A DNA stretch of 34,679 nt. Source: Calditrichaceae bacterium. Lineage in GTDB: Bacteria; Calditrichota; Calditrichia; Calditrichales; Calditrichaceae. The position numbers were made by a program, and so were the translations under genes. Positions 1-34,679 of this stretch are shown here, piece after piece. The DNA lies in assembly GCA_016928315.1 (NCBI GenBank), contig JAFGKZ010000282.1, forward strand, positions 1-34,679, written 5' to 3'. A model generated the notes under the pieces. The model did no database searches. It saw nothing but the letters and a program-made list of their open reading frames with translations, and was not told the DNA's origin. The stretch's first letter is position 1; each line of letters begins with the position of its first letter.

Positions 1-3000
1 ATTTCTTTCTTGCGGCGATAGAAACTAATCGTTGACCTGTTTGATAATCATGCTGCGGGATAATTATATTTTTAATTGATTTATCTGCCAGTTCAACGTC
101 ATAACCGGAACGGCGCCAGAAATTTATGTGGGCAACCATTGCCGACCAGATAAAAAACGGCCAGATATGATACAGTCGATCCCGAGCTTCTTTTTCATCC
201 CGGCGCAACGATCGGCGAATAAAACGATCTACGGTTTCACCGGGCAGGTATTCCTGTGTCCAGACATCGGCATCTTCCCAGTAACCGCCGAAATTTTCTA
301 CCAGTTGTAAACCCCTGCGAGGCGCACCGGCATGGATCATCCAGTTAATTTCAGAGATTATTTCAGGTTTGATTTTGGTCTTAAGAAAATGCATAGATAT
401 ATCATAAGAACCATAATATCGCGTCTGTATACTGATGCGATATATTTTTTTGTTGGGCAGATCATCCAGTAAACTAATCCAGACGCCGCCAGGTGGGATA
501 TCATATAATCGGATAATTCTGCCTTCAGAAAACAGAAAAATTGCCTCACGCACAACGGCTGTTTCACGAATTACCGATAGAATCTTTCTCTGTTCCTCAG
601 TACTTATACCCTCCTCGAATGTAATAACATCTTCCCAGTAATACTCGATATTCGTTTCGGCATCAACGGCAATATCACGGTTATCGCCCAGCCATTTGCG
701 GAATCCCTGTTCAAGTTTTATCCGGGATTGGGAAGCCTGCTTACAGAGCTCGGGAAGATCAGTACGAATTTCATATCGAACCAGCAACTGCCTGGTACGC
801 TTATATTTTGTCGGATGTTTTATGCCAAATTCAGCAAGCAGATGAAACAATGAACCCAGAACGGTAATCTTTTTAGAGGCGCTATCCAGATATTTTGAAA
901 ATTCATTTTTAATAACCTGGTGAATACCATTCAGGTAATCTTCACCTTTAATTTTTTGTACAATGCTTTCGATGACATGCTCGTCAAGCAAATCCGCTAC
1001 ATTGGTAATATAATGTTCCATGAATGGGGCAAACAAAGTTCCCGCAAATATTCGTAATCCAGCCAGATATAATTTTTGTTGTATGGATTTATGCGTTGAA
1101 AGATTATAATGAGTCAACAATTCGATCAGTAGATTATGATAGGGCAGGTTCTCGTTATCAATTAAAAAATTGATATACTGGATACCCAATTCAGCCTGAT
1201 CCGTAATTGGCGATTGTAAATGACAAACAGCCAGATGCAATCCATTTAAAGACCGTTCCTTGCCAGCCAGTATAATTTGTAAATTATTCTGCTGATCCGG
1301 AGATACCTCAAAATAATTCTTAACCTGGGTGAAATGAATATTCGGATTAATATCGTCCAGCCGATACCATTGAAATATAGAATCACCGGAAAAATCTAAA
1401 ATTCCCTGATTACCAATCCAATATATAGGATTAGCCAGAATATATTGCAGATCAATAAATTTGTCCGTTATCTGATAAATATAATTCCCAATCTGATAAT
1501 TATTTTTTTCTTTCATTTTACAAATATCAAGATAATCACCATATTTCTCGATAAAGATGCCCTGATCATTGATCTGTAAATCCCCGGTTAAACAGCCATG
1601 TTCCCGCAGAAACCAGGTTGGAATGCGAATCTCGGTTTTATCCTTAACCAGACTGATATAATTTTTCTGATACATCGAATCAACAAGTTCCTGAAAATTC
1701 GCTTCAATCACCTTACGTTTATAGGTGCTCTTGGGAGTCAGTTCCCCCTTTTCTGCCTGGAAAGGACGATCGATCAACCGAAAATCTACAATGCGCTCAA
1801 ACGGCGCCAGGAATTTATTTACCGTAACCACAACCGAGGCAAAATACGATTCCAGTTCCTCTTCTTTTAATTTAGAGACCGCAATACTGTCCGATTCATA
1901 ATTCGGATAGATCAGAACCGTATTATAAGGCCGGTGATCGCCTACCAGAAATACCTGCTGAACGGTATCGAAATCACGGAAGAGATTTTCAATTTTCTGC
2001 GGGGCGATGGTTTCACCCTTAATGTTTTTGTAAATCTCTTTTTTTCGATCGATGATTTCATAAAATCCATGGCTGTCCGTTTGCATCACATCACCGGTCG
2101 GCAGCCAGCCATCGATGAATGTTGATTCATAGTCCTGACCGAAATAGCCCATCATCACATAAGGACCACGGATCAGTAATTCCCCGTCATCGGCTATTTT
2201 TAACTCTATGCCGGGCAGCGCTTTGCCCAAAGAATTTTCGATATATTGATTGGGCGGCGTCATAGTGATTCCGCCGGTTGCCTCAGTCATACCAAAACCG
2301 CTCATCAGCTCAACGCCGTTACGCTGGAAGAAAGTAAATACATCCGGCTCCAGATAACCGGCTGCCGAAAGTCCCCAGCGCAGTTCACCGCCGGTTATTT
2401 CCTTTACTTTTTCAAGAATAACTTTATCCTCGGCTAATTCGATATCAACTTCCGAACGGATTTTCTCATACAACTCGTACCATTTTTTAGGAATAGAAAT
2501 AAAGATAGTCGGCTTGCTGCGCTGCATATTATCGACCATGGTAGTAATGGCCGGATTTTCCATAAACACGTATTCGGCGCCCCAAAAAATAGCTCCGGTC
2601 ATTTCCAACCAGCGCCCGAACGTATGGTATAACGGCAGGTAGGCCAGGAAGCGGTCCTTATCGCCGATTTCCGGCAGCGCCATAGCCCGGCAGAATCGTT
2701 TATAAACCAGATTCTTATGGGAGAACATAATACCCTTTGGATCGCCGGTTGTACCCGAGGTATACATAATGGTGGCAAGTTCATCCACATGCATATTTTT
2801 TTGCCATTGACGCGGCACATCGTCGGAAAAATCGGCCCCATCGTTCAGCATTTGAGTGAGTGACAGTACCCAGCTTTCGGCGCTATCGCCCTGAAGCAAT
2901 ACAGCATAATTAAGCTGGGGCACATTCTTTTTTATGGATTTTACTTTGGCCAGTTGTTTTTCATTGGATACCATGATGAGCGATGCCTTTGTCTGATTCA

Positions 3001-3730
3001 GAATATACTGCACATGCTCGGCAACGGAATTAGCCGGAATCATTACATTAACAATACCGCTGGTCAGACAGGCCACATCCAGCAAAACCATATCGAGGCT
3101 GTTCTCGGTTAAAAAAGCTGCTTTGCCGATTTCATTACTCCCGGCTGCCATTAATTTTCCGATTCCACGCGTATACATATCGAGCATTTTTGCTATTTTT
3201 TTCCAGCTAAACGCCTCATCCCGGTCATTATATAATAGCCTGAAAATGGTTTTATCCGGGTAATCACGCATCCGTTGTTTGACGAGATATGCGATATGAA
3301 AATTACTTTTCTCAACGAGTTCAAGTACTAGCTTTTCCCAGCGTGCTGTATTGTTTATTCTAACCAAAAAGGCTGATTGGCGGAAAATGTCCAGGTAATT
3401 GTGCACCAGCATCATCAGAGCAGTATCTGAGTAATCCACATATTTTAAGAGATATTGACCAAAATTGAAGAAGATGTCTAAATCAATGGTGGCAGCAAGC
3501 ATTTTATCCAGGCGATTTACAATAACTGCTTCCAGAATAGCATCCCAGTTATGACTGATATCGGGGGCTTTTTTTAAATAATCTTTTTGTGCGGTCTCGT
3601 TAATACTATAATTTATTTTTTCTATTAGCTTGGTGATTTCATCTTTTTCCAGACTGCCAACACCGGCTCGAAGACTGTCTTCCAGCTGACTCAGTTCGGA
3701 TAAAAATGCTGCAGATTTTGTGTCGTTCAT
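1..3730 (-). CDS. Long-chain acyl-CoA synthetase with giant C-terminal extension (3' end outside window)
   Basis: The frame is open from an ATG at 3730 to the window edge (1243 codons, no stop), so the protein is C-terminally partial. An AGGA ribosome site lies just upstream. Residues about 140-670 form an AMP-forming adenylation domain: A3 motif YTSGTTGDPKG (about 323-333), GFGMTEATGG, TGDV with its Asp near 547, IDRKKE near 560, and GELTPKSTYKR near 656-666, which matches the lysine-bearing C-terminal motif of long-chain fatty acyl-CoA synthetases. The family activates fatty acids with ATP and CoA in the cytoplasm or at the inner membrane. Family members are usually 550-700 residues; here about 140 residues precede the domain and at least 550 follow it. 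I do not recognise the tail; it contains TQEYLPGETVDRFIRR near the left edge, faintly like a nucleotide-binding or kinase-type fold. Substrate is inferred only from family resemblance. Confidence 0.9.
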   Translation of the reverse strand, partial: MNDTKSAAFLSELSQLEDSLRAGVGSLEKDEITKLIEKINYSINETAQKDYLKKAPDISHNWDAILEAVIVNRLDKMLAATIDLDIFFNFGQYLLKYVDYSDTALMMLVHNYLDIFRQSAFLVRINNTARWEKLVLELVEKSNFHIAYLVKQRMRDYPDKTIFRLLYNDRDEAFSWKKIAKMLDMYTRGIGKLMAAGSNEIGKAAFLTENSLDMVLLDVACLTSGIVNVMIPANSVAEHVQYILNQTKASLIMVSNEKQLAKVKSIKKNVPQLNYAVLLQGDSAESWVLSLTQMLNDGADFSDDVPRQWQKNMHVDELATIMYTSGTTGDPKGIMFSHKNLVYKRFCRAMALPEIGDKDRFLAYLPLYHTFGRWLEMTGAIFWGAEYVFMENPAITTMVDNMQRSKPTIFISIPKKWYELYEKIRSEVDIELAEDKVILEKVKEITGGELRWGLSAAGYLEPDVFTFFQRNGVELMSGFGMTEATGGITMTPPNQYIENSLGKALPGIELKIADDGELLIRGPYVMMGYFGQDYESTFIDGWLPTGDVMQTDSHGFYEIIDRKKEIYKNIKGETIAPQKIENLFRDFDTVQQVFLVGDHRPYNTVLIYPNYESDSIAVSKLKEEELESYFASVVVTVNKFLAPFERIVDFRLIDRPFQAEKGELTPKSTYKRKVIEANFQELVDSMYQKNYISLVKDKTEIRIPTWFLREHGCLTGDLQINDQGIFIEKYGDYLDICKMKEKNNYQIGNYIYQITDKFIDLQYILANPIYWIGNQGILDFSGDSIFQWYRLDDINPNIHFTQVKNYFEVSPDQQNNLQIILAGKERSLNGLHLAVCHLQSPITDQAELGIQYINFLIDNENLPYHNLLIELLTHYNLSTHKSIQQKLYLAGLRIFAGTLFAPFMEHYITNVADLLDEHVIESIVQKIKGEDYLNGIHQVIKNEFSKYLDSASKKITVLGSLFHLLAEFGIKHPTKYKRTRQLLVRYEIRTDLPELCKQASQSRIKLEQGFRKWLGDNRDIAVDAETNIEYYWEDVITFEEGISTEEQRKILSVIRETAVVREAIFLFSEGRIIRLYDIPPGGVWISLLDDLPNKKIYRISIQTRYYGSYDISMHFLKTKIKPEIISEINWMIHAGAPRRGLQLVENFGGYWEDADVWTQEYLPGETVDRFIRRSLRRDEKEARDRLYHIWPFFIWSAMVAHINFWRRSGYDVELADKSIKNIIIPQHDYQTGQRLVSIAARKK

Positions 3731-3841
3731 AATCAATCCTGTAAGTTTTAAATATTCTGCTTTAAATCGAAAATACAGAAATTATATTCCGGCATAAAAA
3801 GCAGAGTATGTTAAGGATTGTTGATTGTTTTGAAAGCTAAA

Positions 3842-3872
3842 CAAAGATAAATAAAAAATGTGGTCTCTACAA
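3842..3872 (-). promoter_or_regulatory. Candidate promoter of the acyl-CoA synthetase gene
   Basis: On the minus strand TTGTAG and TATCTT are separated by 17 bases. The same stretch also reads TTG then TATCTTTG, fitting the TAnnTTTG -7 element known from Bacteroidota. It lies about 110 bases upstream of the ATG at 3730 in an AT-rich spacer. Sequence match only. Confidence 0.3.
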
Positions 3873-3934
3873 TGTGGAAATGTTAATGAAAAAAAGATCG
3901 CACATTAAATACAATAATATAATTTTAAATAAAA

Positions 3935-3987
3935 AACCCGCCAGTCGCGCCGGAAGGCTGGTCAGTCTACCGACTAACCGGCGGGTT
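3935..3987 (-). terminator. 53-bp three-way-junction repeat, copy 1; terminator of the protease gene
   Basis: The outer arms AACCCGCC (3935-3942) and GGCGGGTT (3980-3987) pair perfectly. Inside is a hairpin AGTC-TACC-GACT (3964-3975) and a second arm built on GCC-GGAA-GGC. On the minus strand the structure starts 6 bases after the protease stop and runs into TTTTTTATTT, as an intrinsic terminator should. The same 53 bases recur in inverted orientation at 10470-10522 (40 of 53 identical, no gaps). Confidence 0.75.
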
Positions 3988-3993
3988 AATTAA

Positions 3994-6900
3994 TTATTTA
4001 ATCAACAGCATCCGTTTTACATCATTGAATTTTCCGGCCTGTATTTTATAGAAGTAGACCCCTGAGGCCAGGCCCTTTGCGTCAAAAGTTACGGTGTACG
4101 ATCCCGCCGGTTTAAAGCTGTTCACCAGTTCCCTTACTTTTTGTCCGTTTACGTTGTAAACGACAAGAGATACATGCGTATCCTCGGGAAGGTTATAGCG
4201 TATAGTCGTAACCGGGTTGAACGGATTGGGATAGTTTTGAGCAAGGTCATAAGTTTGTGGGATTTCCAGTTCTGCTATTGCCAGCTCTTCAAGAGCAGAT
4301 TTTGCCATCGCTTCGTTTTCTTCCAGATAACTCTTCGTCAATAAAATATTAGTACGTTTTATAAGACGATTATTATTGTTAATTTCCGGAGGCATGTCGC
4401 CCTTAGAATATACCTTTGAAGAGATTTCATTGATAATGTTCGTCTCAACAGTAATTCTGGCCCGAACCGATGCAGCGGTTAAACCTTTGGTATTTAATTT
4501 GAATGAATAAGTTTTAAAAGCAGGCGTATCCCCGGCATCGTGCGATTTGTCTTTAATTTTGCCTAATACTTTCCCTGTAGCGTCGTCAATCAGTTCGACC
4601 TTATATTTTATGTAATCTTTCTTTGCCAATTTTTTTGATGCAGTGAGCGAATCGGCAAATCCTGATTTTTCTGTAAATACAATATTTGAATTGGCGGTTA
4701 CCTGGAAAGGTTCGGTTATAAGCGCGTTGTTCAGATTATCCAGCCTGCCGAAATTCATTGTATCGGGTACATCCACAAAATTAATATTATTACCGTCCAC
4801 ATTAAGTCCTTCCAGGCGGTAACTGAATGTGGCCTCGTCATTCAGGATCATAAAACCCCGCCCGGTGATAACATTGGAATTTACCTTAGGCAATGGATTC
4901 AAAGCATTGGATGTTTTAAAGTAATAAGGTGAGCTGAAAGGATAAAAGGATGAAACGCGCATATTCGACAAATCGCTACCCGCCCCGTTGCCCAACTGGA
5001 CATATTTTCCGGTCGTATTAAGCGTGCGTAATGTTGAGGTGTTCGGACTTCCGTTATCAAAGCGCATGGACTTGTTGTACCAGGTGCCCGAATAATTCTG
5101 CTTGCTCCAGGCTATATAACCGCTGGCGCTGTTTGCGCCCTGATTTATGGAACATGATCTGACGCCGGAATCATAATAAGTTAGACTTGATGCACCACAA
5201 AGCCGATAAGCCAAAACCTCGTATTCTACCCAGCAGGCTAAATAGAACAGACCGGGAAGCGTTACGATGGCAGGACTGATGTTGGCATAAGGATAGGATA
5301 TCAATCCATCAATATATTCATTTAAATACCAATTAGAATAATAATAATAAAAATAGAGTGATCCGCTGTACATTCCACCCGAATAGTTTCCCTGTTGATA
5401 GATAAAATTAGCGCTGATTGTATGATAATCATCCACATAAAGCTGGATGTTGGTTGAGCTGGAGTTCGTACCGGTAATTTTACCATGTTCAACCGGTGGA
5501 TTAAAATAAGTATCATATTGGCCGCTTCCGCCCTGAATATGGCCTACAAACCAGTTTATGCCTGCCGGATAATTTCCGCTGGTATACTTTTTTTCGATAG
5601 TTAGCAGATATGGTCCTGCCCATCCACCGTCCAGGCATAAATTAGGATTTGTATTGTAACCGGCATATGTCTCCAGGGGTTCGGTATAAAGCGTCATGGT
5701 CGAAGAGAATAAACCTGGAATACCGCTGCCTCCGGACATCTGATTGCACATTTTCCCTTTTATCCGGTAAGTAGAGCCGTATTTTTCCTGCCATACGATA
5801 CCAATGTAATACGTTTCATCACCATAGCCCCAGTCCTGGTATGTATAAGCAATAGAAGGATTTTTAGCGCCGCCGGAGCTGCCATCCAGGGGCTGACGGT
5901 TATTGCCTAATGTCCAGGTAGCGCCGCCGTCATTGGAATGTTCTATCCAGACATGGTTTCCGCTGGCATAAACCTGGTGCAGCCAGGTTACGCCGTCAAT
6001 TTTTGTTTCAATGAGCTTGCGCTGGCCGTTGTTGGAATAGGCGCTGGATGTATTGGAAAGCTGCGAGGCTTTAATATTGGCGGAGACTGTAGCGTTGGGA
6101 TAGTGGAATACTACGCCGGTTTCCTGAGCTGTAGGGTTCTGAAAAGTTGCGAACTCAAAATCAGGCAAAGCCGTCCAGTTGATCAGGTAGACTTTTCTGC
6201 TGCCGATCGATCCGCCGAAATTCATGGTTTCAGGAACACCTACGGAATAATTAGGTAATAAAGGATCAAATGAGGGATCTTGATTGAGAAAGACTCCCTG
6301 GTGCCCGGATCCGGTAGATACGCTATACGGAGAAGTGTACGATTTTAACGGCGCAGATAAACCCCGGTTGCGGTAACCGTAAGGCGACTCATAATAATCG
6401 CGCAGCCAGGGATCTTTAAATTCAATCGTGCCCAAAGTAAATCCATCGGCAAAAGTATTTTTTACCGTTGCGCCGGCCACTTCATTTTCAAATTGGGAAA
6501 CAATAGGCTCCAATCCCGCTGCTATATCAAAATGTTCAAAGAATTTATAATCCGATTGTTTCCAATGATGAAATTTTTCATCTCCATCAAGTACACTTGA
6601 AGCTTTTAAAGAATGATTACTTCCGCTTGACCAATAAAATTCAGCAGGGGCATTATAATCTTCCCAGGCGCTTTCCCAATGATAAATTTTATCGAATGAA
6701 GCACCGTTCGATTTTTTCTGATCAACTATAGTTGGATATTGCCCGCCGCCCAGAGCTTCCAGGGCGTTGGCTTTGCCGTAACCGGAATGCTTGTTCCATG
6801 TACCGCCCGTGCCGCCGGCAATGCCGTCCGCATTATCCGTAAGATCATCATAAAAATCTTCCGGGCTGCTTGCGCTGTAACCGTAATAATCCAGGTATAA

Positions 6901-8520
6901 AGCGGCAATACCGGCAATATGCGGGGCTGCTGCGGAGGTGCCTGGGAATGGCCGGAAATCTGCTATACTGGTTTCAACATTTGAAGTCGCTGTGATTGTC
7001 GGCGTATTGCGCGTTTCAAAAGTATAATTCCCCAGAAATATTTTTGTGGGACCGCGGGAACTGTAAGAGGCAATTTGATCCGGTTCGTCTGTATGGTAAG
7101 CTGCAACGCTTATCACGCCTTCTGCAGCCGGATGACCGAAAATTTGATCACTGGGACCGGATTGACCGCTTGGACCTACAAATTGTAAATGAATAGGATA
7201 AGCATTTAGTTTTAGGTCACAGGCCTCACCGCTGTATTTTTTTATTCTTAAATAATAATAATCTCCCGAGCTGACACCAGGTTGATAGCTTATCACCTCA
7301 AGCGGTGGATTCGAATTGCCGGAACCCTGTCTGGTTGTAGAGTGCGCTACCTCCTGGTCATTCGAGTTATATAGATATAAGTCATAATCATTTAAAGCTT
7401 CATCCCAGTCATCAGCCCATTGCAAATAAAATTTAAACTCAGTATCTGCAGTAGAAGCCGGCAAACTTATCCAGTTATCAGTCGGTGTGGCTCCGCTGGT
7501 ATTAAAGAGATGGTATTCATTGCCATCCCCGTCAAAATGAGCTGAGTACAAACATTCTGCTTCATTACCGGCCGCAGAAATATAGATAATATTATTATTA
7601 TTAATCCAATAGTAAATATATTGAGCCAATACACCATCAGTAAAATAGGGATCATCAAACCATCCGATGTCATCAACTACTATTTTGCAGTACAATCCGT
7701 CTACAGAAATCATTCTTGATATCTCATTGCGCATATTTGTAGAAGAGGCTCCAGCACTGGCAAAGGTAAATGCGCAGCCCGGAGCCAGATCATAAATAAT
7801 TTCCATCATGGCCGTGCCTTCTGCATCGTTATCATCTGAAAGTACTACTATATCTGTAGGCAAATCACCGTTAGCAATTGACGCAACTCTGCCCTGTGCG
7901 CCCCTTGATACTACGCCTACTCTTATACCGCTGCCGTCGACGCCTTTCTGTACCCTAGCTGCCGCTGCAAATAATTCTGCATCACCCTCAGTTTCATAGT
8001 CGCCAATTTTCGAAACGGGATCACTGGCAGTTAAAACCGCATTAACCCGGTCATCTCCGGCAATTTCTTTAATCTGGTCATAAGCGACAAGACAAACAAC
8101 TTCCGGATACCAGTCAATAAAATCTTCCGGGTAATATGCGGTTAATATCTCAACATTTTGAGTTTGCAATTCATCCACAATCAATTCAAAACCTTCTTTG
8201 TTCATTGTTTTGTCAAAAGCCAGTTTAACCCGGATTTTTCCCATATCATCGACGGGTGATACACTGTCCGAAAATCGCTGCTTTATATTCAATGATTTTA
8301 GATTGCCGGAGTTTAATTCTGCGGCCATTTTATCGATTTTTTGTAATACAGCCGAATTAATTTTTTGCTCATTTGGTTTTAAATTTACTTTTGCAGATTC
8401 AATTTTACTGACTTGTTCTTTTATTTTAATTTCCCTGGTTTCATTCTGTTGTCCGGAAACAGGTAGAATAAAAGTCATTAATAAAAAAGTACATAATAGA
8501 TAAATAATGTAGGTTCGCAT
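3994..8520 (-). CDS. Secreted sedolisin-like (S53/S8 fold) protease with type IX-style sorting domain
   Basis: 1508 residues. I start at the ATG at 8520, which has AGGAGG 6 bases upstream and gives a clean signal peptide (MRTYIIYLLCTFLLM); an upstream in-frame TTG at 8550 would put a charged stretch before it. The peptidase domain covers about residues 190-590. The usual subtilisin Asp position reads VGVVSRG and no HGT motif exists. Instead there is EGTAMMEIIYDLAPG, with Glu240 and Asp244 spaced E-x3-D as in sedolisins, VVDDIGW as candidate oxyanion Asp, and nucleophile Ser529 in FPGTSAAAP. The middle (about 600-1350) is a large beta-rich region with two DTMNFG repeats. The last about 85 residues are a T9SS-type sorting domain (QNYPNPFNP ... 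VKRMLLIK). Probably cell-surface or extracellular; substrate unknown. Confidence 0.88.
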   Translation of the reverse strand: MRTYIIYLLCTFLLMTFILPVSGQQNETREIKIKEQVSKIESAKVNLKPNEQKINSAVLQKIDKMAAELNSGNLKSLNIKQRFSDSVSPVDDMGKIRVKLAFDKTMNKEGFELIVDELQTQNVEILTAYYPEDFIDWYPEVVCLVAYDQIKEIAGDDRVNAVLTASDPVSKIGDYETEGDAELFAAAARVQKGVDGSGIRVGVVSRGAQGRVASIANGDLPTDIVVLSDDNDAEGTAMMEIIYDLAPGCAFTFASAGASSTNMRNEISRMISVDGLYCKIVVDDIGWFDDPYFTDGVLAQYIYYWINNNNIIYISAAGNEAECLYSAHFDGDGNEYHLFNTSGATPTDNWISLPASTADTEFKFYLQWADDWDEALNDYDLYLYNSNDQEVAHSTTRQGSGNSNPPLEVISYQPGVSSGDYYYLRIKKYSGEACDLKLNAYPIHLQFVGPSGQSGPSDQIFGHPAAEGVISVAAYHTDEPDQIASYSSRGPTKIFLGNYTFETRNTPTITATSNVETSIADFRPFPGTSAAAPHIAGIAALYLDYYGYSASSPEDFYDDLTDNADGIAGGTGGTWNKHSGYGKANALEALGGGQYPTIVDQKKSNGASFDKIYHWESAWEDYNAPAEFYWSSGSNHSLKASSVLDGDEKFHHWKQSDYKFFEHFDIAAGLEPIVSQFENEVAGATVKNTFADGFTLGTIEFKDPWLRDYYESPYGYRNRGLSAPLKSYTSPYSVSTGSGHQGVFLNQDPSFDPLLPNYSVGVPETMNFGGSIGSRKVYLINWTALPDFEFATFQNPTAQETGVVFHYPNATVSANIKASQLSNTSSAYSNNGQRKLIETKIDGVTWLHQVYASGNHVWIEHSNDGGATWTLGNNRQPLDGSSGGAKNPSIAYTYQDWGYGDETYYIGIVWQEKYGSTYRIKGKMCNQMSGGSGIPGLFSSTMTLYTEPLETYAGYNTNPNLCLDGGWAGPYLLTIEKKYTSGNYPAGINWFVGHIQGGSGQYDTYFNPPVEHGKITGTNSSSTNIQLYVDDYHTISANFIYQQGNYSGGMYSGSLYFYYYYSNWYLNEYIDGLISYPYANISPAIVTLPGLFYLACWVEYEVLAYRLCGASSLTYYDSGVRSCSINQGANSASGYIAWSKQNYSGTWYNKSMRFDNGSPNTSTLRTLNTTGKYVQLGNGAGSDLSNMRVSSFYPFSSPYYFKTSNALNPLPKVNSNVITGRGFMILNDEATFSYRLEGLNVDGNNINFVDVPDTMNFGRLDNLNNALITEPFQVTANSNIVFTEKSGFADSLTASKKLAKKDYIKYKVELIDDATGKVLGKIKDKSHDAGDTPAFKTYSFKLNTKGLTAASVRARITVETNIINEISSKVYSKGDMPPEINNNNRLIKRTNILLTKSYLEENEAMAKSALEELAIAELEIPQTYDLAQNYPNPFNPVTTIRYNLPEDTHVSLVVYNVNGQKVRELVNSFKPAGSYTVTFDAKGLASGVYFYKIQAGKFNDVKRMLLIK

Positions 8521-8541
8521 TGATGCCTCCTGATTTTTTTT

Positions 8542-8576
8542 AAGGGGCAAAAATGGTTATATTTGTTTTGCCCCTT
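8542..8576 (-). promoter_or_regulatory. Leader hairpin upstream of the protease gene
   Basis: An 11-bp perfect inverted repeat (AAGGGGCAAAA at 8542-8552, TTTTGCCCCTT at 8566-8576) with a 13-base loop ends 22 bases before the ATG and about 10 bases before the AGGAGG ribosome site. It has no U-tract on the minus strand (A-run instead), so it is more likely a 5'-UTR stability or regulatory hairpin than a terminator. Confidence 0.5.
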
Positions 8577-8601
8577 GGTTCGTAAGTTGAATTAACAGGG
8601 T

Positions 8602-8640
8602 ATACCCGGAGCTGGCTGCTACCGCCTCCGGGTATTTTTT
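8602..8640 (+). terminator. Plus-oriented intrinsic terminator-like hairpin
   Basis: ATACCCGGAG (8602-8611) pairs with CTCCGGGTAT (8626-8635), followed on the plus strand by a T-run. A second palindrome, GGGTATACCC (8598-8607), overlaps the left arm. No plus-strand gene lies upstream. It sits 34 bases past the stop of the minus-strand lipoprotein gene but lacks a U-tract in that direction, so it could serve either the lipoprotein transcript weakly or stop antisense transcription. Confidence 0.5.
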
Positions 8641-8668
8641 AAAACAATCAAAATTAGCCTCCTTTCTT

Positions 8669-9925
8669 TTAATTATTTCTGGTTAACATAATTAATCGTG
8701 CTGATCTAGAAGTATAACCAACAGCTATAACCAGATTATCCTTGACGTCAACAGAAACATAGCTTCCATAGAATGTTGAGGGCAGCTCATACCAGCTTTT
8801 ACCGTTAAAGTGGGCTATGTAACCATAACCGCCAACGGTGTAAATATCATTTAACTCATTCCCCCTGACCTTGTGCATAAAATAAGGGGATAAATTATCA
8901 TAAACTTTCCAGCTCTTTAATCCTGTAAGTGAGGTCATTTTATCACCGCTTACAAATATTTTTCTTTCATTTTTAAACCACACGGAATAAGGCTTAAGAT
9001 CCTCATAAGGCCAGTCAAAACTGGAGACGGTATTATCCTCATTGATTTTTAACAGCAAATCCTCGCTTTCACGAAAGATCTGGGAAGCGGTACAGAGTAT
9101 AAAATCTTTGCCGGTTTTTGTATTTTCAGCCCCCCAAATATCCTGAATATTTTCAGTTGTTCCGCTCTCTATCTTTACCCAGTTCTGACCGTTATAATAG
9201 GCAATACTACCGCCCCTTCCCACAAAATAAATATCTCGGGAATTGCTTCCCCAGATTTTTGAGAGGGACAAATTTGGATCGACAGTTGTTCTAACATCAT
9301 ATATTATCCAATTATTATCATCGACACGAATAGGTAAGCTTCCCGCAAACCATATGTCAGAAGATATGAAAGAAAATACACCTTCCAGGGGGGGGCTAAT
9401 TAAATTATCTCGGAAATTTACAGTTATTTTCATTAATGTCCATTCAATTCCATCCCAATGTGCGGCATTAAAATTACCCTCTGCCGTAGAAATATCCCCG
9501 GTAACCCAGATATCGGATTCATTTATTATGGAGACATCGCTGAATGAACTGCTGCCGTAACCCGCCTCGCCGCCAAACTCATATACCTGCCAGGTAAAAT
9601 TATGGCTGGTGGTATCCAGGGTGGTAATAGCAACAGAACCGGACGTTTCACTGCCGCTGGAAGCCTGGTAGCGGTAAGTCGTATTGGGCGTCAGACCGGT
9701 ATCCATCACCGTCGTATCCGGCCGGGATAGCGTAAATTCCATAATGGCGTTGCCATCGCGCTGAAGCGTAATATCACGGCCGCCTGGTCCGTAAATTGAT
9801 ATCCATGCTTCTGTGCAGGAAGTTTCATCTACCTTTAATTGCATTATTTCATCTTCGGGATCGGATAAACAGGAAACAAAAGTAAAAAGGGAAAAGGTAA
9901 AAGTAAAAAGTAATGTGATTTTCAT
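8669..9925 (-). CDS. Lipoprotein with Fn3-like domain and beta-propeller-type repeats
   Basis: 418 residues from the ATG at 9925; a GTG three codons upstream is possible but less likely. The N-terminus is a lipoprotein signal (MKITLLFTFTFSLFTFVSC), so Cys19 is probably lipidated. Residues about 25-105 look like a fibronectin type III domain (LTPNTTYRYQA). The rest has blade-like repeats with recurring SDIWVTG, SDIWFAG, RDIYFVG, NDIYTVG and VIAVGY, usually followed by a FNG-x-SW or YNGQNW turn, as in secreted beta-propellers of this phylum. No enzymatic motif is seen. It lies between two other exported proteins transcribed the same way and is followed upstream by a scrap of a close paralogue. 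Confidence 0.8.
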   Translation of the reverse strand: MKITLLFTFTFSLFTFVSCLSDPEDEIMQLKVDETSCTEAWISIYGPGGRDITLQRDGNAIMEFTLSRPDTTVMDTGLTPNTTYRYQASSGSETSGSVAITTLDTTSHNFTWQVYEFGGEAGYGSSSFSDVSIINESDIWVTGDISTAEGNFNAAHWDGIEWTLMKITVNFRDNLISPPLEGVFSFISSDIWFAGSLPIRVDDNNWIIYDVRTTVDPNLSLSKIWGSNSRDIYFVGRGGSIAYYNGQNWVKIESGTTENIQDIWGAENTKTGKDFILCTASQIFRESEDLLLKINEDNTVSSFDWPYEDLKPYSVWFKNERKIFVSGDKMTSLTGLKSWKVYDNLSPYFMHKVRGNELNDIYTVGGYGYIAHFNGKSWYELPSTFYGSYVSVDVKDNLVIAVGYTSRSARLIMLTRNN

Positions 9926-9952
9926 ATTGTACACTCTTTTTTATATAAAAGT

Positions 9953-10024
9953 TTAGTTTCTGGTTAACATCAGAACACGCGCCGAACGGTCCGTATAACC
10001 AACCGCAACATCCATATTGTTATA
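9953..10024 (-). pseudogene. C-terminal remnant of a paralogue of the neighbouring lipoprotein
   Basis: On the minus strand this stretch encodes YNNMDVAVGYTDRSARVLML followed by TRN and a stop. It aligns with the last residues of the lipoprotein gene at 8669-9925 (NLVIAVGYTSRSARLIML, TRNN); 15 of 21 aligned residues are identical. A TAA stop lies directly upstream in the same frame, and no further similarity to the lipoprotein is visible beyond it. It is the 3' scrap of a lost tandem duplicate. Confidence 0.8.
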
Positions 10025-10305
10025 TTAATCCGGAGCGTTAGGCGTTTGTTCAAATATACCGGATTACCTGAACAAAATCACTGCCTTTCACCGGCGATGT
10101 TATACTATCTCAACCTCGCTTCATTTATTCCGGTTTACCGCCTGCCAAATAATCTATAAAAAAAATATAATTGTTGATATGATTAAGTCTTTTACTGCAT
10201 TACCTGTGAGTCAGATCTTGTTGAATTTTAAAGACTTATTGAAATATTTTAATAACAAATAACGTGCCAGACAAGGGTAAATTTTGTAATAGCCGTATAA
10301 ACAAC

Positions 10306-10326
10306 AGGTTAGGTTAGGTTAGGTTA
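10306..10326. repeat. Pentanucleotide tandem repeat (AGGTT)4
   Basis: Four perfect AGGTT units plus one base occur in a non-coding spacer. Five is not a multiple of three, but no reading frame crosses it, so any copy-number slippage would affect spacing rather than a protein. Confidence 0.9.
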
Positions 10327-10352
10327 GATATGCGGAAGGATCGTTCACAAAG

Positions 10353-10370
10353 TGAGAACAATTGTTCACA
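10353..10370. promoter_or_regulatory. Operator-like palindrome
   Basis: TGAGAACAATTGTTCACA is an 18-bp near-palindrome with a perfect 12-bp core GAACAATTGTTC. A further GTTCAC half lies just to the left at 10343-10348. The form suits a dimeric regulator, but which gene it controls is unclear; the nearest minus-strand start is over 400 bases away, behind the paralogue remnant. Confidence 0.4.
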
Positions 10371-10469
10371 GGTGTAAACTTTTAATCACATTAATATTAG
10401 GAGATAAAGCGCATGTATGCAGATTGCATTTTACACTAATTCTATCAGTTTAAATCTGAACACATAAAA

Positions 10470-10522
10470 AATCCGCCTTTCAGTCGGTAGACTGATCCGC
10501 ACGCCGGCGTGATCGGCGGATT
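10470..10522 (-). terminator. 53-bp three-way-junction repeat, copy 2 (inverted core); terminator of the repeat protein gene
   Basis: The outer arms AATCCGCC (10470-10477) and GGCGGATT (10515-10522) pair perfectly. Inside are TCAGTC-GGTA-GACTGA and the self-complementary CACGCCGGCGTG. On the minus strand it lies 5 bases after the stop of the 1370-residue gene and runs into TTTTTTATG. The core is in the opposite orientation to copy 1 relative to the U-tract, and the third pair of the outer stem changes from C-G to T-A, a compensatory change. Confidence 0.75.
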
Positions 10523-10527
10523 ATATA

Positions 10528-13500
10528 TTATTGAGTTCCTGAGGTATCAGCCGGCGCTTCAACCGGTTCGGGTACCGGCTTCGCTTTGACCGTTATTGTA
10601 CAGCGTGTACTGGCTTCATCGGTACCGTCGCTCACTTTTACCACCAGGGCATATTCGCCAACCTGGTCATCGGACGGCGTCCAGCTGAATTGCCCGCTGT
10701 TCCCGTCAAAATCAGCGCCTGAAGGCAAATTGCCGCATTCAAAGGTCAGATCATCACCATCGGGATCACTGCCGCTAAACGAAACCTGGACCGCGCTGCC
10801 GACCTCGACCGTTTCAGAAGTTGAGCCGCTTATTTTTGGTGCACGATTCACATTGTTCACTTTTATTTCCGCTGTCTGGGAAACCGTTTCTTTACCGTCG
10901 CTCAATTTAAATGTTACGGAATAATCACCAGCCTGGGTAAATGTCGGTTTCCATGTGAATTCACCGGAGCTGCTGTTCAGGCTTGTACCTGAAGGTAAAT
11001 TATCCGCACTGTAAGTCAGCGTGTTATCCGTATCCTCATCACTGCCGACAAGATTTATTTTTAATTCCTCATTCTCATTTACCTGAGCATCAGCCACGGC
11101 ATTCAATACCGGTGCACGATTCACGTCCGTAACTGTAATAACAGCGCTATGCTCTGCAGACAGTCCGGCCGGATCGTTAACTTTGAAATTTAACGTAAAT
11201 TCGCCGGCTTGAGTGAAATTCGGCGTCCAGGCAAACTCGCCACTCTGGGCATTCAGGGTTGCGCCTGCCGGTAAATTGGAACAGGCATAAACCAGTTTGC
11301 CTTCATCTTCTTTGTCCGGGTCCGTTCCGCTTAGGGTAAAAGAGATAACTGCATTTTCAGCGCCGCCGGCTGCAGGAACAGCTGCTAATTCCGGCGTACG
11401 GTTGACATGATTTACTTTTAGATTAAATGTTTTCGAATCGCTTAAACCTTCCGAATCATTGAGATTTACAGTTATTCCCGTATAATCTCCGGACTGATCG
11501 AACGTCGGTGTCCAGTTGAATTGAGCGGAGGCAGCGTCAAATTTTGCGCCATCCGGCAGGTTCTCAGCTGTAATTACCAGCTTACCTTCATCCTCCTTAT
11601 CAGGATCCGAATATTCAACTTTCAGACTCCAGGGCTGATTTTCATCCACTACCTGATCGGTAATAGCTGTAATCACCGGCGGACGATTGACATGATTTAC
11701 AGTTATGGTCATTGGTTGAGAGACGGTAAAAGCGCCATCCGTTGCACTGAAACTAATAGTATATGATCCGGATTGATCATAAGTCGGCATCCAGTTAAAA
11801 GTCAGCGCTGTGGCGTCAAATACGGCGCCTTCCGGCAGATCAGCCGCCTGATAGGTAATTTTACCTTCATCTTCTTCATCGGGATCGGTTGCAGGAATCA
11901 GATTATAGGCCAGGGCCGTATTTTCATCTACAGCCTGAGCTGCCTGTTCGGGCAGAATCGGCGTACGATTTACATGGTTGACTGTAATTTCTGCCGTTTT
12001 CTGATCCGTTAAACCGCCCGGGTCCTTGTTCATGAATACCACCTGGTAACTGCCGGATTGTTCAAAAGTCGGCGTCCAGCTAAACTTATCAGCTGTGGAG
12101 TCAAATACTGCGCCATCAGGCAATCCCTGCGCCTGAATAGACCATTTACCTTTATCTTCCGCATCCGGATCAGAACCGGACAGATCAAATGTCAGTAATG
12201 CATTTTCATCAACACTTTGGGCTGTAACAACATCCATTACCGGCGGACGGTTAACATGGTTAACTGTAATTGTAGTTGATTTAGTATCGCTCAACCGGCC
12301 GTCGCTTACGGTAAAGGAAACCGGGTAGGAACCGGATTGATCATAAGTTGGGGTCCAGGTGACATTGGTTCCATTTAAAGCTGCCCCTTCCGGTAAACCT
12401 TTTGCAGTATAAACCAGTTTGCCTTCATCCTCAACATCAAGATCACTTCCAACTAAAGTAAAAGCAAGATTTGCATTTTCATCCACCGTCTGTGGAGGTA
12501 TTTCTGCTAATACCGGCGGACGGTTGACATGCGCAGCAGTAATAGTAATTGATTGCGATGCGGTTAAGCCGGAAGGGTCCACAACGGTAAAGGAAATATT
12601 TTCATAAGTACCGGATTGTTCATATGTTGGCGCCCATTTAAAAAGGAGAGAATCTGCCTTAAACACGGCGCCTTCCGGTAAATTGGATGCCGTATAAACC
12701 AGTTTACCTTCATCCTCTATATCAGGATCGCTCCCGCTTATATTAAATTTTAGTAATTTATTTTCATCCACCTGGGCATCAACAATAGCATCCAGAACCG
12801 GCGGACGATTTACATGATTTACAGTCACGTTAAAAGTTATCGAATCGCTCAAGGCGCCAGCTTTGAAAATAAAGAGTAATGAGGCATACGCACCACTTTG
12901 ATCATAGGTTGGCGTCCAGCTTAGCGTGGCTGTCTGCGGATCGAAGCCGGCACCTTTTGGTAAATTTTGTGCATGATAGCTCAAAGCATTTTGATCTTCC
13001 ATATCCGGATCACTGCCGCTCAATGTAACGGTTAAAAGTTCATTTTCATTGACTATCTGATTGGCAACCGGTTCCAATACCGGTTTCCGGTCGATATGGT
13101 TCACAGTTAAAACCGAAGCATCACGATAGACGCCCCCTGCAGGGTCCATAATGGCAAAATCCACGGTATAGACGCCGGATTGTTCATAGGTCGGTGTCCA
13201 TGCAAACACACGCGTTTGTGGATTAAATTGAGCGCCATCAGGCAAACCTTGTGCATCATAAGTTAATCTGCCTTTGTCCTCGATATCCGGGTCGCTGCCC
13301 TCCGGTATCGTAAACGTGAGCAATTTATCTTCATCAATCACATAATCTTCAACATCGGGTAATTCGGGATTACGATTGACATGAGTAACGGTAATCTCAA
13401 ATTCGGTTGAGGTACTCAATTTGCTGTCCGTTTTTTCGATCACAGTAATATTTACTTTTGGATAGCGTCCGGACTGTTCGTAATTTGGTATCCAGGTTAA

Positions 13501-14640
13501 TTCGCCGGATGAAGAATCAAATACAGCTCCTTCCGGTAGATTCTTTATAGTAAAATAAATTTCATCGCCATCCGGATCGTAGGCATCCGGAACAATTAAC
13601 AGTTCACTATTCTCTTCCACTATCTGATCGTTAACCCGTGCTATTACAGGTTCGAAATTTTGCCGCACAATGAGCGTTTGATCATCCGCAGCGGTATATA
13701 CATATACATCCTCTTTAATAGCATAATAAATTTTGCTTTTTGCCAAATATTCACCGGCTTTAACCGGATTTCTTGGATTGGTAACATCGACTATTTCCAG
13801 TTTTTTACCCAATTCATTAGCCATAAACAGGGTATTACGAGTCTTTGATGCATGGTAAACATAACCATCCACCGGCACTTTTGTCACCAGAGACGGCACT
13901 TCCGGACTTGAAACATCCAATATCCATAGTCCGTCTGGTCCATTGGCCACATAAGCCAGGTTTTCTTCAACCTGAATTGTTTTGGCATTTTTCATTCCCA
14001 AAAACTGACCGCGTTTGACAGGCGATCCGGGATTGGATACATCTATAATTACCACACCGGCAGTTTTATCAGCTACATATAAATCGGTACCATAAAGAAA
14101 TAAGCCCCATGCCCAGCCATTCGTATCCAAAGAACCGGATAATCTTGGACGATCCGGCTGCCGGATATTATAAATCGATATACCCTGCGGGCCTTCTGCT
14201 ATATAAACATTTGGGAATTGTGCAATCACCCAAAAGGCCTGTTGGGTAGGCGGGATTATTTTAGACACAAGCCTGATATTTTTCGGATCGGCAATATTCA
14301 GGATATAAACGCCTTCAATTTCTACAGACAAAAAAGCATAATTGCCATCGACATAAACGTTTCTGGTGCGCTTCGTTAATTCATATTTACCAATCTCTTT
14401 TGGATTTTTTGGATCGGATACATCGAGCACCTGCAGCCCTGCCCAGGTATTGGCAACATACAGCTTGTTCCCCTGAAGGAAAAGATTTTGGATTCCATCC
14501 TTAACCGGTTCTCCGGAAATAAGCGTTTGCGGACTAACGGAACTTATAAACTCTGCGCTTGCTTTTTGCGCATTTGCAGAAGTAACTGGAAACAACAGGA
14601 AAGCAATCACAAGGATATATAAGAGAGCTTTACCATTCAT
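10528..14640 (-). CDS. Exported LVIVD-propeller protein with 11 Ig/cadherin-like repeats
   Basis: 1370 residues, ATG at 14640 with AGGAG upstream. Signal peptide 1-24 (ends TSANAQ). Residues about 45-330 hold six or seven LVIVD-type blades, such as AGLQVLDVSDPKNP, GVVIIDVSNPGSP and GLWILDVSSPEVP. From about 335 to 1350 follow eleven repeats of about 92 residues of the putative-Ig (He_PIG/cadherin-like) type, each with VDEN near the start, a GSDPD acidic site, LPEGA, WTPTYDQSG and a closing VNRPP. Repeats 2-9 carry an ED-x-GK insertion after the acidic site (exact EDEGK in repeats 4, 5, 7, 8 and 9), absent in 1, 10 and 11. Such domains usually bind calcium and act as stalks or adhesins. The C-terminus is a Pro/Glu-rich stretch with no sorting domain, so how it stays at the surface is unclear. 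Confidence 0.87.
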   Translation of the reverse strand: MNGKALLYILVIAFLLFPVTSANAQKASAEFISSVSPQTLISGEPVKDGIQNLFLQGNKLYVANTWAGLQVLDVSDPKNPKEIGKYELTKRTRNVYVDGNYAFLSVEIEGVYILNIADPKNIRLVSKIIPPTQQAFWVIAQFPNVYIAEGPQGISIYNIRQPDRPRLSGSLDTNGWAWGLFLYGTDLYVADKTAGVVIIDVSNPGSPVKRGQFLGMKNAKTIQVEENLAYVANGPDGLWILDVSSPEVPSLVTKVPVDGYVYHASKTRNTLFMANELGKKLEIVDVTNPRNPVKAGEYLAKSKIYYAIKEDVYVYTAADDQTLIVRQNFEPVIARVNDQIVEENSELLIVPDAYDPDGDEIYFTIKNLPEGAVFDSSSGELTWIPNYEQSGRYPKVNITVIEKTDSKLSTSTEFEITVTHVNRNPELPDVEDYVIDEDKLLTFTIPEGSDPDIEDKGRLTYDAQGLPDGAQFNPQTRVFAWTPTYEQSGVYTVDFAIMDPAGGVYRDASVLTVNHIDRKPVLEPVANQIVNENELLTVTLSGSDPDMEDQNALSYHAQNLPKGAGFDPQTATLSWTPTYDQSGAYASLLFIFKAGALSDSITFNVTVNHVNRPPVLDAIVDAQVDENKLLKFNISGSDPDIEDEGKLVYTASNLPEGAVFKADSLLFKWAPTYEQSGTYENISFTVVDPSGLTASQSITITAAHVNRPPVLAEIPPQTVDENANLAFTLVGSDLDVEDEGKLVYTAKGLPEGAALNGTNVTWTPTYDQSGSYPVSFTVSDGRLSDTKSTTITVNHVNRPPVMDVVTAQSVDENALLTFDLSGSDPDAEDKGKWSIQAQGLPDGAVFDSTADKFSWTPTFEQSGSYQVVFMNKDPGGLTDQKTAEITVNHVNRTPILPEQAAQAVDENTALAYNLIPATDPDEEDEGKITYQAADLPEGAVFDATALTFNWMPTYDQSGSYTISFSATDGAFTVSQPMTITVNHVNRPPVITAITDQVVDENQPWSLKVEYSDPDKEDEGKLVITAENLPDGAKFDAASAQFNWTPTFDQSGDYTGITVNLNDSEGLSDSKTFNLKVNHVNRTPELAAVPAAGGAENAVISFTLSGTDPDKEDEGKLVYACSNLPAGATLNAQSGEFAWTPNFTQAGEFTLNFKVNDPAGLSAEHSAVITVTDVNRAPVLNAVADAQVNENEELKINLVGSDEDTDNTLTYSADNLPSGTSLNSSSGEFTWKPTFTQAGDYSVTFKLSDGKETVSQTAEIKVNNVNRAPKISGSTSETVEVGSAVQVSFSGSDPDGDDLTFECGNLPSGADFDGNSGQFSWTPSDDQVGEYALVVKVSDGTDEASTRCTITVKAKPVPEPVEAPADTSGTQ

Positions 14641-14699
14641 GCTGTGCTCCTATTTATGAGATAAGTGTATATTTTCATGAGGATAAAACTTAATGATTT

Positions 14700-14728
14700 A
14701 ATTTAACTTAGCCCCTTTTGAAAATCAA
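14700..14728 (-). promoter_or_regulatory. Candidate promoter of the repeat protein gene
   Basis: On the minus strand TTGATT (14723-14728) and TAAATT (14700-14705) are 17 bases apart, about 60 bases upstream of the ATG at 14640. It matches a sigma-70-type layout at 4 of 6 bases in each box. The 249-bp spacer to the divergent gene at 14890 is AT-rich. Confidence 0.4.
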
Positions 14729-14889
14729 GAAACTTTAAACAAGTTAGTACTTCGCTATATTGATTTCATATCGACGCTATTACTATCGACTTTAATGCTA
14801 AAAAGCTGAAAGCATTTCCTTAAATATTTAATTGAATTTTAAAGTTATTGCTTCTATTTTATTCCCATGTTATTGGTTGGGATTTAATT

Positions 14890-16845
14890 ATGTCAAAATT
14901 GTCCGGTTTAAATTTATGCGCTCACCTTGATTCATTATTTTCATTAACTAATCGTGATTCAATTTATGGATATCCAGCCCGAAAAATCTACCATGGGTAC
15001 CCGGGATACGACTTTTCTGTAAATCTTTTTGGAAAAACTGCCGGCACGCCTATGGGACCGGCAGCCGGTCCGCATACACAATTGGCCCAAAATATTTTAC
15101 TAGCCTATCTTGCCGGTTCACGCATTATAGAATTGAAAACAATACAAATTTTAGACCAGTTGGCTATATCCCGTCCCTGTATCGATATGCGTAATATCGG
15201 ATTTAATATCGAATGGTCACAGGAATTATCGCTGGAAGAATCGTATCGGGAATATCTTCATGCCTGGATTATGCTTCATTGCATCAAAGAGAAAAAATGG
15301 TTTGGCGAAATTGATATTCCTTTTTTTTATGATTTTATTTTCGATATCTCGGTAGGTTATGACCTGAAGGGTATCCAATCGGATAACGTGCAATCGTGGT
15401 TAAATAAAATTAAAAATGCAGAAGACTATATTTCAGAAGCGCTTGATGATCTACCTGCTAAATACAATTCATTAAAGAGGATAAAAATCCCTTCAGCTAT
15501 ATCCGATTCCGTTACCCTGTCAACTTTTCATGGCTGTCCTGCGGATGAAATTGAAAAGATTGCCAATCATTTAATAAAAGAAAATGATTTTAATGTTGTG
15601 ATTAAATTAAATCCAACATTACTAGGCTATGAATATGTACAGGAATTACTCATAAATAAACTGGGCTATCGAAAGATACAGTTGGATAAATCAGCCTTCA
15701 ACAGTGATTTATCTCTGGACAACGCCGTGAAAATGATATGCCGTTTAAAACCTGTCGCTAAAAACTATAACAGACAGATCGGCGTAAAATTTACAAACAC
15801 ATTGGTTGTAAAAAATAATGAAAATATTTTTGATGAACCGGTGCGTTATCTGTCCGGAGCGCCGCTTTATGTAATTGCCATGCATATCATGCTGCATTTC
15901 AGAGAAAAAGCGGGCTGGGATTTACCGGTCTCCTTTTCAGGGGGAATTGATAAACAGAACTTTGCTGATACGGTAAGCTGTAATATGGCGCCTGTTACGG
16001 CATGCACGGATATTCTAAAGAAAGGCGGCTATACCCGGTTTACCAAGTATCTGGAAAGTCTAAAAACAGAAATGGACAAATTTCAGGCTAAATCATTAAA
16101 ACAATACATTACACTTAGGGCTGGTATCAATCAAAAAAAATCTGCCTGGAAAGCGGATCGGATAAATGCAACAACTCTTATCAGAAACATTGATGAAGAC
16201 ACTCGTTATTCCTGGAATGAAAATAAGACTATCCCAAAAACTGTTCGGTCAAAATTGAATGTTTTTGACTGTATCAATTGCGATATTTGTATTCCAGTTT
16301 GCCCGAATGCCGCTAATTTCTCTTTTACAGTTAATACAGAAACTGAGTTTTATTCAGATTATCAATTTAAAAATGGTTCTTTTTCTCCAATAACTGATAA
16401 GACTTGCTTAATTGAAAAAAATCAGCAAATAGGCAATATAGCAGAATTTTGCAACGATTGTGGTAACTGCGAAACTTTTTGTCCCGAAATTGGAGCGCCG
16501 TATAAAATAAAACCGAAATTCTATATTTATTCTAAAAATATTAACTCAGCCGATACCATAAACGGTTTTCATTTTGAATCACCCTGCTCCATGCTTGCGA
16601 GGATAAACGGAATTACAACTAAATTGGAATACAATGCTGACCAAAGATCTTATATTTGGAAAACCGGACAAATAACTATGTGCATGTCAGAAAAAAATGA
16701 GTTGATACAACATGTTAGTATTCAAAAGATTGACGAAGGAATTATTATTAAAATGGAACCTTATATCATCTCAAAAATTATTTTAAAAAATTTTATCAAG
16801 CATATGGATTATTTTCCGAATTATTTATATCAATCAATCGAATAA
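14890..16845 (+). CDS. YgfK-like iron-sulfur protein lacking the flavin/NADPH reductase module
   Basis: 651 residues from the ATG at 14890; a longer TTG start at 14848 adds a hydrophobic stretch absent from the family. Residues about 1-430 match the N-terminal TIM-barrel half of YgfK (putative selenate reductase subunit, related to dihydropyrimidine dehydrogenase and glutamate synthase): GPAAGPHTQLAQNI, ELKTIQILDQL, TLSTFHGCP, KLNPTLLGYEYV, VSFSGG, KKGGYTRF. The C-terminal part matches the YgfK end, with two 4Fe-4S motifs, CINCDICIPVCPN and CNDCGNCETFCPE. E. coli YgfK is about 1030 residues; the central GltD-like Fe-S/FAD/NADPH block of about 400 residues is missing, with no frameshift at the join. 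It should therefore need a separate electron donor. The reaction is unknown. Confidence 0.85.
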   Translation: MSKLSGLNLCAHLDSLFSLTNRDSIYGYPARKIYHGYPGYDFSVNLFGKTAGTPMGPAAGPHTQLAQNILLAYLAGSRIIELKTIQILDQLAISRPCIDMRNIGFNIEWSQELSLEESYREYLHAWIMLHCIKEKKWFGEIDIPFFYDFIFDISVGYDLKGIQSDNVQSWLNKIKNAEDYISEALDDLPAKYNSLKRIKIPSAISDSVTLSTFHGCPADEIEKIANHLIKENDFNVVIKLNPTLLGYEYVQELLINKLGYRKIQLDKSAFNSDLSLDNAVKMICRLKPVAKNYNRQIGVKFTNTLVVKNNENIFDEPVRYLSGAPLYVIAMHIMLHFREKAGWDLPVSFSGGIDKQNFADTVSCNMAPVTACTDILKKGGYTRFTKYLESLKTEMDKFQAKSLKQYITLRAGINQKKSAWKADRINATTLIRNIDEDTRYSWNENKTIPKTVRSKLNVFDCINCDICIPVCPNAANFSFTVNTETEFYSDYQFKNGSFSPITDKTCLIEKNQQIGNIAEFCNDCGNCETFCPEIGAPYKIKPKFYIYSKNINSADTINGFHFESPCSMLARINGITTKLEYNADQRSYIWKTGQITMCMSEKNELIQHVSIQKIDEGIIIKMEPYIISKIILKNFIKHMDYFPNYLYQSIE

Positions 16846-16854
16846 AAAAATATT

Positions 16855-16886
16855 ACAAATATCTGTGAAATATTTGTCCATTTTTT
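16855..16886 (+). terminator. Intrinsic terminator of the YgfK-like gene
   Basis: ACAAATAT (16855-16862) pairs with ATATTTGT (16870-16877), loop 7 bases, followed by CCATTTTTT. It begins 10 bases after the stop codon. The stem is AT-rich and so of moderate strength. Confidence 0.65.
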
Positions 16887-16947
16887 AAAGGTTATGAGAA
16901 CTCAAATACTGTTTCGGCCGAAGATACAGGAAATTAATTATTAAAAA

Positions 16948-16975
16948 TTGTGGTCTGCAATTTGCATCATATTAA
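16948..16975 (+). promoter_or_regulatory. Candidate promoter of the AgmX/PglI-type gene
   Basis: TTGTGG and TATTAA are separated by 16 bases, about 30 bases before the ATG at 17006. The spacer contains the near-palindrome TGCAATTTGCA. Weak match. Confidence 0.25.
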
Positions 16976-17005
16976 AAGGAAATATTAATAAATATGGAGA
17001 ATACA

Positions 17006-17698
17006 ATGAGGTATTTAGTAAGTATAATGTTAGTGTCTGCATTTATGATAGCGCTGGTATCCGGCCAGAATGCACCCCAGGATACGCCAATAACTAATTT
17101 GAAAATATCCGGTAAAAAGATGTTATATATCGGTTTTGAAAAAACTACCACTGAAAATCAAAGGCTTTTGGTTTTAAATAGAATAACCGCCGCCAATATT
17201 GAAGAACTGAATTTTATGGATTATCCTTTATTTCGGATTGAATTCGACAACAACCAGGAAGGCCTTAAAGCGTTTGATGATGCTTCCGATAAATTGAAAA
17301 ATGAACCCGGTGTGAGATTTATATCCGATAAACAAACTTGGGATGAAGAAAATAGAAGTGTCAGCGTAAAACGCCAGGGTGAAATGAATATTCCAAAGGA
17401 AAAAACGTTACCTCAATCTTCCAAGGCATACTATCACAGCATTATTTTAAACCACATGCCTGGATTAAATCAATGTGTGGAAAAGCAGTATCCTATTGGG
17501 AAGCGGAAAAAGATTAAAGCACTCTATCAAATTGTGATTAATAAAAAGGGCGCCGTAGAACAGGTGCGTTTGCTGAGCAGCAATATAAAGCAGCCGGAAT
17601 TAAGAACCTGTCTGAAAAATAAAATATCAACCTGGCATGATTTCCCGCGCCGGCGGGAAGATGAAAATCTAACGGTAAAATTTAAATTCAGTTATTAA
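17006..17698 (+). CDS. Secreted protein with AgmX/PglI-type (TonB-like) C-terminal domain
   Basis: 230 residues. The ATG at 17006 is preferred over the one at 16994 because GGAG sits 6 bases upstream and the product then begins with a clean signal peptide (MRYLVSIMLVSAFMIALVSG). The C-terminal about 85 residues fit the AgmX/PglI C-terminal domain, a TonB-related fold: a conserved pair of cysteines (NQCVEK and LRTCLK) that may form a disulfide, VINKKGAVEQVRLLSS, and a terminal VKFKFSY strand. AgmX/PglI proteins occur in gliding-motility and envelope complexes of myxobacteria; a role here is inference only. The middle part (30-140) is not recognised. Its stop overlaps the stop of the convergent glycosyltransferase gene by 4 bases. 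Confidence 0.75.
   Translation: MRYLVSIMLVSAFMIALVSGQNAPQDTPITNLKISGKKMLYIGFEKTTTENQRLLVLNRITAANIEELNFMDYPLFRIEFDNNQEGLKAFDDASDKLKNEPGVRFISDKQTWDEENRSVSVKRQGEMNIPKEKTLPQSSKAYYHSIILNHMPGLNQCVEKQYPIGKRKKIKALYQIVINKKGAVEQVRLLSSNIKQPELRTCLKNKISTWHDFPRRREDENLTVKFKFSY
17642..17659 (-). terminator. Possible reciprocal hairpin for the minus-strand operon
   Basis: TTCCCGC and GCGGGAA flank a GCCG loop (7-bp perfect stem), 36 bases past the glycosyltransferase stop and inside the opposing gene (codons for DFPRRRE). There is no U-tract on either strand, so termination activity is uncertain. Confidence 0.3.
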
Positions 17699-18966
17699 TG
17701 CTGATCCCTGCTGCAAGCCCGGTTCATTACTTGTAAAAATTGCCGGGCTTGCTTTTCTCTGTTATATCTATCAACATCCAAATATTTATAATTATTCTTT
17801 CCGAGTATCCATCTACTTAACGTTTCACAAATCTTATCTGTATTCTGTGGAGATATAACTTCTCCGGATTGTGTGGAAGCAATTAAATCAGCCGCTTCGC
17901 CATTTTCCGGCGCCAGAGCCAGAATCGGCTTTTTCAACCGCAGGTATTCATAGACCTTCCCGCCTATGGTATTTATACTATTTCGATTACGATCATCAAG
18001 AATAAAACAAAGAGCATCCATCTGATTTAATTTTTCCAGGCATTTTTTATGTGATAGATAGCCCCATAATTTGACATTATTTTTAAGCTTATATTTGGCA
18101 ATCAGTTTAGGAAGATTGATCTGTGAATCTCCAATGTGATGGAATAATATTTTTTCCCGATTCTTTTCATTTAATTTATTGATTGCCTTAAATATGTGTA
18201 ATGGCGGGTTAATATGGGAATAAAAAGTACCGGAAAAGGCAATATTAAACTTCCCGTTATTCAAAGATCCATTGGGCAAGCTTCTAAAATCATTTTCATC
18301 GAAACCATTGGGTATCACCGTCCACAACGCTGTTTCAAAATTACGAATTTTTGCTCTATAAAAATGAATTAGACTTTCATAAGCGCTCACGCCAAATTTG
18401 ATGCGTGAGATGGATTCCAGCTCAATTTTCAGATCCTTATAGTGATGGTAAGGTGTAGGATGAATTTTATAAGGATTTGTAGTCCAGGGATCACGCATAT
18501 CCAGAATAACCGGGATGGAAAGTTGATCCGTCAGCTGCGCGGCATAAACAGCCAATGAGTAGGGCGGTGCAGTAACTAGTACACAATCATAATGATTAAT
18601 ATTGATTTCATCCATCAGAACGGGATGTAGTGATTTTAGCCAGCCTTTACGGATATCTGGTATATAGAAAAAAGCGCTTAGCCAGCGCTGCAAAAAACCC
18701 GACTTATCTGGTAAGAACGATGTATAACGGGAATTGGATTGAACATTTGTGCGACTTATTGGAATTCTTATCACTTTAGTGCGATTATCAATATCTTTGA
18801 GAAATGATGCATCCTTTGGCAGGGAAACAATATCATTATCTGCGGTTAGAATGGTAAAATCCCAACCGGATTGACTAAGAAATTTGATAAGTTTAACAAT
18901 ACGCTGAACGCCGCCGCCGCCGACAGGAGGAAAATAATAGGATATAATTAAACACCGTTTAGCCAT
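17695..18966 (-). CDS. GT4-type glycosyltransferase
   Basis: 423 residues. It has the GT-B fold layout: the N-terminal half starts KRCLIISYYFPPVGGGGVQR with the Gly-rich acceptor-side loop, and the C-terminal half has IAFSGTFYSHINPP, VKLWGYLSH and GGKVYEYLRLKKPILAL with the Glu-x7-Glu-type donor-binding region typical of family 4. It likely transfers a sugar from a nucleotide-sugar to an envelope acceptor at the cytoplasmic face. The ATG at 18966 overlaps the end of the deoxynucleoside kinase gene by 19 bases, so translation is probably coupled. The 3' end contains the terminator of the opposing gene. Donor and acceptor cannot be told from sequence. Confidence 0.85.
   Translation of the reverse strand: MAKRCLIISYYFPPVGGGGVQRIVKLIKFLSQSGWDFTILTADNDIVSLPKDASFLKDIDNRTKVIRIPISRTNVQSNSRYTSFLPDKSGFLQRWLSAFFYIPDIRKGWLKSLHPVLMDEININHYDCVLVTAPPYSLAVYAAQLTDQLSIPVILDMRDPWTTNPYKIHPTPYHHYKDLKIELESISRIKFGVSAYESLIHFYRAKIRNFETALWTVIPNGFDENDFRSLPNGSLNNGKFNIAFSGTFYSHINPPLHIFKAINKLNEKNREKILFHHIGDSQINLPKLIAKYKLKNNVKLWGYLSHKKCLEKLNQMDALCFILDDRNRNSINTIGGKVYEYLRLKKPILALAPENGEAADLIASTQSGEVISPQNTDKICETLSRWILGKNNYKYLDVDRYNREKQARQFLQVMNRACSRDQH
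17713..17760 (+). terminator. Intrinsic terminator of the AgmX/PglI-type gene, inside the opposing coding sequence
   Basis: GCAAGCCCGG (17713-17722) pairs perfectly over 10 bases with CCGGGCTTGC (17743-17752), loop 20 bases, followed by TTTTCTCT. It starts 14 bases after the plus-strand stop and lies wholly inside the last codons of the minus-strand glycosyltransferase gene. Confidence 0.75.
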
Positions 18967-19598
18967 GTCTGGTTTTCCAGATCCCTTATTGAGTCATATA
19001 TTATTTTAAAATCTTTTTCATTATTTTCAAAATCACGCTGTTTCATATCAAAAGTAACGATATGAAAGTTATTTTTTTTTGCGCGTTCAATCCACAAATC
19101 ATAAGCATCGTTTAATTGTTTTAAATAAACAGGTTCAATAGTCTGTTCATACTCACGACCGCGTTTTTTAATATGTGACAACAGATGGTTAATATCCGCT
19201 TTGAGGTATACAATCAAATCCGGTTTGCGAAGATATTCCACCATTGTCGCAAATAATTCCTGGTAATTTTCATAATCGCGATTATTCATATTGCCTTGTT
19301 CGTGAAGAGTATAGGCAAAAATTTCCACATCTTCATAAATACTACGATCCTGAATACACGAATCCGGCCAATTCGTAATTTCTTTTTGACTTTTAAATCG
19401 ATGGGACAGAAAAAACACCTGTAAATGAAAACTCCATCGTTTCATGTCGCCATAAAAGTCAGATAAATAGGGATTATCAATGACCTTTTCATAATAGGCT
19501 TTCCAGCCGAATTTTTCGCTGAGCATTCGGGTTAATGTAGTTTTACCAACTCCAATATTTCCGGCAATTGCTACATAAAGTTTTCTTTTTTCCACCAA
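18948..19598 (-). CDS. Deoxynucleoside kinase (dNK family)
   Basis: 216 residues. P-loop GNIGVGKTT at 13-21, a QDRSIYED stretch matching the family's DRS motif, and the lid KRGREYE are all present; length is normal for bacterial deoxyadenosine/deoxyguanosine kinases. The enzyme phosphorylates deoxynucleosides with ATP in the salvage pathway; which base it prefers is not visible. It starts at TTG 19598 (AGAAGG 7 bases upstream) or GTG 19595; the ribosome-site spacing slightly favours TTG. It lies 172 bases after the TonB-C fusion gene and may have its own promoter at 19643. Confidence 0.9.
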   Translation of the reverse strand: MVEKRKLYVAIAGNIGVGKTTLTRMLSEKFGWKAYYEKVIDNPYLSDFYGDMKRWSFHLQVFFLSHRFKSQKEITNWPDSCIQDRSIYEDVEIFAYTLHEQGNMNNRDYENYQELFATMVEYLRKPDLIVYLKADINHLLSHIKKRGREYEQTIEPVYLKQLNDAYDLWIERAKKNNFHIVTFDMKQRDFENNEKDFKIIYDSIRDLENQTWLNGV

Positions 19599-19642
19599 TT
19601 CTTCACCTTCTGGAATAAAATATCACATTTCACATTCAATAC

Positions 19643-19648
19643 ATTATA
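19643..19648 (-). promoter_or_regulatory. Candidate internal promoter (-10 box) for the kinase-glycosyltransferase pair
   Basis: A perfect TATAAT on the minus strand lies 45 bases before the kinase start, in a spacer of 172 bases. The -35 region is poor (TGGTTT-like). It may let the last two genes be expressed apart from the chemosensory genes. Confidence 0.35.
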
Positions 19649-19770
19649 GCATCATAAGAATTTAAAACCACACCATATAGGAAGTAATTTATTGAATCAT
19701 TTAACTATAATGCAAATGAATGGTCTTATTAACACCAATCTGAGGGAGAATACTTGATGGGGCAGGATTC

Positions 19771-21402
19771 TTAAAATTTGAACAGCAGTAAAGTCTGGAA
19801 TTTAACTGATCGGCCGTTAATTTTACCGGGTTTAAATACAAATTTCTTAGCAGCTTCTTCAGAAATTTTATCATAATGTTCATTAATTCCCCGAAGCGCT
19901 TTGGCATTTTCAACGCGTCCGTTTTTATCAACAATAACGCGCACATATACCTGGCCATGCATAACTGACCGGGAACCACTGACAACCGGCGCAACTTGTT
20001 TAACAATTTCTTTCTTTTCGTCAAGAAAACCGTCGAAGAAAATCTGATCATAGTTAATTTCAGGTTCGGCCGGCTCTTTAACTTTTTCTTCAGGTTTACT
20101 TACTACCGTATTTTCAGTTATTTTTTTATCATTGGAAGCAGGCAGCGGCGTATCTCCGCCTGCAGGCGTCGCAGAGGCATTCCCGTTTTCAGCAGGTTGA
20201 CTTGCAGTTTTATTGCCGGCGCTTTCTTCTTCACTTGTTGGATTTTGCTGGTTTGCCGGAGTCGTGGATGCCAGCGCCGTAGATTGATCTTCTACAGGTT
20301 TTAGCGGCAGAGAAGTCGGGTTAATTGTATTAGTATTATTTGTTCGCCGATTTGTGGCTGGACCCGTGTTAGCCGCCATTTCTTGTGGCGAGGTGTCTGT
20401 ATTCTGGGCGATTGGTTCACTTTGTGTTTGAACCTGAGTGGTTGATCCCGAGCTACTGCTTGCAGCCGGTTCACTTGACGCATATAAATTGCCCAGAATC
20501 CGATTAACTGCATTTCTTTGCGAACCTAACACCGGTTGAAAATCGACAATGCCGTATTTTGATTCATCAATTGAATCGTATATTTGATTATTTATTTCAT
20601 TTGTAGTGGTAGTACCCCACGAATTATTTTCCGCCATTATGGGTTCACTGGAATGATTGTGGAAATCATACTCAACATTATTTATGATTGTATTTTGTCC
20701 AATATTGTAATCAGCGCCTTTTTCAAGCGAACCTAAATTCGGCCTTGATTTACCAAAGACAATTATTCCAATTTGATTCAGCGCGATCATATTTTCAGAT
20801 AAAAACGGGTTTGCGTTAAGCCGGCAAACAATACCAGCATAACCATTTTCTGAAATTACATTAGCAATCAATTTGGGATTAGCCTTTATTTCAATGGTCA
20901 GACCAGAATTGTAATTATAACGAATTTGTGAATTTGTTATCTGCGGATTGGATTTTTTTATAGTGATCCCGTCATAGGCGTATTCTACAATAGCGTATTC
21001 AATTTCTGAACCCTGTCTGGAACTGGCAATCTGAATGCCATACCAGTCACCCATTCTTGGTGATTGTGCGGATGATGTAAAAACGATCTTGTTATTTGCT
21101 GTACCTTTTGCCAAAAGCACGCCTTTTACAATAAGCTCACATCGGGTTGGATCTTCCCCGGACTTTTTATTGTCAGTATGCGCTTCAAACACTATTTTTG
21201 TACCCTGCTCAATAATCAAAATACCGCTCGGAGCAACAACAACATCAGCCGTAATTCTAATTTCACCCGACCAGCTTACAGTTTGATTTATGGTTTGTCC
21301 GTCAATCGTACGTGTCTGAGCAAACAGAGTATATGATAAAAGTAAACTTAGTATTAATATCGCTTGAATTAAAAATTTGGGATACATATATGAATTTTTC
21401 AT
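19771..21402 (-). CDS. Secreted right-handed beta-helix protein fused to a TonB C-terminal domain
   Basis: 543 residues, ATG at 21402 with AGAGAA upstream. Signal peptide at 1-29 (hydrophobic IQAILILSLLLSYTLFAQ). Residues about 30-300 are a parallel beta-helix of the Pel/PbH1 type, with stacked turns such as NPQITNSQIRYNYNSGLTI and NPFLSENMIALNQIGIIVF, and a GDWYGIQI entry typical of secreted helices. Residues about 300-445 are a disordered Ser/Thr/Pro/Glu linker. Residues about 449-543 are a TonB_C domain (VRVIVDKNGRVENAKALRG, AAKKFVFKPG, LLLFKF). In normal TonB the N-terminus anchors in the inner membrane next to ExbBD; here it is a periplasmic-type fold. It may bridge carbohydrate or peptidoglycan and an outer-membrane partner. 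It follows cheA by 69 bases in the same direction. Confidence 0.85.
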   Translation of the reverse strand: MKNSYMYPKFLIQAILILSLLLSYTLFAQTRTIDGQTINQTVSWSGEIRITADVVVAPSGILIIEQGTKIVFEAHTDNKKSGEDPTRCELIVKGVLLAKGTANNKIVFTSSAQSPRMGDWYGIQIASSRQGSEIEYAIVEYAYDGITIKKSNPQITNSQIRYNYNSGLTIEIKANPKLIANVISENGYAGIVCRLNANPFLSENMIALNQIGIIVFGKSRPNLGSLEKGADYNIGQNTIINNVEYDFHNHSSEPIMAENNSWGTTTTNEINNQIYDSIDESKYGIVDFQPVLGSQRNAVNRILGNLYASSEPAASSSSGSTTQVQTQSEPIAQNTDTSPQEMAANTGPATNRRTNNTNTINPTSLPLKPVEDQSTALASTTPANQQNPTSEEESAGNKTASQPAENGNASATPAGGDTPLPASNDKKITENTVVSKPEEKVKEPAEPEINYDQIFFDGFLDEKKEIVKQVAPVVSGSRSVMHGQVYVRVIVDKNGRVENAKALRGINEHYDKISEEAAKKFVFKPGKINGRSVKFQTLLLFKF

Positions 21403-21471
21403 TATGATTTTCTCTAAGTCCTTAATGCCATATATCGGAATATATTAAAAAACCATTAATATAATCGAAAC

Positions 21472-24400
21472 TCACTGGTTAATCTCAATGAATTGGCCTA
21501 ATACATTCAAAAGATCATTTTCTTTGAATGGCTTCATAATAAATGCGTTGGCGCCAATATCCATTGCTTTATCACGATAATCTTTACCGGTTTTACCGGA
21601 CAGGATTACGATGGGCAGTTCATTGTACTGTTCTTCATCGCGGATGGATTCAATTAATTGAAATCCAGTCATTTTAGGCATTTCCAAATCAGTGATTACA
21701 ATATCAATATCACCTTTATTAAGCCGTTTAAGCGCACTGGATCCATCACTGGATTTAAAAGTTGAAAATCCCTTTTTCTCCAGTACGGAACTTACAAAAT
21801 TTCTTACGCTTATGGAATCATCAACAACCAGCACTTTAGGTTTTCTGTTGGTGATTTTCTTTTTTTCGATCTTTTTTCGCGCCGGAACAGGCGGTTTGGC
21901 TTCGGCTGTTTCTTTTTCAATTTTTCTGGTTTTTTCTTCAATAGCTTTTTGAGGCGATTGCAGGGATGCTTTATCCGATAACCTGCCGAAATATTGAGAT
22001 TCAACCAATCGGACAATCGCTGCATAATCCAGAATAAGCGCAACTTCGCCATTGCCCAATATAGTTCCACCGGCAATATAATCAACATTCTGTAAATGAT
22101 CGCCCAACGATTTAATTACAATTTCCTGGCGGCCTATAATTTCTCCAACACCCAGCGCAATACTAACACCGGCATCGTGAAGCACTAATGCAGACTTTAA
22201 TTCTTCCGTATCATCTTTTGAGCCATCAAATTTCAATATATCTGTGATGGCAATAAACGGAAGTAACTTGCCGCGGACTTTTAAGTATTTACGTTCATCA
22301 TCCACCAAGACTTCATCCATTTTAAACTGACTGGATTCCTGAACAGCAATTACGGGTATTGCGATATTCTGATTCTGTACTTTAACCATCAAGGCCTGCG
22401 CAATAACCAGTGTTAAAGGCACACGAATACTGAATGTTGTACCCATATTCTGTTCGGTTTTAACCCTGATTATACCTTTAAGTTTTTGTATCTGATTATA
22501 AACGACATTCAATCCCAGACCGCGACCGGACACATCGGAAGTTTTTTCACGCGTGGAAAATTCCGGTAAAAAGATAAAATCGAGTATCTCTGCTTCGCTT
22601 AATTTTTCAACAGCTGTCTTTGTGGTAATCTTATTCTTAACAACTTTTGCTTTCACTTTTTCCAGATCAATGCCACGTCCGTCATCAATAATATCAATTA
22701 CAATCTGGTTTTTATCCTGACTGGCTCTTAAGCGGATCGTTCCCTTTTTATCCTTATTTGCATCGGCACGTTCTTTAGGCGATTCTATACCATGATCCAC
22801 TGCATTCCGGATAATATGTAAAATAGGATCCGTTAACGATTCAACCAATGCTCTATCCAGTTCAGCCTCATTATCCTCAATAATCAGTTCGATTTGTTTA
22901 TTCTGCTCATGAGCGATATCGCGCACTAACCGCGGATATCGATTAAATAGCTGCTCAATAGGAACCATGCGCGCTTTTAAAATATCACTATGTAATTCTT
23001 TACTTAAATTTGATATTCGGTTTATATTTTTTTCAAAGCCCTGTGATAGTTTATTTAATCGCGAATTAACTGCGTTAATCTTGCGGGAAATTTCCTTAAA
23101 ATTTAAAGAAACATTTTGCCAATTACTGTCTTTACCGAGATTATCGATACCCAATTTTTCGCCTGTATCATCAAAATCTTTTTGAGCATCATCATACGTA
23201 TCTTTTTCCACAACCTCTTCTAACAGGTTCTCAGCCTGATATAATTGTTTTTTACCAATTTCAACGTCCGATACAATTTTTTTCAAATCTTCATAATAAG
23301 TAACCAACTCCGTACGGTTAACGAGCAACTCTGTGGCCATATTGACTAATTTGTCAAGATATGATGTACTGATTCGAATAATGTTTTCATCATCCTTTAT
23401 TTTCACAGCAGAAGATTTTTTTGAAGCTGATTTTGCATCAGAAATCATTTTAGTATCTGTGCTCAAATCAAAATTTTGATATAAAAACATTTTATTGTCA
23501 ATTTCTGCCATCTTCGATGTAAAGTGAATTGTCTTCTCATCCCCGCCGGATTTATGGGTATCTAGGACCTCGGAAATAAGATCAAGCGCCGAAAATACCG
23601 GATTTAGCATTTGTTGTTTAAGTTCAGTATTTTGTTGTTTATAAACGTCAAAATAATCTTCCAGCTTATGGGCTAAGTCGCCAATATTATCAAAATGAGC
23701 CATCTTGGCGCTGCCCTTAAGTGTATGCAAATTACGCAGTAAATTGGTTAGAATTGGTTCGCTTTCAGGAATTTTTTCCAATTCCAGCATATCGGCATTC
23801 AATTTCTCAAGCAAATCAGCTGCTTCTCCCAAAAATATTAAAGATATATCAACCTTGGGTTCTTCTCCAGATTCTTCAACTTTATCGGTTTCTTCCTCAA
23901 TAATTTCTGATTCACTGGTTTCAGCAACATCCAGCTCATGGATGACCTGAGAAATTTCAGCAGTGTTTACTATCTCACCTTTGCTTAATTTTTCAATTAA
24001 TTCTATCGCCTGCGTAACACGTTCCTGAATTTGGGCAGAATCAGTAACTTTTTTCTTTTTGATCGCGTCAGTCAGTGATTCCAGGCCGTCCGCAATTTGT
24101 CCGATTTCTCTAAACCCTAACATTTTTGCAGCCTGCTTAAGTGAATGAGCGGCGTAATCCAATTGATCCAACGCCTTCGCATTCGTCGGCTTTTCTTTTA
24201 ATGTGGTATTTGAATCTTTTATAAGCGCAATAAACTCTTCAGCTTCTTCCTGAAAAATATTAAGCATATCTTCATCGGATTCATCATCAGCAAATAATGG
24301 TTTTTCGTGGATCGTTTCAGTTTCTTTTATTTCTTCATCTGTTTCGGTTTTTTCTGCAACCACATCGTCAATCACAATATTATCAAGAATATTACGGATG

Positions 24401-26892
24401 GCATCAATGGATGCCGTTGCATCTTTCTGTTCATTTGTGATTAGTTCTTCTAAATCATCAATACCGTTTGATAAGCTGTCATTCAATTTGCTTGGTATAT
24501 CAATAGATGATTTACCAAAAATTTCTGCCGCCTCTTCTATGGTAACGGCCATATCACTAATTGATGTCTTATTTAACAGATGGGCTGAAGAACGAATCGC
24601 GTGCATCGCTGTTTCAATTTCATTAAGTAAATCGCGATCCTCTGGATTTTTCTGTAAGCTGGATAATGCTTTTTTAGCATCTTTTAAATATTGCCGGCAT
24701 TCAGAGACGAAAATTTTTTCGACATCTTCCTCAGCTTCTTCTTCAAAAATCTCTTCCGGCTGAACCATATCGGCTGCTGGTTCATCTGCTGTATATTCTT
24801 CTGTGTCCTCAAGCGGAATATTTATTACATCCTCAAGAACGGCCAATATATCATCGCAAGCGCCCGATTTACCTCTGTTCTCAATACGTTCCAGTAGTAG
24901 TTCAAATGAATTATCAAGCTCATCAATAGTCTCAGTCGAAATTTGAGCCTTGCTTTCAGAATCAAATAAATCGGAATAATAAGTTAATATAGGTAAATAG
25001 TTTTTGTATTTTGTTATCTGGCAGTTATCAATAAAGTTCGAAAAGAAGTCCTGAAATAATGCAATGCTTTCTTCATCTTTGTTGATCAGGGCATTTTCTA
25101 ACCGCCCTTTGATTTTATGCCAGTGCCCACCTATGGAATCGACAAGCGCTTTGGCAATTTTATCGTCATCTTCAAATGAATAGACGTCTTCACCTCTTAT
25201 CTGTCTGATTTCTTCCAGTAAGTCTTGCAGTACAGTAAAATTTGGGGATGCATTAATCTGGGCGTATATTTCAGTCCACATATTATCAATAATATTGCCG
25301 CATTTTTTCTTATCTTCATTCTTTAACTCATCACGGCGTTTGTAGGCTTCACGCAGGGAATCACCTACTTCTTTATCAAATACCGGTAAAGCAATTTTTG
25401 TAGCGCCCATCAACTGATCAATTGTATCCAAAACCCAATCAAGCTGCAATCTTCCTTTGAATGATGCATATACTTTTTGATAAACTTCTACCAGTATAGG
25501 ATAAATTCTGTCTTTATCTGAAAATGCAATCAGTTCTTCGCCAAAGGATTTATCAAATACAGTTTCTTCCGGTTCAATGATTGTTTCTTCTTTAGTAACA
25601 GCCTCTTTAAGCGCTGCCGGTTTGGTCTTTGTTAATGAATTGCTTAATGTGTTGCAGAATTGCTCAATTTGATCACGCTGCTCTTCTTCTGATAAAGCGG
25701 ATCCTGCCCGGTAATTTTCAATTTTAGACATTTCCATGAAAATATCATCAAAAGCAGAATAGCTTTCTTCACCAATATAATTTTTACTCTTTTTAGCTTC
25801 CTTCAATGTAGAAATCAATGATACACAAAAATGTTCAATACCATTGTATCCATGAATCATACTAATTTCTTTTAATGCCTGAAATTCCTCAAGTATTTTG
25901 TTTATAATGGTCAAACTGGGGGCAGATTTATTTTCATCCAAAAGTGTTTTAACCTGATCTAAATGGACTGTGATTTCAGATTTAAAATAGTCGTGCAATA
26001 AATCATCTATAGTTTGTCCTGAGGCGCCGGATTCAGGAGCAACTTCTGCTTTTTGTTCAGTTCTAATCGTCTGTTTGGGAGTTTCTAAACCGGCTGCAAT
26101 CTTTTGGGCTTTTTTCTTTGGTATTGACTTTGTCGATATAATCTGTAAAAATAAATCCTGTTCTTTTGTTTCAAGATTGCGCAAGGCTTTTATACAATTA
26201 TCCATGTTAGCATTCAGCGATTTCATTAAATCTTCCGCCGGCACCGTAGCGATATCCATGACTTGTACAGCATTTGCCAGCGCGCTGACAGCAGGATTAT
26301 ATTCATCCAAATCGATTTGATCTACGGTACTATTGAAATCATTAAACAGGGATATTAACTCCGTGTAAGGCTGTTTTTTATCATTAAGACCGGCTGTTTT
26401 GAGGGCTATATGATATTGTCTATCGAATTCTGCCCGGTAAAATTCTTTAAATGTTAATAACTTTTCCGCGGCGATGTCTTCCATTTTTGCTTTATCTTTT
26501 TTACCGACGGCACCACTTTTTTCGCGGAATAAATCTAAAGCAGACTCTAACGCCTGAATGCTATCGGCATCTTCAACCATTAATTGGTAGAGATTAACAA
26601 AGTCATCAGCCAGATCTGCTACGCTGGAATAAACCGAGTACGGTGATAAATCTTGAATTCGATCTACCATATCAAACAGAAAGATAGCGAATTCGCTGGT
26701 TCCCTGATACCTGGCCAGTTTTTCCAATCCATCAATAATATTATCTTCTGCAAGTAAATGATTGCTCAATTCTTTAAGCGTCGAGTAGCTTTCATCCGGA
26801 ATACTACCGGCGCCCTTGGCAAGGGTGTTTTTAAAAAATTCAATCACATAAAATTCAGTAAAAGATAAATCTTTTAATTTATCAATCATCAT
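21472..26892 (-). CDS. cheA: Giant hybrid CheA histidine kinase with multiple Hpt domains and C-terminal receiver
   Basis: 1806 residues. I use the ATG at 26892 (GGAG 7 bases upstream, 16 bases past the receptor gene stop). Order: about 300 unrecognised helical residues; a degenerate Hpt-like bundle near 310-390 with Gln at the His site (EFQALKEISM); another alpha-helical stretch; Hpt with His764 (MHAIRSSAH); Hpt with His916 (AHSLKQAA); canonical Hpt with His1056 (LHTLKGSA); dimerisation helices; HATPase (N box IIRNAVDHG near 1366, DDGRGID near 1404, SGRGLGL near 1454); CheW-like domain about 1506-1640; receiver about 1685-1806 (VVDDS, phospho-Asp in TDLEMP, Lys in MKPF). It resembles ChpA/PilL of twitching-type systems rather than flagellar CheA. 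Phosphate can pass among Hpts and the own receiver. Partners: the CheW, receptor and response regulator just upstream. Confidence 0.93.
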   Translation of the reverse strand: MMIDKLKDLSFTEFYVIEFFKNTLAKGAGSIPDESYSTLKELSNHLLAEDNIIDGLEKLARYQGTSEFAIFLFDMVDRIQDLSPYSVYSSVADLADDFVNLYQLMVEDADSIQALESALDLFREKSGAVGKKDKAKMEDIAAEKLLTFKEFYRAEFDRQYHIALKTAGLNDKKQPYTELISLFNDFNSTVDQIDLDEYNPAVSALANAVQVMDIATVPAEDLMKSLNANMDNCIKALRNLETKEQDLFLQIISTKSIPKKKAQKIAAGLETPKQTIRTEQKAEVAPESGASGQTIDDLLHDYFKSEITVHLDQVKTLLDENKSAPSLTIINKILEEFQALKEISMIHGYNGIEHFCVSLISTLKEAKKSKNYIGEESYSAFDDIFMEMSKIENYRAGSALSEEEQRDQIEQFCNTLSNSLTKTKPAALKEAVTKEETIIEPEETVFDKSFGEELIAFSDKDRIYPILVEVYQKVYASFKGRLQLDWVLDTIDQLMGATKIALPVFDKEVGDSLREAYKRRDELKNEDKKKCGNIIDNMWTEIYAQINASPNFTVLQDLLEEIRQIRGEDVYSFEDDDKIAKALVDSIGGHWHKIKGRLENALINKDEESIALFQDFFSNFIDNCQITKYKNYLPILTYYSDLFDSESKAQISTETIDELDNSFELLLERIENRGKSGACDDILAVLEDVINIPLEDTEEYTADEPAADMVQPEEIFEEEAEEDVEKIFVSECRQYLKDAKKALSSLQKNPEDRDLLNEIETAMHAIRSSAHLLNKTSISDMAVTIEEAAEIFGKSSIDIPSKLNDSLSNGIDDLEELITNEQKDATASIDAIRNILDNIVIDDVVAEKTETDEEIKETETIHEKPLFADDESDEDMLNIFQEEAEEFIALIKDSNTTLKEKPTNAKALDQLDYAAHSLKQAAKMLGFREIGQIADGLESLTDAIKKKKVTDSAQIQERVTQAIELIEKLSKGEIVNTAEISQVIHELDVAETSESEIIEEETDKVEESGEEPKVDISLIFLGEAADLLEKLNADMLELEKIPESEPILTNLLRNLHTLKGSAKMAHFDNIGDLAHKLEDYFDVYKQQNTELKQQMLNPVFSALDLISEVLDTHKSGGDEKTIHFTSKMAEIDNKMFLYQNFDLSTDTKMISDAKSASKKSSAVKIKDDENIIRISTSYLDKLVNMATELLVNRTELVTYYEDLKKIVSDVEIGKKQLYQAENLLEEVVEKDTYDDAQKDFDDTGEKLGIDNLGKDSNWQNVSLNFKEISRKINAVNSRLNKLSQGFEKNINRISNLSKELHSDILKARMVPIEQLFNRYPRLVRDIAHEQNKQIELIIEDNEAELDRALVESLTDPILHIIRNAVDHGIESPKERADANKDKKGTIRLRASQDKNQIVIDIIDDGRGIDLEKVKAKVVKNKITTKTAVEKLSEAEILDFIFLPEFSTREKTSDVSGRGLGLNVVYNQIQKLKGIIRVKTEQNMGTTFSIRVPLTLVIAQALMVKVQNQNIAIPVIAVQESSQFKMDEVLVDDERKYLKVRGKLLPFIAITDILKFDGSKDDTEELKSALVLHDAGVSIALGVGEIIGRQEIVIKSLGDHLQNVDYIAGGTILGNGEVALILDYAAIVRLVESQYFGRLSDKASLQSPQKAIEEKTRKIEKETAEAKPPVPARKKIEKKKITNRKPKVLVVDDSISVRNFVSSVLEKKGFSTFKSSDGSSALKRLNKGDIDIVITDLEMPKMTGFQLIESIRDEEQYNELPIVILSGKTGKDYRDKAMDIGANAFIMKPFKENDLLNVLGQFIEINQ

Positions 26893-26908
26893 TTTCTTGC
26901 TCCAAATC

Positions 26909-28699
26909 TCATTTAGCCAGTCTGAATTTGGCAACCGCCTGATTTAAGTTTTGAGATAAAAATTCCAGCTGCGTTGCAGATTCTTTTGATTGTTTTGCAC
27001 TATCTGCTGTTTCTTTTGCAATAGCGCTAATATGTTCCAGCGTCGATACGATTTCATCAGAAAATTTTGTTTGTTCTTCAGTAGCCGAGGATATATTAAC
27101 CGCCGAGGTTGTTGATATTTCCACACTACCCAATATTTCTCGTAAGGCTTCACCGGCACTATCAACCAGCGATGTTCCGGCGGTAGCTTCTTTTGCACCT
27201 GCTTCAATAGCAGTCATTGTTTTGGCTATACCGGTTTGAACATCGGCGATTAATTTTGAGATTTCATCCGCTGAGTTACTGGAACGTTCAGCCAGATTTC
27301 TGATTTCATCCGCAACCACGGAAAATCCCCGGCCTGCTTCACCGGCACGGGCAGCCTCGATAGAAGCATTTAATGCCAACAGATTGGTACGACTGGCAAT
27401 TTCGCCAATAAAATCACTGATCTCACCAATACGAGTTGATTGTTCGCCGAGAGTTCTGACTTGTCTTGCTGCATCACGGACAGAATCACGAATATTATGC
27501 ATACCATGAATAGTTTTTTTAACAATTTCACTGCCGCGATCAGCCACACTTTTTGCATTCTGTGCAGCCTCTGCAGCACGTTTAGCACTTTGATTAGTAT
27601 CTGTAATTAATTTAGCCATATCTTTGGCAAAATGGCTGATCCGTTCCGTTCGGGAAGCCTGGTCTGCAGCGCCATTGGCCATTGATTCGATATTAGACAA
27701 TATCCCTTCAGTGGATGTTGCCACCTGTTCAGCTGCTTTTTTCGCATCCCGCACAAGATCGCTTAAATCGCTGATCATAAGATTAAAGGAATCTGCCAGA
27801 GCGCCCAGTGTATCGGCTGTAACATTGGCGCTAACTGTAAAATCACCATCCGCTGCTGAACTAACTATTTTCAGAAGTTCGGTGATTTGCTTCTGTATTT
27901 TATCGCGCTCAACGCCGCTATCCTTAGAAGAAGTTAAACTGGTTTCCAATTGTTGCAGAGCTGAATTAATCTCATCGAGGTATATATGTTCTTCGTCCGG
28001 TTTCTTAACGCCCTCGCCTTTTTCCAGACGATCTATATTCATAGTGATAAAATCCATACCATGATTCAATTTTTTTGATTCCAGACTCAGAATAATGAAC
28101 ACTGCCAGCAATATAATAATACCTAATCCCAGCGGACCCAATAATACCCATAATGAAGGCAGTGTTTTCGGCATGAGATATTCAACCATTAAAAACAGAT
28201 TCGAGGATGCTTCACTATCATCCTTAAGCGGAGCAAAAGCATAAAATTTGAGCCCCTCAGGCGCATCCATCCTTTTAAGCGTTGTAATGCTCTGTTTTAT
28301 AGCGTCGTCCATTTCTTTTAACAGATCATAGCTTTGGCCAATAATATTAAGCTTGATATCATTTATTAATATTTCTGTTGCATTATCTTTTTTTCGTAAA
28401 ATTTTTAATCGATATTTGGGATCTCCCAGTTGTTCCCTTAAGGAAGATAATTTAACAAAAGCTTTATTGTAATTCTCGGAATCAAAATCTTTATCATTTT
28501 GTATCATCATAATGGACTTACTGTCAAAAATTATGGAGCCGTTGGTTGCAATAAGTTTTAACTGGTTTTCTATGGTATCCAATGCAGATTTATTGTAAAC
28601 CTGAATGTTAAAATAACTCAGAATAGCTACACCCACTACCACAACAATAACCAATATAATTAAAGTATTATTTTTTATTTTTGACCCGGTAATATTCAT
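26909..28699 (-). CDS. Methyl-accepting chemotaxis protein (PilJ-like)
   Basis: 596 residues, ATG at 28699 with GAGG 6 bases upstream. TM1 about 12-30, a periplasmic segment to about 180 without a recognised sensor fold, TM2 about 182-206, a weak linker, then a HAMP-like stretch about 274-325 ([15 protein letters not shown]). The signalling hairpin tip is [20 protein letters not shown] at about 434-453, the canonical CheA/CheW contact site. There is no C-terminal CheR-binding pentapeptide. It reads signals from the periplasm and controls CheA; the ligand is unknown. It sits between cheW (12 bases) and cheA (16 bases), so the three are surely one transcript. Confidence 0.94.
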
Positions 28700-28711
28700 T
28701 TTAACCTCTAA

Positions 28712-29197
28712 TTAAAATCGGTATTGACTTATTTCTTTAGAGCCGATGATCTCCCGAACCTCCAGAAGATGAATTGCGCCTAATTTTTTATCATCATAAA
28801 GTCCATTGAGAAAATGAATAAAATTTGCTGATGATTTCCTATTTGGCACCTGTATTTTTGTTTCATCTATATCAAGTACATCCATAACTTTATCCACATA
28901 AATACCAAAAGAAATATTATCATCTTTTAGTAAAACAACATAGTTTTTATCCGAAATATCATTACTCTCTAAATCAAACAGAACACGCATATCGAGAATT
29001 GAATATATTTGCCCTCTTAAATTAAACACGCCTAAAATACATGCATCCAGATTTGGAATTTTTGTATATCTGGGCAACGGAATAATTTCCACAACTTTAT
29101 TAATTTCTATACCAAAATAGTGTCCTGATAAATTTATTACTGAATACCTGGATTCATTATTTTTTGTTAATTCCTTTGTCGGCGAATCCTTTGTCAA
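28712..29197 (-). CDS. cheW: CheW coupling protein
   Basis: 161 residues, the usual CheW size. It begins at TTG 29197: AAAGGA lies 7 bases upstream and no in-frame ATG exists before the conserved core. The fold signature is present: YFGIEINKVVEIIPLP, ACILGVFNLRGQIYSILDMR, and the Asp/Val strands FGIYVDKVMDVLDI. CheW is a cytoplasmic scaffold linking the receptor tip to the CheA P5 domain. Its position directly before the receptor and cheA fits. Confidence 0.93.
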   Translation of the reverse strand: MTKDSPTKELTKNNESRYSVINLSGHYFGIEINKVVEIIPLPRYTKIPNLDACILGVFNLRGQIYSILDMRVLFDLESNDISDKNYVVLLKDDNISFGIYVDKVMDVLDIDETKIQVPNRKSSANFIHFLNGLYDDKKLGAIHLLEVREIIGSKEISQYRF

Positions 29198-29289
29198 CTT
29201 ATATATCCTTTATTCAAAAATACACGGGTAAAGCGTATTATTTAATCAACATAATCATACATAAATTCTTGTAAATCAAATTGCACAAA

Positions 29290-30459
29290 TCATCCTAATA
29301 ATTCACGGATTTTTGATACCAATTCATCATCTTTAAATGGTTTGGGTAAAAAGGCATCCGCTCCCTCCGATCGTGCTTTTTCAACCATCTGAGGTGAATC
29401 TTTTCCGGATAACATGATTACCGGAATACCCTTGGAAGCTTTAACAGTTTTAAGCAGATCGATACCGTTGATATCCGGAAGCATTAAATCCAGTATCATT
29501 AAACTTGGATTTTTTTCATCTAAAATAGCTAATCCATCCTTGCCGCTTACAGCTGTTTCGATTTTATAATTTTCATCTTCCAGCGCTATTTCCACCATTT
29601 TGCGTATAACAATACTATCATCAACCACAAGGATTGTTTTCATATCGGCCAACTCTTCAGGAGAAGGCTCTTCTGGTTTGGCTTCTTCGGGCTGAGGTTG
29701 TTCTTCAACCACCGCTTCTGCTGCCGGTTCTTCATCTGCGAAATCGATATTCAGATCGATACCTTCGTTTTCTTCCTCTTTATTTTCCATATCCTGCAAA
29801 TCGATTTCAAGAGTTTCTTCTTCTGTTTCGTCAGATCCGGCTTCTATCTCATCCTCTATGCCAGTATCAACTTCAATATCCTCTTCAACGGCTGTATCCG
29901 TCTCGGCCTCCATCTCCAAAGTATCTTCAAGATCAAGATTATCCAAAGAGAAATCCGTTACAGTTTCATCCTCAACAACAGGTTCTTCTTCAACTTCTTC
30001 TTCATCCTCAACTACCGATATTAAGTCGTCGGTCAAATCCGCTTCATTTTCTGTTAATTCTACTTGGGACACCGGTTCTTCTTCTATTTCAGTTATTTCT
30101 TCATCCAAATCCAGTTCAAGTGATTCATCGGCTTCGGACTGATATTCAAATTCAGGTTGTTCCTCAACCTCAAATTCTTCTTCAACTTCAGGTTCCCCTG
30201 CTGTCTGTTCTTCCACCAGCTCTTTTTCTTCTTTTGTTTCTTTTACTTCTTCTGAAGCTTCCACATCGACCAGGCCTTCCGAAATAAGCCTTTGAAGAGA
30301 ATCATCTATAACCGATAATTCATCGTCAAGATACTCAGCAATTTGTTCTGATCCAACCGATCCATCAATCAGAAAAAATACCTTCCACGCATTATAGGGA
30401 AGCTTTGCTGAATGAATCTTCTCTTCAACATTCTTAACGCGTTTATACTTTTTTCCCAC
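29290..30459 (-). CDS. Winged-helix / acidic linker / receiver response regulator
   Basis: 389 residues from GTG 30459, supported by AAAGGG 8 bases upstream; the next in-frame Met is far inside. Residues about 1-70 look like a winged-helix fold (NAWKVFFLIDGSVGSEQIAE, SLQRLISEGLVDV), like those in some PatA/Frz-linked regulators. Residues about 70-265 are an extremely acidic Glu/Asp linker. Residues 273-389 form a receiver: ILVVDDSIVIRK (DD at 280-281), phospho-Asp324 in ILDLMLP, Lys373 in LPKPF. It is probably the output protein of the CheA downstream and acts like a PilG/PilH-type regulator. The helix-turn-helix part may bind protein rather than DNA. It follows the parA-like gene by 30 bases. 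Confidence 0.85.
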   Translation of the reverse strand: MGKKYKRVKNVEEKIHSAKLPYNAWKVFFLIDGSVGSEQIAEYLDDELSVIDDSLQRLISEGLVDVEASEEVKETKEEKELVEEQTAGEPEVEEEFEVEEQPEFEYQSEADESLELDLDEEITEIEEEPVSQVELTENEADLTDDLISVVEDEEEVEEEPVVEDETVTDFSLDNLDLEDTLEMEAETDTAVEEDIEVDTGIEDEIEAGSDETEEETLEIDLQDMENKEEENEGIDLNIDFADEEPAAEAVVEEQPQPEEAKPEEPSPEELADMKTILVVDDSIVIRKMVEIALEDENYKIETAVSGKDGLAILDEKNPSLMILDLMLPDINGIDLLKTVKASKGIPVIMLSGKDSPQMVEKARSEGADAFLPKPFKDDELVSKIRELLG

Positions 30460-30489
30460 AACTTTACCCTTTCGTGAATTTATGTGCGA

Positions 30490-31251
30490 TTATTTTTTGT
30501 TGATAATTTCTTCCGCTAATTTTAGATAACTCACCGATCCAGGTGATGCCAAATCAATTAAAGCAACCGGCTTGCCAAGGGCTGGCGCTTCAGCAATTTT
30601 AGAATTCCTCGGAATTACAGCATTGAATACGATATCCTTAAAATTATGCTTTAACTCTTCGGCTATTTCTTTACTTTTTTTCACACGTTTATCAAGCATG
30701 GTAATTAAAATACCTAATAATTTTAAATTTGGATTATGATTTGAACCAATATTACGTACAGTTCTTAAAAATTTCCCCAACGAATTTAATGAAAAATACT
30801 CAGATTGCACAGGTATCAGCAACAATTCAGCCGCTATTAATGCATTAATCGTAATAGTCCCAAGACTTGGAGGGCAATCTAATATAATATAATCATACAT
30901 GTTTTTTAACGGTGTTAAAATACTACGTAACATCATTTTCTGTAATAATTGGGTATATAGTTCAACTTCTTCCTCTTCTGTTTTAATATGAGAGGGTACA
31001 ATTTCTAAATTATCCAATCCAATGTCTTTAATTGCCAACGTCAAAGGAATTTTATTAACAATGATATCGTATAATCCATATTCAATATCTAATCCCTGCA
31101 AATGAAAACTCGCTGCTATACTACCCTGTGGATCCAGATCAACGAGCAGAGTTTTTTTTTCAAAAATTGCAAAACTGGTTGCTAAATTTATTGACGTAGT
31201 AGTTTTCCCAACGCCTCCTTTTTGACTGGCAACGACTATAATTTCACCCAT
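30490..31251 (-). CDS. ParA/Soj-family ATPase, candidate array-positioning protein
   Basis: 253 residues, normal for chromosomal ParA/Soj. Deviant Walker A KGGVGKTTTS at 11-20 with signature Lys11, Walker A' DLDPQG at 38-43, Walker B ILDCPPSLG with Asp125. The ribosome site is weak. No parB is adjacent; instead it is the first gene of the chemosensory cluster. ParA-family ATPases next to che genes (ParC in Vibrio, PpfA in Rhodobacter) place chemoreceptor clusters in the cell, so that is the likely role. Classical chromosome segregation remains possible if a parB lies elsewhere. Confidence 0.88.
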   Translation of the reverse strand: MGEIIVVASQKGGVGKTTTSINLATSFAIFEKKTLLVDLDPQGSIAASFHLQGLDIEYGLYDIIVNKIPLTLAIKDIGLDNLEIVPSHIKTEEEEVELYTQLLQKMMLRSILTPLKNMYDYIILDCPPSLGTITINALIAAELLLIPVQSEYFSLNSLGKFLRTVRNIGSNHNPNLKLLGILITMLDKRVKKSKEIAEELKHNFKDIVFNAVIPRNSKIAEAPALGKPVALIDLASPGSVSYLKLAEEIINKK

Positions 31252-31654
31252 CTAATTAATTTATCGCTTTCATCTCTTAGGATCAGATCAATTTTCTATT
31301 GTTTGGATTAAGCCTGATAGAAACATGATAAATTAATGCCGCATAAGTACTTAATAATTTAGCATTTACTTTCTATTCAAGTCAACCATTTAAATTATTT
31401 CTATACTATTTACTTTTCATATTTATTTACTATTGCACTATTTCTTCATTCTATCTTCTCGGCTTATTTTTAATTAACTCAAGATTTTTTTTAATGAATC
31501 AAGTTCAAAGTTAACATATTGTTAAGTGGTATTATTTTAAAATGAATACTTTTGGTTCATATTACGACCGGTTTGTTTTTAAATCTAAGATATATCAACA
31601 CAAACAAAGACAGAAAATATAATTGTGCAATTAATAAGACTGGGATTCTATTTA
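31252..31654. other. 403-bp AT-rich spacer with the likely cluster promoter
   Basis: No gene or RNA is recognised on either strand. It holds the candidate promoter at 31356-31385 and a short palindrome TAATTGTGCAATTA near 31619-31632 that has too small a loop for a hairpin. Confidence 0.6.
31356..31385 (-). promoter_or_regulatory. Candidate promoter of the parA-che cluster
   Basis: On the minus strand TTGACT (31380-31385) and TAAATT (31356-31361) are 18 bases apart, about 105 bases before the parA start. The -10 box equals the one proposed for the repeat protein gene. Confidence 0.4.
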
Positions 31655-32773
31655 CTAGTTCGGTTGTATTATGGCTTTTTTTAAATCATTAAAATACGAT
31701 GGATGTTCTCTGAGATAATTATACGAAAAAATAACATACCCGCCATTTTTGATAGTCTGGGTTTCCTTTATTCTATCAATAACAGCCTGATAATCCTGAT
31801 TGTAAACGGATATCCCAACCATTACTTTGGATTCATTTTGCTTAATTAAAGCCGTATTCAAATTTTGAATAAAATTATGCATGACGGTGTCATAATTCAT
31901 GATAACCAAATGATCGCATATATCATTAATAAGCCATGATCCCCAATCCTGAAAATAGTAATCATAGGCTATTTTCCTGTTTGGTTTTACTGCAATACTT
32001 AATTCTGCCGGATGTTTAAATTGATTCATATATTGTTTAATCTGTATTAATAACCCAGTTAAGTTTTGTCGTAAGTAGTCCTTATACATACCGGATAAAT
32101 ATTTGTATTGCTCAACCTGAATAACCGAATTGTTTTTACCTTGAATTTTAAACATATCAATTGGATCAAACCAATGTGACCGAAAAAACTGTGTTCTTCC
32201 ATCAGGGGAAAAGGAATACTCATAAGATGGATAGCGCAGATAGTCCAGATGGATTCCATCCACATTATGGTTCTGAATCAGATTTGATATCAGCGCTTTT
32301 AAGTCCAGTAAATTTTCCTCACTGGATGGATCAATAAAGAATCCTTCTATACCTTGTTTTTTTAAACTGCTATATTGCGGAATGTTTTTATCATTAACTG
32401 TACGCAGTGTTGAATTTTTTAAACGATAAAACAGATGTGATTGATCAGTAGGCTGCCTGTCATTTGCCCATATAAATAAAACATTTAACCAGGCATGAAC
32501 ACGCATATTTTCCTGTTTTGCTTTTTGAACTAACAATCCAAATGGCGTATCTTGCTGTCCAATCTTTTTTTGACCGTATGTTTCACCCAGTGCTCTCACT
32601 TGTACATAAAGATCTGTGATATGTAATGATTTTGCTGTCGTAATAATATTTTCTACTTCGGTCTTATCCGTTAATGCATAGCGAACAACCCAAAGCCCGC
32701 GAACCGGATTCGCATATATTAATAAAATTGAGAAATAAATCAGTGTTGAGACTATTAATACTTTCTTGCACAT
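31655..32773 (-). CDS. Secreted GHL10-type (DUF187, YngK-like) glycoside hydrolase
   Basis: 372 residues, ATG at 32773; the ribosome site is poor. Signal peptide about 1-21 (KKVLIVSTLIYFSILLIYA). A single TIM-barrel domain follows: VRGLWVVRYALT at the start, VHAWLNVLFIWAND, FFIDPSSEE, and the hallmark DGIHLDYLRYP with the probable catalytic Asp, then LVIMNYDTVMHN. GHL10 proteins are envelope or extracellular hydrolases, often thought to act on cell-wall glycans. It stands alone between the alpha operon terminator and the parA spacer. Confidence 0.85.
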   Translation of the reverse strand: MCKKVLIVSTLIYFSILLIYANPVRGLWVVRYALTDKTEVENIITTAKSLHITDLYVQVRALGETYGQKKIGQQDTPFGLLVQKAKQENMRVHAWLNVLFIWANDRQPTDQSHLFYRLKNSTLRTVNDKNIPQYSSLKKQGIEGFFIDPSSEENLLDLKALISNLIQNHNVDGIHLDYLRYPSYEYSFSPDGRTQFFRSHWFDPIDMFKIQGKNNSVIQVEQYKYLSGMYKDYLRQNLTGLLIQIKQYMNQFKHPAELSIAVKPNRKIAYDYYFQDWGSWLINDICDHLVIMNYDTVMHNFIQNLNTALIKQNESKVMVGISVYNQDYQAVIDRIKETQTIKNGGYVIFSYNYLREHPSYFNDLKKAIIQPN

Positions 32774-32852
32774 TTTATTGTTGTATGTTTAATAAAATTA
32801 AATATATAGATATCATAAAATTAATGCAATCGGTTTGTGTACTTTATAAAAC

Positions 32853-32879
32853 AAAAAAAGCCCGTCAGTTGGCGGGCTT
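32853..32879 (-). terminator. Intrinsic terminator of the rpsD-rpoA-rplQ operon
   Basis: On the minus strand AAGCCCGCC and GACGGGCTT pair around a 4-base loop (one G-U pair), followed by seven T. It starts 25 bases after the rplQ stop. Confidence 0.9.
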
Positions 32880-32903
32880 AAATGTGGATCAAAAACTCAA
32901 AGA

Positions 32904-33524
32904 CTATGCTTTAGGATCATCTTTTTCTTTATCTGACTCTGTAGTTTTTTCTTCAGCCACTTCAGCTTCTGGTTCAGGTTTTTCTTCCACTATCTCTTCT
33001 GCTTTAAGGTCTTTAACTTCTTCTTTTTTATCTTCAGCGGGCTTTTCAACTGACTTTTCTTCCATAGCCGTTTCTTCTACAGATTCAGCAACGCCTGCAC
33101 TTTCATCTTTATCTGCTTTTTTCTTATCCTTTTTCGGCGTTTTGGGTTTGGATTTTGAAGCAGATTTTTCAAAGCCCACAAGCTGCAGAACCGACATAGG
33201 TGCGCCGTCACCGCGACGATTGCCGAGTTTGATAATCCGGGTATAGCCGCCTTCCCTGGTTTCAAATGTTGGCGCAACTTCATCAAATAAACCTTTGACA
33301 GCTTCTTTATTCTGCAAAAACTTAAATGCAAGACGGCGATGATGCAGCGTACCTTTTTTTCCGTATGTAACCAGGCGCTCAACATAACCTCGAAGCTCTT
33401 TTGCCTTGGCAATTGTTGTTTTTATTTCTTTATGTTCTATAATTTGCGCAACCATATTACGCATTAACGCCTTTTTATGACTTGTTGTTCTGCTTAAATG
33501 ATTGCCTTTTTTCTTGTGACGCAT
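32904..33524 (-). CDS. rplQ: 50S ribosomal protein L17 with long charged C-terminal tail
   Basis: 206 residues, ATG at 33524 with AAAGGA upstream. Residues 1-120 are a complete L17 (MRHKKKGNHLSRTTSHKKAL, KELRGYVERLVTYGKKG, GGYTRIIKLGNRRGDGAPM). E. coli L17 is 127 residues; here about 86 more follow, first Lys-rich (121-140), then almost wholly Glu/Lys/Asp with Ala/Val/Pro. L17 binds 23S rRNA near the exit tunnel, so the tail could project from that face. It sits 27 bases after rpoA in the standard alpha operon order. Confidence 0.97.
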   Translation of the reverse strand: MRHKKKGNHLSRTTSHKKALMRNMVAQIIEHKEIKTTIAKAKELRGYVERLVTYGKKGTLHHRRLAFKFLQNKEAVKGLFDEVAPTFETREGGYTRIIKLGNRRGDGAPMSVLQLVGFEKSASKSKPKTPKKDKKKADKDESAGVAESVEETAMEEKSVEKPAEDKKEEVKDLKAEEIVEEKPEPEAEVAEEKTTESDKEKDDPKA

Positions 33525-33551
33525 TTTAAACGTTCCTTTACAATATACCTT

Positions 33552-34538
33552 TTAGTTCTCTTCAGGTTTAACGTATTTATCCACATTCATGCCAAAATGT
33601 AAACCACGTTCTTCCAATATTTTACCAAGTTCCATCAAGGACTTCCGACCAAAATTTTTAAACTTGAGCATTTCTGCCTCATCTTTACGAACCAAATCAC
33701 CAATAGATTTTATGTCTGCGGCTTTTAGACAATTATGTGAACGCACGGATAATTCCAGCTCATCGACGCTCATTTTAAGCAGTTTCTTAATTCTTAACGC
33801 TTCCTCATCAATTTCAGCAGCTTCTTCCTCTTCCGTGTCAATATCAAAATTAATAAATAGTTGAATGTGATCTTTTAAAATTTTACCGCTGTAGGTTAAA
33901 GCATCGTCTGGGGTTATACTGCCGTCTGTCTGAATATCAAGGATCAGTTTTTCAAAATCTGTTTTTTGACCTACACGCGTGTTTTCCACATCAAACTTTA
34001 CATTCAGAATTGGAGAAAATATTGAGTCAATCGGAATAACACCGATTGTTTGATCGGTCATTTTATTTTCTTCTGCAGTTACATAACCACGTCCGCGATC
34101 AATATAAAGCTCGAGGTCTAAATAAGACTTATCATTTAATGAGGCAATATGTAAATCAGGATTTAAAATTTCAATATCTGGCGCATTATCCTGCAGTACT
34201 TTCCCCGTGAATTCAAGTGGTCCCTTCAATCGCAGATCAATTTTCTCGGGACGTTTATTGAGCATTTTAATCCGTAATCTCTTCAGGTTCAAAATAATTT
34301 CAGGCAAATCTTCATAGACGCCCGGAATGGTAGTAAACTCATGTTGAACATTATTCACTTTAATGGCTGTGATAGCCGCTCCCTGTAAAGAAGAGAGCAA
34401 TACGCGCCGAAACATATTTCCTATAGTTACGCCAAAACCTTTTTCTAAGGGCTGAATGTAGAAACGCCCAAATGTATCAGAATAAGTGGCTTCATCTATC
34501 TCAATTCTTTCCGGCATTTGTAAATTTGACCAGCTCAT
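33552..34538 (-). CDS. rpoA: RNA polymerase alpha subunit
   Basis: 328 residues from the ATG at 34538 (AAGG 6 bases upstream); a GTG two codons earlier overlaps the ribosome site. The N-terminal domain (about 1-235) shows GFGVTIGNMFRRVLLSSLQG, the dimer and beta/beta' contact region. The C-terminal domain (about 255-315) shows ELSVRSHNCLKAADIKSIGD and KNFGRKSLMEL, the helix-hairpin-helix that binds UP elements and activators. Length is normal. An acidic linker (DTEEEEAAEIDEEALR) joins the domains. It is placed between rpsD and rplQ as in most bacteria. Confidence 0.98.
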   Translation of the reverse strand: MSWSNLQMPERIEIDEATYSDTFGRFYIQPLEKGFGVTIGNMFRRVLLSSLQGAAITAIKVNNVQHEFTTIPGVYEDLPEIILNLKRLRIKMLNKRPEKIDLRLKGPLEFTGKVLQDNAPDIEILNPDLHIASLNDKSYLDLELYIDRGRGYVTAEENKMTDQTIGVIPIDSIFSPILNVKFDVENTRVGQKTDFEKLILDIQTDGSITPDDALTYSGKILKDHIQLFINFDIDTEEEEAAEIDEEALRIKKLLKMSVDELELSVRSHNCLKAADIKSIGDLVRKDEAEMLKFKNFGRKSLMELGKILEERGLHFGMNVDKYVKPEEN

Positions 34539-34569
34539 TTTCACCTTCTATTTTAATTACAGATTTTTT

Positions 34570-34679
34570 TTATTTCGAATACAACTCGACAATCATATTT
34601 TCCTGTACATTAACAGGAATATCTTCGCGCTGCGGCTTGTCGAGAAAAACACCTTTCAATTGTGCTTTATCCAAATCCA
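34570..34679 (-). CDS. rpsD: 30S ribosomal protein S4, C-terminal part
   Basis: Only the last about 36 codons are in the window; the 5' end lies beyond the right edge. The frame reads LDKAQLKGVFLDKP, REDIPVNVQENM and ends IVELYSK, the near-invariant end of S4. S4 binds 16S rRNA first in 30S assembly and is often the alpha operon autoregulator. The stop is 31 bases before the rpoA ATG. Confidence 0.95.
   Translation of the reverse strand, partial: DLDKAQLKGVFLDKPQREDIPVNVQENMIVELYSK

Follow-up and report, generated by a model that had tools for sequence, protein, structure and literature searches.

The window, a stretch of 34,679 nucleotides of a Calditrichaceae bacterium (contig JAFGKZ010000282.1), contains two copies of a repeat whose core is most probably a non-autonomous, REPIN/SDR-like mini-element of 33 bp inserted into the tips of hairpins, those of terminators at the two window sites. 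The repeat family, the covariation of its two hairpins, and the precise 33-bp filled and empty sites in other palindromes were observed directly. The unit would enter pre-existing hairpin-forming palindromes at their dyad centre or beside it, in either orientation and without target duplication. At 3935 and 10470, it would in each case have entered the tetraloop of an ordinary intrinsic terminator and made a three-way junction of a simple hairpin, with the closing stem and the U-tract unharmed.

The window copies and the repeat unit

The copies at 3935-3987 (+) and 10470-10522 (-) form the strongest inverted-repeat pair within the window and align without gaps with 40 identities over 53 positions, while the direct orientation gives 26/53. 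The main observations of an earlier note on this DNA were borne out, namely two 53-bp copies in opposite orientations, a closed outer stem with a compensatory C-G to T-A change (unbroken in both copies, with the C-G/U-A swap at columns 3/51), and a conserved inner hairpin (AGTC-TACC-GACT, without differences between the copies). Both copies are located 3' of minus-strand genes, 6 nt (copy 1) and 5 nt (copy 2) from the stop codons, and are followed by T6 on the transcribed (-) strand, in agreement with the reported spacing of 5-6 bases and the U-tract. The orientation of the core relative to the gene and the U-tract is opposite in the two copies, and the flip described in the note was thereby confirmed.

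The core of copy 1 (TCGCGCCGGAAGGCTGGTCAGTCTACCGACTAA, 3945-3977, +) is a double hairpin matched by the core-only model R2 at 3944-3979 (+, E 1.2e-7). The left (3935-3944, AACCCGCCAG) and right (3978-3987, CCGGCGGGTT) arms of its host palindrome, probably the original terminator stem, pair perfectly over 8 bp and are symmetric about the insert. The T-tract at 3931-3936 (T6 on the - strand) belongs to the terminator of the gene at 3994-8550 (-), which ends 6 nt before copy 1 and encodes a subtilase of 1518 aa that carries a secretion-system C-terminal sorting domain. The core of copy 2 (TCACGCCGGCGTGCGGATCAGTCTACCGACTGA, 10480-10512, -; R2 match 10478-10513, -, E 8.9e-10) has the opposite orientation to its own gene. 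Its host palindrome arms, assigned by flank pairing and read on the - strand, are AATCCGCCGA (10513-10522) and AAGGCGGATT (10470-10479), the latter giving AATCCGCC-GAAA-GGCGGATT with its partner. The T-tract at 10466-10471 (T6 on the - strand) is part of the terminator of the gene at 10528-14640 (-), which ends 5 nt before copy 2; its product of 1370 aa contains LVIVD and repeated Ig/PKD-like domains, and the tandem Ig/PKD-like domains are visible as imperfect DNA repeats of about 280 bp. Between the two genes, a 421-aa open frame without a Pfam match was found at 8669-9934, and a 62-nt repeat at its 3' end (8676-8737) recurs at 9957-10018.

The unit consensus TCACGCCNNNNGGCGGATCAGNCTACCGNCTGA folds into two adjacent hairpins with 4-nt loops and no spacer. 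Among 31 aligned cores, 96% of the cells were paired in the two-hairpin fold, and 42 double-compensated cells were counted versus 14.4 ± 4.5 in shuffled alignments, a value reached in 0 of 500 shuffles. A central GGCG-GATC-CGCC hairpin was rejected as the conserved fold, since it showed no covariation. The consensus approaches a 36-nt palindrome (ATCACGCCGGTAGGCGGATCCGCCTACCGGCGTGAT), with dissimilar halves in most copies. No conserved GTAG/CGTC tag was found outside the stems in the 31 aligned cores; the closest approach to it, a reverse-strand GGTAG, falls within hairpin 2, in its loop and stem. In a wider set of copies, the inner part was conserved and the outer stem varied (AATCCGCC, CTCCCTAATG, TCCCTGCAAG, and others). 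The 53-bp sequence described in the note is present; judged from the sequences compared here, however, the repeat unit is the 33-bp core rather than the 53-mer, and the outer stem is a pre-existing palindrome of the host.

Further copies were found throughout the genome. The 14-nt hairpin, with one mismatch allowed, occurs at six places, five of them in a 53-nt arrangement like that of the window copies. A 38-nt pattern with at most three mismatches gave 6 matches, two of them additional, and 0 for the reversed control. The R1 covariance model, built from seven copies, detected 8 strong copies (E<=1e-11, the E-values being rough and the seed sequences matching by construction) and several weaker ones; one strong copy, C140, was outside the seed. 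The R2 model gave 32 matches, with both strands counted. The family in this genome exceeds chance, and the copies are dispersed, intergenic, covarying and patchily distributed, as expected from the proposed small palindromic REP/MITE-like repeat. None of the own-genome copies examined was located inside an open reading frame of at least 90 aa. The suggestion that the element settles at gene ends applied to some copies: 3 of the 15 examined are no more than 10 nt away from a stop codon, including a third one after a stop codon (C163, 7 nt away, with a T-tract), and the rest are found in hairpins of a MITE or in other palindromes between genes.

Filled and empty palindromes

A MITE of about 260-330 bp with the ends TTAACGTGAGTTCGAT.../...TCGAACTCAGGTTAA is present in more than 10 copies in the own genome. 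At its site GTCCGCCAG|CTGGCGGAC, C235 and C178a have the empty palindrome, whereas C243 and C150 have it with 33 bp inside. The site CCCTAAT-NN-ATTAGGG (CTCCCTAAT-NN-ATTAGGGAG) is empty in 7 copies and contains the 33-bp core in C120, C230, C235 and C150. The second MITE tip occurs in three forms, i.e., TGTCC-TTC-GGACA, TGTCCATCGTCCGCCAGCTGGCGGACAAGGACA, and TGTCCATCGTCCGCCAGCTGGCGGACAAGGACA with exactly 33 bp between CCAG and CTGG; the MITE tree does not show in which order these events took place, and some of the copies have a chimeric appearance. Some tips were changed otherwise than by a clean 33-bp insertion (TTC to ATCG...CAA at site 1 and a hairpin swap at site 3). The MITE family as a whole (L078-L095, e.g., G000:C120:15464-15764) is bounded by the ends TTAACGTGAGTTCGAT/ATCGAACTCAGGTTAA and contains three hairpin tips, and in two copies the hairpin CGGCTTTAGCCG of the third tip is replaced by TCCCGATTTATCGGGA.

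The same pattern was observed in G002, a genome of another genus. A search with CCCCCTTTGNTAAAGGGGG, allowing one mismatch, gave 22 matches with empty palindromes (CCCCCTTTGCTA|AGGGGGG), and at 5 other loci CTA is separated from AGG by exactly 33 additional bases (the 5 filled loci were read beside 12 of the 22 empty ones). No target duplication, which in classical MITEs flanks the terminal inverted repeats, was found at the MITE sites or the G002 sites. Filled and empty paralogous sites differ by exactly 33 bp, placed in the centre of the palindrome or beside it.

The flanks of 52 copies were compared with permuted partners. A perfect stem of at least 6 bp was found in 14 copies (permuted mean 1.4, maximum 6 in 500 trials), and in 11 of these 14 the pairing was exactly symmetric around the 33-bp unit (permuted maximum 4). 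These values are indicative and should not be taken as probabilities, since copies that are related do not count independently. Short direct-repeat contexts (CACGAATT, TTTGGTGCTTG) in place of palindromes were seen for several copies, most of them in G022 and G035, and the tip rule is therefore not absolute.

Removal of the 33 bp leaves AACCCGCC-AGCC-GGCGGGTT in copy 1 and AATCCGCC-GAAA-GGCGGATT in copy 2, each with an 8-bp stem and T6 on the transcribed strand. The host-only hairpins have folding energies of -16.4 kcal/mol (z -3.2; folded as the transcribed strand with the T-tract included) for copy 1 and -16.1 kcal/mol (z -4.9) for copy 2. Both host sites have the sequence features of an intrinsic terminator (GC-rich stem, T6, and a position 5-6 nt after the stop codon). 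Uninterrupted hairpins of the host type (CCGCCNNNNGGCGG) were detected at 18 places in the genome versus 2 for the reversed control, and core-free hairpins of this type with T-tracts occur at L098, L099 and L104. From these data, we infer that the window sites were once empty terminators, with the probable pre-insertion forms AACCCGCCAGCCGGCGGGTT and AATCCGCCGAAAGGCGGATT; empty orthologues of these two sites were not seen. Gene ends would be hit because terminators are palindromes, the core would be flipped relative to the U-tract because insertion can take either orientation, and the element would seem to serve as a terminator because its host sites are terminator hairpins. The dedicated structured 3' RNA end under selection that the earlier note offered as an alternative is not needed.

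Distribution, candidate enzymes, and alternative explanations

Relatives were found by the R1 model in 15 of 40 Calditrichota genomes and by the R2 model in 16 of 40, with 0 to 75 R2 matches per genome (75 in G022, 42 in G035, and 32 in the genome of the window; both strands are included for near-palindromic copies). The R2 search gave no matches in 24 of the 40 genomes, the one-contig G004 among them. A strict pattern searched in GTDB species genomes gave 10 exact matches, all 10 in Calditrichota. The genomes are mostly draft metagenome bins, and the core is also present in independent projects and in G016 and G029, whose assemblies consist of 30 contigs and 1 contig, respectively. Three tandem cores with 47-bp spacing were observed within TTTGGTGCTTGT direct repeats at G035:C507:8322-8451. 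No paper on such repeats in Calditrichota was found among open-licence papers.

That a short unit of constant length is added to the centres of palindromes unrelated in sequence, and that no duplication results, points to hairpin recognition. The target would be a hairpin formed by single-stranded or cruciform DNA, and a trans-acting enzyme, most plausibly a single-stranded DNA transposase of the HUH Y1 type, would recognise it. HUH Y1 enzymes act on DNA of this kind. The earlier note had proposed to look for a REP-associated transposase in the genome. The own genome has 7 Y1_Tnp loci; however, none of them has a copy of the element within 1.5 kb, and no RAYT gene flanked by copies was found. 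Three looser co-occurrences at 2-3 kb (G000 C140, G016 C4, and G022 C221) are about what chance would give (approximately 1.6 expected by a rough hand estimate). Y1 and element counts are weakly correlated (rho 0.40, p 0.012), and G001 contains the element and no detectable Y1 gene. An IS1182-type structure-targeting transposase (DDE_Tnp_1_6, PF13751) was considered, and none was found in the own genome.

TTTA/TAAA-loop hairpins were observed near the own-genome Y1 loci L062 and L063 (CTACGGGATAAATCCCGTAG, AAAGGGCTTTAGCCCTTT), a type also present at the third MITE tip; they are possibly the real REP partners of the L062 and L063 transposases. The TTTA-loop hairpins near some Y1 genes were rejected as copies of the present element, being of another hairpin type. 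CGTC-type REP-like sequences (CGTCATTCCG...CGGAATCCA) occur in the left flank of L044 and near position 1500 of L101, and L101 also has a TCCGCCAATGGGCGGA hairpin within a ATTCCCGC...GCGGGAAT palindrome.

Three other explanations were weighed. Growth of hairpins by replication template switching or by recombination between palindromes, without a defined transposing unit, would account for the MITE tips at sites 1 and 3 that lack a clean insertion and for the flanks shared in part by the filled G002 copies; it is nevertheless unlikely in view of the fixed 33-bp boundaries, the phylum-wide consensus, and a structure that covaries in unrelated contexts. The transposing unit might instead be the whole 53-bp three-way junction, a REP-like element carrying its own outer stem and landing near stop codons. 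Similar outer arms of the TCCGCCAG type are common to the eight strong own-genome copies, and, to judge by these arms, all 53 bp may at times have spread together. As the general mobile element it was rejected, and we consider it improbable, since the core is elsewhere enclosed by unrelated arms (CTCCCTAATG, TCCCTGCAAG, CCCCCTTTG) and exactly 33 bp are present or absent, with the outer stem left behind in empty sites.

Least probable of the three is a conserved 3'-end RNA structure, that is, a regulatory three-way-junction terminator kept by selection. Three own-genome copies with U-tracts 5-7 nt after stop codons and covarying stems are what such a structure would show, but the window cores are in reverse orientation to each other, the majority of copies occupy palindromes remote from stop codons, MITE hairpins among them, and orientation-independent, non-genic copies with empty sites were found. 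Moreover, the family is missing from most relatives, and no Rfam match was obtained in the window at gathering thresholds. Insertion of a 33-bp unit into hairpin tips is therefore the preferred explanation. A broader proposal, made tentatively and with somewhat less than even confidence, is that a sequence-independent, structure-directed pathway in Calditrichota puts the 33-bp double hairpin precisely into hairpin tips, so that terminators might offer it safe places to land and hairpins nested like Russian dolls might accumulate.

Relation to known mobile repeats

Target choice and movement of REP-like mini-repeats are poorly understood. Defined boundaries, empty sites, and a simple rule (palindrome centre, no duplication) make target choice testable here. 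Terminators may become junctions and not lose the stem and U-tract, and very small mobile DNA is made visible in a little-studied phylum. The SDR of Nostoc are reportedly (Elhai, 2008) structured mobile repeats of 21-27 nt, nested in minitransposons and short tandem repeats. The present element resembles them, without membership, as a very small structured mobile repeat nested in the same kinds of sequence, but it occurs in another phylum and has two hairpins, whereas an SDR has one. The mobility of a very small hairpin unit, characteristic of SDR and of the mitochondrial double-hairpin elements (DHE) of Allomyces, is indicated here by the filled and empty paralogous sites.

REP/REPIN repeats, which are mobilised by RAYT (TnpA-REP), are non-coding intergenic palindromes of 20-100 bp, often inverted dimers, patchy, and with compensatory changes. 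The present unit shares with them the patchiness, the compensatory changes, and the lack of coding capacity, and as a dispersed intergenic palindromic repeat it falls within the size of about 20-40 bp expected for the GTAG/CGTC super-families. In contrast to these, the 33-bp element lacks a terminal GTAG/CGTC tag, its hairpins abut, no RAYT gene is flanked by copies, and the filled and empty sites place the insert at or next to the tip. With neither the tag nor RAYT adjacency, it is therefore called REP/SDR-like and not a member of the REP super-families. REPINs are RAYT-linked doublets (Bertels and Rainey 2011, PMC3116915). There is a precedent for REPs that target palindromes: some GTAG/CGTC REPs were described within palindromes (T. 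roseum GTAG-23, A. variabilis GTAG-15 dimers, and H. neapolitanus CGTC-1 dimers; Di Nocera 2013, PMC3733652), together with unoccupied palindrome targets in T. roseum (PMC3733652).

The Allomyces DHE and related mitochondrial hairpin elements, described without flanking duplications (PMC2800124), are likewise tandem two-hairpin mobile units; this is a resemblance and not membership. DHE are mitochondrial and unrelated in sequence, and tip insertion is not known to be a rule for them. IS1272 (IS1182 family) moves by inverted-repeat-replacing transposition into stem-loop targets of differing sequence without target duplication (PMC5678879). The structure-directed target and the absence of duplication are common to both; however, IS1272 is an autonomous IS of 1.9 kb that replaces the stem-loop, whereas the present element adds 33 bp to a stem that is kept.
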